Shown here in pieces: positions 1 to 64,000 of a stretch of 64,000 nucleotides of DNA. Location: assembly GCF_000426625.1 (NCBI RefSeq), contig NZ_KE384547.1:1100986-1164985 (forward strand), written 5' to 3'. The notes under the pieces are model-generated. The model was not told the origin of the DNA. It searched no databases and saw only the letters and a list, made by a program, of their open reading frames with translations. A program made the translations under genes and the position numbers. Numbering within the stretch: the first letter of the stretch is position 1; each line of letters opens with the position of its first letter. Source of the stretch: Psychrilyobacter atlanticus DSM 19335. Its GTDB lineage: Bacteria; Fusobacteriota; Fusobacteriia; Fusobacteriales; Fusobacteriaceae.

Positions 1-741
1 AATACCTGAAATTTGAGATAAAACAACACATGTATTAGCTATAATTCCACTTAAATTACATACAAAATCAATTTTTTTCTCTTCAACGTTAATATCATCA
101 GATACTTTATTAAATTTTTTCAAGAAAATTTCATTTAAAGAACTAATTTTTATAATTTCAAAGCCACTTAAATACTCTTTTGTTGAAGTGATCAAACTAT
201 CATATTTATTCAAATAAGCACGAAACATTTTATCAATTTTTTTTGGGAAGATAAGATTGTTTAATATAAGTGGAATTAGAAAAATTAAACAGACTATGCC
301 TCCTATAAAGTTTATGTTAAATACTAATATAAATAAAAAACTAATTTCAATGCAGTTTTGTATAATATTAAATGTTTGATCAAATGTTCTATTTTTCCAA
401 GTTTCAACTTTTTTTAAAATAATATTATAGTATTCACCACTATCTTTTTCATAAAACTTATTAAGAGGAGTATTTAGAATATTTTTAAATAAATCCTTTC
501 TAACTCTATTTAATATTTCGTTAGATATATTACTTTTACCTATATAAGAAATTCCTGAAACTAATACCCCTAAAATTATTAATGGCAATATGGTTTTTAT
601 AATTGTTATTACTGTATTATCTAAATTATTCTTATCTAAATTTATTAATGTATACGCAAAAGCAATAAGTGGTTGAGATATTGCACCTAAAAATACGTAG
701 AATAAATTTTTAAAGATATTGATATATATATATGTTTTCAT
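1..741 (-). CDS. ABC transporter membrane subunit (exporter type), N-terminal part
   Basis: The frame is open from an ATG at 741 to the window edge, giving 247 residues without a stop. AGGAGG lies a few bases ahead of the ATG. The protein has a hydrophobic segment near residues 12-30, a second near 50-68, then a charged linker with NEILNRVRKDLFKNIL and a PLNKFYEKDSGEYYNI stretch, typical of type-I ABC exporter membrane domains (the 'R.DLF..LL..P..FFD....G' region), then two more membrane segments at about 130-160. The ATPase domain would lie outside the window, so fusion to it cannot be judged. Two tiny peptide-like frames lie directly upstream on the same strand, which would fit a peptide exporter, but that is inference. 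Confidence 0.75.
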   Translation of the reverse strand, partial: MKTYIYINIFKNLFYVFLGAISQPLIAFAYTLINLDKNNLDNTVITIIKTILPLIILGVLVSGISYIGKSNISNEILNRVRKDLFKNILNTPLNKFYEKDSGEYYNIILKKVETWKNRTFDQTFNIIQNCIEISFLFILVFNINFIGGIVCLIFLIPLILNNLIFPKKIDKMFRAYLNKYDSLITSTKEYLSGFEIIKISSLNEIFLKKFNKVSDDINVEEKKIDFVCNLSGIIANTCVVLSQISGI

Positions 742-796
742 TTTGTTCCTCCTAATTTTTTATTTATAATCTTAATTGGAGGTTTATTTATTTACT

Positions 797-826
797 TTAT
801 TTCCCTCCGAAATTTATTAATATCAT
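797..826 (-). other. nine-codon open frame with a strong ribosome-binding site
   Basis: An ATG at 826 follows AAAGGAGGATAAAT and is read for nine codons (MILINFGGK) to a TAA, about 55 bases upstream of the ABC transporter start. The Shine-Dalgarno sequence is better than those of many real genes here. It could be a leader peptide, a minimal secreted peptide or the stub of a frameshifted gene. Nothing but the ribosome-binding site supports translation. Confidence 0.25.
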
Positions 827-885
827 ATTTATCCTCCTTTATTTTTACAAAAATTATAAATCTATAAATAATCTACCCTCTATTT

Positions 886-992
886 TTAAGGAATAGACCA
901 TAATATCTTCCCTGCTCTATTTGCTTCTACATTAGATTGTTTTTGGTCTTTAAAATGCTCTGGATAGTGTTTTTCTTTACTTTAAAATACAT
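886..992 (-). pseudogene. small peptide gene, apparently frameshifted in an A-run
   Basis: GAGGTGATTTCT precedes an ATG at 992. The direct frame ends after 21 codons at 927-929. If one A were added to the AAAAA run just before 970, the frame would run on to a TAA at 886-888 and give about 35 residues, including YPEHFKDQKQSNVEANRAGK and ending ILWSIP. The shifted frame has plausible codon use. It sits on the same strand as, and just upstream of, the ABC exporter, so it may be a decayed peptide precursor. I do not recognise the family. A base-call error in the homopolymer is an equally good explanation. Confidence 0.3.
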
Positions 993-1347
993 AGAAATCA
1001 CCTCTTTTCACTTTTTTAAACTATAAGCAATAATTTCACTCTAATATATGTATATCAATATAAGGTTATTGTCAAGAGTAAAATTATAACTTTATTCTGC
1101 CCTCCATAGTAATAAAAAATTATTTTTCCTTTTATTTGATTAATATAAAAGTGTGTTATTTTTTACTAAAATATTAGGTGTGATAAAGGAAGTGAGAAAA
1201 GGATCTAAAAAGGCGTGGTATTTAGAGTGTGCTTTTTATCAAGCCATAAAAGTGACATTTTTGATTTTTTTTTGATTACTTTATTTAAAAATTGATTTTA
1301 AAAAAAATTAAAGGTAAACTTTATAAAAATGAGAATTAGGAGGATTT
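993..1347. other. intergenic stretch with one short open frame
   Basis: This AT-rich stretch separates the minus-strand ABC genes from the plus-strand frameshifted gene. It holds a plus-strand frame from a GTG at 1180 (or 1192) to a TGA at 1273-1275 that includes GSKKAWYLECAFYQAIK. The composition looks coding, but the frame has no good ribosome-binding site and no recognised family; it is probably a gene remnant. I see no clear terminator or RNA here. Confidence 0.3.
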
Positions 1348-1645
1348 ATGAAAAGTAAAGAAGAAATATTTAATTTAATTCGAAACAAAATTTATAAGTT
1401 GATTGAGTATCGTATTAATTTGGAAAGAATTAAAAAAATTATTAGATAACATGTATACTTTGTTAAAAGAAATTTCTACAGTAGAATATGATTATACTGA
1501 TATGATATTTGATGAGAATGAACCTATAGAGAGTATAATTGACGACTTGAAAACAGCTAAAAAACTTGAAATTTTATGTCAAACGAATGATGAGTTTAGA
1601 GAATATATAGATAAGTTTTCAGAAAAGGTAGGAATATTTGCTTAA
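1348..1645 (+). pseudogene. small hypothetical gene with a +1 frameshift in an A7 run
   Basis: TTAGGAGGATTT precedes an ATG at 1348. That frame reads 33 codons and ends at a TAA directly after AAAAAAA near 1433-1440. Dropping one A from the run joins it to a second open frame that continues to a TAA at 1643-1645, for a product of about 98 residues: a basic helical N-terminus, then an acidic part containing YDYTDMIFDENEPIESIIDD. Neither half is recognised. The join at a homopolymer could be a real mutation, a sequencing error or programmed slippage. The downstream half has no ribosome-binding site of its own, so one broken gene is the simplest reading. Confidence 0.55.
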
Positions 1646-1737
1646 TAATAATTAAAAGAATACTCGAAATAGTTTCCTTTTTTACTGGTGAAAATTACTG
1701 GTAGTAATCAAAGTAAATATAATTTCGGTATGTAAAT

Positions 1738-1759
1738 ACCATAAGTAAAAGCTTATGGT
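1738..1759 (+). terminator. hairpin between the broken gene and the siroheme reductase
   Basis: ACCATAAG and CTTATGGT form an 8-bp stem with a 6-base loop, followed by TTCAATAAAAAAA rather than a T-run, so it is a weak plus-strand terminator. A TATAAT at 1802-1807 gives a plausible promoter for the next gene just downstream. Confidence 0.35.
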
Positions 1760-1834
1760 TTCAATAAAAAAAAAGTATTTATCAAAATAATTTAAATTAT
1801 GTATAATTAATTTTTATAAACTTAGGAGGCAATC

Positions 1835-3445
1835 ATGATTTCAGAAGAAAAATTGAATTTAGAACATTTAGAAATAAAAGCAGTTATAGAAAAATACATT
1901 TTAGGTGAATTAAAGGTTATGGATGTGAAGAAAGTCACATCTGGATTCGGTATATATAGTACAAAAGACAAGAAATTTATGACAAGAGTGAGAAAAGTAG
2001 GTGGAGAGTTTACTACTGAAAATCTAAAAAAATTAGCAGATATAATGGAAAAATATAGTATTAAATTTGCTCATGTATCTACAAGGGACTGTATTCAACT
2101 TCAAGGAGTAAACCCAGAGGCAGTTTATGATGTAGTAAGAGAATGTACGAAAAATGGTATGCCTTTTAAAGGAGGAGGAGGGAATTCTTATAGAAATCCT
2201 TTAATATCCCCACTTTCTGGAATATCTAAAGAGAGTATATTCGATGTAAGACCATATGCTATTCAAACGGATTTATTTGTACAAGGAATGAAAAAAGCTT
2301 TTAATCTAGGTAGAAAATTTAAAGTATCATTTTCTGCAGAGCCTGATGATCATGCAAATACCATTGTGAATGATTTAGGTTTTTTAGCTACAGTAAAAGA
2401 TGGAGAAAAAGGATTTACAGTATACAGTGGAGGAGGACTAGGAAGAGGTCCTGCTATGGGCTCTACCCTTTTGGATTTCCTTCCTGCTAGAGAATGTATA
2501 AAAGCTACAGCAGCAATGATAGAGTTATTTCATGACCATGGTAACAGAGAACAGAGAACTAAAGCTAGACTTAGATTTTTAGCAGAAAAATTAGGGTTTA
2601 AAGAGTTTAAAGAGTTATTTCTAGAATATTATTCAAAAGTTGAGATACCAAACGAATACTTGAATTTTGAACCTGAGAATTATAATGAAATAATAGATAA
2701 ATTAAGTCAAAAAGAAACTTTTAATAATAATTCAAAGGAATTTGAAACTTGGTCTAATGTTTCTGTAAAAGAAACTAGATTTAAAGATATCTCTTCAGTA
2801 AGACTATTTATAGGGAAAGGAAATTTTACAGCTAATCAATTATATAAATTAGTAGATGTAATGGAAAATATTGGTTGTTCAATTATTAGACTTACACCAG
2901 AACAAGATATTTATATTCCTTTTGTTCACAAGTCATATTTAGAAAATGCTTATAATATAATAATGAAAAATTTAGAGATTCAAGGAGCAGCAGACATAAA
3001 ATTTGAGAATCATTTAGTTACCTGTCTAGGAGCAAGTCTTTGTGGAATAGGTCTTTTAGATACTCCAGTAATTGGGGAAAAGATCTCTAAAAAATTAGAT
3101 GAACTATTTATAAAATACTCTGACAATAAAGATGTCTATAATGAAATAATAGATGGAATAAAGTTTTCAGGGTGTGGAAGTTCATGTGCCGGTAATCAGA
3201 TTGCACCTCTTGGATTTGAGGGGACAAAAAAATTAATAGATAAGAAGTTAACAGAATGTTTTAAAGTATATATTGGTGGAAGAATAGATTCTAAAGGAAA
3301 AAAACTTTCTAAAGAAGAAGAAAATCTTATAACTGTGATAGAAGCCCCTGAGTTTGTAGTAGGAATTGTAGAAGAATTTCTCTTAGAATTTAAAAAATGC
3401 AGCTCACTTACTTTTGCAGATTATATGCAAGAATATAGGAAATAA
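1835..3445 (+). CDS. ferredoxin-type nitrite/sulfite reductase, siroheme [4Fe-4S] protein
   Basis: This 536-residue protein has the two-half layout of assimilatory siroheme reductases, which make six-electron reductions of sulfite or nitrite in the cytoplasm. The N-terminal half carries the substrate-pocket region with FKGGGGNSYRNPLISPLSGI (about 111-130), and a second ferredoxin-like repeat starts near 320. The cluster and siroheme ligands are visible as C-x5-C (C397, C403, in CLGASLC) and C-x3-C (C447, C451, in CGSSC). It is intact, unlike its neighbours. The start is an ATG after TTAGGAGGCAATC. It stands alone, with no electron donor or cys/nir genes beside it, so sequence alone does not settle sulfite versus nitrite. 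Confidence 0.85.
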   Translation: MISEEKLNLEHLEIKAVIEKYILGELKVMDVKKVTSGFGIYSTKDKKFMTRVRKVGGEFTTENLKKLADIMEKYSIKFAHVSTRDCIQLQGVNPEAVYDVVRECTKNGMPFKGGGGNSYRNPLISPLSGISKESIFDVRPYAIQTDLFVQGMKKAFNLGRKFKVSFSAEPDDHANTIVNDLGFLATVKDGEKGFTVYSGGGLGRGPAMGSTLLDFLPARECIKATAAMIELFHDHGNREQRTKARLRFLAEKLGFKEFKELFLEYYSKVEIPNEYLNFEPENYNEIIDKLSQKETFNNNSKEFETWSNVSVKETRFKDISSVRLFIGKGNFTANQLYKLVDVMENIGCSIIRLTPEQDIYIPFVHKSYLENAYNIIMKNLEIQGAADIKFENHLVTCLGASLCGIGLLDTPVIGEKISKKLDELFIKYSDNKDVYNEIIDGIKFSGCGSSCAGNQIAPLGFEGTKKLIDKKLTECFKVYIGGRIDSKGKKLSKEEENLITVIEAPEFVVGIVEEFLLEFKKCSSLTFADYMQEYRK

Positions 3446-3463
3446 ATTCTAAATAATTAATAT

Positions 3464-3721
3464 TTGAACTACCGTTTAAAATATGCACCACCTAGTGGGA
3501 CTTTAATATTAACGTTAGTTGATAACAAAGCAGGAGCGTGTATTGCTTTGCGTAATAATTATAGAGGATTAGGAATAGGTAAAAACTTAAAATACAATTA
3601 TATTAGACTAGATACTATTCCATCATTAAAGCAAACTCAAAGATTATATATAGTATTTGGATTTTATGAAATTGAGCCCTATACTCGTAATCCGATTGAA
3701 GGGGCAAAGTTTTGGAGCTAA
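3464..3721 (+). pseudogene. GNAT acetyltransferase remnant with internal deletion
   Basis: The translation has the C-terminal signature of a GNAT family: [14 protein letters not shown], then the acetyl-CoA motif as [10 protein letters not shown], then [12 protein letters not shown] and [18 protein letters not shown]. Between the 'AGACIALR' strand and the YRGLGIG motif about 20 residues normally present (the 'MKRLYV.P' strand) are missing, and the N-terminal third is also gone. The only start is a TTG without a good ribosome-binding site. It follows the siroheme reductase by 18 bases and lies ahead of a long hairpin. I read it as a dead gene. Confidence 0.7.
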
Positions 3722-3745
3722 AATTATAAACGGTTAATACCACTG

Positions 3746-3807
3746 AAAAAAGAGATAAATCAAAAAACCTCCTAATTTTAGGAGGTTTTTGATTTATCTC
3801 TTTTTAT
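3746..3807 (+). terminator. very long hairpin with T-tract
   Basis: The arms AAAGAGATAAATC-(A6)-CCTCCTAA and TTAGGAGG-(T5)-GATTTATCTCTTT pair over about 27 bp with one bulged A and almost no loop, followed by TTTTTATTTA. It can terminate transcription in both directions. It is longer than the other terminators in the window. Confidence 0.75.
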
Positions 3808-3815
3808 TTACTTAA

Positions 3816-3914
3816 TGTAAAGGGGATGACAATGAAATTACCTTCAGTAACAGAGCATTAAAAATAGTAAAAGATAGTAGAATGCTGTCTTTTTTAGATG
3901 GAAAATATGAATAA
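3816..3914 (+). pseudogene. C-terminal gene fragment, family unknown
   Basis: A frame without a start codon reads NEITFSNRALKIVKDSR and ends LDGKYE at a TAA at 3912-3914. It has protein-like composition but no promoter or ribosome-binding site and lies just after a terminator. With the neighbouring remnants it marks this interval as decayed. The rest of the gap to 4048 shows nothing clear. Confidence 0.3.
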
Positions 3915-4048
3915 TACAGACAATTATAAAAATAAGCTAAATTAACTGGTAAAAAAGTTAAAAAGAAGTTAAAATATATATAATTAACCTAGTAAAAAGC
4001 AAGAAAATAAAAAATCAAATTTTGTATACCTGAAAAAGGGAGATGATA

Positions 4049-4528
4049 ATGGGTTGTAAATTAATAACAGTTGATAAACGGTTTAGATATAGAGCTGCCG
4101 CTATAATCATTGAAGGTGGAGATATTCTTTTTGCTAAAAATGAAAGAGATAGTTATTACTATTCTGTAGGTGGAGCAGTAAAAATAGGCGAATCTGCAGA
4201 AGATGCAGTTAGACGAGAAGTTTTAGAAGAAACAGGGATAGCATATGAAGTTGAAAGACTTGCTTTCATCCACGAAAATTTCTTTGAGGGTAAAGGCGGA
4301 ACACTAAAAAAAGGGGTAAAATGTCACGAAGTCTGTTTCTATTATTTAATGAAGTCTAGAGGAACAAGAGAATTAAAAAGTGATAGCTTTGCAACAGATG
4401 GAATAAGAGAATTTATGAAGTGGCTTCCAATAGAAAAATTAGAAACTTATGAAGCACATCCAAAATTTTTTATTAAGGAGCTCCAAAGCATAGGAGAACA
4501 TGTTAAACATATTACAACAAAAGAATAA
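4049..4528 (+). CDS. NUDIX hydrolase
   Basis: The protein of about 159 residues has a full Nudix box, GGAVKIGESAEDAVRREV followed by LEETGI, matching Gx5Ex7REUxEExGU, and so is expected to cleave a nucleoside diphosphate linked to another group with a divalent metal. The family-typical 'AAAIIIEGGDILFAKNE' strand precedes the box. GGGAG lies six bases before the ATG at 4049; an ATG at 4043 touches the ribosome-binding site and is less likely. The substrate cannot be predicted. The next gene overlaps it, suggesting co-transcription. Confidence 0.88.
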   Translation: MGCKLITVDKRFRYRAAAIIIEGGDILFAKNERDSYYYSVGGAVKIGESAEDAVRREVLEETGIAYEVERLAFIHENFFEGKGGTLKKGVKCHEVCFYYLMKSRGTRELKSDSFATDGIREFMKWLPIEKLETYEAHPKFFIKELQSIGEHVKHITTKE

Positions 4529-4562
4529 TTTTATGAGTTCTATAGAAATTGAGGTGAACAAT

Positions 4563-5018
4563 TTGGAACAATTACTACAAAATAAAGAGATAAAAAAATG
4601 TTTAATCAGCTTAAATACGGAAGCTTTTAACGATTTTATAAATGGAGATAAAAAGTTTGAATATAGAAGAAAATATATTGATGGAAAAACATTGGCTTTT
4701 ATCTATGTAACGTCTCCTATAAAACAATTAAGAGCTGCAATTTTATTCGATAAGCCAATTCTAGATACACCAGAAGAAATAGCTAAAATAGCTGAATCAG
4801 AGCATCCACATTGGAAAGAAGGAGCCTTAGAATATTTAAAAGGCTGTAAAAAAGGCTATGCGATACCTGCTAAAAAGCTTTTTATTTTAAAACCAATAGA
4901 TTTAATAGGTTTAGGAAAAATAGGTATTACACCACCACAATCATATGTTTACTTGATAAATGAAAAAAGAAAATTATTTGATGAAATTGAAATACAACAA
5001 AATATTGATGTTAGTTAG
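4563..5018 (+). CDS. ASCH/PUA-like domain protein
   Basis: The pattern 'CLISLNTEAFNDFINGDKKF' followed by EYRRKY, then 'IYVTSPIKQLRAAILFD', is characteristic of the ASCH fold: a small beta-barrel with an E-x-R-R near the substrate groove, linked to RNA or nucleotide binding. GAGGTGAACAAT precedes a TTG at 4563, which gives an N-terminus like other family members. An upstream ATG at 4500 after AGGAG would add 21 residues and overlap the NUDIX gene. The pairing with a NUDIX protein hints at modified-nucleotide handling, as inference. Confidence 0.65.
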   Translation: MEQLLQNKEIKKCLISLNTEAFNDFINGDKKFEYRRKYIDGKTLAFIYVTSPIKQLRAAILFDKPILDTPEEIAKIAESEHPHWKEGALEYLKGCKKGYAIPAKKLFILKPIDLIGLGKIGITPPQSYVYLINEKRKLFDEIEIQQNIDVS

Positions 5019-5038
5019 TAAATATTATTCTATATTAA

Positions 5039-5152
5039 AATTTCAATACTGTCTCTGGAAAAGGAGAAATAAAAGAAAAATTTACACAGGAAATTATTAG
5101 AACGCATACCGAATTTAAAAATACTGTAGATACATTTAGTGAAAGCAATTGA
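5039..5152 (+). pseudogene. C-terminal gene fragment
   Basis: An open frame without a start reads SGKGEIKEKFTQEIIRTHTE and ends DTFSESN at a TGA at 5150-5152. A ribosome-binding site for the next frame follows at once, so these two may have been the end and start of neighbouring genes in a lost operon. No family is recognised. Confidence 0.3.
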
Positions 5153-5161
5153 GGAGGAAAT

Positions 5162-5506
5162 ATGGGACTAAACTGAACTGATCGGCAAAAAATTATTGAA
5201 AATATTCAATATGAAATACTTAATTTAGAAAAATATGAAGAATATAGAGGGGATAATAAGCAGAAAAAATTTATTGATGAGGTTTCTAACCCAGTCATAA
5301 GTATAACAAAAGATCTTTTCTTTCGTAATTTACATGCATATTCTAAGAATCTTGAAGAAGAATTTCAAATTCGAGAAATAGATGTTATGAAAGAAGAAAT
5401 AAAAAGAGAGTTACTTTTATTTATAAAACGAAAAAAATGGATAAATAAAGAGCGAATAAAGAAAATAGTAAAAAGTAATGCGTATGATGGTATAGAAACT
5501 GTCTAA
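5162..5506 (+). pseudogene. hypothetical gene with in-frame TGA at codon 5
   Basis: GAGGAGGAAAT precedes an ATG at 5162. The frame reads MGLN, hits a TGA at 5174-5176, and then stays open for 109 more codons to a TAA at 5504-5506, with TDRQKIIENIQYEILNLEK and a basic C-terminus including IKRKKWINKERIKKIV. No internal ATG would rescue most of it. The likeliest cause is a Trp codon (TGG) mutated to TGA; selenocysteine is improbable at a protein's fifth residue without any redox motif. The family is not recognised. Confidence 0.5.
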
Positions 5507-5612
5507 AAAATATAAAAGAATTAATAAAGTTAAAGTTGATCTGGCACCAAGTGTTATTATAGTGCTGTGAGGAGAAGATAATGAAAACTATCTTTTTTTA
5601 TACAAGAAAATA

Positions 5613-5640
5613 AAAAAAGACCCATAAAACGAGTCTTTTA
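5613..5640 (+). terminator. weak hairpin with T-run
   Basis: AAAAGAC and GTCTTTT form a 7-bp stem around an 11-base loop in the gap after the broken gene. The stem is short and AT-rich. Nothing else is recognised between 5507 and 5719. Confidence 0.35.
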
Positions 5641-5719
5641 AAAGATAGAAAAATCTGTTGAGGTGGGATTTTTCTAGGTGGATTCTAAAATTTAACTAGA
5701 CTAGAGTAATTTCACATAA

Positions 5720-5998
5720 GCTCAGAAAAGAGAGTCTGAGAACATATGCTTCGAATCCACTTACCAATATTTTAATATCAAATATGTAAAAAGACAATGT
5801 ATTCTAAATAAGTTAAATAAACTAAATTTAGTATCCCTGGATAATGAGATCACTATCCATGATCTATTCTACGGTGATTTTGAATTTGCTATCCAAGAAG
5901 AAGTGAGGCCATTCTATAAGTTTAATAATCTAATTATGATCTTTTATAGGGCCTTAGTTAAAGAATATGAGATCAAAGAGAGTAGCACCTTTAGTTAA
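5720..5998 (+). pseudogene. unrecognised open frame, probable gene remnant
   Basis: After a TAA at 5717-5719 the frame is open for 92 codons to a TAA at 5996-5998. Its latter half, DNEITIHDLFYGDFEFAIQE and then FYKFNNLIMIFYRALVKEYE, looks like a genuine helical protein with normal codon use. There is no convincing start or ribosome-binding site, and the end overlaps the last codons of the convergent ClC gene by 8 bases. It may be the C-terminus of a transposase or a regulator; I cannot assign it. Confidence 0.3.
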
Positions 5999-7316
5999 TT
6001 CCGTTATATGAATATTTATTATTTTTTTCTAAGTTTTTATATAGAACGCTGGTGATTGGAAGTATACCCATTAATTCAGTAGTGATATAAGAGATCAATG
6101 TAACCAAGATAAGGCTGTCCAAATATTCAAAAGAACCTGTCATTTCTAAAAGAAGCACATTTCCAGTGAGAGGGGTTCTCATAACTGCAGTGAAAAAAGC
6201 CGCCATTCCTAGAACTAAAAAATATTGCTGTAAATTTTGATTGCCACTTGAAAAAAATTCTAATCCCATACCAAATAAATTTCCTGCTAAAGCTCCTAAA
6301 ACTAAGCTTGGAAGAAACAAGCCACCAGGAAATCCTGGTCCATTACTTAAGATTGTAAAAATTAATTTACCTAATAACAAACATGCGATAAATTTAAATG
6401 TTAAAGTTTCATGTCCAGCTTTTAAAATTAATTTATAGCCAACTCCTTGGACATCTATAATAAATATTCCTATTATGATAGAAATAGCAAAGATAATTAG
6501 AGATTTAAAAAGCGGAGTAACTTTTAATTGTAAGTAGAAATTCTGAAATTTTAGAAGATTAGTAGTAAATAACATTCCTAATATACTGATTAAAATTGCA
6601 AATATAAATACAAATATAAAATTTTGGAAATGATTAAGGGTATTTGGAATAAAACCTTGAAAGTTAAATAACCTTTCCTTCCCTAAAATTGTTTGGTTAA
6701 CAACTTCAGCAGTAATGCTACCCAAAGAAATACAAATAAGTAGTACTGGAGTAAGAGATTTATGAATTTCTTCGATAGTAAAAATAATTCCAGAAAGAGG
6801 AGAACTAAAAGCTGCTGAAAGCCCACCACTGATACCGCTACTTATAAGGTGTTTTTTATTCACATCAGAAACTTTAAAGATTTTTCCAATCCCATACCCG
6901 ACTTGGGATCCTAATTGAATAGACGGTCCTCCCCTTCCAAGAGAAAGCCCACTTCCAATACTGAGAAGACCTCCAACAAATTTATAAAAAAGTTCTTTAA
7001 TCCAATTATATTCAAATTGCATGAGGAGTACCCCTTTTATTTGTGGAATTCCACTTCCTTTTATCATAGGATGTTTAGTAATCAATCTGTTAAGTAAGAT
7101 TGCAATAAAAATAAAAACAACTATAGTTATTCCAAATAAATATAGTTTACCAGAAGCTATTTCAGAAAAAGTTTTTATTCTAAGGTTAGTCATTAAGTTT
7201 AGAGAAATGCGATAAGATACGACTACTAATCCTGTCAAAAGACCAGTCATAATGCTTAATAGATACAGCCTTATATTTTTATTTTGAATTATTTCACTTA
7301 AATTGCCTAAGTTCAT
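5991..7316 (-). CDS. ClC-family chloride channel/transporter
   Basis: This 441-residue multi-spanning protein shows the ClC selectivity-filter motifs in order: GSGIPQ (87-92), GRGGP (127-131), IEE (181-183) and GPGFPGGLFLPSLVLGA near 325. It should move chloride or a related anion across the inner membrane as a dimer. In the common filter GREGP the third residue is the external gating glutamate; here it is Gly129, while the internal-side glutamates in IEE are kept. It is membrane-only, without C-terminal CBS domains. The start is an ATG after AAAGAGGAGAACTAA. Confidence 0.9.
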   Translation of the reverse strand: MNLGNLSEIIQNKNIRLYLLSIMTGLLTGLVVVSYRISLNLMTNLRIKTFSEIASGKLYLFGITIVVFIFIAILLNRLITKHPMIKGSGIPQIKGVLLMQFEYNWIKELFYKFVGGLLSIGSGLSLGRGGPSIQLGSQVGYGIGKIFKVSDVNKKHLISSGISGGLSAAFSSPLSGIIFTIEEIHKSLTPVLLICISLGSITAEVVNQTILGKERLFNFQGFIPNTLNHFQNFIFVFIFAILISILGMLFTTNLLKFQNFYLQLKVTPLFKSLIIFAISIIIGIFIIDVQGVGYKLILKAGHETLTFKFIACLLLGKLIFTILSNGPGFPGGLFLPSLVLGALAGNLFGMGLEFFSSGNQNLQQYFLVLGMAAFFTAVMRTPLTGNVLLLEMTGSFEYLDSLILVTLISYITTELMGILPITSVLYKNLEKNNKYSYNGIN

Positions 7317-7673
7317 TTAGTTCTCCTCTTTTTAAGTTATTGAAAGTATTCTTTTTGTAATATTTTTTTACCTATTATTAATTATACTACATAAAATGAT
7401 AAAGTTAAGGAAGGGTTATTACTTTTAATGGTAATCAGCAGATAGTTCTGACTCTATTTTGAGAAAAATATATTAAAAATAGTTAGATGATACAGGAAGT
7501 AATGCAATATTTTAGATTTCATTTTTTTCTATTTAAAAAATTGACTTCTTAAAACTTGAGACTAGTTAAGTTCTTTAAATTAATTTTGCTTGTGATTTTT
7601 TTATTTTTAAACGTTGACATATCTAAGGATTTGAAGGTAAACTTAGTTATATTAATATTAGGGGGATAATATA
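7317..7673. other. AT-rich divergent intergenic region
   Basis: The gap separates the divergent ClC gene and the next plus-strand gene. A TTGACA at 7614-7619 could be a -35 element for the latter, but no well-spaced -10 is evident. No repeats or RNA structure stand out. Confidence 0.4.
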
Positions 7674-7982
7674 ATGCATTTAATAAAAAAAGAAGTTGTA
7701 GTAATGGAGGACTTTTTCTATAACTATACTAACGGAGTTATGAATAGAGCATTTTTAGATCAAGATGATAAAATGTTTTTATGCTGGGCTAACGAACACG
7801 GTACTTTAAAAAAATTCGAGTTATCAAAGATCCGTGATGAAATTCAAACAAGATTAGATTCAATAGAGATAAATCCTACAAGTTTTAGAGCTATTCTAAA
7901 TTATAGCAATAAAGAAGAGATGGAAAAATTAACATTATCAATAGATATTTTAAATGAAGTTGAAAAACTTTTAAAAAGTTAA
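7674..7982 (+). CDS. hypothetical protein, 102 residues
   Basis: The frame is preceded by TTAGGGGGATAATATA and followed by an intergenic terminator. The protein is soluble, acidic and mainly helical, with FLCWANEHGTLKKFELSKIR in the centre and a C-terminal helix. An internal ATG 10 codons in is an alternative start. No domain is recognised. It seems monocistronic. Confidence 0.6.
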   Translation: MHLIKKEVVVMEDFFYNYTNGVMNRAFLDQDDKMFLCWANEHGTLKKFELSKIRDEIQTRLDSIEINPTSFRAILNYSNKEEMEKLTLSIDILNEVEKLLKS

Positions 7983-8081
7983 AGAATATTTTTTCAATAT
8001 TCGTCCAAATTTATATTTTTCCTTTTTAAGAGAGGGAATATATAAGCTTTGTGGAGGGAGTTATGTTGATAAAGATAGAAG

Positions 8082-8118
8082 AAAAAAAGCCAATTTTGCG
8101 AAATTGGCTTTTTTTTAT
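8082..8118 (+). terminator. bidirectional terminator
   Basis: AAAAAAAGCCAATTT and AAATTGGCTTTTTTTT form a near-perfect stem with a TGCG loop. It lies between the convergent small gene and the GNAT gene and carries T-runs for both directions. Confidence 0.85.
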
Positions 8119-8163
8119 TCTATAATTTTTTTGAGAACTTGATGTATGATTCCATTGGAGGTT

Positions 8164-8562
8164 TTATTTTATATAAGAAACCATACCCTTGTTCTCTAAT
8201 TTATCAAATCCTATTTTTTTATAAAAACTATTGCTTACTTTATCACTTATATCCGTTATTAATATGATAGATCTTATATCTGAATGTTTATCCAATAAAT
8301 TATTGATAAGTTTTTCTCCAATACCATCTCTTCTCCATTCCTTAGTGACAATTAGATCCTGGATAAATAAAATATGCTCAAAATCAGTTAAATACCTTAA
8401 AAACCCTATTAATTCAGTATCGTTATATCCACCTATAATTTGACTATTTTCAAGAGCAGTAGTCAGTTTCTTATCATCGTTGAGGTATAGTATCCACCCT
8501 TCTTCTCTATATAATTTTTTAATTTCATTCATAGAATTTCTATCAATTTTTTTTATAGTCAT
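8164..8562 (-). CDS. GNAT family N-acetyltransferase
   Basis: This 132-residue single-domain acetyltransferase has motif A as VTKEWRRDGIGEKLI (the R-x-x-G-x-G/A pyrophosphate-binding loop) preceded by the strand FIQDLIV, and the C-terminal 'NSFYKKIGFDK' segment that closes the acetyl-CoA site. It transfers an acetyl group from acetyl-CoA to an unknown amine. GGAGGGTTTATACA precedes the ATG. It is flanked by terminators, so it is probably a single-gene unit. Confidence 0.85.
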   Translation of the reverse strand: MTIKKIDRNSMNEIKKLYREEGWILYLNDDKKLTTALENSQIIGGYNDTELIGFLRYLTDFEHILFIQDLIVTKEWRRDGIGEKLINNLLDKHSDIRSIILITDISDKVSNSFYKKIGFDKLENKGMVSYIK

Positions 8563-8640
8563 TGTATAAACCCTCCATACTTTATTTAAATATCCCCTAC
8601 ATTATATTCTACTTTTCTTCCTAAACAAAATTTAAAGTAA

Positions 8641-8670
8641 AAAAGCCAACTAATAATTTAGTTGGCTTTT
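8641..8670 (-). terminator. terminator of the small structured transcript
   Basis: AAAAGCCAACTAA and TTAGTTGGCTTTT pair perfectly over 13 bp around TAAT. In the minus direction it is followed by TT. A second hairpin, AACAAAATGT/ACATTTTGTT, lies just before it at about 8684-8715. Confidence 0.75.
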
Positions 8671-8728
8671 AAAATACTATATTAACAAAATGTCTATCAT
8701 TAAACATTTTGTTTTATTCTGATTGAGT

Positions 8729-8809
8729 CTATCTAGCTAAAACTAAAGATACACTTATCATAGTTGAAAACACAGTTGAGACTTTCAACATATAAACTAT
8801 TTTTTTCAT
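8729..8809 (-). CDS. 26-residue hydrophobic peptide on its own transcript
   Basis: AGAGGAGAAAAAAATG starts a 26-codon frame with two N-terminal lysines, a further lysine at 9 and a hydrophobic, Ser/Thr/Val/Leu-rich stretch to the end (ending SVSLVLAR). It looks like one membrane-spanning helix or a bare signal anchor. The transcript has a consensus promoter at 8924-8952, an untranslated leader of about 110 bases with local hairpins, and a strong terminator at 8641-8670. This layout resembles type I toxin genes or dual-function small RNAs. It could instead be a non-coding RNA with a fortuitous frame. Confidence 0.45.
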   Translation of the reverse strand: MKKIVYMLKVSTVFSTMISVSLVLAR

Positions 8810-8923
8810 TTTTTTCTCCTCTTTGTTACCGCGGTCATAGATCTCGTCATCTACAGTTTTCCGGTACTACTTTTATTTCACTTCTAACTTCTTAGGACCA
8901 TTCAAAAATATGAGTGATAAAGT

Positions 8924-8952
8924 ATAATATCATATAAGTTAAAATAAGTCAA
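8924..8952 (-). promoter_or_regulatory. consensus sigma-70 promoter
   Basis: On the minus strand TTGACT (8952-8947), a 17-base spacer and TATTAT (8929-8924) make a near-ideal promoter. The leader contains TACCG/CGGTA and TAGAT/ATCTA pairings around a GACGAG loop at roughly 8827-8870, in an unusually GC-rich patch. Confidence 0.7.
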
Positions 8953-9159
8953 CCTTTTAAAATTTTAAAGATCCTTATAAAGGTTAAAAAATGATATTTT
9001 TTAAAAGAGATTAAATTCTGAGAAAGCCAGTTATTTTTTCAAAATTTTATTTAGAGACTATGATATAATAGTAAGGTGATAAAAAAAATAAAATAAGTTT
9101 ATTATGTGTAACATAAACAATAGATAGAAATATTGTTTAAGGATAAGTAGGGAGGAAAG

Positions 9160-12100
9160 ATGCCTAGAAATATAGTGAAAATACGACCGAAAAAGAATCT
9201 TTTTGAGTCTGTAGGAGTAAAAAATATAGAGTTAAAAGAAATAATTGTCTATGAGAAACTAAAAAAAATAGAGTTGTTATGTGTGGTAAAGAATCCTCAC
9301 AACTTAGATGAATTGGATCTTATCCAAAAAGAGATCAATAAAAAATTTGGAGATAAACTAGAGTTGGATTTAGGAGTTGAATTTGAGGCTACGAACCTAA
9401 CCAAGATGGATATAAAGTTAGTTGTAGAGAGAATTATTAAGGAATTAAAAAAGACTAGTGCTCCGTCTAGATCTTTTTTACATCTGTATAGGATCTATAT
9501 CCATGATCAACATATAGATGTAGAATTAAAAGACCAGGTATCTTTAGAAAACCTTATAAAGGCTGAAGTAGATATTAAATTAAATACCAAATTGGGGAAA
9601 TATGGAATAAATAATCTAGATATTAGACTTCTTGTAGGAGATTTCACCAAGGAAGTCAAAGACATGGATGATGAAATTATTAAGATTACCAAGGAACAGA
9701 TCGAAAGATCCAATAAGGAAATTCAATTAAGAAATCCCGCAAAAGAAGTAATGGAACAACCTAAAAGAACTGAACCTAGAGATATGGAAAAAGTTAAGGT
9801 TATTGAGAGCAGTGAGGGCAAGAAAATTCTCTTTGGACGTGGAATGATCAAGGGGTCAACCAATGACTTTTTAGAATTCAATGAAATTTATCCTGGAGAA
9901 GTCTGCACCTTAGAGGGAGAGGTTTTCAAGGTTGAGCAAATCGAGATAAAAAACAAATGGAGAATTGTAAAATTTGGGATGACCAATCATAAAGATTCAA
10001 TCTCTATTAAGATCTTTACAAAGATAGAAAACAAAGTAGATATTAAAGCTGGAATGTGGGTAAAGGTCAAGGGGAAAAAGGAAAATGACCAGTATACCAA
10101 TAACGAAGATATCCTCGCTGCAACCAATGTAAATGCCATTGAATCTCAGACTGTTATTAGGAAAGATGAGGCAGAGATAAAGAGAATAGAACTTCATGCT
10201 CATACTAAGATGAGTGATATGGCAGGGCTTATCGATGCAAAGAATTTAGTTAAGCACGCTCATTCTTGGGGTCACAAGGCTATTGCTATCACTGATTTTG
10301 GTGTAACTCATTCATACCCATTTGCTTTTAATGCAGCTAAAGGAATGGAAGACTTTAAGGTAATTATGGGTTGTGAAGCTTATGTAGTAGATGATGCTGT
10401 CAAGATGGTAAAAAACGCAAAAGATAACGTAATAGAAGATGAAACATATATAGTCTTTGATATAGAAACGACTGGATTTGATCCGCACAATGATGAAGTA
10501 ACAGAGATAGGAGCAGTAAAGTTGAAGGGAACTAAGGTTATAGATAGATTTTCTACCTTTGTTAACCCCAACAAACCTATCCCGGAAAATATAGTTAAAC
10601 TTACTGGAATTACTGATGAAATGGTGGCAGATGCTCCTCAAATTGAGGAAGTGTTACCTAAATTTCTAGATTTTTCAAAAGATGCCACCATGGTAGCTCA
10701 CAATGCAAAATTTGATATTGGTTTTATTCAGACAAAATTAAAAGCCAGATTGGATCAAAATTACGATCCAGCTGTGATAGATACCCTCCTATGGGGTAGA
10801 AACATCCTAAAAGAGCTTAAAAGACATAATTTGAAAGCTATGGCAAAACATCTAGGTGTTGAACTAGATAATCACCATAGAGCTGTAGATGACGCTGAAG
10901 CTACAGCGCACATATTTGTAAAAATGATGAATATGGTGCTGACAAAGGGAGCCTATAAATTAAGTGAGATAGATAATGTCTACGAAACTGATGTAAAACT
11001 TATGGATACATTTAATACTATGATATTGGTTAAAAATCAAAAAGGGTTGAGAAATTTATATGAATTAGTTTCAAGAGCTCATATTGATTTCTATGGTCAG
11101 AAAAAACCTAGAATACCTAAGTCACTCCTCACTGAACTACGTGAAGGTTTAATACTAGCCAGTAGTGGTAGTGGTACCTTTAGAAATGAAGGGGAATTGA
11201 CTAAAGCTTACCTTCGTGGTACAGCTAAATCTGAGATTGAAGAATTAGCTAAATATTATGATTATTTCGAGATCCATCCAAGAGGTACATATACAGAATT
11301 AGTAGAAAAAAAAGAAGTGGAATCATATAACAGTATCATTGAAATGAATAAATATTTTGTCGAATTAGCTGAAAAGCAGGGTAAAATTGTCGTAGCTACA
11401 GGAGATGTCCAATATTTAAATCCAGATGAGCATCTTACTCGTAGTGTACTCAGATATGGTAGTGGAATGGCATTTAATTCATGGCAATATGATAATCAAC
11501 TCTACTTCAGAACTACTGATGAGATGATTGATGAATTTTCATATTTAGGAGAAAAAGTAGCTAATGATGTGGTTATAGATAATACCCATAAGATCAATGA
11601 GATGATTGAAAAGGTTCAACCTATCCCAGATGGTTTTTATCCTCCTAAGATGGATAATGCAGAGGAAGAAGTAAGTGACATGACCTACAATAAAGCTTAT
11701 AAAATATATGGTAATCCACTTCCTAAGCATATTGATGCTAGGATTAAAAGGGAATTAAAAGCTATCATTGGAAACGGCTTTGCAGTACTATACCTGTCAG
11801 CTCAAAAATTAGTAAAGGAATCTCTAGATAATGGGTATCTAGTAGGATCAAGAGGATCAGTAGGATCTTCACTGGTCGCGTTTATGATGGATATCACCGA
11901 AGTAAATGCTCTTTATCCTCACTATGTATGTCCTGAATGTCAATATTCAGAATTTATGGATAAAGAGGGAAGCGGGGTAGACCTGCCTCATAAAAAATGT
12001 CCTGAATGCGATTCAGAAATGACTCGTGACGGTCATTCTATACCATTTGAAGTATTTATGGGATTTAATGGAGATAAGGTTCCAGATATAGATCTTAATT

Positions 12101-13512
12101 TCTCAGGAGAATATCAAGGAACTATCCATAAATATTGTGAGGTTTTATTTGGAAAAGAAAACGTGTTTAAAGCCGGAACTATCTCTACTTTGGCAGAAAG
12201 AAATGCATATGGGTATGTACGAAAATTTTCTGAAGAAAATAGTAAACCCATGAGAGGGGCCGAAATGGAAAGATTGGCCAAGAAATGTGAAGGGGTCAAA
12301 AAGACTACGGGACAGCATCCCGGTGGAATGATAATTGTTCCGGAGGGAAAATCTATCTATGATTTTACTCCTGTACAAAGACCTGCAAATGATCAAAAAT
12401 CAACATCTATAACTACCCATTATGATTATCATGTAATGGATGAACAACTTGTAAAACTAGATATATTAGGACATGATGATCCCACAACCATTAAATTATT
12501 ACAAGATTTAACAGGAGTTAATGTTTATGATATACCATTAACTGATCCGGAAACTCTTAAACTTTTTTCCACTACTGAATCACTAGGAGTTACTCCAGAT
12601 GAAATTGGTTCGGTAGTAGGGACCTATGGGGTACCAGAATTCGGAACTGGGTTTGTAAGGCAGATGTTGGTTGATACTAAACCAACAACCTTTTCAGAAC
12701 TTTGCCGTATATCAGGACTGTCCCATGGAACAGATGTTTGGCTGAATAATGCCCAAGATTTTGTTCGTCAGGGAGAAGCTACCTTATCAGAGATTATTTC
12801 AGTAAGAGACGATATTATGAACTTTCTTATCGATTCAGGGATTGAAAAAGGATTAGCCTTTAAGATTATGGAATTTGTCAGAAAGGGAAGACCTAGTAAA
12901 GAACCTGATACTTGGGAGGAATATTCAAATGTCATGAAGGGGAGAAAAGTTCCTTCTTGGTATATAGAATCATGTAAGAGGATAAAGTATATGTTCCCTA
13001 AGGGACATGCAGTAGCTTATGTTATGATGTCTGTAAGAATTGCATATTTTAAAGTTCATTATCCTCAAGCCTTCTATACTGCATATCTAAGTAGAAAAGC
13101 TGATGATTTTGATTCGGACTTTATGCTTACTTTAGACGGAATAAAAAGTAAGATAAAAGAATTAAACAATGAACCACGAATGGATGTAAGACAGAAAGGG
13201 CAGATGGCATTGTCTGAGATTATTCTGGAAATGAATGCTCGTAAAGTAGAATTTTTAGGTGTGGATGTATACAAATCTGATGGTTTCAAATTTAAAATTG
13301 AAGGCGACAAGATCAGATTACCTCTTCTCGCTGTAAATGGATTAGGAGCAGCAGTAGTTGAAAATATGTTGAGTGAACGTACGGGAAGAACGTTTTCGTC
13401 CTATGAAGATCTCAAGAGGAGAACCAAAGCTTCTGCTACAATAATTGAGAAATTAAAAGAATTAGGTGCAATAGAAGGGTTGAGTGACACAGACCAGAGG
13501 AGCTTATTCTAA
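9160..13512 (+). CDS. polC: DNA polymerase III alpha subunit, PolC type
   Basis: This 1450-residue replicative polymerase has built-in proofreading. Order: N-terminal domain (1-200), OB fold (about 215-330), PHP domain (from RIELHAHTKMSDMAGL near 345) split by a DnaQ-like 3'-5' exonuclease (YIVFDIETTGFD near 430, HNAKFD, DHHRAVDDAEATAHIF near 570), zinc-binding segment with CPEC..CPEC (about 925-950), palm with PDIDLNFSGEYQG (about 975) and fingers with GQHPGGMIIVP. PolC is known from low-GC Gram-positives and fusobacteria. The start follows GTAGGGAGGAAAG; a TATAATAG near 9064 may be the -10. It appears to be its own transcription unit. Confidence 0.97.
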   Translation: MPRNIVKIRPKKNLFESVGVKNIELKEIIVYEKLKKIELLCVVKNPHNLDELDLIQKEINKKFGDKLELDLGVEFEATNLTKMDIKLVVERIIKELKKTSAPSRSFLHLYRIYIHDQHIDVELKDQVSLENLIKAEVDIKLNTKLGKYGINNLDIRLLVGDFTKEVKDMDDEIIKITKEQIERSNKEIQLRNPAKEVMEQPKRTEPRDMEKVKVIESSEGKKILFGRGMIKGSTNDFLEFNEIYPGEVCTLEGEVFKVEQIEIKNKWRIVKFGMTNHKDSISIKIFTKIENKVDIKAGMWVKVKGKKENDQYTNNEDILAATNVNAIESQTVIRKDEAEIKRIELHAHTKMSDMAGLIDAKNLVKHAHSWGHKAIAITDFGVTHSYPFAFNAAKGMEDFKVIMGCEAYVVDDAVKMVKNAKDNVIEDETYIVFDIETTGFDPHNDEVTEIGAVKLKGTKVIDRFSTFVNPNKPIPENIVKLTGITDEMVADAPQIEEVLPKFLDFSKDATMVAHNAKFDIGFIQTKLKARLDQNYDPAVIDTLLWGRNILKELKRHNLKAMAKHLGVELDNHHRAVDDAEATAHIFVKMMNMVLTKGAYKLSEIDNVYETDVKLMDTFNTMILVKNQKGLRNLYELVSRAHIDFYGQKKPRIPKSLLTELREGLILASSGSGTFRNEGELTKAYLRGTAKSEIEELAKYYDYFEIHPRGTYTELVEKKEVESYNSIIEMNKYFVELAEKQGKIVVATGDVQYLNPDEHLTRSVLRYGSGMAFNSWQYDNQLYFRTTDEMIDEFSYLGEKVANDVVIDNTHKINEMIEKVQPIPDGFYPPKMDNAEEEVSDMTYNKAYKIYGNPLPKHIDARIKRELKAIIGNGFAVLYLSAQKLVKESLDNGYLVGSRGSVGSSLVAFMMDITEVNALYPHYVCPECQYSEFMDKEGSGVDLPHKKCPECDSEMTRDGHSIPFEVFMGFNGDKVPDIDLNFSGEYQGTIHKYCEVLFGKENVFKAGTISTLAERNAYGYVRKFSEENSKPMRGAEMERLAKKCEGVKKTTGQHPGGMIIVPEGKSIYDFTPVQRPANDQKSTSITTHYDYHVMDEQLVKLDILGHDDPTTIKLLQDLTGVNVYDIPLTDPETLKLFSTTESLGVTPDEIGSVVGTYGVPEFGTGFVRQMLVDTKPTTFSELCRISGLSHGTDVWLNNAQDFVRQGEATLSEIISVRDDIMNFLIDSGIEKGLAFKIMEFVRKGRPSKEPDTWEEYSNVMKGRKVPSWYIESCKRIKYMFPKGHAVAYVMMSVRIAYFKVHYPQAFYTAYLSRKADDFDSDFMLTLDGIKSKIKELNNEPRMDVRQKGQMALSEIILEMNARKVEFLGVDVYKSDGFKFKIEGDKIRLPLLAVNGLGAAVVENMLSERTGRTFSSYEDLKRRTKASATIIEKLKELGAIEGLSDTDQRSLF

Positions 13513-13560
13513 AAATGAACGTGACGTTCTATCCAATGAGGAGTAATTTAAATTTTTGTA
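13511..13560 (+). repeat. dispersed repeat, copy 1
   Basis: AAAAATGAACGTGACGTTC followed by TATCCAATGAGGAGTAATTT and AAATTTTTGTAAT aligns with copies near 17593 and 48460 over about 50 bases. The core palindrome GAACGTGACGTTC has matched changes in both arms relative to GCAACGTGACGTTGC. It starts directly at the polC stop codon. Confidence 0.6.
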
Positions 13561-13585
13561 ATTAATTTATAAGTTTTAGATAATT

Positions 13586-13617
13586 AAAAAAAGAGTGAAT
13601 ATTCACTCTTTTTTTTT
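13586..13617. terminator. bidirectional terminator between polC and the PTS IIA gene
   Basis: AAAAAAAGAGTGAAT and ATTCACTCTTTTTTT form a 15-bp perfect inverted repeat with T-runs for both convergent genes. Confidence 0.85.
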
Positions 13618-13622
13618 AAACT

Positions 13623-14120
13623 TTATTTAAGGGTTACCTTCATAAGTGGAGCTCCTGCTTCTACTTTTTCTCCAGCATTTACTAGTAGTTCTATATGATC
13701 TACATTATCATCACTTACAATTATTGGTGTGATTATAGACTTGGCATTTTCTTTTAGATAATCTAAATCATAGCTTACTAATTTGTCTCCTACTTCTACC
13801 ATCTTTTTAGGAGATAGCTCTACGATTCTTTTAAATCCTTTTCCTTCTAAAAGAGATGTTCCTACACCGAAATGGATAACAATATAAACCCCTTTTTTAG
13901 GTTCAAAAATTAAAAGGTGATTAGTCTTAAATATCTCCACCTTAGAAGATATTGGAGCGTAAATATCTCCAGGTTCAGGTATGATAGCACATCCATCACC
14001 GATAATATTACTTGTAAAAACGTTGTCTGGCACTTCATTTAGACCTATAACTTCACCTTTAAGTGGTGAACATACTAATATTTCTTTATTTTTTTTAAAC
14101 ATATTTTTTAAACTCATCAT
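13623..14120 (-). CDS. crr: PTS glucose-type EIIA component
   Basis: This 165-residue protein of the EIIA-Glc family carries phosphate from HPr to a sugar-specific EIIB. Both family histidines are present: one in IFKTNHLLIF and the phosphorylated one in VYIVIHFGVGTSLLEGKGF. The usual opening 'SPLKGEVIGLNEVPDNVF' and closing 'GEKVEAGAPLMKV' strands are there. It is a stand-alone IIA without attached IIB or IIC, and no PTS permease lies nearby. The start is the first of two ATGs after AGGAGGAATC. It lies 25 bases downstream of the antiporter gene, so they may share a transcript. Confidence 0.85.
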   Translation of the reverse strand: MMSLKNMFKKNKEILVCSPLKGEVIGLNEVPDNVFTSNIIGDGCAIIPEPGDIYAPISSKVEIFKTNHLLIFEPKKGVYIVIHFGVGTSLLEGKGFKRIVELSPKKMVEVGDKLVSYDLDYLKENAKSIITPIIVSDDNVDHIELLVNAGEKVEAGAPLMKVTLK

Positions 14121-14145
14121 AAATTAGATTCCTCCTATAAATTTA

Positions 14146-15162
14146 CTATGCACCTTTAATTACACTATACATATAACCTATGTACACTACGACCAATATA
14201 ATTCCCGTTAATCTACCTATTTTTTTATTTAATATAGCAAAGGCTCCGACCAAGATTGTAGCCATCCCCACATTCATAGCATCTGTAATCATAGCTGGGT
14301 CTACCACGATTGGCTTTATAGCCATAGATGCCCCTAGGGTAAATAAGATGTTAAAAGTATTAGATCCAACTATATTTCCAATTACAATCCCCTGCTGACC
14401 CTTTCTAGCTGCCATGATACATACCACAAATTCAGGAAGTGATGTTCCTACTCCTACAATAGTAAGTCCAACTAAATGTTTACTCATCCCAAAGGTAGTA
14501 GCAATCTCAGATGCGTATTCGATAACCATATCTCCACCTTTTACCACAGCGATAAGACCGACTACGATCATTGCTATGTCTTTAGAAAGATGTTTTACAG
14601 ATGGTTTCTTCTCACTCTTACCACGTAGAAATTTATTTAACTTAAAAGTTCCTTCTGCAATCTCGTAAATCATCATTTTTTTCTCTTTATATTTTTGATC
14701 TACCAATGATTTTCCAATCGTTTCCTTAACAAAATAAGCAAATATCAATATTAATATTATACCATCAATTCTGCTAAGATTATGATCAAATCCTAAAAGT
14801 GTTCCATCAAAGGCTAAAAACGGCAATAGTGTTGCAGCAACTATCGCTAATGGAAAGTCAAATGTGGCTAATTTATCATCTATTATCATAGGTTTGAATA
14901 TAGCAATCGCTCCTACTATGAATAAAATATTAAATACATTTGATCCTACTATATTTCCAACTGCCATCTCGTTAGAGTTATTAACAATGGCAGCCATATT
15001 AACTGCAAACTCAGGGAGTGATGTTCCAAATCCTACAATAACTATCCCAATGATTAATTCTGGTATTTTAAACGCTTTGGCGACAACTGAAGACCCTTCT
15101 ATAAAAACATCTGCTCCTTTGATTAAGATAGCAAAAGATACTATCAATAAAATGTAAACCAT
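14146..15162 (-). CDS. CaCA-family calcium/sodium antiporter
   Basis: An inner-membrane cation exchanger with the two inverted alpha repeats of the YrbG/NCX family: GFGTSLPEFAVN plus GNIVGSNVFNI in the first half and GVGTSLPEFVVC plus GNIVGSNTFNI in the second. The Glu in each SLPE and Asn in each GNIVGSN are the ion-binding residues. About ten membrane spans are separated by a lysine-rich cytoplasmic loop. AGGAGG lies nine bases before the ATG at 15162; a TTG three codons upstream overlaps the spacer and is unlikely. Confidence 0.92.
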   Translation of the reverse strand: MVYILLIVSFAILIKGADVFIEGSSVVAKAFKIPELIIGIVIVGFGTSLPEFAVNMAAIVNNSNEMAVGNIVGSNVFNILFIVGAIAIFKPMIIDDKLATFDFPLAIVAATLLPFLAFDGTLLGFDHNLSRIDGIILILIFAYFVKETIGKSLVDQKYKEKKMMIYEIAEGTFKLNKFLRGKSEKKPSVKHLSKDIAMIVVGLIAVVKGGDMVIEYASEIATTFGMSKHLVGLTIVGVGTSLPEFVVCIMAARKGQQGIVIGNIVGSNTFNILFTLGASMAIKPIVVDPAMITDAMNVGMATILVGAFAILNKKIGRLTGIILVVVYIGYMYSVIKGA

Positions 15163-15444
15163 AATACACAACCTCCTAAAATTTTAATATTTTTTTTAAT
15201 TTTTGTTCCTCTTTTTTTTTCGGCAAATCTCATTATACTCCTTTTTTTTTTTTAGTCAAGGAAAAAAACGATTTTTAAACATGTTCTTTTTCAGTTTTTT
15301 TATATTTTTTTAGTTATTTATTAATAAAAAATAATTAAATTTAATGATATCAAGGGATTAAAGGACATATAAAAAATTTATATAAAGTATATATTAAAAA
15401 AATAATTCTTTTTTTTCTTTAATTATTTCATCTTAAAAAAATTA

Positions 15445-15582
15445 TTGTTAAAGTAATTAAAAATATGGTATAATATCCTCGGTCTATTGTACAATATTGG
15501 TCTCTAATCTTGTTATTTACTTACCAAATTAACCTCATTAGTTAAGAAGTATCTTGACGTTTCTTGTGATGTATGATATCAT
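15445..15582 (+). promoter_or_regulatory. two tandem promoters for rpsT
   Basis: P1: TTGTTA (15445-15450), 18 bases, TATAAT (15469-15474). P2: TTGACG (15554-15559), 17 bases, TATCAT (15577-15582). Doubled promoters are common for ribosomal genes. The rest of the gap from 15163 is AT-rich and holds nothing else recognisable. Confidence 0.6.
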
Positions 15583-15639
15583 TGCGAGGTAAAATATTAT
15601 TTTAAATATTAAATTTTTAAATTCTTAGGAGGAATTAAT

Positions 15640-15900
15640 TTGGCACATACTAAATCAGGTAGAAAAAGAATAAGAACGGCAGAAAGAAACAGAGTGAGAA
15701 ATCAAGCTGTAAAATCTAGAACTAAAACTATGGTAAAGAAATTATTAACAGCTATCGAAGCTAAAGATGCAGAAGCAGCGAAAGCAGCATTATCTGTAAC
15801 TTACAAAGAGTTAGATAAAGCAGTTACTAAAGGTGTTTTCAAGAAGAACACTGTATCAAGAAAGAAAGCTAGATTATCTGCTGCAGTTAACGCTTTATAA
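15640..15900 (+). CDS. rpsT: 30S ribosomal protein S20
   Basis: This small basic protein binds 16S rRNA early in 30S assembly. The sequence begins with the S20 signature AHTKSGRKRIRTAERNRVRN and is rich in Lys, Arg and Ala across long helices; 86 residues is normal for the family. It starts at a TTG after AGGAGGAATTAAT; rpsT with a UUG start is known in Escherichia coli, where weak initiation is part of autoregulation. A terminator with AAAAAGGAGTTGAA/TTCAACTCC follows at 15922-15953. Confidence 0.97.
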   Translation: MAHTKSGRKRIRTAERNRVRNQAVKSRTKTMVKKLLTAIEAKDAEAAKAALSVTYKELDKAVTKGVFKKNTVSRKKARLSAAVNAL

Positions 15901-15921
15901 TTACCTGTAATAACAGAGACT

Positions 15922-15953
15922 AAAAAGGAGTTGAATTTTCAACTCCTTTTTTA
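15922..15953 (+). terminator. rpsT terminator
   Basis: AAAAAGGAGTTGAA and TTCAACTCCTTTTTT pair over about 14 bp with a 2-base gap and a T-run. Confidence 0.85.
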
Positions 15954-16025
15954 TTATCTAAAAAATTATAAAAGTGAATATCCTCAAAGATTTAGGATTG
16001 TTTTAGAAGAGGTTCACTTTTTAAC

Positions 16026-16601
16026 TCAATTTAATTTATTTTCAACTTTTTTATAATATTTTTCAGGGTAATCAAAACTATACCAGATAAGGTAGAGAGT
16101 TGTTGGCATTCCAAGGATGAAGTTTACATAGTACAAAGTCTCAAATGACCAGCTTATTAATCCAAATCCTTTTATAACAACCTTAAAGGTGTAGAATATA
16201 AACCACAGCATCGTAACTCTTCTAAATGCTGGTTTAAGAATATAAAAGTCCTCCTTCCTTTCACATAGGTCTTTAGCCAAATAAGAAACAACATCTTTTT
16301 TTATTATTAGCGACACTCCGAATATAAGTGCATACATCAAATTGGAGATCAATGGATATACATAGTATACTTTAGGATTTTTAAAAACAAAACTCATTAT
16401 TGTTTGAGTCACTAAAAAAAATATACCTAAATAACTAAAAGGCTTTAGCTTTCTAAGTTTAATATATTCTTGAATGTATATTGTTAACCCAATTCCAAAA
16501 CTACTTAAAATTGCCCATGAAAATGAAATATATTTATATATCATCATAAATATTATTGCAGGAACTATCTCTCTCAATATTTCTCTACGCTTAGCATCCA
16601 C
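16026..16601 (-). CDS. VC0807-like integral membrane protein
   Basis: The protein of 191 residues has about six hydrophobic segments, starting after MDAKRREILREIVPAIIF, with a lysine-rich loop after LIIKKDVV near 100. The pattern resembles the VC0807 / septation-protein-A-like membrane family, of unknown biochemical role. It overlaps the upstream gene by 11 bases and so is the third gene of a LytTR operon. It may be the target or sensor partner of that regulator; this is inferred only from position. Confidence 0.6.
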   Translation of the reverse strand: MDAKRREILREIVPAIIFMMIYKYISFSWAILSSFGIGLTIYIQEYIKLRKLKPFSYLGIFFLVTQTIMSFVFKNPKVYYVYPLISNLMYALIFGVSLIIKKDVVSYLAKDLCERKEDFYILKPAFRRVTMLWFIFYTFKVVIKGFGLISWSFETLYYVNFILGMPTTLYLIWYSFDYPEKYYKKVENKLN

Positions 16602-16998
16602 GATTTTCTCCTCTAGATTTTAAACTCTTCTGATAATTTTTATATGTTAAGTAATTTATTACCAGCATTATAATATAGATTATAACAACTCTTTTCATTA
16701 TATAGGTTAAGACAGGTATTTCTCTAATATTAAAAAATATTGCTACTAAAACTCCAATTAATGGAATCTCTATAAGACATCTCGCCGCAACTCTGATTAA
16801 ATAATTTTTATATCTTTTGAATGGGATATAATCATAGGCACGCTGAACTATCATAACTATAATAAATGTCTTTAAAATATCTATTCCAATTTTATTATCT
16901 CCTAAAATTATAAATATTACATAAAAAAAACAGACCTCCTTGAGAGTTGAATAACAATCTATTAAAAATTCCTTTATTATATCAAACTTTGTTTCCAT
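16591..16998 (-). CDS. DUF3021-like four-helix membrane protein
   Basis: A 135-residue protein with four hydrophobic segments and a positively charged tail, placed 11 bases after a LytTR-only regulator. Such pairs of a short LytTR protein and a four-helix DUF3021-type protein are common in low-GC bacteria, where the membrane protein is thought to hold back the regulator. The assignment rests on topology and context more than on motif identity. The start is an ATG after AGGAGGAATATG-type sequence. Confidence 0.6.
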   Translation of the reverse strand: METKFDIIKEFLIDCYSTLKEVCFFYVIFIILGDNKIGIDILKTFIIVMIVQRAYDYIPFKRYKNYLIRVAARCLIEIPLIGVLVAIFFNIREIPVLTYIMKRVVIIYIIMLVINYLTYKNYQKSLKSRGENRGC

Positions 16999-17009
16999 AT
17001 TCTTCCTCC

Positions 17010-17486
17010 TTAAAACATCTTATCAAAATTCCTTCTATATCCTCTGCTAACTTCTAAAGCACTTTCATCATCAAGTTCTAATAAAAGCTTTCTATTCATA
17101 AGTGGTACTATCCTCACTATTTTATTGAAATTTACAATCTGTGATTTGTTTATCCTGATAAATTTTCTTATGTATAGCTCCCTCTCATAATATTCTAATG
17201 TTTTATGTGTATAACCCTCACCTTTATCTGTATAAAAATATGTTTTTTTATCTACTTTTTCAATTAAAATTACTTCAGAATATTTTATAAGGATTTTTCC
17301 TTTTTTACTTTTGAGATAAAGACTTTCAGTTTTCGTGCTTTTTTCTAAAATATCTATAAGAGGAATAAGGTGCTCTTCCTCTTTAAATATAATTCCTATA
17401 TTTTCAGTGAAAGGAACTTTATCTCTTGTTACTTTAATTTCTTCTAATCCTAAGTTTTTCAGTATTTCTTTTAATTTAGATACCAT
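17010..17486 (-). CDS. LytTR-domain transcriptional regulator
   Basis: The C-terminal half is a LytTR DNA-binding domain: LYLKSKKGKILIKYSEVILI, then YTHKTLEYYERELY, IRKFIRINKSQIVNFNKI and the closing MNRKLLLELDDESALEVSRGY. The first 50 residues are not a response-regulator receiver, so it is a one-component or membrane-controlled regulator. TTGAGGAGGAAATTT precedes the ATG at 17486; a longer reading would start inside the ribosome-binding site. It heads an operon with two membrane proteins and probably controls it. Confidence 0.85.
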   Translation of the reverse strand: MVSKLKEILKNLGLEEIKVTRDKVPFTENIGIIFKEEEHLIPLIDILEKSTKTESLYLKSKKGKILIKYSEVILIEKVDKKTYFYTDKGEGYTHKTLEYYERELYIRKFIRINKSQIVNFNKIVRIVPLMNRKLLLELDDESALEVSRGYRRNFDKMF

Positions 17487-17591
17487 AAATTTCCTCCTCA
17501 ACGCCTATGATGATTTTACCTCTATTTTTTATTTATCACAACTTTTCTGCCCTATGTTGCACCTTTTTAAGGCTAGCTTACATAAATTTAT

Positions 17592-17645
17592 AAAAAAGCA
17601 ACGTGACGTTGCATCCAGACAAGCGCAATTTAGATTTTTATAATC
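17592..17645 (+). repeat. dispersed repeat, copy 2
   Basis: The 15-bp palindrome GCAACGTGACGTTGC (17598-17612) is preceded by AAAAAA and followed by ATCCAGACAAGCGCAATTTA and GATTTTTATAAT, matching copy 1 over the whole length. It lies between the LytTR operon start and the queH terminator. A 'TATCTCAAGATTTTTAAATT' stretch at about 17668 resembles an arm of the nested element at 35241. Confidence 0.65.
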
Positions 17646-17708
17646 TTTTATTTATTTCATTAATTTTATCTCAAGATTTTTAAATTATAGAATGATTTTT
17701 TAGATAAT

Positions 17709-17743
17709 AAAAAAAGGCATAAAACCTAAAAGTTTTATGCCTT
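17709..17743 (-). terminator. queH operon terminator
   Basis: AAGGCATAAAAC and GTTTTATGCCTT pair over 12 bp with CTAAAA between them; on the minus strand T7 follows. Confidence 0.85.
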
Positions 17744-17757
17744 ACTTAATATTTAAA

Positions 17758-18420
17758 TTAATTAGATGCAACGTCACGTTGCTTTTCAGCTTCTTCCCTC
17801 TCTAATTTCGAATACACACATCCGCAATAATCTTGACGATAAAGATTATGATCACGGGATAGTTCTATAGATCTTTTATATCCATTCTTTTTTTTGAAAT
17901 CAGCTCTTAAAAATTTAATACCCAATCTTTCTTCTAATTCTATTCCGATTTCATTTATCTTTTGACCATTTTTTAATGGGCTGATAGATAGAGCTGTTGT
18001 AAAGTAGTCATAGTTTAATTCTTTCGCCATCTTTGCTGTCTGGGTAAGTCTCAGGTCGAAACATTCAAAACAACGCTCACCACCCTCTCTGACATCCTCT
18101 AAGCCCTTTATCTTATTGTAAAATTCTTTGGTATCATATTCACCACCTAAAAACTCTATCTTATTCTTAGCTGTTTTATTTATAACTTCTATAAATTCCT
18201 GCTGCTCAACATATCTTTTTTGATATTCATCATCAAAGGTTATATTCGGATTATAGTAGTATACTGTAATCTTAAAATAATTTGCTAGATACTCCAATAC
18301 ATATGAACCACATGGTGCACAACATGAATGCAGTAATAATGTCGGGATATAATCTAATTTTTCTATCTCTTTTATCTTTTTTTCTAGGATTACTTGATAA
18401 TTTATTTTTGGTTTATTCAT
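17758..18420 (-). CDS. queH: epoxyqueuosine reductase QueH
   Basis: QueH reduces epoxyqueuosine in tRNA to queuosine, the last step of the pathway. The sequence has LLHSCCAPCGSYVLEYL near 28-44, YNPNITFDDEYQKR, the cysteine pair in GGERCFECFDLRL near 114-118 and DYCGCVYS near the C-terminus, matching the DUF208 cysteine set for the Fe-S cluster. The last residues (KQRDVASN) are encoded by a dispersed palindromic repeat, so the native tail has been replaced or extended. It is the last gene of an operon with holA and a radical SAM gene. tgt lies at 38324. Confidence 0.92.
   Translation of the reverse strand: MNKPKINYQVILEKKIKEIEKLDYIPTLLLHSCCAPCGSYVLEYLANYFKITVYYYNPNITFDDEYQKRYVEQQEFIEVINKTAKNKIEFLGGEYDTKEFYNKIKGLEDVREGGERCFECFDLRLTQTAKMAKELNYDYFTTALSISPLKNGQKINEIGIELEERLGIKFLRADFKKKNGYKRSIELSRDHNLYRQDYCGCVYSKLEREEAEKQRDVASN
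17764..17786 (-). repeat. dispersed repeat, copy 3 (inside queH 3' end)
   Basis: The palindrome GCAACGTGACGTTGC (17782-17768 on the minus strand) with AAAA before it and ATCTAATTAATTTAAATATT after it supplies the last codons and stop of queH. The same unit read in the same frame elsewhere also gives K-Q-R-D-V-A-S. Confidence 0.65.
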
Positions 18421-18504
18421 GATTTGTCTCCTGTTTGGTTTTTCTTTTTATAGTTTTTTACCCTCTTATTCGGGGAGAGAGTGCCAAGAGGCAAGAGAGG
18501 GTTT
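18421..18504 (-). other. GC-richer hairpin-forming spacer between holA and queH
   Basis: ACCCTCT and AGAGGGT (minus strand, about 18497 and 18462) enclose GCCTCTTGGC and CTCTCTCCCC. The composition is richer in C than the surroundings. A T-run is missing, so it is more likely an RNA processing or stability element in the operon than a terminator. Confidence 0.35.
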
Positions 18505-19476
18505 CTATATCTCCAATATAAAGGTCTCTAACATTATCTCTAATTCACCATTTCCAGATTTAAATTTAGCTTCTATATCCAAAACTTTGTTCAAATATTT
18601 TTGAAGTACAACGCTATCAAACCTCTCTATAAGGGGAAGCTTTAAAAAAATAACGTAGGGATGACTAAATCCCCTTTTATTTTTAAATAAGTTTTTATTC
18701 TTCTCAAATGCAACTTTAAAGGTATTATAATTTCTAGTTGATTTTATAGTCCCTTCCTCAAAAAGAACTCTTAATTTCAATAGATTTAATAATTCTCCTG
18801 TTAATATATTTAAAAAGAAGATATGTTCTTTGGATTTTTTTAGATGTAAGATTGTGTTTTCCTTATTTCCCTGTAAAACCTCTTTAACCATATCAAAAGT
18901 ATTGTATTCTTTGGATACCGTCAAAATATTTAAAACTTTTTCAAATGTGAAAGTATCTCCCTCTAAAAAATTATTTATTTTTTGCATCTCTTGACGGAGA
19001 ACAGACAGATCTCCTCCTACCATATCTTTAAATTTTAGTGCTGTGGGTTTGTCCACATTGAGGGTATTCATTATATAGTTAAGTGTAGTGTTTCCATCTT
19101 TATCCGACACTTCCATTAATTTGAAGTTCCCTTCGACTTCCTTTCTTGCTTTTTTAGGGAAAGGTTTTACTTCCTTGCCGAATTCATTTAAAGAGGAGTT
19201 ATATATAATAATAATATCTTTATTCAATATATTAAAATTATTCATAGCCTTAAAAAAATTCCAAATTTTATCTATTTTTTCTGCTCTTTTAAGAATTAAT
19301 AGTTCTTTTCCACCAAACATAGAGTTGATAGATATAGACTGAAAAAATAACTCCTCCTCCTTTAAGCCGGCATCAAAAGTTTTTTGTAGAATATTTGGTG
19401 TTTCTGTTGTCAACTTAGTGATTAGATCTTTATAAACTAACTCTGTTGTGGAATCACCGATGATTAAATAGTTCAT
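18505..19476 (-). CDS. holA: DNA polymerase III delta subunit-like protein
   Basis: The delta subunit opens the sliding clamp as part of the clamp loader. The 323-residue protein has the family pattern: NYLIIGDSTTELVYKDLI at the start, an AAA-like domain with FGGKELLILKRAEKID near 55-70 and DIIIIYNSSL, the SDKDGN..L linker, then the helical part with MVGGDLSVLRQEMQKI near 150-168. The sequence is divergent, as delta usually is, and the P-loop is absent as expected. It overlaps the upstream gene by four bases (ATGA). Confidence 0.7.
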   Translation of the reverse strand: MNYLIIGDSTTELVYKDLITKLTTETPNILQKTFDAGLKEEELFFQSISINSMFGGKELLILKRAEKIDKIWNFFKAMNNFNILNKDIIIIYNSSLNEFGKEVKPFPKKARKEVEGNFKLMEVSDKDGNTTLNYIMNTLNVDKPTALKFKDMVGGDLSVLRQEMQKINNFLEGDTFTFEKVLNILTVSKEYNTFDMVKEVLQGNKENTILHLKKSKEHIFFLNILTGELLNLLKLRVLFEEGTIKSTRNYNTFKVAFEKNKNLFKNKRGFSHPYVIFLKLPLIERFDSVVLQKYLNKVLDIEAKFKSGNGELEIMLETFILEI

Positions 19477-20489
19477 CTAACCTCCCTTTTAAAAACTTCA
19501 TCCCAAATATATTGCGGTTCCATTCCAAGATAAATATCAAATTTTCCATATTTGTTTATTGAATTTACTATATTTTTATACATATCTATACGTATTTTTT
19601 TGAAGTATCTCTCTTTTCCATCGATTCCAACAATAAATTCATTGAAAAACAGGTCTGTATTTCTTTCTGCTAATACTTTTTGACGTAATCCTTTTTTATA
19701 TCTGATAGTACCAATTCCTATATCTCTTATCTTAGTTAGATCAAGAACAGAAAATATTTCCTCAACCATATTTCTATAGGCTGTGCTACTCTCCTCTATA
19801 TCTATCATAGGATCTAATCGAAGTCCGATAGAATAACCGTGTTCTTGGAGTTTTTTAGCAGCTGTAATACGTTCTTTTAGAGATGATGCTCCCAATTCAT
19901 ATCTGTCTATTACTTCTTGGGGGCTGAATGTAAATGATATAAGGATATTTTTATGTGGAGTTATTTCTAATAAATTTTTTATATTGTGACTCTTAGTTCT
20001 TAATTCTAAGATTAATCTTGGTCTATCTTTAAAATATCCTATAAGATCAGAAGTAACATTGGTGAGGTTGTCGTGGACCAATGTATCGTTGACAATTCCA
20101 GCACTTATCATAGTTCCGCTTTTATTAAAGTTATCTAATTCAGCAAACATATCTTCTAGATTTACATAAAAAATAAAGGCACTGTGGTTGAAATAATCTC
20201 TAAGGTAACAGTAGAGACAATTAAAGGGGCAGTTGTTTTCATAGGAAAGGTAAAACTCCTCCTTTATCTTAGATAAATTGTCATCTAAATAATAGTTTTT
20301 TAAAAAATGTCCTTTTTTAGTGGTGAAAAGCATATACTGCTTCTCCTCTTCATTGGTTAACTTCATATCACGAATCATCGTAATAAATGTTTTTTCATCT
20401 TCAATAAGATTGTATTTTTTTATCTTTTTTAAGATCTCTATTCCTTTTTTATGATTTTTAATATCTTCTGTTATATATATTTTACTCAT
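19473..20489 (-). CDS. spore photoproduct lyase-like radical SAM protein
   Basis: This 338-residue protein carries the radical SAM cluster motif C-x3-C-x2-C as CPFNCLYCYL near 88-97, followed by the SPL-family features 'FYVNLEDMFAEL', 'SAGIVNDTLVHDN', 'LELRTKSHNIKNLL', 'ISFTFSPQEVIDRYELGASS' and 'GLRLDPMID'. Spore photoproduct lyase repairs a UV thymine dimer in spores, yet homologues occur in non-sporeformers with unknown substrates. No sporulation gene is seen here. It is the first gene of an operon with holA and queH. Repair of DNA is a guess from the neighbour holA. Confidence 0.8.
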   Translation of the reverse strand: MSKIYITEDIKNHKKGIEILKKIKKYNLIEDEKTFITMIRDMKLTNEEEKQYMLFTTKKGHFLKNYYLDDNLSKIKEEFYLSYENNCPFNCLYCYLRDYFNHSAFIFYVNLEDMFAELDNFNKSGTMISAGIVNDTLVHDNLTNVTSDLIGYFKDRPRLILELRTKSHNIKNLLEITPHKNILISFTFSPQEVIDRYELGASSLKERITAAKKLQEHGYSIGLRLDPMIDIEESSTAYRNMVEEIFSVLDLTKIRDIGIGTIRYKKGLRQKVLAERNTDLFFNEFIVGIDGKERYFKKIRIDMYKNIVNSINKYGKFDIYLGMEPQYIWDEVFKREVR

Positions 20490-20749
20490 TGCTTTCTCCT
20501 ATTTTTATTTTTTTCTGTATTATCACCTAAACTATACTTAGTTAAAAATGTTATGAAACACTAATTATTATACTATTTTAATCAGTTTTCTTCAATGATA
20601 TGATATAATAAACTTTAGATAAATGTTGATAGTTAAAAGAATAAAGTTGAATCAAAATTACATAGATTGAAAAGTGAATTAAAAATAATTTATCATATTT
20701 AGAGTAAAAAGGTTTAAATTTATAAAATATAACAGGAGGATGAATATAT

Positions 20750-21304
20750 ATGAAAAAAAGAATACAAGAAGTTATAGTCGTAGAGGGAAAAGATGATATT
20801 TCTGCAGTAAAGAAGGCTGTAGATGCTGAGATGATAGAGGTTAATGGGTTTGCTGTGAGAAGAAAATCTACTTTGGAAAAGATAAAAAATGCCTGTGAAA
20901 GAACAGGGGTAATTGTTTTAACTGATCCTGATTTTGCAGGGGAACAAATTCGAAAAACTATTGAAAATTATGTTCCTGATGTCAAGCATGCTTATATTTC
21001 CAGGGAAGAAGGTAGGAAAGGTGATAATATCGGAATTGAAAATGCTGATCCCGAATCTATTCTAAAAGCCTTAGAAGGAGCAAAATTTAAGGTGGTTTCA
21101 GAAAGAAAAGAATTTACCGTTATTGATATGATTGAAAATAATCTATCTGTAGGAGCGAATTCTAAGATGAACAGACAGGATTTAGGAGGTCTATTAAAGA
21201 TAGGTTATGCCAACAGTAAACAATTTTTAAGCAAATTAAATAATTTTGGGATAACTAGAGATGAATTTGAAAGTGCAGTAAAAAAATTAAAAGATAAAAA
21301 TTAG
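20750..21304 (+). CDS. rnmV: ribonuclease M5
   Basis: RNase M5 matures the ends of 5S rRNA. The N-terminal TOPRIM domain is clear: VIVVEGKDDISAVKKAVDAE with the catalytic Glu at about 12, and VIVLTDPDFAGEQIRKTIE with the DxD-type acidic pair at about 60-62. The C-terminal half (from AKFKVVSERKEF) is the family's helical RNA-binding part. The length of 184 is typical. The start follows AACAGGAGGATGAATAT; a TATAAT at about 20603 is a possible -10. Confidence 0.92.
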   Translation: MKKRIQEVIVVEGKDDISAVKKAVDAEMIEVNGFAVRRKSTLEKIKNACERTGVIVLTDPDFAGEQIRKTIENYVPDVKHAYISREEGRKGDNIGIENADPESILKALEGAKFKVVSERKEFTVIDMIENNLSVGANSKMNRQDLGGLLKIGYANSKQFLSKLNNFGITRDEFESAVKKLKDKN

Positions 21305-21365
21305 ATTTTTAAAAAAAATAAAAAATAATTGTTTGTTATTTGCAAAAAAAACAAATAAAGATCAA

Positions 21366-21544
21366 AGATATTTTTTTCACTTTTTAGAACTTAAATTCTA
21401 ATAAAAATATTCTAATAAATAGGATAAGTTTTTTTCTTAGATATTTTTTTCACCCCATATTTACTTGTTTAGTGTATTGATCTCGAAACAATTGCGTTTT
21501 TTTAAAATAAAATGGTTGATTTAAAGAGCGGTTTATAGTATAAA
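21366..21544 (+). promoter_or_regulatory. ald copy 1 control region: paired 15-mers and promoter
   Basis: AGATATTTTTTTCAC occurs at 21366-21380 and 21439-21453, exactly 73 bases apart, and the second is 148 bases before the ATG. The promoter is TTGATT (21516-21521), 17 bases, TATAAA (21539-21544). The block TTTTTTTAAAATAAAATGG just before the -35 is identical in copy 2. The repeats look like paired sites for an unknown regulator. Confidence 0.65.
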
Positions 21545-21586
21545 TGATTAGACCAAAAAATAATAAATTTAAAGGGGGATAAAATA

Positions 21587-22717
21587 ATGAGAATAGGAAT
21601 ACCTGGAGAGATCAAACCACAAGAACATAGAATTGCATTAGTACCAGAGGGAGCAGCAGAGTTTATCAACAGAGGACATAATGTTTATATGACATCTGGA
21701 GCAGCAAATGGAATTGGATTAACTGATGAAGATTACAAGGCTGTAGGAGTAGAGATCCTTTCAACTTTAGAGGAAGTATATGAAGTTTCAGATATGATTG
21801 TGGGAGTTAAAGAACCTCAACCTAGAGAACTTGCTCTTATTAAACCTGGACAAATTCATTATAGATATCTTCATTTAGCGCCTGACTACGATCAAACAGT
21901 AGGATTAATGGAAGCTGGAGCTACTGGAATTGCATTTGAAACTGTAGAGATGCAAAACAGAAGTTTACCGTTATTAGCACCAATGTCTGAAGTAGCTGGA
22001 AGAGAGTCAGTTATTTTTGGAGCTAACATCTTAGCAAAACATATGGGTGGGAAAGGAATCTTATTAGGTGGTGTTACAGGGACTGCAAGAGCAAAAGTTG
22101 TAGTTGTAGGAGCTGGAATCGCTGGACAAGCTGCATTAAAAATGGCAGTAGGATTAGAATCTGATGTAACTATATTAGATGTAGATATCGCTAAATTAAA
22201 GTATTTAGATGATATTTATGGAAATAAAATCAAAACTCTTTATTCAAACGCAGGAAATTTAGCAGCAACTATTAAAGAAGCTGACTTAGTTATCTCTACT
22301 GTATTAATTCCAGGAGCTAAGTGTCCTCACTTAATCACTATGGATATGATACACTCAATGGAAGCAGGATCAGTAATCGTTGACATCTCAATCGACCAAG
22401 GTGGATCAACTCCAATCTCTAAACCAACATATCATGAAGCTCCTACTTTCTTAACAGATAATGGTGTAGTAATGTATTGTTGTGCTAATATGCCTGGAGC
22501 TATGCCTAAGACATCTTCATATGCCCTTGCAAATGTTACACTTAAATATGGATTAGCAATAGCTGACTTAGGAGTAGAGGGAGCTATCAAGAGATTCCCT
22601 GAATTAAAGCCTGGTGTAAACGTTTATGAAGGTAAATTAGTTTATAAGCATGTTTCAACAGCTTTCCCTGATTTAAAATTTGATGAATTAGATACAGTAA
22701 TGTATGCAGGAAAATAA
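21587..22717 (+). CDS. ald: alanine dehydrogenase, copy 1
   Basis: This NAD-dependent enzyme converts L-alanine to pyruvate and ammonia. The 376-residue sequence is full length: MRIGIPGEIKPQEHRIALVP with Arg15, catalytic Lys75 in VGVKEPQ, His96 in HYRYLHLAPD, the NAD Rossmann motif VVVGAGIAGQAAL near 170-182 and the SIDQGG loop near 268-273. It starts after AAAGGGGGATAAAATA. A terminator (AAAGCTCAAGG...CTTTGAGCTTTTTTT) follows at 22737-22767. The next 1.5 kb is a diverged duplicate. Confidence 0.96.
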   Translation: MRIGIPGEIKPQEHRIALVPEGAAEFINRGHNVYMTSGAANGIGLTDEDYKAVGVEILSTLEEVYEVSDMIVGVKEPQPRELALIKPGQIHYRYLHLAPDYDQTVGLMEAGATGIAFETVEMQNRSLPLLAPMSEVAGRESVIFGANILAKHMGGKGILLGGVTGTARAKVVVVGAGIAGQAALKMAVGLESDVTILDVDIAKLKYLDDIYGNKIKTLYSNAGNLAATIKEADLVISTVLIPGAKCPHLITMDMIHSMEAGSVIVDISIDQGGSTPISKPTYHEAPTFLTDNGVVMYCCANMPGAMPKTSSYALANVTLKYGLAIADLGVEGAIKRFPELKPGVNVYEGKLVYKHVSTAFPDLKFDELDTVMYAGK

Positions 22718-22736
22718 ATTAAAAAAATAGTATTTT

Positions 22737-22767
22737 AAAGCTCAAGGGTAACTTTGAGCTTTTTTTA
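22737..22767 (+). terminator. terminator of ald copy 1
   Basis: AAAGCTCAAGG and CTTTGAGCTTTTTTT pair around GTAA with a T-run. The same hairpin, slightly diverged, ends copy 2. Confidence 0.85.
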
Positions 22768-22852
22768 TCTGAGGGGTTGTAAAACTATCTCCAACTTTTT
22801 ATAAAATTTTATATTTTTTTAGAAACCTTTTGAGATAATATTTGATACTAAA

Positions 22853-23031
22853 AGATATTTTTTTCACTATATAAAAAGCGAAAAATAAGGAAAAATGTGC
22901 TTATTAATAAAACAATTTTTCCATTAGATATTTTTTTCACTACAACTTATTGAGTGTTGTGTTTGTTAATCGAAGTAAATGCGTTTTTTTAAAATAAAAT
23001 GGTTGATTTTGAGAAAAGTATATAGTATAAA
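22853..23031 (+). promoter_or_regulatory. ald copy 2 control region: paired 15-mers and promoter
   Basis: AGATATTTTTTTCAC recurs at 22853-22867 and 22926-22940, again 73 bases apart and 148 bases from the ATG, though the bases between have diverged. The promoter is TTGATT (23003-23008), 17 bases, TATAAA (23026-23031). Confidence 0.65.
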
Positions 23032-23073
23032 TGATTAGATCAAAAAATAATAAGTTTAAAGGGGGACAACATA

Positions 23074-24195
23074 ATGAGAATAGGAATACCTGGAGAGATC
23101 AAACCACAAGAACATAGAATTGCACTAGTACCAGAGGGAGCGGCAGAATTTATCAACAGAGGACATAATGTTTATATGACAGCTGGAGCGGCAAATGGAA
23201 TAGGGTTAACTGACGAAGATTATAAAGCTGTAGGAGTAGAAATTCTTTCAACTTTAGAGGAAGTATATGAAGTTTCAGATATGATTGTGGGAGTTAAAGA
23301 ACCTCAACCTAGAGAACTTGCTCTTATTAAACCTGGACAAATTCATTATAGATATCTTCATTTAGCACCTGACTACGATCAAACAGTAGGGTTAATGAAA
23401 GCGGGAGCTACTGGAATTGCATTTGAAACTGTAGAAATGCCAAATAGAAGTTTACCGTTATTAGCACCAATGTCTGAAGTAGCTGGAAGAGAAGGGGTTA
23501 TTTTTGGAGCTAACATCTTAGCAAAACATATGGGTGGAAAAGGAATCTTATTAGGTGGTGTTACAGGAACTGCCAGAGCAAAAGTTGTGATTGTAGGAGC
23601 TGGAATCTCTGGACAAGCTGCATTAAAAATGGCAGTAGGATTAGAATCTGATGTAACTATATTAGATGTAGATATCGCTAAATTAAAGTATTTAGATGAC
23701 ATTTATGGAAATAAGATCAAAACTCTTTATTCAAACTCAGGAAACTTAGCAGCGACTCTTAAAGAAGCTGACTTAGTAATTTCTACTGTATTAATTCCAG
23801 GAGCTAAGTGTCCTCACTTAATCACTATGGATATGATCCACTCAATGGAAGCAGGATCAGTAATCGTTGATATCTCAATCGACCAAGGTGGATCAACTCC
23901 AATCTCTAAACCAACATATCATGAAGCTCCTACTTTCTTAACAGATAATGGTGTAGTAATGTATTGTTGTGCTAATATGCCTGGAGCTATGCCTAAGACA
24001 TCTTCATATGCTCTTGCAAATGTTACACTTAAATATGGATTAGCAATAGCTGATTTAGGAGTAGAGGGAGCTATCGAGAGATTCCCTGAATTAAAGCCTG
24101 GTATAAACGTTTATGAAGGTAAGTTAGTTTATAAGCATGTTTCAACTGCTTTCCCTGACTTAAAATTTGATGAATTAGACACAGTGATGAAATAG
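23074..24195 (+). CDS. ald: alanine dehydrogenase, copy 2
   Basis: This is a 373-residue duplicate of the preceding gene with the same catalytic residues (Arg15, Lys75, His96, SIDQGG loop) and Rossmann motif. Differences are few and mostly mild, for example Ser37 to Ala, Glu to Lys in LMKAGATG, Ala to Ser in GAGISGQ and Lys to Glu near 339. The C-terminus ends TVMK instead of TVMYAGK because of a small change at the stop. Ribosome-binding site, promoter and terminator are all duplicated too, so both copies are probably expressed. The offset between the starts is 1487 bases. Confidence 0.96.
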   Translation: MRIGIPGEIKPQEHRIALVPEGAAEFINRGHNVYMTAGAANGIGLTDEDYKAVGVEILSTLEEVYEVSDMIVGVKEPQPRELALIKPGQIHYRYLHLAPDYDQTVGLMKAGATGIAFETVEMPNRSLPLLAPMSEVAGREGVIFGANILAKHMGGKGILLGGVTGTARAKVVIVGAGISGQAALKMAVGLESDVTILDVDIAKLKYLDDIYGNKIKTLYSNSGNLAATLKEADLVISTVLIPGAKCPHLITMDMIHSMEAGSVIVDISIDQGGSTPISKPTYHEAPTFLTDNGVVMYCCANMPGAMPKTSSYALANVTLKYGLAIADLGVEGAIERFPELKPGINVYEGKLVYKHVSTAFPDLKFDELDTVMK

Positions 24196-24238
24196 ACATA
24201 GTAATATATGTTGAAAAATAAATTTAAAAAATAGTATT

Positions 24239-24273
24239 TTAAAAGCTCAAGGATAACCTTGAGCTTTTTTTTA
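24239..24273 (+). terminator. terminator of ald copy 2
   Basis: AAAAGCTCAAGG and CCTTGAGCTTTTTTTT pair over 12 bp around ATAA; it is the homologue of the copy 1 terminator. Confidence 0.85.
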
Positions 24274-24381
24274 TTGGAAAACACCTATGAAAAATTATTG
24301 GAAGAAATCCAGTTTTGCATTTAATTTGACAATCTAGGATTTGATTAAATTTTGAAAGTATAAACGAAAAATAACTTTTTC

Positions 24382-24762
24382 CTACATCAATTTACCGTGT
24401 TTTTCATAACTGGAAATTTTCATAACTTTATTATCCTCTCCTAAAAGAACTACCTTGGGTTTATGTTCCTCTGCCTCTGATTCGTCCATATAGCAATAGG
24501 CCATTATAATTACCCTGTCCCCTGTCTGTACCATTCTGGCTGCAGCTCCATTGAGGCAGACAATTCCCCTCTCTGTCCCGGCGATTACGTATGTTTCAAA
24601 TCTAGCCCCATTGTCTATATCAACTATATGTACCTGCTCATATTCCCTTATTCCTGCTGCTTTCATAAGCTCTACATCCAAAGTTATACTTCCTACATAA
24701 TGGAGTTCTGCCTGTGTTACTATGGCCCTGTGTATCTTTCCTTTAAGCATCTGTAGTTTCAT
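24382..24762 (-). CDS. panD: aspartate 1-decarboxylase
   Basis: PanD makes beta-alanine for pantothenate. The proenzyme cleaves itself between Gly24 and Ser25 in HYVGSITLD to form the pyruvoyl group. MLKGKIHRA at the start, the conserved Tyr-x-Val-Gly-Ser and the [19 protein letters not shown] segment near 70-86 are all present; 126 residues is the normal length. It overlaps panC by 20 bases and is the last gene of the operon. Confidence 0.95.
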
Positions 24763-25609
24763 CTTTTCCCCCTAGGATTATATTGTCTATCAATCTGGAT
24801 TTTCCTATAAATACTGCAGTGGCTGCCACTGCTTTATCCTCTATTTTTGTTATTTTTTGAAGTGTATCAGCGTGGACTATCTCAAAATAATCCACGACAG
24901 CTCCCCCTACACCCTCTATCCTTTCTACAGCCCATCTTCGGATCTTTTCTACCTCAGCCTCCCCTTGAACAACTCTGTCTTTTACAGCTTTCAAGGTTTG
25001 ATTTATTATAAGGGCTTTTCTTTTTTCATCTTCAGATAATCTTGCATTTCTAGAACTCATAGCCAACCCGCCTTCCTCTCTTATAGTTGTACATCCTACA
25101 ATTTCAAGGGGGATATTCAAGTCAGCGACCATTCTTTTTACAACCATCAATTGCTGATAATCTTTTTTCCCAAAATAAGCCCTCTGAGGAGCCAGGATAA
25201 GAAAAAACTTTGTAAGAACTGTGCAGACTCCTCTAAAGTGTCCGGGCCTTGTAGCCCCGCAAAGTTCATTATCTAAATTTTCTACCTCTACAAGGGAATT
25301 AAATCCCCGGGGATAGATCTCCTGCACCGTGGGACTAAATATAAGATCTCCTCCCGATCTTGTCACAAGATCCATATCTCCGGAAAGGTCAGAGGGATAG
25401 GAATCTAAGTCATTACAATTATCAAATTGCATGGGATTTACAAAAACACTCACAACTACCCTGTCATTTTCACTGGCCGCCCTTTCAATGAGACTTCCAT
25501 GACCCCTGTGAAGGTATCCCATGGTAGGAATAAAACCTACACTTTCACCTGCATCTTTCCATTCTTTGATCTTTTTTTGAATCTCCTGAATTCCTCTTAT
25601 AACTTCCAC
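24743..25609 (-). CDS. panC: pantothenate synthetase
   Basis: PanC joins pantoate and beta-alanine with ATP. It has the nucleotidyl-transferase HIGH-like motif in [19 protein letters not shown] (about 24-42), then [12 protein letters not shown], the ATP-site segment [20 protein letters not shown] near 145-165 and MSSRNARLS near 185, the KMSKS-like loop. The length of 288 is typical. It lies 10 bases after panB and overlaps panD. Confidence 0.96.
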
Positions 25610-25619
25610 AGCACTCCTC

Positions 25620-26447
25620 CTAATAAAGTTTTTCTAAGACCTCTTCCTTCATGGTGAAAGTATGTTCCACGGCAGGAAACTCTCCATCTCTTACCTGGTC
25701 TACATATTTTTTTATTCCATCTTTTATCACCGCTCCTGCATCTGCAAAAGTTTTAACAAATTTAGGTTTAAAATCCTCATCCATATTGAGCATATCCTGA
25801 TATACCAAGATCTGTCCGTCACAACCTGCTCCTGAACCGATTCCTATGGTAGGTATAGATATACTTTTACTCACAAGATCAGCTAGTTTTTCAGGGATAC
25901 ATTCAAGAACTATTGCAAATACCCCTGCCTCTTCTAAAAGTTTGGCATCTTCTATTATTTTTTTTGCCGCTTCCTCACTCTTTCCCTGTACCTTGAATCC
26001 TCCCATGATATTCAGGGATTGTGGTGTCAGTCCTAGGTGGCCCATTACTGGTATTTGAGCCTTTATAAGACCCTTTACCTTATCTAAAATTTCCCTGCCG
26101 CCTTCCACCTTAACAGCATGGGCTTGTGTTTGTTTTATTATCCTTCCTGCATTATCTATTGCTTCTGCCAGAGTGTTATGATAGGACATAAATGGCATAT
26201 CTACTGTTACCAGGGTATTTTTTACTCCTCTGACCACTGCTCTTCCATGGTGGATCATGTCTTCTACTGTCACCGCCAGAGTGGAATCATATCCCAGAGT
26301 TACCATTCCCAGAGAATCTCCTACCAGTATTCCGTTGATCTCTGTTCCGTCTATAATTTTTGCCATGGTATAATCATATGCTGTCAGCATGGAGAGTTTC
26401 TGTCCATTTTTTTTAGAATTAATAAATGTTACTACTGTATTTTTCAT
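25620..26447 (-). CDS. panB: ketopantoate hydroxymethyltransferase
   Basis: PanB adds a hydroxymethyl group from methylene-tetrahydrofolate to alpha-ketoisovalerate. The TIM-barrel motifs are clear: [14 protein letters not shown] (about 19-32), [20 protein letters not shown] with the metal-binding Asp, [15 protein letters not shown], and '[13 protein letters not shown]'. The length of 275 is typical. The start overlaps the end of the upstream DUF2520 gene by four bases, so translation is coupled. Confidence 0.96.
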
Positions 26448-27265
26448 CTTTTATCCTCCAATATACCTTCTATCTCTTTATTTTCACCAATAATTTTTAA
26501 AAGTTCCCTGGACCCTGCTAGATAGAGATCTCGTTCCCATCTTTCTTGAGAGTTTAGATGTCCCCTCAAAGTATTTAAATCGCCCCTTTGGAGGGGACCT
26601 GTAATTGAATCTTTTATCCCTTTTTCTCCTATATTTTCAACGGTTTTTTCAACCAGGGGAAGGAGGATATCTTTAGCCTCTTTTTCTGAAAATCCACATT
26701 TTTGAAGGTTATCTATTCCCCTATGAATCATTGGAACTATCAGGTTGGATGCATAGACCCCTGCAAGGTGATATCTCATTTTAAATTTTTTCTCCACACT
26801 AAAACATTTGTTTCCCAATCCCTCGACTATTTTTTTTGCCTGGGGAGAGTCACCTTCTAAAACCAGGGACATTTCCTCCATCCTGCTCATTGGCGTATCT
26901 ATATCAGAAAAAGTCATCATAGGGTGAAGAGAAGCAGCCTCTGCTCCCAGTTCCTCTGCGTTGCAAAATATTTCTGATGAGACAGCACCACTGGTATGGA
27001 TTACACAGCGGCCCTCTATATTTTCCCTAGACAACTTATTCCAGACATCGATAATCTCGTCGTCGGGAACAGCAATTAAAATTATATCTGATTGCTCCAC
27101 TATCTCTGTATAACTCTCAAAAGATTCCCATCCCAGTTTAGATGGATCTATGACATTTTCTTTTCTTTCTCTCTTTAAGTATCCTGAGATAGAAAAATTC
27201 CGATATCTTAAATATTTTCCCAAAGATATCCCTACCCTGCCTGCTCCTATAATACCAATTCTCAT
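26444..27265 (-). CDS. panG: Rossmann/DUF2520 ketopantoate reductase (PanG type)
   Basis: The protein starts with a dinucleotide-binding motif ([19 protein letters not shown]), followed by a Rossmann fold with [14 protein letters not shown] and [11 protein letters not shown], then 'ASLHPMMTF' and a helical DUF2520 C-terminal domain containing [16 protein letters not shown]. No panE or ilvC is seen here. The DUF2520 family includes PanG, shown in Francisella to reduce ketopantoate. As first gene of panG-panB-panC-panD it would complete the route from ketoisovalerate and aspartate to pantothenate. Function is inferred from family and operon. GGAGGCAGA precedes the ATG. Confidence 0.7.
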
Positions 27266-27525
27266 TCTGCCTCCATTATATAACTAACTAGTACGATTAT
27301 CTGATCGAATATTACTACTTGAAAATAAAAATGTCAAATTAAATTATTTTAATTACAGCGTTCATTTATTTTTGAGATGGTTTGAATCCTTTATAAATAG
27401 GGATACAGAGGGGATTAGTTTTTTTAGTCATTTTTTTTCATTTTAATTTTTTTAAAAAAAATAAAACTAATTAGTAATTAAATTTAATTGTTATAGACTT
27501 AATTTTTTAAGATATCTTTTAATAC

Positions 27526-27714
27526 TTGAATTGTATAATTAATTACAACGATGAGTTTTTTTTAAAGGGAATAGAGTTTTTAAAGTTAAGAAAAGAAGAT
27601 GTAAATATAGCAGTACAGAAAATTAATAATAGGCCAAGGAGTTGCTTATATAAAAAACTCCCTACGAATAATTCAAGGGAGTTTTTCAATATTGTATTTA
27701 ATTTGATAATCTAG
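27526..27714 (+). pseudogene. IS30-family transposase C-terminal remnant
   Basis: The segment VNIAVQKINNRPRSCLYKK matches the end of IS30 transposases ('...INNRPRKCLGYKTP.E.F'). No upstream catalytic domain, start codon with ribosome-binding site or terminal inverted repeats are visible, so only a stub of about 60 codons remains. The 260 bases before it are AT-rich and hold nothing else I can name. Confidence 0.55.
27653..27686 (-). terminator. terminator of the MATE gene
   Basis: AAAAAACTCCCT and AGGGAGTTTTTC pair over 11 bp around an 11-base loop, with T-runs in both directions; it lies just beyond the end of the minus-strand MATE gene. Confidence 0.75.
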
Positions 27715-27718
27715 GTAT

Positions 27719-29065
27719 TTAAACACAGATTACTATTTTTTTCATCTCCCTTTTTATTTTAACAATATAGTAAAGGGTAAATAATCCTGCCAATAAATCT
27801 GCTATAGCATGGGTTGCAATTATACCATTCAATCCAAATTTATAATTTAAAATATATACCAATGGGATAAAGAAAAAACCATTTCTACAACTGGCTAATA
27901 TAAAACTTTCCCGACCCTTTCCTAAAGATTGATAAAGGGTAGTCACAATAGTCGTAATTCCAAAGGTAAAAAAGAAAATATTTAAAGAATAAAGGTTTAA
28001 TTGTCCTAATTTAATCACTTGAGGGTCAAATGAAAATATTTTTATAATGTTTTCAGAAAATACTATATATATAACGTTTAAAACTATACTATATATAGTA
28101 ACCCATATAAGAGATACTTTAAGAGCTTCTACTATACGGGAATAATTTTTCTGGCCATAACTATAAGCTACTAAAGGCTGGAACCCCTGAGCAAACCCAA
28201 AGAGTGTAAACATAATAATAGAGACCACACGCATAGCAATCCCTCCAGCAGCAATAGCTGTATCTCCATAAACTTGCAATGCATTATTATACACTGCCAT
28301 AGATACACTGACTAAAATTTGTCTGGAAAATGACGGCAATCCAACAATTATAATACTATAAAAAATAGATTTTTTAAATAAAAACTGTTTAAAAGATACC
28401 TTTAAAAGGCTGGATTTTGAAAAGTAATATTTAAATAAAAATAGAGTTGAGATAAACTGTGAAATAACAGTGGCTACGGCGGCTCCCTCTATTCCATAAT
28501 CTAAAACAAAAATAAAAATTGGATCTAAGATAATATTTAAAATTGCTCCCAATCCAATGGCACACATACTATATTTACTGTTTCCCTCTGCTCGGATTGT
28601 GTTATTTAAAACCATGTTGATGACTGTAAAAAAAGTTCCTAAAACAATAATCAATGTATATGTCTTTGCGTAGGGTAAAATTGTAGGAGTCGCTCCTATA
28701 CTCTTTAATATCCATTCTAAATAATTTACACCAAAAATAGTTGCTACTATTGAAAAGACGACTCCTAAAGCTATCGATAGATTAAATGTAGTGGTGGCAC
28801 TTTTTTTATCCTGGGCTCCCAAAAATCTAGAGATCATATTTCCTCCGCCAACACCAATCATCTGTCCAATGGCTGCTATCAACATAAATAAAGGATAGGA
28901 AACTGCAATAGCTCCTATTGCACGAGTGTCATTTAGCATCCCAACAAATAGTGTATCCACTACATTATATATAGCAGATATTAAAATTCCGACTACGGCA
29001 GGAAGTGATAATTTCAACAATGCTTTTGGTATTTTTTCCTCTTTAAGTATCCATTCTTTGTTCAT
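27719..29065 (-). CDS. MATE-family multidrug efflux transporter
   Basis: A 448-residue protein with twelve predicted spans in two MATE repeats; the first opens LLKLSLPAVVGILISAIYNV then VDTLFVGML, and the second opens IIVGLPSFSRQILVSVSMAV. Family motifs such as GGGNMISRFLGA, NNTIRAEGNSKYSM and GFAQGFQPLVAYSYGQKN are present. It probably exports cationic compounds using Na+ or H+. It is divergent from a Crp/Fnr regulator, with a perfect palindrome between them, so that regulator may control it. Confidence 0.9.
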   Translation of the reverse strand: MNKEWILKEEKIPKALLKLSLPAVVGILISAIYNVVDTLFVGMLNDTRAIGAIAVSYPLFMLIAAIGQMIGVGGGNMISRFLGAQDKKSATTTFNLSIALGVVFSIVATIFGVNYLEWILKSIGATPTILPYAKTYTLIIVLGTFFTVINMVLNNTIRAEGNSKYSMCAIGLGAILNIILDPIFIFVLDYGIEGAAVATVISQFISTLFLFKYYFSKSSLLKVSFKQFLFKKSIFYSIIIVGLPSFSRQILVSVSMAVYNNALQVYGDTAIAAGGIAMRVVSIIMFTLFGFAQGFQPLVAYSYGQKNYSRIVEALKVSLIWVTIYSIVLNVIYIVFSENIIKIFSFDPQVIKLGQLNLYSLNIFFFTFGITTIVTTLYQSLGKGRESFILASCRNGFFFIPLVYILNYKFGLNGIIATHAIADLLAGLFTLYYIVKIKREMKKIVICV

Positions 29066-29191
29066 AATAATTCTCCTTAAAATCTTAATCTATAATTATA
29101 AAATCATTCAAATTTTCGTAGGACTATATCTCTAGGATAAATTTATTACGAAATTTTAGATGTTAAAAAAGTATATAGATTAATTCTGAAG

Positions 29192-29217
29192 AAAACTGTA
29201 GAATGTTCTACAGTTTT
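29192..29217. promoter_or_regulatory. Crp/Fnr-type palindromic operator
   Basis: AAAACTGTAGAA-TG-TTCTACAGTTTT is a perfect 12-bp inverted repeat containing TGT-N10-ACA, the usual half-site geometry of Crp/Fnr dimers. It covers the expected -35 region of the regulator gene (a TATACT -10 lies at 29232-29237), suggesting autoregulation, and lies 127 bases from the MATE start codon. Confidence 0.65.
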
Positions 29218-29257
29218 TTGAAATTGTGGGGTATACTGTCAGTAAGAGAGGTGAATC

Positions 29258-29905
29258 ATGGAAAAGATCAAAAATATTATAGAAAAAACTCCACTAAAAG
29301 ATTTTATTCCTCAAAAATACTTAGATAGATTAAAAATATTAAATTTATCTTCTGGAGAATATTTTCATTATTCAGAAAAAAAATTAAATTCTATTTTTTT
29401 TATTGTTGAAGGGATTATACAGATAAAACAAACTACTCAAGACGGAGTTGATCTAAACTATAGTTTATTGGATGATTTTAATGTCATTGGAGAAAAAAAG
29501 TTGCTCTTTGGAGAGGAGGGAGAGGTAGATTTTTATACTATAAAAGATAAAACAAAAATTATAGAAGTTCCATTGGATATTGGAATTGAATTAATAAAAA
29601 ATGATAGTTTTAAAATCTTTCTCTTAAAGCTTCATTGTGAAAAACTTCATAGGTTTGTATGGGATATATCTATCTTACATTTTAAGGGTGTAAATAAATT
29701 TTTAGCACACAGTATATTAACCTATTCTAAAAAAGAAAAGTTTAGATTTAAAAATATGTCCTTTCTCAGTGAAATACTTGGTATAGATAGAAAAAGTTTA
29801 TACAGTGCTATTAAGAAATTAGAGGAAGAAAAATTAATAGTAAGAGAAAATAAAGTTCTCAAAATTTTAGATAGGGAAAAATTAAAAGAATACATAAAAT
29901 TTTAA
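29258..29905 (+). CDS. Crp/Fnr-family transcriptional regulator
   Basis: The 215-residue protein has a cyclic-nucleotide-binding-like beta-roll (LNLSSGEYFHYSEKKLNSIF, then FIVEGIIQIKQTTQDG and LLDDFNVIGEKKLLFG), a dimerisation helix around residues 115-145 and a winged-helix domain with MSFLSEILGIDRKSLYSAIK at about 166-185. There is no cysteine cluster for an Fe-S site as in Fnr, so the ligand is unknown. It is divergent from the MATE pump. GAGAGGTGAATC precedes the ATG. Confidence 0.85.
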   Translation: MEKIKNIIEKTPLKDFIPQKYLDRLKILNLSSGEYFHYSEKKLNSIFFIVEGIIQIKQTTQDGVDLNYSLLDDFNVIGEKKLLFGEEGEVDFYTIKDKTKIIEVPLDIGIELIKNDSFKIFLLKLHCEKLHRFVWDISILHFKGVNKFLAHSILTYSKKEKFRFKNMSFLSEILGIDRKSLYSAIKKLEEEKLIVRENKVLKILDREKLKEYIKF

Positions 29906-29926
29906 AACATACAACTGGAGGAAAAA

Positions 29927-30889
29927 ATGAAATTAAAAAAGAAAAGAATCATAATCGATTGTGATCCAGGAATAGACGATAGTTTAGCAATATTATTAGC
30001 TTTAAATTCCAACGAAGTAGATTTAATAGGAATAACTGTAGTTGGTGGGAATGTAGATGCTATGAAATGTGCAATTAATGCTATTAAGGTATTGGAAGTT
30101 GGAGGAAGACTGGATATTCCTGTATATTTAGGAGAATCTAAGCCTTTAGTCAGAGAATTAGAAACAGCAGAAGAAACCCATGGAGAGGGAGGATTAGGAA
30201 AGGTAGTAGTTCAAAAGAGTGAAGATCATAATTTAATAAAAAAGGGAGCGATAGAATTTTTGCTGGCTAACTCAAGTGACTGCCACCTTATTACCATTGG
30301 ACCTATGATAAATCTTGCTCGTGCAATACAAAAAGACAAAGAAGCTTTCAATAAATTTTTATCTATAACTTCCATGGGGGGAGCTTATAAAAGTCATGGG
30401 AATTGTTCTCAGGTAGCTGAATTTAATTATTGGGTAGATCCCCATGCAGTGCAGTTGGTATATGATAATTATAATAAACCTATTACCATGGTTGGCCTGG
30501 ATGTGACGAGAAGTTGTGTTCTAACCCCTGATTATCGTCAGTTGCTAAAATTTATAGATACTCCTGTATCGAATTTTATCTATGATATTACAGAATTTTA
30601 TGTAGATTTTCACTGGGAACAGGAGAGAACTCTAGGCTGTGTAATAAATGATCCGTTGGCTATGGCATACTTTATAGACAACACTTTAGCAGACGGGTTC
30701 TATAGTAATTTAGAGATGGTAGTAGAGGGAAATGCCGTAGGCCAGTCTATGATCGATGTACAAGGGTTCTATAAAAGAGAAGATAATGTCTTGGTTCTCA
30801 CAGAGGTTGACAATATAAGGTTTATGAATATGTTTTTCAAAAGATTATTTAAAGGCCATGAAAAAGATATAGATCTAGTAATAAAATAA
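29927..30889 (+). CDS. inosine-uridine preferring nucleoside hydrolase
   Basis: This enzyme cleaves nucleosides to base and ribose. The calcium-binding DCDPGIDDSLAILLAL motif is at 11-26; TIGPMINLARAI is near 123-134; 'AEFNYWVDPHAVQLVY' and 'VINDPLAMAYF' carry the further metal and substrate residues. Its length (320) fits the family. It lies 22 bases after the Crp/Fnr gene and is probably co-transcribed. With apt and ndk nearby it suggests nucleoside salvage. Confidence 0.92.
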   Translation: MKLKKKRIIIDCDPGIDDSLAILLALNSNEVDLIGITVVGGNVDAMKCAINAIKVLEVGGRLDIPVYLGESKPLVRELETAEETHGEGGLGKVVVQKSEDHNLIKKGAIEFLLANSSDCHLITIGPMINLARAIQKDKEAFNKFLSITSMGGAYKSHGNCSQVAEFNYWVDPHAVQLVYDNYNKPITMVGLDVTRSCVLTPDYRQLLKFIDTPVSNFIYDITEFYVDFHWEQERTLGCVINDPLAMAYFIDNTLADGFYSNLEMVVEGNAVGQSMIDVQGFYKREDNVLVLTEVDNIRFMNMFFKRLFKGHEKDIDLVIK

Positions 30890-30977
30890 AAAAATATCAG
30901 ACAAAGGGTCAATTAAAAAGAGTATAAAAAGGAAAAGAAAGTAGTTTTAGTATATTTATTACAAGGGGTGATGTGAT

Positions 30978-31409
30978 ATGCCGGAGCAAACATTTTTAAT
31001 GATTAAGCCAGATGGTGTGAAAAGAAAATTAGTAGGAGATATATTGATTAGATTAGAGAAAAAGGGACTGAAGATAGCCGCAATGAAAATGTTACAAATA
31101 ACAAAGGAATTGGCAGAACTGCACTATAATGAGCACAGAGGAAAGGAGTTCTATGAGGAATTAATTGAATTTATTACCTCAGGACCCGTTGTAGCTATTG
31201 TTTTAGAAGGGGAAGGGATAGTTAAAATTATCCGTAATTTTGCAGGAAAAACTAATCCAAAAGAAGCGGATTGTGGTACAATAAGAGGTGATTATGCTTT
31301 TGACATAACTCAAAATGTTATCCATACTTCCGATTCTATATCAAGTGCTCAAAGAGAGATAATTAATTTTTTTAAAAAATCAGAAATTCTAAGTAATACA
31401 GAAGGGTAG
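30978..31409 (+). CDS. ndk: nucleoside diphosphate kinase
   Basis: Ndk equalises nucleoside triphosphate pools by a phosphohistidine intermediate. [14 protein letters not shown] opens the protein, and the active-site His is in NVIHTSDS near 114-121. [20 protein letters not shown] is the expected nucleotide-binding segment. The length of 143 is normal, with a short polar tail. AAGGGGTGATGTGAT precedes the ATG. Confidence 0.96.
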
Positions 31410-31489
31410 AAAATGTTTTTTGGTCTTCTAAATTTGAGATAAATGTATATTTATGATAAAATTATTTAAAATAATAGGGGTGGTTTATT

Positions 31490-31936
31490 ATGAAACAAGT
31501 GCGTGATGTAATGAATACAGATTTAATAACAATAGAGGCTAACTTAACTTTTGATAACATCTTAAAGATTATGACAGAAAAAGGTGCGGGCAAGCTTCCA
31601 GTAATCGATAATGGACAATTGATAGGAGTAGTTACAAGGGATGATATTTTGGTAAGACAGGAAACTGCACCGCTTCCTCCGGTGATTGCATTTTGGGACC
31701 TGCTTATAACACTTCCAGAAAATAAAGAATTCAAGAAAAAATTGAAAAAATTATCAGGATATATTGCAAAGGACATAATGTCTACAAATTATTTAGTTGT
31801 GAAACAATCTGATGATCTAGCTAATGTCATAACTCAAATAGTAGAACAAAAATATAACTATGCGCTTGTGGTAGAAAATGATTCCATAGAGGGTATTATA
31901 ACGAAAACAGACTTAATTAAAAAATGTTTTAATTAA
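31490..31936 (+). CDS. tandem CBS-domain protein
   Basis: Two CBS domains make up the whole 148-residue protein: the first has VRDVMNTDLITIEANLTFDN and GKLPVIDNGQLIGVVTRDDI, the second AKDIMSTNYLVVKQSDDLAN and YALVVENDSIEGIITKTDLI. Such free CBS pairs bind adenosine nucleotides and regulate partner proteins. It lies 27 bases before a CorC-like membrane protein that also has CBS domains, so the two may act together. Confidence 0.88.
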   Translation: MKQVRDVMNTDLITIEANLTFDNILKIMTEKGAGKLPVIDNGQLIGVVTRDDILVRQETAPLPPVIAFWDLLITLPENKEFKKKLKKLSGYIAKDIMSTNYLVVKQSDDLANVITQIVEQKYNYALVVENDSIEGIITKTDLIKKCFN

Positions 31937-31963
31937 GAAAAAAAGGATGGTGTAAAAAAAACG

Positions 31964-33235
31964 TTGGAAATTTATAGTCAACTTATTTTATTGGTGGTAT
32001 TAATTATTTTATCGGGGTTATTTTCAGCTTCTGAAACTGCTCTTACTGCATTTAAAAGTACTGATCTAGAAGAAATTGAAAATACTAACCCTAGAACAGC
32101 AAAATTATTGAAAAAGTGGTTAACTAAACCTAATGAGATCTTAACGGCAATATTATTAGGAAATAACATTGTAAATATCTTAGCTTCATCTATCGCAACT
32201 ATAGTGACATTGCAAATAATGGGGTCTAAATCTGGAAATGCAATAGCTGTAGCTACAGTATCTATGACAGTTGTAGTGCTTATATTTGGGGAGATAACTC
32301 CTAAAATTGTTGCTAAAACATATTCAAGAAAGATATCAGGGATTGTTATAGGACCAATTTATTTTTTAAGTATTGTAACATTGCCTATCATAAAATTATT
32401 GATGTTTGTTACTAAGATCATCAGTGGTATGATGGGAGTAAATATTAAACATGAAAACCTCATGATAACAGAGGAAGAGATTAAATCTTATATCAATGTA
32501 GGTGAAGCTGAAGGAGTAATTGAAGAGGAAGAGAGAGAGATGATCCATTCAATTATAGAGTTTGGGGATACCACCGCAAAGGAGGTTATGACTCCTAGAA
32601 CTTCAATCTTTATGTTAGATGCGGAATCTACAATAGATGAAGTATGGGATGAAATTATAGACAGCGGTTATTCTAGAATTCCTGTATATGGAGAAGATCT
32701 AGATGAAATATTAGGAATTCTTTATGTTAAGGATCTTATGACTTTGGCTAAAGAAGGAACTACAGATATTCCATTAAAAAATATATTGAGGGAAGCGTAT
32801 TTTGTTCCTGATACTAAATCTATAGTGGAGATCTTAGATGAGTTTAGAAATAAACAAGTCCATATGGCTGTTGTCTTAGATGAATATGGTGGGACAGTAG
32901 GGTTAGCAACTATCGAAGACCTCATTGAGGAGATAATCGGTGAGATAAAAGATGAATACGACCTTCATGAAGAGGATGAAATTGAAAAAATAAGTGAATC
33001 AAAATATAGAGTTGATGCACGAATAAATATTGAAGATTTAAACAAAGAACTGGAACTGAATATCCCTGAATCAGAAGATTATGAAAGTCTTGGAGGGTAT
33101 GTTTTAGACATCTTAGGCCGGGTAGCGGAGGTTGAAGATATTGTTGAGCTAGAAGGTCTTAGGATGAAAGTTTTGGAGATCGATAAGATGAGAGTAGTTA
33201 AAATTCTTATAGAGATAAGTGAGGAAAAGGAATGA
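31964..33235 (+). CDS. CNNM/CorC-HlyC family membrane protein
   Basis: Order of domains: an N-terminal CNNM (DUF21) membrane domain of about 180 residues (GLFSASETALTAFKSTDLEE, then ILLGNNIVNILASSIAT), two CBS motifs (VMTPRTSIFMLDAE and GYSRIPVYGEDLDEILGILY; then VHMAVVLDEYGGTVGLATIE) and a C-terminal CorC_HlyC domain from about 340. The family is linked to Mg2+/Na+ transport. It starts with TTG, preceded by a loosely spaced AAAGGATGG. It overlaps the DUF502 gene by four bases. Confidence 0.9.
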   Translation: MEIYSQLILLVVLIILSGLFSASETALTAFKSTDLEEIENTNPRTAKLLKKWLTKPNEILTAILLGNNIVNILASSIATIVTLQIMGSKSGNAIAVATVSMTVVVLIFGEITPKIVAKTYSRKISGIVIGPIYFLSIVTLPIIKLLMFVTKIISGMMGVNIKHENLMITEEEIKSYINVGEAEGVIEEEEREMIHSIIEFGDTTAKEVMTPRTSIFMLDAESTIDEVWDEIIDSGYSRIPVYGEDLDEILGILYVKDLMTLAKEGTTDIPLKNILREAYFVPDTKSIVEILDEFRNKQVHMAVVLDEYGGTVGLATIEDLIEEIIGEIKDEYDLHEEDEIEKISESKYRVDARINIEDLNKELELNIPESEDYESLGGYVLDILGRVAEVEDIVELEGLRMKVLEIDKMRVVKILIEISEEKE

Positions 33236-33876
33236 AAAAAATAAAAAGTCTGTTTGCAACAGGATTGATAACTGTTTTACCGGTATTAATAACAATCAAT
33301 ATAATGTCGTGGATATTTAAATTTTTAAACAATTATTTAAGGCAGAATATTTTTGTGAAAGAGATGACCTCATACCTACTAAAATATGAGTTTTATTCTA
33401 AATTTACAACACAGGTTTTGGTTTACTTAATTGCTATGCTGATAATTATATTAACTATTATCATTGCAGGTCTTGCCATGAGAAATGTAATTGGTAAAAA
33501 AATAGCTAAAAAAATAGACCTGTTATTTTCAAATATCCCCTTGGTAAAACCTATCTATACTACTATTTTGCAGATTAGACATCTAATGTTTACATCAAAC
33601 ACAAAGGCTTATCAAAAAGTAGTTATGATAGAGTACCCTCGAAAGGGAATCTATAGTTTGGGATTTTTAACTAACAGAGAAAATCAACTTTTTGAAGAGA
33701 TATTAGGAGGGAAAAAATTACTCAATATATTTATACCTACCTCTCCTAATCCTACTTCCGGAATGTTTATAATGGTAGAAGCAGATACTGTTAAAGAGTT
33801 AGATATCAAGATTGAAGACGCTGTTAAATTAATAATTTCTGGTGGAGCAATAGTTCCAAAGATCAATAAAAATTAG
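33232..33876 (+). CDS. DUF502 family membrane protein
   Basis: Two membrane segments (about 10-30 and 60-85) flank a loop; after these comes the family signature FSNIPLVKPIYTTILQIRH and a soluble part with 'IEYPRKGIYSLGFLT' and 'NIFIPTSPNPTSGMFIMV'. The function is not established. It is coupled by ATGA overlap to the CorC-like gene and followed after 17 bases by the TPR lipoprotein. Confidence 0.88.
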   Translation: MKKIKSLFATGLITVLPVLITINIMSWIFKFLNNYLRQNIFVKEMTSYLLKYEFYSKFTTQVLVYLIAMLIIILTIIIAGLAMRNVIGKKIAKKIDLLFSNIPLVKPIYTTILQIRHLMFTSNTKAYQKVVMIEYPRKGIYSLGFLTNRENQLFEEILGGKKLLNIFIPTSPNPTSGMFIMVEADTVKELDIKIEDAVKLIISGGAIVPKINKN

Positions 33877-33893
33877 AAAATTAGGAGTATTAT

Positions 33894-34802
33894 ATGAAAA
33901 AAATATTGTTAATTCTAGGTTTACTTATGCTAATAGGCTGTACTTCAGCAGATCAAAAAAAGAAAAAGGAACACTACCTAATCAAAGGAATGAACTATAG
34001 TAAGAGTGGTAACTATACCAAAGCCATCGATGAATATAAGGAGTTTTATGAAATCGATAAAAAAGATCCCGTTCTTCTTAGGGAGTTAGGATTAGCCTAT
34101 GCTCAATTAGGTGATTATGAGGCAGCTGAAAAATATTATTTAGAAGCTTTAAAATTAGATCCCAAGGATCAGATAACTTTATCTAATACGGCTATTTTAT
34201 CCTATAAGATGGGGAAATTAGAGAGAAGCCAGTACTATTTATCACAAATTTCATCTGACAGTATAGATTTTAAAATATACCTGTTAAAGGGGTATATTGC
34301 ATACGATGAAAACAAGTATGAAGAAGCTTACCTTAACTTTACTAAAGTTTTAAATTTGATAGATATCGAAGACTATACTTTTGTAGGTAAATATGTGGAG
34401 ATTTTACAAAAAACAAATAGAACCAATGAGATCTATCCCTTCATCTATAGGGTATATGAAGTTAAAAAGAATGACCCAGATGCAGTCATTACATATTCTA
34501 GATTTTTAATCGATGTTTTTAGTGATTATGATGGCGCTTTTAAAGCTTTAAAAACATATATCGCAAGGGAAAAAAATAACCGTGTAATATTAGAGCTTGC
34601 TAAACGAAGTTTTGAAGTAGGAAAAATAAATGACACTGAGTTATATCTAAAGCTGTTAACAGATGCTTATAAGTATGATTTAGATGTTTTAAACTTGAAA
34701 AAAGAGATAGCGGCCCACAACAATAAACCTAAAGATGTTGAAAAATATCAAAAAATAATTGAAAAGGTGAGTGATCTAGACAGTGAAGAGTATCAGAATT
34801 AG
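33894..34802 (+). CDS. TPR-repeat lipoprotein
   Basis: A signal peptide with lipobox LMLIGC puts the lipidated Cys at 16. Several TPR motifs follow, the clearest being NYSKSGNYTKAIDEYKEFYE and LGLAYAQLGDYEAAEKYYLE, with weaker ones to about 290. TPR lipoproteins serve as scaffolds at the inner face of the envelope. The partner is unknown. The gene overlaps the next (NUDIX) by 20 bases. Confidence 0.82.
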   Translation: MKKILLILGLLMLIGCTSADQKKKKEHYLIKGMNYSKSGNYTKAIDEYKEFYEIDKKDPVLLRELGLAYAQLGDYEAAEKYYLEALKLDPKDQITLSNTAILSYKMGKLERSQYYLSQISSDSIDFKIYLLKGYIAYDENKYEEAYLNFTKVLNLIDIEDYTFVGKYVEILQKTNRTNEIYPFIYRVYEVKKNDPDAVITYSRFLIDVFSDYDGAFKALKTYIAREKNNRVILELAKRSFEVGKINDTELYLKLLTDAYKYDLDVLNLKKEIAAHNNKPKDVEKYQKIIEKVSDLDSEEYQN

Positions 34803-35223
34803 AGTTTGTGGAATTTTAGAAAAAGACGATGAGTTACTTTTAGTTAAACATATAAAAAATAACAATGAATACTACCTCCTTCCTGGAGGCGGAGTAGATC
34901 ACGGAGAGGACTTTAAAACTGCTCTTAAAAGAGAATTTATGGAAGAATGTAATCTGGATGTAGAGGTAGAAGATATGGTGTTTATATCTGAAGGAATAGC
35001 TCCTAACGGCGGACGTCATATTGTAAATGTTTATTTTAAAGTTTCCTATATTGGCGGAGATCTACAGGTCGGGCTAGACGGGAGTAACTTAATTGGTGTA
35101 GAATATATTAAGAAATCAGAGTTAGAAAATGTTATACTATATCCAAATACAAAAAAAGAATTAAAAGAATATTTTGAATCTGAAAACAAAGGGATAAAGT
35201 ATCTAGGGAACAGATGGGAATAA
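34783..35223 (+). CDS. NUDIX hydrolase
   Basis: The Nudix box GGGVDHGEDFKTALKREF followed by MEECNLD is complete (G, E, RE and EE positions kept). The N-terminus RIRVCGILEKDDELLLVKH is standard. The GTG start lies inside the end of the TPR gene, with AAGGTGA about 12 bases upstream, so translation is probably coupled. Substrate unknown. It is distinct from the NUDIX gene at 4049. Confidence 0.88.
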   Translation: MKSIRIRVCGILEKDDELLLVKHIKNNNEYYLLPGGGVDHGEDFKTALKREFMEECNLDVEVEDMVFISEGIAPNGGRHIVNVYFKVSYIGGDLQVGLDGSNLIGVEYIKKSELENVILYPNTKKELKEYFESENKGIKYLGNRWE

Positions 35224-35240
35224 TAATTAAATAAGTAACA

Positions 35241-35428
35241 CAATATTCTATATTTAGTTTAGTGAGCTACTATCTCAAGATTCTTAGATTATATAATAAT
35301 CTCTATCTCAAAGTTCTTAATTTACATCGTAAATTTTTAGAGACTTTGGTGATACTCTTTATCGAGTAGAAATCTTGGTGATGCCACTTGCTGGTAGTAT
35401 ATTGGTGAGACCCTTTATGGGTAAAAAA
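35241..35428 (+). repeat. triply nested palindromic element upstream of apt
   Basis: Three left arms (CAATATTCT at 35241, CAAGATTCT at 35276, CAAAGTTCT at 35309) and three right arms in reverse order (ACTTTGGTGA at 35343, ATCTTGGTGA at 35372, ATATTGGTGA at 35399) form a nested set of stems; the variable bases match within each pair. Each right arm is followed by its own small hairpin (ACTC/GAGT, GCCA/TGGT, ACCC/GGGT), and the second and third left arms by AGATTA/TAATCT and AATTTAC/GTAAATT. It lies in the transcribed leader of apt or the NUDIX-apt spacer. Confidence 0.65.
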
Positions 35429-35490
35429 ATAAATATAAAATTGTGTGGATAATGCTTTACGCTTACTTAACAATTAAGGGAGAAAGAAAA

Positions 35491-36003
35491 ATGAATTTAA
35501 AGAACTATATAGCGCTTGTAGAAGATTATCCAAAAGAAGGGATAAAGTTTAGGGATATAACACCTTTATTAGCAAATGGAGAGGCTTTTAAAAAAGCAAC
35601 AGATGAGATAGTAGAGTATGCTAAAGAAAAAGAGATTGACCTGGTAGTAGGTCCTGAAGCCAGAGGATTTATCTTTGGATGTCCAGTATCTTATGCTTTA
35701 GAAGTAGGATTCGCTCCAGTAAGAAAACCTGGAAAACTTCCTAGAGAAACAGTGGAATATGAATATGATTTAGAATATGGAACAAATACACTATGTATGC
35801 ATAATGATTCTATAAAACCTGGTCAAAGAGTTCTTATAGTTGATGATCTATTAGCTACTGGGGGAACAGTTGAGGCCACTATAAAGATAATTGAAGATTT
35901 AGGCGGAATTGTTGCTGGTATGGCATTTCTTATTGAATTAGAGGATCTGAATGGTAGAGAAAATTTAGCAGGTTATGATATTATGACTTTAATGAAGTAC
36001 TAA
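35491..36003 (+). CDS. apt: adenine phosphoribosyltransferase
   Basis: Apt salvages adenine to AMP with PRPP. The PRPP-binding motif [20 protein letters not shown] lies at about 119-138, [19 protein letters not shown] near 52-70 and the closing '[16 protein letters not shown]' is present. AAGGGAGAAAGAAAA precedes the ATG at 35491; an upstream in-frame start lacks a ribosome-binding site. The 171-residue length fits the family. It sits directly before RelA/SpoT, a common pairing. Confidence 0.95.
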
Positions 36004-36009
36004 AGTATT

Positions 36010-36044
36010 AATAAGAAAGCGACACTTGGTGTCGCTTTCTTATT
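36010..36044 (+). terminator. apt terminator
   Basis: AATAAGAAAGCGACAC and GTGTCGCTTTCTTATT pair perfectly around TTG. The T-run is interrupted, so read-through into the RelA/SpoT gene is possible. Confidence 0.7.
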
Positions 36045-36095
36045 AGTACTTAAATCAAGTATATTTATTTAAAAAATTTTTAAGGAAGGAATTTT

Positions 36096-38273
36096 ATGGA
36101 ATATAAATCAAATATTGCTGAAGAGCTTAAAAAAAATAATTTAAAAATAGATGAAGATATGATCTTTTCTGCCTATGAATTTGCAAGAGAATCCCATGTG
36201 GGTCAGTACCGTAAATCAGGAGAAGAATACATAGTTCATCCTGTAGAAGTATCAAAGATACTCATTAATATGAAGATGGATACGGAAACAATTACCGCTG
36301 GATTTCTACATGACATTGTAGAAGATACCATGACCACTATACAGGATATTGAATATAATTTTGGTCCCGAAGTAGCCAGACTAGTAGATGGGGTAACTAA
36401 ACTTACTAATCTACCTGTAGGAAGCAATAAACAGCCTGAAAATATCAGAAAGATGATCGTGGCTATGGCTAGTGATGTAAGGGTTGTTATCATTAAATTA
36501 GCTGATAGGCTGCATAATATGCGGACACTAAAATTTATGCCTACCTATAAACAGGAGAGAATTGCAAAGGAAACATTAGATATATTTGCACCCTTAGCCC
36601 ATAGAATTGGTATGGCAAAAATAAAATGGGAGTTAGAAGATTTATGCCTGTATTATCTAGAACCTGAAATTTATAGAAAATTAGTCAAAATGGTCAACAA
36701 TAAAAGGGCTGAAAGGGAAGAATATACAAGTGCTATTTTAAGAAATATGAAAAAAATTATCCATGAGAGTAATATAGATGGGATAGTTTCTGGACGGGCT
36801 AAACATTTTTATAGTATCTATAAAAAAATGTATGAAAAAGGAAAAAGTTTTGATGAACTTTATGACCTTACTGCTGTTAGGGTATTAGTGGACACAGAGG
36901 GTGAGTGTTACAATATATTAGGACTTCTTCACAGTCATTGGAAACCTGTTCCAGGTAGATTTAAAGACTATATAGCAGTTCCTAAATCAAACGGTTATCA
37001 ATCTATCCATACTACCTTGGTAGGTCCCTTAGGGAAGTTTATCGAGGTTCAGATAAGAACTAAAGATATGCATGCCATTGCAGAGGATGGAATAGCTGCC
37101 CATTGGAACTATAAGGAAAAAAGAAATAATTCTAAAGCTGATAATGTTTATTCGTGGCTCCGTAAGATATTGGAGTGGCAAAGTGAAGCCGATACATCGG
37201 AAGAGTTTATCCAGACTGTTACAGGGGATATACTCAACGAAACAGTATTTGTTTTCTCTCCTAAAGGAGATGTTATCGAACTTTCTAAAGGATCAACTCC
37301 GCTAGACTTTGCATTTCACATCCATACAGAGGTAGGCTATAAGTGTATAGGTGCCAAAGCCAACGATAAAATTGTTCCGATTGATTATAAACTCCAAAAT
37401 GGAGATAGAATTGATATTATAACTTCTAATATATCAAAGGGGCCTGGAAGAGACTGGTTAAATATAGTTGCAACCCAGAGTGCTAAAAGTAAGATCAGAA
37501 GATGGATAAAGGAAAAAAACTTTGATGAGAATCTAAAGATAGGAAAAGAACTATTTGAAAAAGAATTACTCAAGGTGGGATCTTCTGTTAAACAAATTGA
37601 AAACAGCCCTGAAATGAAAGAATATTTAAATAAAAATTCTATCAATAATTTCAATGATTTACTTATTAAAATAAGTTCTAAAGGTTTAAATGTAACTCTC
37701 CTTTCAGAACGATTGGTAAAAAAAGATGAAAAAATAGAGCTTGAAGTTATAGAAGACTATCAAAATGAAACTCCTAAAAGAAAAAGTCGGAAAAAAAATG
37801 ATTATGGTGTTATAATAGATGGTCTTGATAATACTATTATTCGATTTGCAAAATGCTGCACTCCTCTCCCTGGAGATGAGATAGGTGGATATATAACTAC
37901 CTACGGAGACATTGGTATTCATAGATTGGACTGTAAAAATTATATAAATTTAATTGCCCGTGATCACAATAGAGAGATAGGTGTTAGATGGGATGATGAA
38001 ATTATAGGCAGAAAGATCAATAAATACAGGTTTAAATTTACCATAGTCACCACAGACAGAGCAAATATTCTCTTGGAAATTGTAAAAATTATAGCCGATC
38101 ATAAGATAGATTTAGAGGGAGTAAACTCCGGTCATATTAAAAATGGAGCTGAAAGACTTTCGGTTATCGAGATAACTATAGATATCAACGAAAAGAGAGA
38201 TTATGAAAAATTAATTAACCATATTGTAAATCTAAAAGATGTAATAGAAATTAGAAGAAATCAAAACAATTAA
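36096..38273 (+). CDS. bifunctional (p)ppGpp synthetase/hydrolase RelA/SpoT
   Basis: The 725-residue long-form enzyme makes and degrades the stringent-response alarmone. Order: HD hydrolase (GFLHDIVEDT near 68-77, DRLHNMRTL near 137-145), synthetase (GRAKHFYSIYKKM near 233, YDLTAVRVLV, and 'KDYIAVPKSNGYQSIHTTL'), TGS (VFVFSPKGDVIELSKGSTPL near 383-402), a zinc-finger-like segment with CCTPLPGDEIGGYI near 588-601 and a C-terminal ACT domain. The intact HD motif means it can hydrolyse as well as make ppGpp. GGAAGGAATTTT precedes the ATG. Confidence 0.96.
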   Translation: MEYKSNIAEELKKNNLKIDEDMIFSAYEFARESHVGQYRKSGEEYIVHPVEVSKILINMKMDTETITAGFLHDIVEDTMTTIQDIEYNFGPEVARLVDGVTKLTNLPVGSNKQPENIRKMIVAMASDVRVVIIKLADRLHNMRTLKFMPTYKQERIAKETLDIFAPLAHRIGMAKIKWELEDLCLYYLEPEIYRKLVKMVNNKRAEREEYTSAILRNMKKIIHESNIDGIVSGRAKHFYSIYKKMYEKGKSFDELYDLTAVRVLVDTEGECYNILGLLHSHWKPVPGRFKDYIAVPKSNGYQSIHTTLVGPLGKFIEVQIRTKDMHAIAEDGIAAHWNYKEKRNNSKADNVYSWLRKILEWQSEADTSEEFIQTVTGDILNETVFVFSPKGDVIELSKGSTPLDFAFHIHTEVGYKCIGAKANDKIVPIDYKLQNGDRIDIITSNISKGPGRDWLNIVATQSAKSKIRRWIKEKNFDENLKIGKELFEKELLKVGSSVKQIENSPEMKEYLNKNSINNFNDLLIKISSKGLNVTLLSERLVKKDEKIELEVIEDYQNETPKRKSRKKNDYGVIIDGLDNTIIRFAKCCTPLPGDEIGGYITTYGDIGIHRLDCKNYINLIARDHNREIGVRWDDEIIGRKINKYRFKFTIVTTDRANILLEIVKIIADHKIDLEGVNSGHIKNGAERLSVIEITIDINEKRDYEKLINHIVNLKDVIEIRRNQNN

Positions 38274-38296
38274 GAACCCTTTTCTATGAAAAATGA

Positions 38297-39487
<1,191 letters not shown>

Positions 39488-39574
39488 AGAATTATTAAGT
39501 AAATTTTACTAGAGAAAAACAGCGATTATAAACTGTAACCTCTGTAAGGAAAAAAATAAGATAATAGTTTATGC

Positions 39575-39617
39575 AAAAAAAAGATGTTTTCTGTACTCTA
39601 CAGGAGGCATCTTTTTT
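39575..39617 (+). terminator. tgt terminator
   Basis: AAAAAAGATG and CATCTTTTTT pair around an inner CTGTA/TACAG hairpin and are followed by ATTATTGG. It ends the long plus-strand run that begins at 29258. Confidence 0.7.
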
Positions 39618-39870
39618 ATTATTGGATATTATTTCAAGACTTTTTTCTTTAAGATATTATTCATCTATAAGTTACTAAGGGAAATGTTGATTTAATTTAG
39701 GATTTATAGTATTATTATTCTCAAAGAGAATTTTGAATGTGAGGGAAGGTTCATTAAGGAAGAGGAAGAAAAATAGAAGTGTGTTTAAAACAATTACAAC
39801 TAGAAGAATCAATTCAGGTCTTTAACTTATGTCAAGAAATCGTTGTAAAAGGTAGTGGAGGAGTTCAATT
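39618..39870 (+). other. intergenic, one probable gene fragment
   Basis: Between the tgt terminator and the HAD gene an open frame without a start reads LKQLQLEESIQVFNLCQEIV at about 39785-39850 and then runs into the HAD gene in another frame. It has protein-like composition but no ribosome-binding site or family match. Nothing else is seen. Confidence 0.3.
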
Positions 39871-40602
39871 ATGTATACTAAATTAGTAATTTTTGATATG
39901 GGAAACACACTTTTACATTTTCATAAAGGGATTTTTTCTGATGATGAAAAAGATTTAATAGGTTTGACGCTTTTGAGCTCTTACCTAGAAAATAAAAACC
40001 AAATAAAAATATCTATCTCTCAATTAAAAATAGAATTTTTAGATAAATGGTATGATGACTTTTATCTCAGAAAAGAAAAATTAATCGAACTTGATTTTAA
40101 TAAATATTTAAAAGACGTTATAGAGTTAAATGGATTTAATGACTCTGAGATTAATTATTTTGAATGTATGGAAACATTTTATAGCCAATATATTGAAGAT
40201 GCAGTTTCTGGTAAGGGTTCCTTAGATATTTTAAAATATTTAAAAGGGAAAGGTTATACTATAAAAGTGATTTCAAACTGTATTTTACAAGATGAGATTT
40301 ATAAAGATGTCTTTAAGAAACATAATCTTGGTGAATTTATAGATGAATATATATTCAGTTATAGTAGAAAAATTAGAAAGCCAAATCCACTCCTTTTTAG
40401 AGAAGCTATCCGTGATTACAGAGGTGATATTAAAGATATAATTATGGTAGGAGATAGTTTAGAAGCGGATATTAATCCCGCACAAATACTTGGACTTAAA
40501 GGAATTTGGTTAACTAATGGGAAAAAAAATACGACTGATATAATACCTTGGGCAACTATAGATAAATTTTCAGAAATTTATAAATTGATTAATAAAAAGT
40601 AA
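39871..40602 (+). CDS. HAD-superfamily hydrolase
   Basis: This 243-residue phosphatase-like protein has HAD motif I as VIFDMGNTLLHF (nucleophile Asp9 in DxGxT, here with Gly and Asn as D-M-G-N-T), a helical cap (about 20-95), motif II as IKVISNC near 131-137, motif III Lys in SRKIRKPNPLLFREAI and motif IV as IIMVGDSLEADINPAQ near 191-206. Motif I normally has DxDxT; here the second Asp is Gly, as in some members that do not use it as a general acid. GGAGGAGTTCAATT precedes the ATG. Confidence 0.85.
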   Translation: MYTKLVIFDMGNTLLHFHKGIFSDDEKDLIGLTLLSSYLENKNQIKISISQLKIEFLDKWYDDFYLRKEKLIELDFNKYLKDVIELNGFNDSEINYFECMETFYSQYIEDAVSGKGSLDILKYLKGKGYTIKVISNCILQDEIYKDVFKKHNLGEFIDEYIFSYSRKIRKPNPLLFREAIRDYRGDIKDIIMVGDSLEADINPAQILGLKGIWLTNGKKNTTDIIPWATIDKFSEIYKLINKK

Positions 40603-40698
40603 GAAAAGATAAAAATGATATAATTAACACTTAAAGTCTCTTAGGAACAAAAATTTATCGTTTGAACTTTAAAAAATTATTTAATAAGGGATGATAAT

Positions 40699-41232
40699 AT
40701 GAAAAAAGATATTATTTTAATTGGACCAGTAGGTACCGGGAAATCAACAATAGGAAAATTATTATCGAAAGATTTAGGCATTCCACAAGCTAGTCTAGAT
40801 GACATAAGGTGGAAAATATATAAAGAATCTGGATATGATTTTGAACTTGCAGATGAAATTATGCAAAGAGAAGGTTTTTTAGGTATTTATAGATACTGGA
40901 AGCCTTTTGAAGCGTATTCAGTTAAGCGGGCTCTAGAACTTTATCCGGATCACATACATGACTTTGGAGCAGGACAATCAGTATATGAAGATGAAGAGCT
41001 ATTTAAAGAAGTTCAAAACGCCTTAGAACCGTATTCAAATATTGTTTTATTACTACCTTCAGAAGATAGAGAAAAATGCTTACAGATATTGTTTGAAAGA
41101 ACTCAGTTTGAACATAATAGTTTATTTATAAATAATCCATCGAATGAAAAATTAGCTAAGATTATTGTATACACAGATGGGAAAAAACTAAAGGAAATTA
41201 CAGAAGAAATAATAAGAAAAGTAAAACTTTAG
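40699..41232 (+). CDS. P-loop kinase, shikimate kinase-like
   Basis: A Walker A motif, GPVGTGKSTIGKLLSKDLG, lies at 9-27, followed by a short-chain kinase layout with 'ASLDDIRWKIYKESGY' at the position of the substrate Asp in shikimate or gluconate kinases. The rest (DHIHDFGAGQSVYEDEELF; LLLPSEDREKCLQILFERT) is not that of a housekeeping AroK, so the substrate is uncertain. GGGATGATAAT precedes the ATG. A terminator follows at 41237-41264. Confidence 0.7.
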   Translation: MKKDIILIGPVGTGKSTIGKLLSKDLGIPQASLDDIRWKIYKESGYDFELADEIMQREGFLGIYRYWKPFEAYSVKRALELYPDHIHDFGAGQSVYEDEELFKEVQNALEPYSNIVLLLPSEDREKCLQILFERTQFEHNSLFINNPSNEKLAKIIVYTDGKKLKEITEEIIRKVKL

Positions 41233-41236
41233 CAGG

Positions 41237-41264
41237 AAAAAAGCAGGGAAAATCCCTGCTTTTT
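41237..41264 (+). terminator. terminator between convergent genes
   Basis: AAAAAAGCAGGGA and TCCCTGCTTTTT pair over 12 bp around AAA with T-runs both ways. Confidence 0.85.
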
Positions 41265-41271
41265 AATTTTC

Positions 41272-42090
41272 TTATGCTTCAAAACTCACCTCTAAATCCT
41301 TGGAATCCATAACAGAAAATTGCTTTTGAAATTCTTTTGGATTAGTAATAAATATAGGGTAATGAACTATAAGGGTTGTATTATTATAGATTGTAAAATC
41401 ATCGATAATAAAGCCCTCTACATCTCCTATTTTAATTTTTATCTTAGTCAGTTTAGTCAAAAATACATCCAAGGCATTTAAATCTAAATCGAGGAGTTCT
41501 TCTAGAGCACTCTCTGAAAAGATTGCTTGATTTACAGGCTTAGCATAACTTCTTGTGGTATCGCTGAGAAAAGAAACAAACTTTACAACCAGAGGCATAT
41601 AGAGGCTGCTTATATCCGACTCTAACTTCTCCATAATTTTTTGAGTGATAGGAGGGAGTAGTTTTTTTAAATTTTCAGCTTCTTTTTTCTCAAACTCTAA
41701 GTCGTCTACCGCTTCATATATATTTGAAATTCTCTCTTCATCATTTGCTTCTTTGGCCAAAATTTCAGTGACTCCTTGTACGGAAATTCCCTGTTGTTTA
41801 AGTTCATCAATTATACTTTTTTCCTTTTCAACCATACCTCTATAAACTATTTCAGCCATCTCGTTGAAAATATCATAGACACCGTTATAAAAAGTACTCA
41901 TCTGCTCGTGCTCTAGATTTCCTTCCTCACTTTTAGAATCTTCTAATTGACTCAAAATATTACCTATTCCAACAATTAATTCATCCTCTAAATATCTAGA
42001 AAGAAGGCGTACATCTCTTAATTTCATATTCATCTCTAATTTAATATTTTTATTTTCAATATCACTTTGATTATAAATAACTTTATTCAT
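41272..42090 (-). CDS. hypothetical coiled-coil protein, 272 residues
   Basis: The protein is soluble and acidic, with long helices likely to coil around residues 55-150 (for example DDLEFEKKEAENLKKLLPPI) and a C-terminal part rich in beta strands (IKIGDVEGFIIDDFTIYNNT). No catalytic motif, signal peptide or membrane segment is visible. A GAGGTGGGAAACT ribosome-binding site supports the ATG. It is a single gene convergent with the kinase. Function unknown. Confidence 0.65.
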   Translation of the reverse strand: MNKVIYNQSDIENKNIKLEMNMKLRDVRLLSRYLEDELIVGIGNILSQLEDSKSEEGNLEHEQMSTFYNGVYDIFNEMAEIVYRGMVEKEKSIIDELKQQGISVQGVTEILAKEANDEERISNIYEAVDDLEFEKKEAENLKKLLPPITQKIMEKLESDISSLYMPLVVKFVSFLSDTTRSYAKPVNQAIFSESALEELLDLDLNALDVFLTKLTKIKIKIGDVEGFIIDDFTIYNNTTLIVHYPIFITNPKEFQKQFSVMDSKDLEVSFEA

Positions 42091-42274
42091 AGTTTCCCAC
42101 CTCGTTTAAAAAATCTAGTAATCTGAACTGTCTTAACTATTTATTGGCAAAAATAAAAAGTTTCCTTTATTCATAACCTTCTAACTATAAAAAATATTAT
42201 TTTCATATTTATTATATATATGGTAAAATTAACCTTAGTGATAATAAAAAACAGAGGAAAATCAGGAGGATTTT

Positions 42275-42754
42275 ATGAATAATAACGATGTACTACGTAG
42301 ATTTAGGTACGCTTTGGATATGAGTGATAAAGAGGTAATTGGCGCATTTAAAGAATCAGGGCATATAATAGATAAAGAAGGAGTTCTTAATCTATTAAAA
42401 AAAGATGAAGAAGAAGGATTTGTAAAGTGTAACAATAGATTGCTAGGGATGTTCTTAGATGGTGTAATAGTGCAAAGGAGAGGAAGACAAGAGGTAAAAC
42501 CTGGAGAAACTCCAAGAAAACCAGAGGTAATGACATCTAATAATATTAATAACCAAATTCTTAAAAAAATAAAGATAGCTTTAAACTTGAAAACTGAAGA
42601 TATGGTAGCAATATGGGAATTAGCAGATATCTATATTTCAAACTCAGATCTGACTGCATTATTTAGAAAAAAAGGACAGAAAAACTATAAGGAATGTTTA
42701 GACAAATTCTTAAGAACCTTTTTAAAGGGACTGGCTGTAAAATATAGAAAGTAG
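42275..42754 (+). CDS. DUF1456 family protein (YehS-like)
   Basis: Two copies of the DUF1456 repeat are visible: NDVLRRFRYALDMSDKEVIG near 4-23 and NQILKKIKIALNLKTEDMVA near 93-112, each followed by a short segment ending in an aromatic-rich helix (RLLGMFLDGVIVQRRGR; FLRTFLKGLAVKYRK). Members are about 160 residues and uncharacterised. AGGAGGATTTT precedes the ATG. The DUF559 gene follows after 10 bases. Confidence 0.9.
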   Translation: MNNNDVLRRFRYALDMSDKEVIGAFKESGHIIDKEGVLNLLKKDEEEGFVKCNNRLLGMFLDGVIVQRRGRQEVKPGETPRKPEVMTSNNINNQILKKIKIALNLKTEDMVAIWELADIYISNSDLTALFRKKGQKNYKECLDKFLRTFLKGLAVKYRK

Positions 42755-42764
42755 AGGTGACAAG

Positions 42765-43118
42765 GTGGAAATTTTTAATCTGAAAAAATCAAAACCATTA
42801 AAATCTAGGATAAAAATACAGCTAACTGCTGAAGAAAAACAAATATGGAACTATATAAAGGATAGAAAACTTTATAACTTAAAATTTCAAAAAAAATATG
42901 AAATGGGAAGGTATATTGCTAATTTTTACTGTCCTGAGATAGAGTTTGCTATACAGATTGATAATGATAAGCACACTAAAAAATATGAAAAAGTAAGGGA
43001 TGAATATCTATATTCTATAGGGGTAACTTACCTTCGATTTAGCAGTAGTGAAATAAAGAGTAATCTAAAAGATATACTAAAAAAAATAGAGACAGCTGTA
43101 AGCGGTCTTAAAAATTAA
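42765..43118 (+). CDS. DUF559 (Vsr-endonuclease-like) protein
   Basis: The core follows the DUF559 pattern: LTAEEKQIWNYIKDRKL, LKFQKKYEMGRYIANFYCPE, IEFAIQIDNDKHTK and then YLYSIGVTYLRFSSSEI. The family fold is that of Vsr and PD-(D/E)xK nucleases; the position usually written E-x-D-G is here Q-I-D-N, so catalysis is doubtful. It begins at GTG after AGAGGTGACAAG and probably shares a transcript with the DUF1456 gene. A terminator follows at 43131-43164. Confidence 0.75.
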   Translation: MEIFNLKKSKPLKSRIKIQLTAEEKQIWNYIKDRKLYNLKFQKKYEMGRYIANFYCPEIEFAIQIDNDKHTKKYEKVRDEYLYSIGVTYLRFSSSEIKSNLKDILKKIETAVSGLKN

Positions 43119-43130
43119 ATATCCAAAAAG

Positions 43131-43164
43131 AAAAAACTGAACTCTAAATGGGGTTCAGTTTTTT
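43131..43164 (+). terminator. terminator of the DUF1456-DUF559 unit
   Basis: AAAAAACTGAACTC and GGGTTCAGTTTTTT pair around TAAATG with one G-T pair and a T-run. Confidence 0.85.
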
Positions 43165-43327
43165 GGTTTAGTTTTTATAAATCATTTAATCCATCACTCC
43201 AAAAAATATTATTTTTTCTCTTTCTCTCCCTATAGCAAAGAGACATTCGATGCTATTTTTTTATTTTTCCATAAGAAGTAAACAAGAGTTTATTTTTATA
43301 TTTAAGGAAAATTCTTACTAAAATAAT

Positions 43328-43360
43328 AAAAAAAGTGATAGAGATTTCTACCACTTTAAA
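43328..43360 (-). terminator. terminator of the substrate-binding lipoprotein gene
   Basis: On the minus strand AAAGTGGTAGA and TCTATCACTTT pair around AATC, followed by TTTTATTATTT. It lies about 50 bases past the stop codon. The rest of the 43165-43410 gap is AT-rich with nothing recognisable. Confidence 0.7.
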
Positions 43361-43410
43361 TATTGGGAATTAAACATGATAATACAGTTTCAATTTTTAT
43401 GATCTAACTG

Positions 43411-44451
43411 TTATCTTAATTCCTTTCCTGAAACTATATTTTTCCATCTTTTAATGATGTCTTTTTTACTCTTAGATGCCCAGTCAAAATCATAGTCAAG
43501 TAGTTTGATATCTGAAATTGGTCCTAATCCCTTTGGAAGAGCAACATCAGTTCTAACTCCTCTGATATTAAATTTTGTAGCTAAGATTTCTTGAACCTCT
43601 TTACTTCCTATATAGTCTAAGAATAATTTAGCATTTTCTTCGTTGGTAGCACCTTTGATTAAAGCAGCCCCATCAGCAACCACAGAAGTACCTTCAGATG
43701 GGTATGTTATTTCGATGTGTCCACCGGCGTTCTTATATTTAACAGCAGAACTCTCCAAAGTTAATCCAATATAATATTCCTTATCTACAACACCTTTAGG
43801 TACAGCAGATGAACCTCCTAAAACTTTACCGTCAAGATTAGCTATAAATTTTTTAACAAAATCAAATCCAGTTTCAGAATCTTTTCCAAAGGCAGTCAAA
43901 AGAGTGGCTGTGATTGTATAGGCAGATCCAGATTTAACAGGAGAAGCCATGGCTATTTTCCCATTCCACTTAGGGTTGATTAAATCATTCCAAGAAGTAG
44001 GAGCTTCCTCTTTAGTTACAAGATCGGTATTATAAATCATAACCATAGGCAAGACAGCAAAACCAAACCACTTATCTTCAGGATCTCTAAATAAAGGATC
44101 GATATTATTATGGTTTGAACTTCTATATGGTGCAAAATATTTTTTGTATGAATTCAGAGATTCAGCTCCTCCTCCAAAAATAACATCCCCTAGAGGATTC
44201 TCACTTTCAGCTTGGATTCTTTTAAGTAATTCTCCAGTACCTGCTACAACCAGGTTAACTTTTATTCCTGTTTTTTTTGTAAAACCATTGGTAACACTAT
44301 TGATAGCATCGGGGAAAAGTGGTGAATATACCGTAACTTCGTTGCTTTTAGCAGATATTTTATCATTTTTACTTTTTTCTTTTCCACAAGCTGCAGCGAA
44401 TAGAAGTAATAGCGCTAGTACCAAATTTAAAAACTTTGTTGATTTTTTCAT
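43411..44451 (-). CDS. ABC transporter substrate-binding lipoprotein (FbpA/AfuA-like), orphan
   Basis: A signal peptide ends in a lipobox, FAAAC, with Cys22. The mature part has the type-II periplasmic binding layout of iron, phosphonate and polyamine binders: VTVYSPLFPDAINSVTNGF, then VAGTGELLKRIQAESENPLG, DVIFGGGAES, 'PTSWNDLINPKWNGKIAMAS' and 'ADGAALIKGATNEENAKLFL'. This fits a ferric or phosphonate-type binder. No permease or ATPase gene is beside it, so it depends on a distant transporter. A 12-bp hairpin with T-run precedes the gene on the same strand. Confidence 0.85.
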   Translation of the reverse strand: MKKSTKFLNLVLALLLLFAAACGKEKSKNDKISAKSNEVTVYSPLFPDAINSVTNGFTKKTGIKVNLVVAGTGELLKRIQAESENPLGDVIFGGGAESLNSYKKYFAPYRSSNHNNIDPLFRDPEDKWFGFAVLPMVMIYNTDLVTKEEAPTSWNDLINPKWNGKIAMASPVKSGSAYTITATLLTAFGKDSETGFDFVKKFIANLDGKVLGGSSAVPKGVVDKEYYIGLTLESSAVKYKNAGGHIEITYPSEGTSVVADGAALIKGATNEENAKLFLDYIGSKEVQEILATKFNIRGVRTDVALPKGLGPISDIKLLDYDFDWASKSKKDIIKRWKNIVSGKELR

Positions 44452-44530
44452 ATAATTTCTCCCTAGTAATATTTTATAATAACTCTAATAACTATGATAC
44501 TCATATTATAGAATTTGTTCAATAAAAAAC

Positions 44531-44558
44531 ACATGAAGTGTACCCATACACTTCATGT
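44531..44558 (-). terminator. 12-bp hairpin upstream of the binding-protein gene
   Basis: ACATGAAGTGTA and TACACTTCATGT pair perfectly around a 4-base loop. On the minus strand it is followed by GTTTTTTATTG, a good terminator shape, 80 bases before the lipoprotein start. It could end the orphan frame upstream or act as an attenuator for the lipoprotein gene. Confidence 0.6.
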
Positions 44559-44637
44559 ATTTAACTAAAAAAATTATTTATTTAATCTATACCCTTTGTC
44601 AATGACACTAAAAATTCAATGTCATTTTCTTTAGATT

Positions 44638-44772
44638 TTATCCGTGATTATTTAATATAGCTATAGAAGATATTCCTTTTAATGCATTTTCTATTTTATT
44701 ATGATCTTTAATGTATTCATCTGTTTTATGGTGTTCAGTACTCGAGTTCATCGTGGTTATATTTTCATACAT
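44638..44772 (-). other. 44-codon open frame, probably a gene remnant
   Basis: An ATG at 44772 opens a frame with natural-looking composition (including STEHHKTDEYIKDHNKIENA, then LKGISSIAIL) to a TAA at 44640-44638. There is no Shine-Dalgarno sequence. It lies between the lipoprotein gene and the divergent metal ATPase. No family is recognised. Confidence 0.3.
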
Positions 44773-44842
44773 TGATATAAATTCAGTTAAACTTTATAAA
44801 TAGTCAAAAAAAAATGGGTTTTTCTGGAAAATATTTATTTAT

Positions 44843-44898
44843 ATATGAGTTGACATTCATATAACTTTAGGGTAATATATGAGTAGATATTCATACAT
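44843..44898 (+). promoter_or_regulatory. consensus promoter with two ArsR/SmtB-type operators
   Basis: TTGACA (44850-44855), 17 bases and TAATAT (44873-44878) make an excellent promoter. ATATGAGTTGACATTCATAT covers the -35 and ATATGAGTAGATATTCATAC starts within the -10. Both are imperfect palindromes of the ATATGA...TCATAT kind bound by ArsR/SmtB/CadC metal sensors. No ArsR-family gene is present in the window, so the repressor would act from elsewhere. Confidence 0.7.
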
Positions 44899-44921
44899 AA
44901 TTTATTTAAAAGGAGAATACT

Positions 44922-47255
44922 ATGAAAAGAGAAGTTATATACAATATAAAGAACCTACATTGCGGTGGCTGTGCTGCTAAGATTGAAAATGCAGTCAATT
45001 CACTGTCGTATGTAGAAAATGCCAGCTTAAATTTTATGAAAAAAACTTTACTTATTGAATTAAAGGAAATAAAAGAAAATCTTTTGGAGGAGTTAAATAA
45101 ATTAGCAGACAACTTAGAACCGGGAACAATAATCGAAGAAATTTTAACTAAGAAAAATACAAAAGTTACCTATAATGTTGAAAACCTTCACTGTGGTGGA
45201 TGTGCATCTAAGGTTGAAGATGCTATAAAGGAACTTCCCCATGTTTTAAAGGCTACATTAAACTTTATGAAAAAAACTTTAGTGGTTGAATTCTCTGGAG
45301 AAAGAGATGAATTTTTAAAAGAGATCAAAATTTTAGCAGATAAGATCGAGCCGGGAACAACTATCCTTGAAGTAGAGGAAGACACCACTGAGGAATATGT
45401 AGAACCTGAAAAAATTGTTAGTTCAAAACAAGGTAGGTCTTATAAGGAAGAGATCGGAGTAGCGGTTGCATTATTTTTATTTTTTCTAGGAACTTTCGGG
45501 ATAGAAAATACGGGACTTAAAATAGCAGTACTCGTTCTGGCTTACATAGTTTCTGGTGGAAATGTAGTTTTAAAATCATTTAAAAATATAACTCGTGGAA
45601 ATGTATTTGATGAAAATTTCCTGATGACTATTGCAACCTTTGGGGCCTTTTTCATAGGTGAATACTCTGAAGCGGTTGCTGTTATGATATTTTATCAAGT
45701 AGGAGAATATTTCCAAGGAAGAGCAGTAAATAATTCTAGGAAATCTATCGAAGGTTTGATGGATATAAGACCAGATTTTGCCAATATAAAAACGGGAAAT
45801 GAAATGAAAAAAGTTAAACCTGAAAGTGTAAAGGTAGGAGCAGTTATTGTGGTTAAACCAGGTGAAAAAATACCACTAGATGGAGTTGTAATAAAAGGTA
45901 ATGCTGCTCTAGACACCTCTGCATTAACTGGTGAATCTCTTCCTTTAGATGTTAAAGCTGGAGATGCAGTTCTAAGTGGAAGTATCAATAGAAATGGTGT
46001 AATAGAAATTAAAGTAGATAAAGATTTCTATCATTCTACGGTAAATAAAATATTGGAATTAGTAGAAAATGCAAGTAATAAAAAAGCTGATACTGAAAAA
46101 TTTATAACTAAATTTGCTAAATATTATACACCAGCAGTGGTAGTTGTAGCTACTATGACAGCTGTGATCCCGCCGCTATTTGTAGGAGATTTTAATACGT
46201 GGCTGTATAGAGCGTTGATATTTTTAGTTATATCGTGTCCATGTGCATTAGTAGTATCGATACCTCTTGGATTCTTTAGTGGTATAGGAGCTGCATCTAA
46301 AAAAGGTATCTTAATCAAGGGTGGAAATCATCTAGAAGCACTATACAAAGTTGGAGCTGTGGTATTTGATAAAACTGGAACTATCACAAAGGGTAATTTT
46401 AAAGTAACCGAAGTATTTACGAGTAAGATGTCAGAGGATGAACTTATATATATATCAGCTCATGGAGAGGCGTATTCAAACCATCCAATAGCTAAAAGTA
46501 TAGTGGAATCATATGGCAAAGAAATTCAGATAGAAAAGGTAAAAAATTATAAGGAAATTGAAGGACAGGGAGTAAGTTTAGCTTTAGAAAATAAAAACAT
46601 ATTATTAGGAAACTATAAATTGATGGAAACAAATAACATAAAATGTCCTGAGGTAGATAAAATAGGAACTATCGTTTATGTAGCTGTTGAAAATAAATTT
46701 GAGGGTTATCTTGTAATTTCTGATGAATTGAAGACAGATTCAGAAAAGGCAATCTCATCTATAAAAAAAATGGGAATAAAAACGTATATGTTAACTGGAG
46801 ACAACAAATCTGTGGCTGCTAATATTGGCGAAAAAGTAGGAATAGATAAGGTTTATGGAGGTTTACTACCTGATCAAAAGGTAAATATCTTTGAAGAAAT
46901 TCAGAATGAAGTCGATGGAAATGTAATCTTTGTTGGAGATGGGATCAATGATGCTCCTGTATTAGCCCGTGCTGACGTAGGGATGGCTATGGGAGGAATA
47001 GGTAGTGATGCTGCAATTGAAGCTGCTGATGTGGTTATAATGACCGATGAGCTCACAAAGATAGTTGATGGAATTGATGTTGCAAAAGTTACTAGAAAAA
47101 TTGTAACACAAAATATTATATTAGTATTAGTTATAAAATTGGCAGTTATGGGATTAGGAGTCATGGGAGAAGCTACCATGTGGGAAGCAATCTTTGCTGA
47201 TGTAGGAGTAGCTATCCTGACTATATTTAACTCTATTAGAATATTAAAAAAATAA
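44922..47255 (+). CDS. Zn2+/Cd2+-type P1B ATPase with two metal-binding domains
   Basis: This 777-residue ATPase exports soft divalent metals. Two N-terminal heavy-metal-associated domains each carry LHCGGCA (C-x2-C near 14-17 and 91-94), followed by LNFMKKTL in both, indicating an internal duplication. Then come the membrane domain, TGES in the actuator domain, the CPC metal site in ISCPCALVVSIPLG near 437-450, the phosphorylation motif DKTGTITKG near 482, and GDGINDAPVLARADVGMAMG near 670. The last span (VIKLAVMGLGVMGE) fits the Zn/Cd/Pb subgroup. AAAAGGAGAATACT precedes the ATG. Confidence 0.95.
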   Translation: MKREVIYNIKNLHCGGCAAKIENAVNSLSYVENASLNFMKKTLLIELKEIKENLLEELNKLADNLEPGTIIEEILTKKNTKVTYNVENLHCGGCASKVEDAIKELPHVLKATLNFMKKTLVVEFSGERDEFLKEIKILADKIEPGTTILEVEEDTTEEYVEPEKIVSSKQGRSYKEEIGVAVALFLFFLGTFGIENTGLKIAVLVLAYIVSGGNVVLKSFKNITRGNVFDENFLMTIATFGAFFIGEYSEAVAVMIFYQVGEYFQGRAVNNSRKSIEGLMDIRPDFANIKTGNEMKKVKPESVKVGAVIVVKPGEKIPLDGVVIKGNAALDTSALTGESLPLDVKAGDAVLSGSINRNGVIEIKVDKDFYHSTVNKILELVENASNKKADTEKFITKFAKYYTPAVVVVATMTAVIPPLFVGDFNTWLYRALIFLVISCPCALVVSIPLGFFSGIGAASKKGILIKGGNHLEALYKVGAVVFDKTGTITKGNFKVTEVFTSKMSEDELIYISAHGEAYSNHPIAKSIVESYGKEIQIEKVKNYKEIEGQGVSLALENKNILLGNYKLMETNNIKCPEVDKIGTIVYVAVENKFEGYLVISDELKTDSEKAISSIKKMGIKTYMLTGDNKSVAANIGEKVGIDKVYGGLLPDQKVNIFEEIQNEVDGNVIFVGDGINDAPVLARADVGMAMGGIGSDAAIEAADVVIMTDELTKIVDGIDVAKVTRKIVTQNIILVLVIKLAVMGLGVMGEATMWEAIFADVGVAILTIFNSIRILKK

Positions 47256-47278
47256 TAAAATAATTATATTTAAAAAAT

Positions 47279-47314
47279 AAAAGTCTAGGAATTATAATTA
47301 ATTTCTAGACTTTT
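47279..47314 (+). terminator. terminator of the metal ATPase
   Basis: AAAAGTCTAGGAATT and ATTTCTAGACTTTT pair over about 13 bp around an AT-rich loop. Confidence 0.75.
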
Positions 47315-47355
47315 AGTGTATAATGAAGAAAATAAAATTGTAGGAGTTGAGAGTA

Positions 47356-48456
47356 TTGATTTTGACAAAAGCAAGAATTTTGAGCCATGGTATAGATGAA
47401 GGGGTATATTTTATCCGAATAGCAGATAATAAGATTAAAACCATCAGTAAGGAGATGATCGTTCCCTTAGAAGGTGAAGAAATAATAGATATAGAGGGGA
47501 ACTATCTGACCCCTGGTTTAATTGACTGCCATACACATTTGGGATTAAAAACTGATTCGGCTGGTGTTTTTTATGCGGATCACAATGAAAGGAGTAATCT
47601 TATAACTCCAGAAGTGAGAGCAATAGATGCAATAAATCCCCAGGATATAACATTTGTAGAAGCGAGGTCAGCTGGGATAACAGCTTGTGGAAGTGGGCCT
47701 GGATCAGCTAACTTGATAGCCGGACAATATGCATGTATAAAAACTTTTGGAGATACGATAGATGATATATTGGTCAACCCATATATTGCTATGAAAGCGG
47801 CTTTAGGAGAGAATCCAAAAAGAGTCCATAATTTGACTAGGATGGGTCTTATAAGTAAATTAAGAGAATTTTTGAGACTGTCTAAAGAGTATAACTTAGA
47901 TAAAGAAGCTAAATATGACCATCAATTAGAAGCGATGAAACCTATAATGAATAAAGAAATACCTTTAAAAATCCATGTTCATAGAGCTGATGATATAGTC
48001 TCTGCCATAAGGGTTGTAGAGGAATTTGATCTATTATATACATTGGATCATGTGACGTGTGGGGCAGATATACTGGACTATATCCATACTAAAAAAAGAA
48101 ATTTAATAGTAGGGCCTAGTTTAGGAGCCAGAGGAAAGATGGAATTAAAGGGAAAAGGGTTTGAAAATTTAGTTAAATTAGCCAAGGATCAGGATATCTC
48201 CATAATAACAGATGCTCCTGTAATACCGCTACAGTATCTGCCAATTTGTGTAGGGTTAGCAATTTCTAAGGGACTGCCTTTTAAAAAGGGTCTAGAAGCA
48301 GTAACGATAAATCCAGCTCGTATGATGGGAGTAGAAAAAAGAATTGGTTCCATTGAAGAGGGGAAGGATGCAGATCTAGTTGTATGGAAAGAAAAACCTT
48401 TTATAACTATTCAAGATCCAATTTTAGTTATGATAGATGGTAAAATTATTAGTTAA
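47356..48456 (+). CDS. imidazolonepropionase-like amidohydrolase
   Basis: This metal-dependent amidohydrolase has IDCHTHLGLKT near 57-67 (the HxH pair), LKIHVHRADDI near 205-215, YTLDHVTCGAD near 231-241 and IITDAPVIPL near 278-287, the third His and Asp positions. The family includes imidazolonepropionase and various cyclic-amide hydrolases; the real substrate is unknown and no hut genes are near. TAGGAG lies nine bases before a TTG at 47356, which I prefer to the TTG at 47347 that touches it. Confidence 0.82.
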   Translation: MILTKARILSHGIDEGVYFIRIADNKIKTISKEMIVPLEGEEIIDIEGNYLTPGLIDCHTHLGLKTDSAGVFYADHNERSNLITPEVRAIDAINPQDITFVEARSAGITACGSGPGSANLIAGQYACIKTFGDTIDDILVNPYIAMKAALGENPKRVHNLTRMGLISKLREFLRLSKEYNLDKEAKYDHQLEAMKPIMNKEIPLKIHVHRADDIVSAIRVVEEFDLLYTLDHVTCGADILDYIHTKKRNLIVGPSLGARGKMELKGKGFENLVKLAKDQDISIITDAPVIPLQYLPICVGLAISKGLPFKKGLEAVTINPARMMGVEKRIGSIEEGKDADLVVWKEKPFITIQDPILVMIDGKIIS

Positions 48457-48457
48457 T

Positions 48458-48512
48458 AAAAAAGCAACGTGATGCTGCATCTAGAGAAGTATAATTCCCT
48501 AGATTATAAAAA
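48458..48512 (+). repeat. dispersed repeat, copy 4
   Basis: AAAAAAGCAACGTGATGCTGC (palindrome core 48464-48478) then ATCTAGAGAAGTATAATTCC and CTAGATTATAAA aligns with copy 2 across its length. It begins three bases after the amidohydrolase stop codon, like the other copies. Confidence 0.6.
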
Positions 48513-48545
48513 CTGGGGTTCTCTAAGAGAAACCCAGTTTTTATT
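48508..48545 (+). terminator. amidohydrolase terminator
   Basis: AAAAACTGGGGTTCTCT and AGAGAAACCCAGTTTTT pair around AAG, with one bulge, followed by ATTTTTTTT. Confidence 0.8.
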
Positions 48546-48559
48546 TTTTTTGAACTTCG

Positions 48560-49045
48560 TTAAAATATTTGATCTAATTTATCGGAGTAAAATAAAATAG
48601 CATCTTTATAACTTTTAATCTTAGTATCATTTGAAGTTTCACTTATAATTTTTAAGAGTATCTCCATAGATTTTTTATGATTACCTAGATTATAAAGGGT
48701 CATAGAATAGAAGACTTGAAAGTCTTTATTATCCGAAAATTCATTCATAGCCCTTTTAAAAATTTCTTCTGATTTTTTATACTCTCCTATAGTACGGTAT
48801 GTACTTCCGAGACCTAGATAAGCACCTTCTAGATTTTCACTAGAAAGTCCATTTTCGATAGCTTTAAGATAATAGGGAATAGCTTCTTGCTCCTGTTCTA
48901 ATGTATCGTAACACCATGCACATTGATAGTTAGCTATAGGATCTGTAGGATCTTCTTTTAGATAGTTTTTTATAGTTTCCAAAGCTTTTAATTTTTCACC
49001 ATTCTTTCTCAATTCAACTACTTTTTTTAATATAGATACCTTCAT
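48560..49045 (-). CDS. TPR-repeat protein
   Basis: The 161-residue cytoplasmic protein is built from four or so TPR motifs: KNGEKLKALETIKNYLKEDP, YDTLEQEQEAIPYYLKAIEN, LGSTYRTIGEYKKSEEIFKR and LYNLGNHKKSMEILLKIISE. It has no signal peptide. It lies 26 bases after the AIR-synthase-like gene and likely shares its transcript. It probably mediates protein contacts; partner unknown. Confidence 0.8.
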   Translation of the reverse strand: MKVSILKKVVELRKNGEKLKALETIKNYLKEDPTDPIANYQCAWCYDTLEQEQEAIPYYLKAIENGLSSENLEGAYLGLGSTYRTIGEYKKSEEIFKRAMNEFSDNKDFQVFYSMTLYNLGNHKKSMEILLKIISETSNDTKIKSYKDAILFYSDKLDQIF

Positions 49046-49071
49046 CTAACTACCTCCTAAAAATTTATATT

Positions 49072-50061
49072 TTATACCACTTTATAGAGTTCATCGCTTT
49101 CTGGTTCAGATATGTCTGATCTTTGACCTTTAGAGTCATATATATATTTTTCCTCGATATTTTCTGTGAAATAGCCTATTTCAAAAGTAGGGATATCATC
49201 TGATATCAACCTATTCAATAATGTATCTTTATTTTGAGGAGATACGACTATAAGCATTGATCCGCTGGAAATTAATTTTAATGGATCGATCTCATAATGA
49301 TCACAAATTTTATCGGTAACTTCAGAAACATTTAATTGGTCACGGTAGATGGTAACTCCTAATTTAGAAAGTTCTGCAACCTCCCAGACTGCTCCTAATA
49401 TCCCACCTTCAGTGACATCATGCATCCCCTTAGAGAGTTCTGAAGATAACAAACCTTCTTTGACCACACTGGTTAAACCCATCATAGATTTTCCATAGTC
49501 GATTTCACTTGGAGATAATATAGTTTCTAACTCTTTTTCTTTTTCATAGGTTATGATAGCAGTCCCTTCTATGCCTGTTCCTTTAGTGAGTAAGACTATA
49601 TCTCCCTCTAAAATTTCTTTTTTGTCCTCATAGTGATCTTTGGTTCCGAATCCTAATCCTGTTACAGATATTATGACTTTATTTACAGCGTCGGTAATCT
49701 CTGTATGTCCTCCTAAGATATCAATATTTAACACAGTACATTCAGATTCCATATCTACCATGATATTTTGAAGGTCTTCTACACTGGTCGATGGAGGAGC
49801 CAATATGGTAACCATGATACCCATAGGCTCAACCCCTGTAGTAGCTAGATCATTACAGGTTATATTTACAGCTAATTTGCCTATCTCAGAAACTGCACCA
49901 GTAATGGGATCGCTGCTTATATAACATACTTTTTCTCCCAGGTCTATAGCGGCACAGTCATCTCCTATTCCCGGTGAATTTAAAAATTCCTTTCTCTTCT
50001 TCTTTATATTATTAAAAATTACTTCTTTTAGTTGTGAAGCCGTCAATTTTCCTATTTTCAT
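49072..50061 (-). CDS. AIR synthase-like protein (HypE/ThiL superfamily)
   Basis: The 329-residue protein shows the ATP-binding fold shared by PurM, HypE, ThiL and SelD: PGIGDDCAAIDLG near 30-42, ITCNDLATTGVEPMGIMVTI near 68-87, 'LNIDILGGHTEITDAVNK' near 112-129, GDIVLLTKGTGIEGTAI and MHDVTEGGILGAVWEVAELS near 213-232. It lacks the Cys/Sec N-terminal loop of SelD and the C-terminal cysteine of HypE, so it belongs to the uncharacterised AIR-synthase-related branch common in anaerobes. Role unknown. Confidence 0.75.
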   Translation of the reverse strand: MKIGKLTASQLKEVIFNNIKKKRKEFLNSPGIGDDCAAIDLGEKVCYISSDPITGAVSEIGKLAVNITCNDLATTGVEPMGIMVTILAPPSTSVEDLQNIMVDMESECTVLNIDILGGHTEITDAVNKVIISVTGLGFGTKDHYEDKKEILEGDIVLLTKGTGIEGTAIITYEKEKELETILSPSEIDYGKSMMGLTSVVKEGLLSSELSKGMHDVTEGGILGAVWEVAELSKLGVTIYRDQLNVSEVTDKICDHYEIDPLKLISSGSMLIVVSPQNKDTLLNRLISDDIPTFEIGYFTENIEEKYIYDSKGQRSDISEPESDELYKVV

Positions 50062-50147
50062 TTATCTTCATCCTCTCAAAATTTAAGTTTATTTGTTATA
50101 AAATATTATAGCATAAAGAGGCAGGAGAAGCTTCTTTTTCCTATTTT

Positions 50148-50252
50148 TTACCACTAATTTACACTAATTATCTTAAATTTAAAAGATTTAATTCATGCTA
50201 TTTGTGACTAAGTTTTTTTAATCTGTGAAGATTGGTGTTAATTGGTGACTAA
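50148..50252. repeat. imperfect palindrome with CACTAATT / AATTGGTG arms
   Basis: ACCACTAATTTACACTAATT and ATCTTAAATTT at 50150-50180 pair with GAAGATTGGTGTTAATTGG and TGACTAATTC at 50226-50254, using G-T pairs and bulges. The right arm carries TTGGTG twice, similar to the arms of the element at 35241. The remaining gap (50062-50386) holds only AT-rich sequence. Confidence 0.45.
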
Positions 50253-50386
50253 TTCAAAAAATTTAGAATTTAGAATTCTTTATTATCAGTTATTAGTTTT
50301 GAGTACTTAGGTTTTAAATCTTGATAAAACCTATAAAATATAGTACTATATTAGGTAAATAAAAATTTAAAAATAGAGGTGGAAAG

Positions 50387-52522
50387 ATGAGAATAATTGC
50401 TCCTGCAGGAGATATAGAGAGAATGAAGGCAGCCATAAAAGGTGGTGCAGATGAGGTTTATCTAGGGCTGAAAGGTTTTGGAGCCAGAAGATCAGCTATC
50501 AATTTTACAATCAATGAATTAAAAGATGCTATCGATTATGCACATTTAAGAGGAGTAAGAGTTTTACTGACATTGAATACAATTATGAAAGATAGTGAGT
50601 TAGATTCTTTATATATGAATTTATCTGCACTTTATGAACATGGATTAGATGCTGTAATCGTACAAGATTTAGGTGTTTTTAGATATCTAAAGGAGAATTT
50701 TAAAGAGTTGGAGATCCATGGTAGTACTCAAATGACTGTAGCTAACCATGTTGAAGCTAACTATCTTTATAACTTAGGATTTAAAAGGGTAGTTTTATCC
50801 CGTGAACTTAGTTTTGAAGAGATTAAGACTATCAGAAAAAAAACAAAGATTGAGTTAGAAATATTTGTATCAGGAGCTCTATGTATATCTTATTCTGGAA
50901 ATTGCTATATCAGTAGTTTTATAGGAAGTAGAAGTGGTAACAGGGGAATGTGTGCTCAAGTTTGTAGAAAAAAGTACACAACTACTAAAAAAGAAAGCGG
51001 GTATCTTCTAAGCCCAAAAGACCAGATGCTGGATAAAGTTGAGATTGATAAGTTAAAAGCAGCAGGAATAAATGCAATTAAAATAGAAGGAAGGATGAAA
51101 TCTCCTAATTATGTATACGAGATGGTAGGAAAATATAGTGATATTTTAGAAAACAAGAATGAAAACCACCATCCTGAAAAAATATTTAATAGAGGTTATT
51201 CAAAGGGGTATTTCTATAAAAATGATAGTGATAAATTAATGAATAGTAAATATGCTTCTAACTATGGATACAGTATTGGTGACGTTAGAGGAAGAATATT
51301 AAAATTAAATACTACAGTTATCTTAGGAGACGGGATAGCTTATTTAGATAAGGATATGAATATATTACAGGGTGAATATCTAAATCAGATTATCATTATG
51401 GGTAAAAAGGTAAAAGAGGCTAAAAGGTTGGATCTTATCAGTATATATCCACCAAAGGGAACTAAATTTATCTATAAGACATTTGATAAAGCATTAAATG
51501 ACAGTATTGAATCTACACTAAAAACTGCAAAGGGTAGAATGTCTATAGGTGGAAAGTTTTTTGCACACGTAGGAGAACCGATTAGATTTGATATCTATGC
51601 AAATGGAGTAACTCTAACTGTCGTAGGAGATATTTTAGAAGAAGCTAAAAAAAGACCTTTAGACAATGAAACTATATTTGAAAAATTAGGAGAGATGGGT
51701 AACTCTACATTAAAATTGTCTACTCTCGATATTGAATATGATGGAAAAGCTTTTGTTTCGTTGAAGACTTTAAAGGATATAAAGAGACAAGCTATAGAAA
51801 AATTTGAGAGTGAGTATTTAGCAACTACAAGAAGAACTTTAGATACCTATGAAGTTATCGGATTCACACCTACAATAAGAGAGAATGACTATAAAACTAC
51901 AGTTGCTGTATCTGTTGTAAACAAGGAGCAGTTTAAAGTAGCCAAGGAATTTGGAATTAAAAAGATCTATTATAGAGGACCTGAAGTAGCTAAAGAATCA
52001 AATTTAGATAGGATCGATACAAAATCTAGATTGGCTTCTAATCTATATCAATTAATACAAAATGAGAATGATACGGTATCTGTAGATTACAACTTTAATA
52101 TAGCTAACAGCAGATCTATAGAGGAATTTTCAAAGATGAAAAATGTAGGAGTTATCTATCTGTCACCTGAATTTGATTTAGATTACTTAAGTACTCTTGA
52201 ATTAAGTAAGTGTGGGATGATGGTATACGGCCACCTTACAGGGATGTATATAGAAAATCTTAATGTAGAAGCTGATAGTTTAATCAATGAAAAAGAAGAT
52301 AACTTTAAGCTTTATACTAATAAATTAGGCAATACACAAGTTTTCTTAGAAAAACCTATGAATGTAATCTCTAGAATAGAAAAATTAAAAGATTTAGGGT
52401 TAGCTGAAGTAAGGTTAGACTTTGTCTTAGAGTCAGATTTCGAGATGAGAAAAGTATTAGAGAGTATTAAAACAGGGGTAGGAGAATATGTTCCTTACAA
52501 CCTGCACAAAGGAGTATTTTAA
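50387..52522 (+). CDS. U32 family peptidase/hydroxylase-like protein
   Basis: This 711-residue protein has the U32 core: MRIIAPAGDIERMKAAIKGG, ADEVYLGLKGFGARR, LRGVRVLLTLNTIMKD, LEIHGSTQMTV and the cysteine-rich signature FVSGALCISYSGNCYIS with NRGMCAQVCRKKY near 165-195, expected to hold an Fe-S cluster. The C-terminal half adds the DUF3656-like region. Several U32 proteins are now linked to oxygen-independent or prephenate-dependent RNA hydroxylation (RlhA, TrhP), others were called collagenases; which applies here is open. GAGGTGGAAAG precedes the ATG. First gene of a five-gene operon. Confidence 0.85.
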   Translation: MRIIAPAGDIERMKAAIKGGADEVYLGLKGFGARRSAINFTINELKDAIDYAHLRGVRVLLTLNTIMKDSELDSLYMNLSALYEHGLDAVIVQDLGVFRYLKENFKELEIHGSTQMTVANHVEANYLYNLGFKRVVLSRELSFEEIKTIRKKTKIELEIFVSGALCISYSGNCYISSFIGSRSGNRGMCAQVCRKKYTTTKKESGYLLSPKDQMLDKVEIDKLKAAGINAIKIEGRMKSPNYVYEMVGKYSDILENKNENHHPEKIFNRGYSKGYFYKNDSDKLMNSKYASNYGYSIGDVRGRILKLNTTVILGDGIAYLDKDMNILQGEYLNQIIIMGKKVKEAKRLDLISIYPPKGTKFIYKTFDKALNDSIESTLKTAKGRMSIGGKFFAHVGEPIRFDIYANGVTLTVVGDILEEAKKRPLDNETIFEKLGEMGNSTLKLSTLDIEYDGKAFVSLKTLKDIKRQAIEKFESEYLATTRRTLDTYEVIGFTPTIRENDYKTTVAVSVVNKEQFKVAKEFGIKKIYYRGPEVAKESNLDRIDTKSRLASNLYQLIQNENDTVSVDYNFNIANSRSIEEFSKMKNVGVIYLSPEFDLDYLSTLELSKCGMMVYGHLTGMYIENLNVEADSLINEKEDNFKLYTNKLGNTQVFLEKPMNVISRIEKLKDLGLAEVRLDFVLESDFEMRKVLESIKTGVGEYVPYNLHKGVF

Positions 52523-52526
52523 ACTT

Positions 52527-53174
52527 ATGAAATGTAATATATGTGAAAATGAAGACCTTCACCTCATTGAGGTAAAAAATAAAGCTGGATTAAAAAAATA
52601 TTATAAATGCACAGAGTGTGAATTTATTTTTATAGATAAGGCTCATATTTTAACTCCTGAAGATGAAGGTAGGAGATACGAGGTTCATAACAATGAGATT
52701 TCAGATCCGTCATATAGATCTTACTTTAAAAAATTTATAAATTATATAGAAGATAACCTAGATAGAGGAAATAGTATCCTAGACTATGGATCAGGGCCTC
52801 AGCCGGTATTGGCTGATGTAATGGAAGAAGAGGGATACAAGGTCGATATCTATGATAAATTTTTCTACAATAAAAAAGATTATTTAGATAAGGTGTATGA
52901 TGTGATCATCTCTACAGAGGTCTTTGAGCATATATATAACCCTATAGAAACTTTAGAAACTTTGCTGTCTATTCTGAAGAAAAATGGTAAATTAATCCTC
53001 ATGACTGCTGTCTCTCCTCCTACTGATGAGGAGTTCAAAAAATGGTGGTATATCCAAGATCCTACCCACGTTGTATTTTATAATAAAAAAACTTTTGAGG
53101 TTATAAGTAGGAAACACAACCTAAATATCATAAAATATAATCATAAGAATATTATAATGTTTCAAAGGAGGTAG
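52527..53174 (+). CDS. class I SAM-dependent methyltransferase with zinc ribbon
   Basis: An N-terminal zinc ribbon (MKCNICENEDLH and YKCTECEFIF, two C-x2-C pairs) is followed by a methyltransferase domain with motif I SILDYGSGPQPVLADVMEEE near 82-101, VIISTEVFEHIYNPIETLE near 122-140 and a late GKLILMTAVSPPTDEEF. AGGAG lies 12 bases before the ATG at 52527; longer readings overlap the U32 gene. The substrate is unknown. It sits four bases past the U32 stop codon, so the two are co-translated. Confidence 0.85.
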   Translation: MKCNICENEDLHLIEVKNKAGLKKYYKCTECEFIFIDKAHILTPEDEGRRYEVHNNEISDPSYRSYFKKFINYIEDNLDRGNSILDYGSGPQPVLADVMEEEGYKVDIYDKFFYNKKDYLDKVYDVIISTEVFEHIYNPIETLETLLSILKKNGKLILMTAVSPPTDEEFKKWWYIQDPTHVVFYNKKTFEVISRKHNLNIIKYNHKNIIMFQRR

Positions 53175-53176
53175 AT

Positions 53177-54067
53177 ATGGGTATTAAATTATTTTTACTT
53201 TATCTAATTGTTGTAATTATTAACTTTTCTCAATTAGAGGATAGAGTAGTTTCTAAAAATACTGAATCAATAAAAATCGAAAAAATCAAAAAACAAGAAA
53301 AAATAGCAGCAGAGCAAAATGTAAAAATTAGATTAGAAATCAAAAAAATGGTGAAAGGTACATACAAAGAGATCGATTTACTCCATCTATCAGATGTTCA
53401 GCCGATTCCAGGAGAGAAGTTAGTTCCTAGAGTAGTTTATAGCATGGACAATGTATCTTTAAGAGGGTTAAATGTTCCTAATAAGAAACAGAAATTTTTT
53501 GAAATCATGGTGCCTACGGCAATGATTGTGGTAGAAGAGATAGAAGAAACCAGGGAAGGTTTAAAATTAATTATGGAAGGGAAGAAGGAGAGGGATGAGG
53601 AGTATCTTTCAAAGATGTATGCTAAATACAGAGTTAAGGAAAAAGACATAGAAGTTTTATATCATAAATTAAAACCTGTTCCTATATCAATCTTACTTTC
53701 TCAAGCTATTTTAGAAAGCGGCTGGGGAACCTCTAGATTTTTTGAAAAAGCAAATAATATATTTGGTGTATGGTCGGTAGATCCCACTGAACCTAGGATA
53801 AAAGCTGGGGAAGCCAGGGTAAATAAACAGGTGTACTTAAGAAGCTACCCTACACTGAAGGAATCTATGGCTGACTATATGAAATTACTGGCCAGGCATA
53901 AAGCCTATAGTAGGTTTCGAGAAAAACTTCAGGTAACGGATGATTATAAGGTCTTAGTACCAAAATTAGACAAATACAGTGAGATGGAGGAAGTCTATAT
54001 CAGCAGACTTCTAGCTACCATTGAACATAATAAACTATACCAATATGACAGGTATGAATTTGAATAG
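53177..54067 (+). CDS. glucosaminidase-domain (Bax-like) cell-wall hydrolase
   Basis: An N-terminal membrane anchor (LFLLYLIVVIINFSQL) is followed by a charged stalk and a glucosaminidase domain of the Bax/FlgJ type near 175-290: LKPVPISILLSQAILESGWG, where Glu is the catalytic acid, TSRFFEKANNIFGVWS, VYLRSYPTLKESMADYMKLL and ARHKAYSRFRE. It should cut the glycan strand of peptidoglycan in the periplasm. AAAGGAGGTAGAT precedes the ATG, two bases after the methyltransferase gene; the end overlaps lspA. Confidence 0.88.
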   Translation: MGIKLFLLYLIVVIINFSQLEDRVVSKNTESIKIEKIKKQEKIAAEQNVKIRLEIKKMVKGTYKEIDLLHLSDVQPIPGEKLVPRVVYSMDNVSLRGLNVPNKKQKFFEIMVPTAMIVVEEIEETREGLKLIMEGKKERDEEYLSKMYAKYRVKEKDIEVLYHKLKPVPISILLSQAILESGWGTSRFFEKANNIFGVWSVDPTEPRIKAGEARVNKQVYLRSYPTLKESMADYMKLLARHKAYSRFREKLQVTDDYKVLVPKLDKYSEMEEVYISRLLATIEHNKLYQYDRYEFE

Positions 54068-54491
54068 AGAGTGGTTCTTTGTCTTAGGAATAATAATAAT
54101 TTTTTTAACCTTGGACCTATGGACTAAAGAATGGGCTGAAAAAAATCTAAATGTTCCTAAACATCTGTTTGGCGGAAAGATACAATTGATCTACGTGAGA
54201 AATTACGGGATAGCATTCAATAGATTGTCAGGGAAAAAAAGTTTAATATTAATTATAAATTTATTCTTATTTACCTATCTAGGCTATCTCCTATATATCG
54301 ATATAAATAATTATTTATCTTATTCCTTGATATTAGCAGGGGGATTAGGGAATTTTATTGGCCGACTAAAGAAAGGATATGTAACTGATTTTATATACTT
54401 TAATTTTAAAGGGTGGCCCGTATTTAATATTGCAGATTTTGAAGTACTTTTAGGTGTAGCGATAGTTATGATGAAGGAAATACTAGGTTAA
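54054..54491 (+). CDS. lspA: lipoprotein signal peptidase (signal peptidase II)
   Basis: LspA removes lipoprotein signal peptides in the inner membrane. Four spans and the family boxes are present: FLTLDLWTKEWA, VRNYGIAFNRL, GGLGNFIGRLKKGYVTDFI and VFNIADFEVLLG. The catalytic aspartates (in TDFI and NIAD) are kept; the Asp of the common GN-x-x-D-R box is Gly here (GNFIGR). The start codon at 54054 lies inside the end of the upstream gene with a weak AGG in front; ATG 54045 is an alternative. Several lipoproteins in the window are its likely substrates. Confidence 0.88.
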   Translation: MNLNREWFFVLGIIIIFLTLDLWTKEWAEKNLNVPKHLFGGKIQLIYVRNYGIAFNRLSGKKSLILIINLFLFTYLGYLLYIDINNYLSYSLILAGGLGNFIGRLKKGYVTDFIYFNFKGWPVFNIADFEVLLGVAIVMMKEILG

Positions 54492-54524
54492 TAAACATAT
54501 AGAAAAGTTTAAGAAGGGATAAAA

Positions 54525-55028
54525 ATGGAATTCAAATATTTAAATGGGTATTCAGAAAATATCCTGCAACAGGTAGAACAATTGATAAAAAAAGAGAAAT
54601 TAGGAGTTTATATCAAAAATAAATATCCCAAAGCTCATAGAATAGATACAGATAAACAACTATATGAATATACTATGGAGATAAAAAATAATTTTTTAAG
54701 AAAAAGTCAGCCTCTGTCAAAGGTAGTTTACGATGGAAAGATAATTTTAGAAAATCAAGCTTTGGGTCTTCACTCATATATTCCCAGGAAACAGGGTAAA
54801 AAAACAAAGGTAAAAAATGAAATAAAGATAGCTTCTAAGTTTAAAAAAATGCCGTTAAAGTTTTTGGAGCATATAGTGGTACATGAATTAGCTCATTTAA
54901 AGGAAAAAAATCATGATAAGGCTTTTTATAGATTGTGTCAATCTATGGAAGATAATTGTGGTGAGGTAGAATTAGATTTGAGAATTTATCTTACTTATGT
55001 AGATATATATAAGGAAGAACTTTATTAA
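54525..55028 (+). CDS. YgjP-like (DUF45) zinc metallopeptidase
   Basis: The 167-residue protein ends with the motif VVHELAHLKEKNHDKAFYRL near 127-146, an H-E-x-x-H plus a further His typical of the DUF45/WLM metallopeptidases. The preceding PLKFLEHI helix agrees. Members are probable intracellular proteases of unclear role. AAGAAGGGATAAAA precedes the ATG. It ends the U32 operon, before a strong terminator at 55027-55075. Confidence 0.85.
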   Translation: MEFKYLNGYSENILQQVEQLIKKEKLGVYIKNKYPKAHRIDTDKQLYEYTMEIKNNFLRKSQPLSKVVYDGKIILENQALGLHSYIPRKQGKKTKVKNEIKIASKFKKMPLKFLEHIVVHELAHLKEKNHDKAFYRLCQSMEDNCGEVELDLRIYLTYVDIYKEELY

Positions 55029-55075
55029 AAAAAAGACAGCCACTAGTTACTTGTAACTAGTGGCTGTCTTTTTTT
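55027..55075. terminator. strong bidirectional terminator
   Basis: AAAAGACAGCCACTAGTTAC and GTAACTAGTGGCTGTCTTTT pair perfectly around TT, with T-runs for both convergent genes. Confidence 0.92.
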
Positions 55076-55098
55076 ATTCTTGATTAACTATTTAAAAT

Positions 55099-56571
55099 TT
55101 AAACGTTATGATGATGTTTTTTATAATCTGGATGATGTTTATATCCACCTTCCCAAAATTCTGCATTTTTTACTCCCATTTTTATAGAATCATATTGAGG
55201 ATCTAAACCTTGAGATTTTTGTTCTTCATAGTCTTTTAGACTCTGGAGTGCCGGCTTTCTTAAAAGAATAATAGCAATAATATTTAACCACGCCATAAGC
55301 CCTACTCCTACATCTCCTAGACCCCAAGCCAATGATGCTGTTCTAACTGCACCATAGTAAATAGCAGCGAGTAGTGCAAATCTCATTAAATTGACAACCA
55401 GTTTATGGTGATGTCCTCCTTTAAATAAATAAACAATACAGGTTTCTGCATAGTAGTAATAAGCCATTAAGGTCGTGAATGCAAATAAAAATAATGCAAT
55501 AGCAACAAATTTACTACCAAAACCTGGCATAAAAGAATCCACTGCCATCTGTGTATAAGCTGGACCATACTCAACACCTGGAATATTTTCAACGATGAAA
55601 CCACCGACGTTGTCACGGACATTATATGCACCTGTTAACAGAATCATAAATCCTGTTGCACTGCAGACAAACAATGTATCTATATAAACTGAAAATGCTT
55701 GAACTAACCCTTGCTTAGCAGGATGAGAAACCTCAGCCGCACCGGCTGCCATAGGACCAGTACCTTGACCAGCTTCGTTAGAATAAATACCACGTTTTAC
55801 ACCCCATGAGATTGCCATTCCTAAAATTCCACCAAAAGCTGCATTTACTCCAAATGCACTCTTGATAATCAACATGAAAACAGCCGGAAGCTGTGCAATA
55901 TTAACAACAATAATGATAAGGGCAACAAGAATATAAGCTCCTGCCATAAATGGCACAAGAATTTCAGCTGCTTTACCCATACGATGGACTCCACCAAAGA
56001 TAATAGTACCTAAAAGAATAACGATTATAGCACCTGTTATATAAGGGCTGAGACCGAAAGCAGTATTTACACTACTAGCTATACTGTTTGCTTGAACCCC
56101 TGGCAATAAAAATCCCATTGCAACTACCGAAGAAACGGCAAATAGCACAGCATACCATTTTATACCGAGACCTTTTTCTATATAGTACGAAGGTCCACCA
56201 CGATATTGATTGTCAATTTCAACCTTGTAAATTTGAGCTAACGCTGATTCCACAAAAGCAGAACCTGCACCTAAAAATGCTATTACCCACATCCAAAATA
56301 ACGCTCCGGGACCACCGAGAGCAATGGCTGTTGCAACACCTGCGATATTACCAGTTCCTACTCTACCAGAAACAGCTAGTGCAAATGCTTGGAAAGAAGA
56401 AACACCCTGTTCAGATTCTTGACCACCAAAAAGTAGTCTTATCATTTCTTTCAGATGGCGTATCTGCATAAATCGCGTTGCAAACGAGAAGTAAAGTCCT
56501 GTTGCAAGAAGTAAATACACCAGTACTGGACTCCAAATTATCGAGTTGAGAAAATCAACAGCTTGACCCAT
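55099..56571 (-). CDS. sodium:alanine symporter (AGCS family)
   Basis: This 490-residue Na+-coupled carrier brings alanine or glycine into the cell. Family motifs: FQAFALAVSGRVGTGNIAGV near 60-79, 'GGPGALFWMWVIAFLGAGSAFVESALAQIYK', 'YRGGPSYYIEKGLG', 'MAISWGVKRGIYSNEAGQGTGPMAAGAAE' near 252-280, and PGFGSKFVAIALFLFAFTT. About eleven spans are expected. The C-terminal tail is His-rich (KHHPDYKKHHHNV). It complements the two alanine dehydrogenase genes. AAGGAGGTTATTT precedes the ATG. Confidence 0.95.
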   Translation of the reverse strand: MGQAVDFLNSIIWSPVLVYLLLATGLYFSFATRFMQIRHLKEMIRLLFGGQESEQGVSSFQAFALAVSGRVGTGNIAGVATAIALGGPGALFWMWVIAFLGAGSAFVESALAQIYKVEIDNQYRGGPSYYIEKGLGIKWYAVLFAVSSVVAMGFLLPGVQANSIASSVNTAFGLSPYITGAIIVILLGTIIFGGVHRMGKAAEILVPFMAGAYILVALIIIVVNIAQLPAVFMLIIKSAFGVNAAFGGILGMAISWGVKRGIYSNEAGQGTGPMAAGAAEVSHPAKQGLVQAFSVYIDTLFVCSATGFMILLTGAYNVRDNVGGFIVENIPGVEYGPAYTQMAVDSFMPGFGSKFVAIALFLFAFTTLMAYYYYAETCIVYLFKGGHHHKLVVNLMRFALLAAIYYGAVRTASLAWGLGDVGVGLMAWLNIIAIILLRKPALQSLKDYEEQKSQGLDPQYDSIKMGVKNAEFWEGGYKHHPDYKKHHHNV

Positions 56572-56733
56572 AAATAACCTCCTTAAATAAAAAAATAATA
56601 CTATGGCATTGTTTAATTTAATTAGAATATATTTTGATTACAATTCTATATTCTTTTTTTATGATGAAATTCCTTTTTTTTTGGTATAAAAAATTAAAAA
56701 TCACACTAGAGCTTATATTTTTAGGGGCTAACT

Positions 56734-56762
56734 AAAAAAACAGGATGAATTATCCTGCTTTA
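56734..56762 (-). terminator. terminator downstream of the 99-residue gene
   Basis: CAGGAT and ATCCTG pair around GAATT; on the minus strand TTTTTTT follows. It lies about 110 bases past the hypothetical gene's stop. Confidence 0.65.
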
Positions 56763-56869
56763 AATATTATTGTTTTTTATTAATTGTTGAATTATATAAT
56801 TTTTTAATATATCTACTGGGTATATAATTCATTAACTTATTTATTTTATCAACGAGAAAAATTAACTAT

Positions 56870-57169
56870 TTAAAATATTGGGTATATATTCCACAATTTT
56901 TTATAACTTTTAGAATAAAAATTTCGTAATTTTATTTTTTCTCTATTTCCCCCTTTTAATATAATATGCTTTATTAAAATATCAATATAAGTTTGCGTAT
57001 GATAGATATAATCAATTTTCTCGTTAGAACTTAAAGGTGGTTCTATATTAGGTATGTTAATAAATAAAACTCCTTGGATATTTTTCTTCAGGACCATTTT
57101 AAGACCTTTTTTATTTGAAATCTCCATAGCTTTATAAAAATTATCATAAATATTTTTAGTCGAAACCAT
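56870..57169 (-). CDS. hypothetical protein, 99 residues
   Basis: GGAGGCATATT precedes the ATG. The protein is basic and mainly helical, with a short strand GVLFINIPNIEPPLSSNEK in the middle and a tail rich in Lys and Tyr. No motif is recognised. It follows the small zinc ribbon gene by 45 bases and may be co-transcribed. Confidence 0.55.
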   Translation of the reverse strand: MVSTKNIYDNFYKAMEISNKKGLKMVLKKNIQGVLFINIPNIEPPLSSNEKIDYIYHTQTYIDILIKHIILKGGNREKIKLRNFYSKSYKKLWNIYPIF

Positions 57170-57214
57170 AATATGCCTCCATTTTAGGATTTTATTTCTA
57201 TTTTAATAAAGATA

Positions 57215-57370
57215 TTATATTACTCCACTTATTCCCCTAGCATAACGAGCATTTTTTTTCTTACACAATGGACAAATCTTCTTATATGGAACTCCAAGAG
57301 AATCTACTGCTGTTTCAAATTTTTTTTTGCATTTTAAACATTTTATTATTTTAGTATTTTTATTATTCAT
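57215..57370 (-). CDS. small zinc-ribbon protein, 51 residues
   Basis: GGGGGACAT precedes an ATG at 57370. The protein has two C-x2-C pairs, KCLKCKKKF and KICPLCKKKNARY, separated by about 18 residues, which makes a typical zinc ribbon. It is strongly basic, so it may bind nucleic acid or a ribosome. It is too short for many gene finders. It is divergent from the selenoprotein gene, sharing a 172-base intergenic region. Confidence 0.7.
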   Translation of the reverse strand: MNNKNTKIIKCLKCKKKFETAVDSLGVPYKKICPLCKKKNARYARGISGVI

Positions 57371-57542
57371 ATGTCCCCCTATTCACTTATAATTCTTAGA
57401 ATTTTTAATAGTTCCTTAAATTTAATAGTTCTTTATACTATAGGTAGTGTTATTTTCCTTTTATTTTTACAAATATAAAGGAAAATACTTAACTTACTCG
57501 TATAAAATTATGATAAAAATATAATTATAAAGGAGGTAACGT

Positions 57543-57782
57543 ATGAAACCTATATTATCAATTGAGTTTTGTACATCATGAGGGTATGCAGAGAAAGCAG
57601 TGGATGCTATTGGAGCCTTGGTAGGGTTCTATAAAAATTATTTCTTAGAGTTTAAACTTATCCCTTCGTCTGGAGGTGTATTTGAAGTTAGATTTGAAGA
57701 CAAACTTTTGTTTTCTAAAAAAAAAGCGGGAAGATTTCCAGAGTTAGATGAGTTAATTGAACTTGTAAAAAACGAAATATAG
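57543..57782 (+). CDS. SelW/Rdx-family selenoprotein, UGA read as selenocysteine
   Basis: AAAGGAGGTAACGT precedes an ATG at 57543. The frame reads IEFCTS-U-GYAEKAVDAIGA, with an in-frame TGA at 57579-57581, and stays open to a stop at 57782 (79 residues). C-x-x-U followed by GY is the redox motif of the SelW/SelT/Rdx thioredoxin-like family, and later parts (PSSGGVFEVRF, KAGRFPELDELIELV) match its C-terminal half, including the G-x-F segment. Eighteen bases after the TGA, AGCA-GTGGA-TGCT can form a small hairpin with a G in the first loop positions, compatible with a bacterial SECIS. Ordinary gene calling would report only a truncated 60-residue frame from a GTG at 57600. Confidence 0.85.
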
Positions 57783-57834
57783 AAATAATTAAAAAAAAAC
57801 TTAATCATAATAAAATTTTAAGAAAATTAAAGTT

Positions 57835-57867
57835 AAAAAAACAGAGGGAAGTATCTCTGTTTTTTTA
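57835..57867 (+). terminator. selenoprotein gene terminator
   Basis: AAAAAACAGAG and CTCTGTTTTTTT pair over 11 bp with an 8-base loop and T-run. Confidence 0.82.
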
Positions 57868-57999
57868 TTATCTATATTTTATTGTTAGATTTATTTTTTA
57901 TACTCCTATCCTTGATTTTTATTATAAATATATATATAATATATTTAATTTGATTTTAAGATTATTAAAATCAAAGTTTAAAGAGATTAAAAAATAATT

Positions 58000-58088
58000 C
58001 TGAAAAAGGCAAAGCAGAAGAAATTCTGTGACGCAAAACTAAAGGGTCTAAGTCTATATTATTTAGAGATGACAGCCAGTTGCCAAAA
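58000..58088 (+). ncRNA. cyclic di-GMP-I riboswitch (GEMM-I) aptamer
   Basis: The conserved elements are in order: GGCAAAGC (58008-58015), TGTGACGCAAAACTAAAGGG (about 58027-58046), TCTAAG, and ATGACAGCCAGTTGCC (58069-58084), which closes the P1 stem GGCAA/TTGCC. The GACGCAAA junction and ACTAAAGGGTCTAAG segment are typical of the class. It lies ahead of a terminator and an HD-GYP gene, so c-di-GMP level should set expression of that enzyme. Confidence 0.9.
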
Positions 58089-58095
58089 CTTTTTT

Positions 58096-58136
58096 AGAGG
58101 TGTGCTATTTGTGTGATACAAAGTAGCCTCTTTTTT
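58096..58136 (+). terminator. riboswitch expression-platform terminator
   Basis: AGAGG...GCTATTTGT and ACAAAGTAGC...CTCT pair around GTGAT and are followed by TTTTTTATTTT. It directly follows the riboswitch, the usual arrangement for transcriptional control. Confidence 0.82.
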
Positions 58137-58231
58137 ATTTTGCCTAATTTAAATATTATTCTGTATGAGCTTTAAGATTAACTTGATAAAGAAGAATTGT
58201 TAGACACTACTGAAAGCATTTGGAGGTTTAT

Positions 58232-60415
58232 ATGTATAAAATTTTATGGCCGATTTTTTTCTTTTTGTATATTTCATCCTTTGGGATGGATACACTAAAA
58301 ATTGAATTAACTAAAGAGGAAAAGGAATGGGTTAAGCTGAATCAACGTAAAAATATAACTATTTATATGGATGAAAATAGGGGAATATTAAATTATCATT
58401 CAAATGGACGAAGGAGGGGAGTTTTCCCTAAAATCATTAAATTTCTGGAAAGAAACACAGGACTAAAATTTCAGGTGATTAATGAAGATACTGACAAATT
58501 TGAAAGATCTGTGGATTCGGGTTTTCCTGATATCGTAATGGGGGTAGAGGACTACAAAAGAAACAATAAAAAATATATTTATATAAAAAAATCACTGAAC
58601 TTAGATGGAGTGATGATAACCAGAAATGATTATCCATCCATTGATTTTAAGACAGATATCTCCAATAAAATAATTGTTTGTATGGAAGGTGATCTGATAA
58701 AAGATAAAATTTTGAAAAAGTATGGAAATTCAGTAAAACTTATCCTTAAACCAACGAGAAAGGGAGCTATGGATTCTCTTTTATTAGGAGAGGCAGATAT
58801 CTATATTGAAGATTATGAGGATGGATTAAAATATCTGATTGAAAATCCGGAAACAAAAGCTAGAATAAACTATCTTTCAAATGACCTTGAAACTGACTAT
58901 TATATAGGGGGAAAATCAGAATATAAACAATTATTAAATCTGGTTGAAAGATTATTAAATCGTGCTGATATAACAATGAAGTTTTTTTATGATGAATCTG
59001 TGGAATACACAAAAAATAAGGTGAAGATTTCAAATGAAATAAAAAAATATATGGAAGAAAAAAAGGTTATAAAAGTTTTTATCCCAAAAGTAGATGATAT
59101 TCCACAGCTTTATCACAGAGATAAATTTGGGAATAAAGCTGGATTTTTGGTGAATTATTTCAATGAAATAGAAAAAATAATGGGATTGAAAATAGTTTTA
59201 GAAGAAAACGATTCACCTTCTTCTTTTGATATTAATCCCTTTATATTATCGGTGAATGGAAAAGAATTAAACAATAAAGAGCACCTTTCCACAGAACCCT
59301 ATGTAGAAGCTCAATTCTCAATCTTCAACAGGGCAGACGAGGGATATATTCCATATTCTGATGATCTAGAAATCTATAAGATAGCCGTGGTAGGAGGATC
59401 TCTTATTGAAAAATATCTTTTGAGTAAAGGGTTAAAGGATAACTTAGTAACCTTCAAAACAATTGAAGAAACTATGACTGCTGTGAGTGAAGGTGATGCA
59501 GATATTCTTATAGGGAGAATACAGTATATTGACAAACTCTTAAAAAAGTATCGTATAGAAAACATAAAAATAGCAGGAATTATGCCTGATAAGATAGACT
59601 TGAGGTTTGGTGTCCCTAAAAAAGACGAAATACTTTATTTTCTGATAAATGGTTTCAACAATGATTTTTCCTATGGGATAAAAATGAATAAAGATGAATT
59701 TTTTTCAAAAAATACGGAAATAGCAAAGGACTATAAATTTTCTATTATTATATTACTGATTTCAATTCTTGGGTTTTTAGGAGTATACATTCATTTAAAA
59801 AGATTTAAAAAAGTATACAATAAATTAAAAAATATAACGATAGGTCTAGTGGAGACTCTGGAGAGTGCAAATACTTATAATGATGAAGATACCGGTGCAC
59901 ACATAAAGCGGCTAAATCAATATTCAGAATTATTGGCTGAAGAACTTAAATTATCAAATTCTTTTGTAAATGAAATAGGACTATACGCTTCCCTTCATGA
60001 TATAGGTAAAATAGGGATTTCAGATGCCATCCTAAAAAAACCAGGGAAACTGACAGAGGAAGAGTTTGAGATCATGAGAAGCCACATAGAAATTGGTTAC
60101 AACCTTATAAAGGATTTAGATGTAAGTCCAGTGGCATCAAATATAGTCAGGTATCATCATGAAAAATGGAATGGGAAAGGTTATGGAAAGGGACTCAAAG
60201 GAGAAGAGATTCCTGTAGAAGCAAGAATAGTGGCATTGGCAGATGTGTATGATGCTTTACGGCAGGAACGAGTTTATAAAAAAGCCTTTACCCATGAAAA
60301 ATCTATGGAAATAATAATTTCTGAGAGTGGTAAACATTTTGACCCTAGAATAGTTGAAATCTTTATAAAAAAACATGAGAATTTTCGGGATATATTTGAA
60401 GAGAGTAAGGTGTAA
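58232..60415 (+). CDS. periplasmic-sensor HD-GYP c-di-GMP phosphodiesterase
   Basis: A signal peptide or anchor (FFLYISSFGMDTLKIEL) is followed by two SBP_bac_3-like amino-acid-binding domains (about 20-260 and 270-505), a membrane span near 515-535 (FSIIILLISILGFLGVYIHL), a short coil, and an HD-GYP domain: DTGAHIKRLNQYSELLA, LHDIGKIGISDAILKKPGKL, 'RYHHEKWNGKGYGKGLKGEEI' and RIVALADVYDALRQERVYKK. The HD pair and GYP-region are intact, so it should hydrolyse c-di-GMP in response to a periplasmic ligand. A c-di-GMP riboswitch precedes it. GGAGGTTTAT precedes the ATG; an upstream TTG overlaps the ribosome-binding site. Confidence 0.92.
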   Translation: MYKILWPIFFFLYISSFGMDTLKIELTKEEKEWVKLNQRKNITIYMDENRGILNYHSNGRRRGVFPKIIKFLERNTGLKFQVINEDTDKFERSVDSGFPDIVMGVEDYKRNNKKYIYIKKSLNLDGVMITRNDYPSIDFKTDISNKIIVCMEGDLIKDKILKKYGNSVKLILKPTRKGAMDSLLLGEADIYIEDYEDGLKYLIENPETKARINYLSNDLETDYYIGGKSEYKQLLNLVERLLNRADITMKFFYDESVEYTKNKVKISNEIKKYMEEKKVIKVFIPKVDDIPQLYHRDKFGNKAGFLVNYFNEIEKIMGLKIVLEENDSPSSFDINPFILSVNGKELNNKEHLSTEPYVEAQFSIFNRADEGYIPYSDDLEIYKIAVVGGSLIEKYLLSKGLKDNLVTFKTIEETMTAVSEGDADILIGRIQYIDKLLKKYRIENIKIAGIMPDKIDLRFGVPKKDEILYFLINGFNNDFSYGIKMNKDEFFSKNTEIAKDYKFSIIILLISILGFLGVYIHLKRFKKVYNKLKNITIGLVETLESANTYNDEDTGAHIKRLNQYSELLAEELKLSNSFVNEIGLYASLHDIGKIGISDAILKKPGKLTEEEFEIMRSHIEIGYNLIKDLDVSPVASNIVRYHHEKWNGKGYGKGLKGEEIPVEARIVALADVYDALRQERVYKKAFTHEKSMEIIISESGKHFDPRIVEIFIKKHENFRDIFEESKV

Positions 60416-60498
60416 TTTATAAATAAAAAAATTCTTAAAAATAAACTTTATTCCCTTTTAAGGGAATTAAATTTATTATTTTCATTTAAGATTAATTT

Positions 60499-60533
60499 CA
60501 AAAGGGCGCTATAAATTCAGCGTCCTTTTATTT
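60499..60533 (+). terminator. terminator of the HD-GYP gene
   Basis: AAAAGGGCGCT and AGCGTCCTTTTA pair with one G-T pair around ATAAATTC. Confidence 0.7.
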
Positions 60534-60544
60534 GGGGTTATTTA

Positions 60545-61312
60545 TCATTTTTCTATAAAGGGTTGTTTTATCATATATGAAAAATACTGATATTTCTCTT
60601 CTATATATCCAGGTATTCCATACTTAGGTGTAGATATATCTCTCTGGGGGAGAAATGTTCCAAAAATTTTATCCCATAGGATAAGAAAGGATGAGAAGTT
60701 GGAGTTTGATTCTTTCCACTTTAAAGAATGATGGATCCTATGGAGATATGGTGTCACAATAATCTTTGAAAGAAAAATATCTAAGCTTCGGTTGATCCTT
60801 ATATTGCTGTGATGAAAATAAACATTTACATTAAATATTACATCATAAAATAAAAGAGCCTCTACAGGTATCCCTATTAGAAGTATAAAGGGCAGTTTGA
60901 AGAGGTGCCCCATGAGTACCTCAAAAAAATGAAACCTCAGGGCAGAAGAAGCGTTGAGAAGCCTGTCTGTATGATGAATTGTGTGAAAGTGCATCAGAAA
61001 TGAGTTCCTGTGGAGCAGCCGGTGCCACCAGTAATTTATACAGTCTAAAACTATAACTCCTAAGAGGAGTTTGAATCTGTAGTCTAAAGGGATCATATTA
61101 ATAATTCCTATTTCTAGGTTTTCAAGGTATTTAGCTAAAGTATAAACTGTAAAAAGTGAAAAATATCTTCCAATAAATAAGTTGACCACTCCAAGACCAA
61201 TATTATTTATATCGTGTCTTTTTCCACCAATATTTTTATTTACCTGTGGGATTATTCTTTCCAATATAAATAATAGAAAAAAAAATCCTCCCATCAATAT
61301 CAATCTTTCCAT
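60545..61312 (-). CDS. fatty acid hydroxylase / sterol desaturase family membrane protein
   Basis: The 255-residue protein has the three histidine clusters of the di-iron membrane hydroxylase family: HRLLH (H-x3-H), HTIHH (H-x2-HH) and HRIHH near the C-terminus, with HHSN in between, and four hydrophobic spans. Known members use molecular oxygen to hydroxylate or desaturate lipids, which is surprising for a presumed anaerobe; some bacterial members act in lipid or carotenoid modification. The substrate is unknown. GAGGAAATT precedes the ATG. Confidence 0.82.
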   Translation of the reverse strand: MERLILMGGFFFLLFILERIIPQVNKNIGGKRHDINNIGLGVVNLFIGRYFSLFTVYTLAKYLENLEIGIINMIPLDYRFKLLLGVIVLDCINYWWHRLLHRNSFLMHFHTIHHTDRLLNASSALRFHFFEVLMGHLFKLPFILLIGIPVEALLFYDVIFNVNVYFHHSNIRINRSLDIFLSKIIVTPYLHRIHHSLKWKESNSNFSSFLILWDKIFGTFLPQRDISTPKYGIPGYIEEKYQYFSYMIKQPFIEK

Positions 61313-61456
61313 AATTTCCTCTCCTCAAATGAATTTGATGTATATAAAATTGTTTATTTAGATAATAAATTATTTTAAATTTCATAAACACATGTCATTT
61401 TATACCCTTATATTTTTTATTTTCCTTCTTTTATTGGAATTGCTCTGAAGAGGTAT

Positions 61457-61485
61457 AAAAAAACCAGTTAAATCAATAACTGGTT
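61457..61485 (-). terminator. terminator of the cotransporter gene
   Basis: On the minus strand AACCAGTTA and TAACTGGTT pair around TTGATT, followed by TTTTTATACC. Confidence 0.8.
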
Positions 61486-61494
61486 CTTATCTTT

Positions 61495-63624
61495 TTAATT
61501 TAATTTTCCTCTGACAAAAAGAACTGAATTAAGACCTTCGCTCATATCCATGAGTTTATTGTAGTATGGGATCTCTTGATCTTTTTCAGGGAGGCTGAGA
61601 CCTATTAAAACTAAACTTGTTCCAGAGGAGTTTTCTTTTATTGTTTTATTAATATTATTATTAGAAACGATAATTTCCACTTCTGCATCAACTCTTAAGG
61701 TTACAAGCATCTCAGTAAGAATATTTTTTCTAGAGATTACTTTATCCTCGGTATCGACGACACTTAGAAGTCTTATTTTTGTACCCTTCCAATCATCGTT
61801 TAAGGAGATTAGGTGGGCCATAGTTAACATGAGGTTACCATTATTTTCCAAGCCTCTCCACCAAATATCAATAGATTTTTTTTGTTCAAAAAAAGTGACA
61901 TCTTCATTTTGGCAGAAAACTAGGATATTTTTATTCAAATAATTAACTTTTCTCATAAATTCTACAATGGGTTTAATATTTTCTTTGTCTCTGGACATTC
62001 CCATGAGAACGGTATTTGGTTTTAGACGACCGATTCCACTGGATTGTACAGTTTCAAGAAAGGTATCTACCATATTTTCTCCGACGACTACTTCGGAAAA
62101 AGCTAAAATTTTATTTTCTTTCAGATAACAATCTAATTTTACTTTGGCTTCTTTAATCTTCTCCTGCATATCTTCTAGGTGTCCAAAAATAAATCTCACA
62201 AGGGTAATTACTCCACGTCCTTTGGAAAAATGATTGGCTAGATAAATTAAATTACTTCTGTTTTGGGGATTTCCGGAGAATACAATGATATCAGGTTTCC
62301 AGTTTTTTTCCTGTTTTTCATTGAATCTTAATTTTAAAAGACATGTTCTGATAATAGATATCAACACTCCATCTCTAAGGTCTCCCCATGTTCGAGTAAT
62401 ATTCTTTTTACTGATATAGAGGTAGATGATAAATGTAAAGGTAAGGCATATAACCGTAGCTGTAAAATTAATTAAAAACATAACTCCATAGGATCCAAGA
62501 GCTCCTATTAAAGATATTACCCAGTGAGTTTTAAAAGTCGGTCTAAAACTTGGGTTACCAACTATCTTTTCTAGTGCTACAACCATATTTATAGCTCCAT
62601 AGGTATTTAGAAAAAACATAGTAATAATAGGAGCTACAAAGTTTAAGTTAACCATTATTATAAAAATAAATGCTATAATGAAGCTTATAAGTGCAGCTAT
62701 TCTTGGTTCATTAGCTTTACCGCTTCCACGACCTAAAAATGAGGGTAAAACCGAATCTTTAGCTAGAGCCTGCATAGTTCTTGGTGCAGAAATCATACTT
62801 CCAAGGGCAGAAGAAAGGGTCGCGGCCCAAACTCCACCGATAATAAGTACAGGGAAATTAACTTTACTTATGAGTACCAATTTATTACTGATAAGTTCTT
62901 CTACTGGGATATTAAATCCAAACCAAAATATCTGTAGTATGTAGATTAAAAATGTAACTCCAATAGCATAAAATGTTCCCTTAGGGATATTTTCCCTGGG
63001 ATTAGTAAGGTCTCCAGACATACTGACACCTGCTAAGATACCTGTTACTGCTGGGAAAAAAACAGCAAATGTCATCCAAAAATTACCACTTTCTACATAT
63101 GTACCAAGGGATGTGGGAACATAGTTATAACTACCAGAAGTGATAATTGTACCCAGTGAAAGGAGGATAAGGCAGAATATACCATATTGCATCTTAACTG
63201 CCAGATCTGCTCCAATACTGGAGATAATACCTATTATAACTGTTACACCCACAGAAAGTAAAAGAGTATTTATATCTGGGAATATGAGTTTAACCGACTC
63301 TATAAATCCTAGGATATAAAGAGCTACTGATATAACCTGGGATAAATATAGAGGGATCCCGATACTTCCGCCTATTTCTAAACCGAGACTTCTTGAGATC
63401 AGGAAATAGGCTCCTCCTCCCTTCACTTCCATATTTGTAGTAATACTAGCCATTGAAAAAGCAGTAGAGATAGTAATGATGTGAGCTAGCACAACAATAC
63501 CTAAGGTTCCTAATATTCCCGCATTACCTACTATCCATCCAAATCTCAAATAAAAAATTACACCCATTATTGTAAGAAAGGTAGGGAGAAAAACTCCATT
63601 AAATGTACCAAATCTTTTTTCCAT
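61495..63624 (-). CDS. cation-chloride cotransporter-like permease (SLC12/APC family)
   Basis: The 709-residue protein combines an APC-fold permease of twelve spans with a soluble C-terminal domain of about 270 residues. The first span FGTFNGVFLPTFLTIMGVIF with YLRFGWIVGNAG is the hallmark of SLC12 (Na-K-Cl) carriers, as are FFPAVTGILAGVSMSGDLTN, PRENIPKGTF and 'SALGSMISAPRTMQALAKD'. The C-terminal part contains IDIWWRGLENNGNLMLTMAH, a signature of the SLC12 tail, rather than a USP domain. It likely carries Na+/K+ with chloride or an amino acid. GAGGTGGAACT precedes the ATG. Confidence 0.85.
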   Translation of the reverse strand: MEKRFGTFNGVFLPTFLTIMGVIFYLRFGWIVGNAGILGTLGIVVLAHIITISTAFSMASITTNMEVKGGGAYFLISRSLGLEIGGSIGIPLYLSQVISVALYILGFIESVKLIFPDINTLLLSVGVTVIIGIISSIGADLAVKMQYGIFCLILLSLGTIITSGSYNYVPTSLGTYVESGNFWMTFAVFFPAVTGILAGVSMSGDLTNPRENIPKGTFYAIGVTFLIYILQIFWFGFNIPVEELISNKLVLISKVNFPVLIIGGVWAATLSSALGSMISAPRTMQALAKDSVLPSFLGRGSGKANEPRIAALISFIIAFIFIIMVNLNFVAPIITMFFLNTYGAINMVVALEKIVGNPSFRPTFKTHWVISLIGALGSYGVMFLINFTATVICLTFTFIIYLYISKKNITRTWGDLRDGVLISIIRTCLLKLRFNEKQEKNWKPDIIVFSGNPQNRSNLIYLANHFSKGRGVITLVRFIFGHLEDMQEKIKEAKVKLDCYLKENKILAFSEVVVGENMVDTFLETVQSSGIGRLKPNTVLMGMSRDKENIKPIVEFMRKVNYLNKNILVFCQNEDVTFFEQKKSIDIWWRGLENNGNLMLTMAHLISLNDDWKGTKIRLLSVVDTEDKVISRKNILTEMLVTLRVDAEVEIIVSNNNINKTIKENSSGTSLVLIGLSLPEKDQEIPYYNKLMDMSEGLNSVLFVRGKLN

Positions 63625-63737
63625 AGTTCCACCTCGTTATTTAATTTCTATTTTTTGTTACTAAATTTAATTTTAGAACAAAAAATAATATTTGTACATA
63701 GTACACTATATTTACTCCTTAACAAACTATAATCCTA

Positions 63738-63785
63738 TTAAGATTAAATTATTTTAATCTTAAAATTAAAATAATTTAATCTTAA
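63738..63785. repeat. perfect 21-bp inverted repeat
   Basis: TTAAGATTAAATTATTTTAAT and its exact reverse complement (63765-63785) flank a 6-base loop CTTAAA. The arms are all A/T except one G or C each. It lies in the region shared by the divergent cotransporter and sensor genes, without T-run after either arm, so it is more likely an operator or structural element than a terminator. Confidence 0.75.
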
Positions 63786-63865
63786 GCTAGGTATATTTCA
63801 TTTTAAATACTATTTGATAGAGGAAAGGAAAATATATAATGTATATTTAATAGTGAGGTGATTAG

Positions 63866-64000
63866 ATGAATTTAAAAAAGAATGTATATATAGTAAATTT
63901 TTTTACAGCAATTATCCCCATATTAATAATTTCCATGGTTACATATTTTATTTTCTCGGAAAAATTGGAGGAGTTAGAAGAGGAAAAATTTGAATTTATA
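63866..64000 (+). CDS. membrane-anchored sensor-type protein, N-terminal part
   Basis: GTGAGGTGATTAG precedes an ATG at 63866 and the frame is open to the window end (45 residues). A hydrophobic segment (IVNFFTAIIPILIISMVTYF) is followed by a charged coil (EKLEELEEEKFEFI). This looks like the start of a histidine kinase, methyl-accepting or diguanylate-type sensor. The domain type cannot be told. Confidence 0.65.
   Translation, partial: MNLKKNVYIVNFFTAIIPILIISMVTYFIFSEKLEELEEEKFEFI

Follow-up and report, generated by a model that had tools for sequence, protein, structure and literature searches.

A SelW/Rdx-family gene with an in-frame TGA in Psychrilyobacter atlanticus, read as a putative selenoprotein gene

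The selW locus and its predicted product

The window analyzed here is a stretch of 64,000 nucleotides from the marine fusobacterium Psychrilyobacter atlanticus DSM 19335 (contig NZ_KE384547.1, positions 1,100,986 to 1,164,985). It contains a small gene, selW, whose frame carries a single internal TGA and is closed by a TAG at 57780–57782 (Table 1). The gene starts with the arrangement AAGGAGG-N6-ATG, in agreement with the strong ribosome-binding site and start codon described in the first-pass annotation. The frame reads MKPILSIEFCTS up to the TGA and GYAEKAVDAIGALVGFYKNYFLEFKLIPSSGGVFEVRFEDKLLFSKKKAGRFPELDELIELVKNEI from there to the stop; the second part opens with GYAEK, and the C-terminus is NEI. 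The TGA occupies the second redox position of the C-T-S-U motif.

When the TGA is filled as Cys or as the 21st amino acid, selenocysteine (Sec), the product matches the Pfam family Rdx with E = 7.8e-19 (68.1 bits against a cut-off of 22.6), and, with the TGA taken as a residue, the NCBIfam model CXXU_selWTH with E = 3e-16 (59.4 bits, cut-off 34.2). Against the narrower Campylobacter equivalog NF041051 it scores 67.8 bits, short of the 88 required. The 66 residues 3' of the TGA match Rdx on their own with E = 2.2e-12, and the continuation is, therefore, no chance open frame. The earlier description of a CxxU frame that runs to a normal stop and belongs to the SelW/Rdx family on both sides of the TGA is upheld. 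A match to Pfam Lgl_C (E = 1e-4) was set aside, as the post-TGA part lies below the cut-off and the competing Rdx match is far stronger. Residue Cys10 and the Sec or Cys at position 13 are invariant in the aligned homologues, with the CxxU motif placed after the first strand.

Table 1. Features at and around selW, with positions in the window
Feature	Position	Strand	Basis or remark
selW, SelW/Rdx family selenoprotein (predicted), 79 aa, CxxU	57543..57782	+	Profile matches, homologues
Shine-Dalgarno AAGGAGG	57530..57536	+	Sequence; also kept in G007
In-frame TGA, residue 13 of C10-T-S-U13	57579..57581	+	Homologues with TGA or Cys codon
Candidate bSECIS hairpin 1, stem AGCA/UGCU, loop GUGGA	57596..57608	+	bSECIS rules, recurrence
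Hairpin 2, 8 bp, loop GGU starting 38 nt after UGA	57612..57630	+	Re-codings, pair changes
Intrinsic-terminator-like hairpin 3' of selW	57834..57867	+	Works in either direction
c-di-GMP-I riboswitch aptamer	57998..58087	+	81 bits, E = 2e-14
Gene for HD (HD-GYP-like) protein	~58220..60415		Just 3' of riboswitch
Zinc-ribbon-like ORF, ~51 aa	about 57220..57370	-	5' of selW; weak Zn_ribbon_8 match, below cut-off
AIR-synthase-like protein	49072..50061	-	HypE, ThiL and SelD matches, all well below cut-offs

The AlphaFold model of the product (pLDDT 92.9) has a strand at residues 4–10, and the CxxU motif lies at the end of the first strand. The predicted fold is thioredoxin-like, with a β-α-β-β-β-α organization as in solved SelW proteins. 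The model superimposes on the solved structure of the SelW-related protein 2fa8 with a TM-score of 0.95 and more weakly on mouse SelW (2npb; TM 0.69). The sequences of solved structures include none close to the selW product (best E = 6e-8). The SelW-related proteins 2fa8, 2oka, 2obk and 2p0g from Proteobacteria have the fold in common with it (TM 0.9–0.95), but are just 23–31% identical over the alignments. These four proteins presumably carry Cys in place of Sec.

In its own genome and in the related genome G007, selW is a solitary gene, flanked by an alanine:sodium symporter gene on one side and by a c-di-GMP-I riboswitch with its HD-GYP-type gene on the other. The terminator-like hairpin suggests a single-gene transcript. 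The gene behind the riboswitch also encodes a weakly matching periplasmic solute-binding domain, and its HD-GYP-like product probably degrades the riboswitch ligand. A different arrangement is found in three sister genomes (G001, G002 and G005), where selW lies directly downstream of dfx, the gene of desulfoferrodoxin (a superoxide reductase), and upstream of pyrK/pyrD, with a dfx-selW gap of 24 bp in G002. The dfx-pyrK locus holds no selW remnant in the own genome, G007, G006 or the less complete G003 and G004. A small conserved ORF of 47 aa (MKFLTINNNSINFMDKFL...; L061 1756–2030) lies between dfx and pyrK in several genomes, with a promoter-like sequence before it, a T-rich hairpin after it and no Pfam match.

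Homologues and candidate SECIS hairpins

A search of 98 Fusobacteriota genomes revealed a homologue in just six, five of one genus together with Propionigenium maris (the named records are Psychrilyobacter MAGs and P. maris DSM 9537). The same codon is TGA in G007 (97% identical), P. maris (68%) and G001 (45%), and a Cys codon in G005 (TGT; 57%) and G002 (TGC; 53%). The close homologues show TGA or a Cys codon at position 13 and nothing else, in keeping with the earlier reading of this residue, and Cys forms exist within the genus. Between the own gene and that of G007 there are ten synonymous and two amino-acid codon changes, nine and two of which, respectively, lie after the TGA. Amino-acid changes would be expected at 70–80%, and the excess of synonymous changes (P about 1e-4) indicates purifying selection on the coding sequence 3' of the TGA. 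Conserved coding on both sides of the UGA and a Sec/Cys pair among the homologues, which together mark a selenoprotein, are both found here.

Outside the phylum, the SelW family occurs in 138 of 301 sampled Chloroflexota genomes. All 30 best matches fetched as loci contain one in-frame TGA, which falls at the CxxU in every one of them that is legible by motif. The homologue of Thermomicrobium roseum has its TGA at the same position, and the frame 5' of it is as conserved as the frame 3' of it. Phage records contained no selW homologue.

Bacterial SECIS (bSECIS) elements are described as having a stem of 4–16 bp and a loop of 3–9 nt with a G in its first two positions, at 16–37 nt from the UGA and with a minimum free energy of at most -7.5 kcal/mol (PMC13188914). 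Hairpin 1, with its stem beginning 14 nt and its loop 18 nt past the UGA, fits all of these rules (-8.1 kcal/mol). Synonymous re-codings of the same protein often fit as well: 87% contain some bSECIS-type hairpin and 14–22% one as good as hairpin 1. The region does not stand out in its folding energy (z = 0.16 to 0.33), and in this gene alone hairpin 1 is no better than chance. The G-loop hairpin noted earlier 18 bases after the TGA is thus present and conforms to the rules, but by itself is weak evidence. A hairpin at 17–18 nt is also found in G007 and, with 6 bp each, in P. maris and G001, whereas neither Cys copy (G002, G005) has one fitting the rules. This distribution lends hairpin 1 weight: a hairpin of its type lies at the same distance in each of the four fusobacterial Sec copies and in neither Cys copy.

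Hairpin 2 is more stable (-8.2 kcal/mol; P = 0.013 against synonymous re-codings), and in P. maris it is matched by none of 1500 re-codings. Among the own gene, G007 and P. maris, one pair shows a two-sided change (C-G to U-A) and two pairs a one-sided change, with pairing kept; conservation over three sequences is suggestive only. Neither G001 nor the Cys genes have hairpin 2. It may be an alternative or an additional part of the SECIS, and the choice between the two hairpins is not settled. As the SelB target we favor hairpin 1, for its spacing and because it occurs more widely.

Decoding of the TGA

The Sec machinery was sought by family searches in the window's own assembly, which comprises 3.5 Mb and is 98% complete. 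A tRNA-Sec with anticodon UCA (65.7 bits, cut-off 47) was found together with selA (590 bits), selB (369 bits) and selD (386 bits), the three protein genes forming one cluster on contig C3. The selD gene has one in-frame TGA of its own, in the motif CSGGGUTS. Known selenoprotein families are represented by four more genes (L095, L096, L097 and L098), of which three are GrdB-like and one is PrdB-like; each has a single in-frame TGA, with GTCxR and a long open frame behind it. Counting selW and selD, the genome has at least six candidate selenoprotein genes. It encodes a complete selenocysteine system, as the first-pass annotation had predicted: selA, selB, selC and selD, the genes it named for a check, were all found. 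The MsrA beside selD was rejected as a selenoprotein, since its motif GGCFWC is the Cys form. As in the AIR-synthase-like protein of the window, weak SelD-type matches are seen in proteins of 331–332 aa in related genomes.

The TGA could instead mark a pseudogene, in which the TGC or TGT of a Cys-type SelW recently mutated to TGA and the protein is no longer made. The Cys forms in the same genus and the weak hairpin of the single gene are compatible with this. A recent lesion agrees poorly with a TGA that G007, P. maris and G001 have all retained across 45–97% protein identity and that is also present in distant homologues of Chloroflexota and T. roseum, with purifying selection 3' of the TGA, or with the presence of the Sec machinery, and we consider a pseudogene very unlikely. 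The UGA could also be decoded as another amino acid (for example Trp, or by near-cognate readthrough), and some bacteria do reassign UGA. Here, the UGA sits exactly where homologues carry Cys, tRNA-Sec, SelA, SelB and SelD are present, and the TGA codons of selD and the GrdB- and PrdB-like genes are at known Sec positions, not scattered at Trp positions, which leaves this explanation with next to no probability.

An internal start could also make the downstream frame as a separate, truncated Rdx protein, without read-through. The T. roseum DSM 5159 plasmid (L063 2501–2737) carries a SelW homologue with an in-frame TGA, and the PLSDB record calls the gene only downstream of it; a truncated product would be left without the first strand and the two redox residues, which belong to the best-conserved regions, and an internal start is, likewise, extremely improbable. 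Because conservation in the T. roseum record is as strong before the TGA as after it, the PLSDB call looks like an annotation artefact. Its entry, an 'Rdx family protein' annotated from after the TGA only, is an instance of the truncation by standard annotation that had been anticipated. The selW gene is "hidden", as first proposed, for naive gene callers only; its family is among the catalogued selenoprotein families of bacteria (PMC1088965, PMC13188914).

The explanation that we hold with little doubt is that selW codes for a bacterial selenoprotein of the SelW-like (Rdx) family, with the UGA read as Sec and a thioredoxin-fold product that likely has a thiol/selenol redox role. At the sequence level, it is carried by the gene, its frame and family, the modelled fold, the Sec machinery, the conservation of the TGA and the Sec/Cys exchange. 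We infer that Sec is actually inserted at the UGA, and likewise which hairpin SelB binds and the redox role. The ribosome would meet the UGA at codon 13, where the elongation factor SelB, guided by the stem-loop just 3' in the message, would deliver Sec-tRNA(UCA), and Sec would be inserted in place of a stop. The resulting protein would be small, with a thioredoxin fold and a C-x-x-U redox center where the first strand ends.

Sec/Cys exchange, function and relation to known systems

At the shared dfx-selW-pyrK locus, G001 has TGA, whereas G002 and G005 have TGC and TGT and lack a bSECIS-type hairpin. The two Cys orthologues are 53–57% identical to the selW product, in the same gene order as in the Sec-bearing G001; both genomes keep selA, and G002 also selD with its TGA. 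A 29-row tree places the six proteins from fusobacteria in one group (95/89). One Sec-to-Cys change explains the labels, given that all outgroup rows are Sec forms, in a sample biased toward the best matches (members without TGA exist lower in the list). The placement of G001, a long branch, is unsure on the tree; the three genes are taken as orthologous because they share the locus, on grounds independent of the tree. A switch of SelW from Sec to Cys within one Sec-decoding genus, Psychrilyobacter, is rather probable. Sec/Cys conversion was not recorded for SelW in Table 1 of a 2006 survey (PMC1794560), and a 2026 review describes Sec-to-Cys changes as rare events, for the most part limited to FdhA and SelD (PMC13188914). 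Within the genus, nature provides Sec and Cys forms of one protein for close comparison, in genomes still able to decode Sec.

The most likely role of SelW is in thiol/selenol redox chemistry, for instance the repair of peroxides or oxidized proteins. The dfx neighborhood in the three sister genomes, together with the CxxU motif and the fold, points to oxygen-stress defence in an anaerobe. In the own genome, where selW is not beside dfx, such a role would be carried over from the relatives. Elsewhere, selW-like genes are clustered with peroxiredoxin (PMC13188914). For a family with a bacterial role described as unclear, the dfx neighborhood is a testable hint.

Bacterial SelW-type selenoproteins have been known since about 2005, and the present gene is a new member of a known family; the apparent Sec-to-Cys switch and the dfx linkage are mildly new. 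The literature searched did not report SelW in Fusobacteriota and contained no relevant paper on SelW with Psychrilyobacter or superoxide reductase. With this locus, Fusobacteriota join the lineages that have Sec-type SelW; it also exemplifies a real gene that is dropped when TGA is naively read as a stop. With the bacterial SelW-like selenoproteins (PF10262; PMC1088965, PMC1794560, PMC13188914), it shares the CxxU motif, the small thioredoxin-like fold, a single TGA, a (here candidate) downstream stem-loop and the Sec machinery in the genome. It differs from them by its lineage, Fusobacteriota (Psychrilyobacter/Propionigenium), and the dfx-selW order of the three sister genomes is a further difference.
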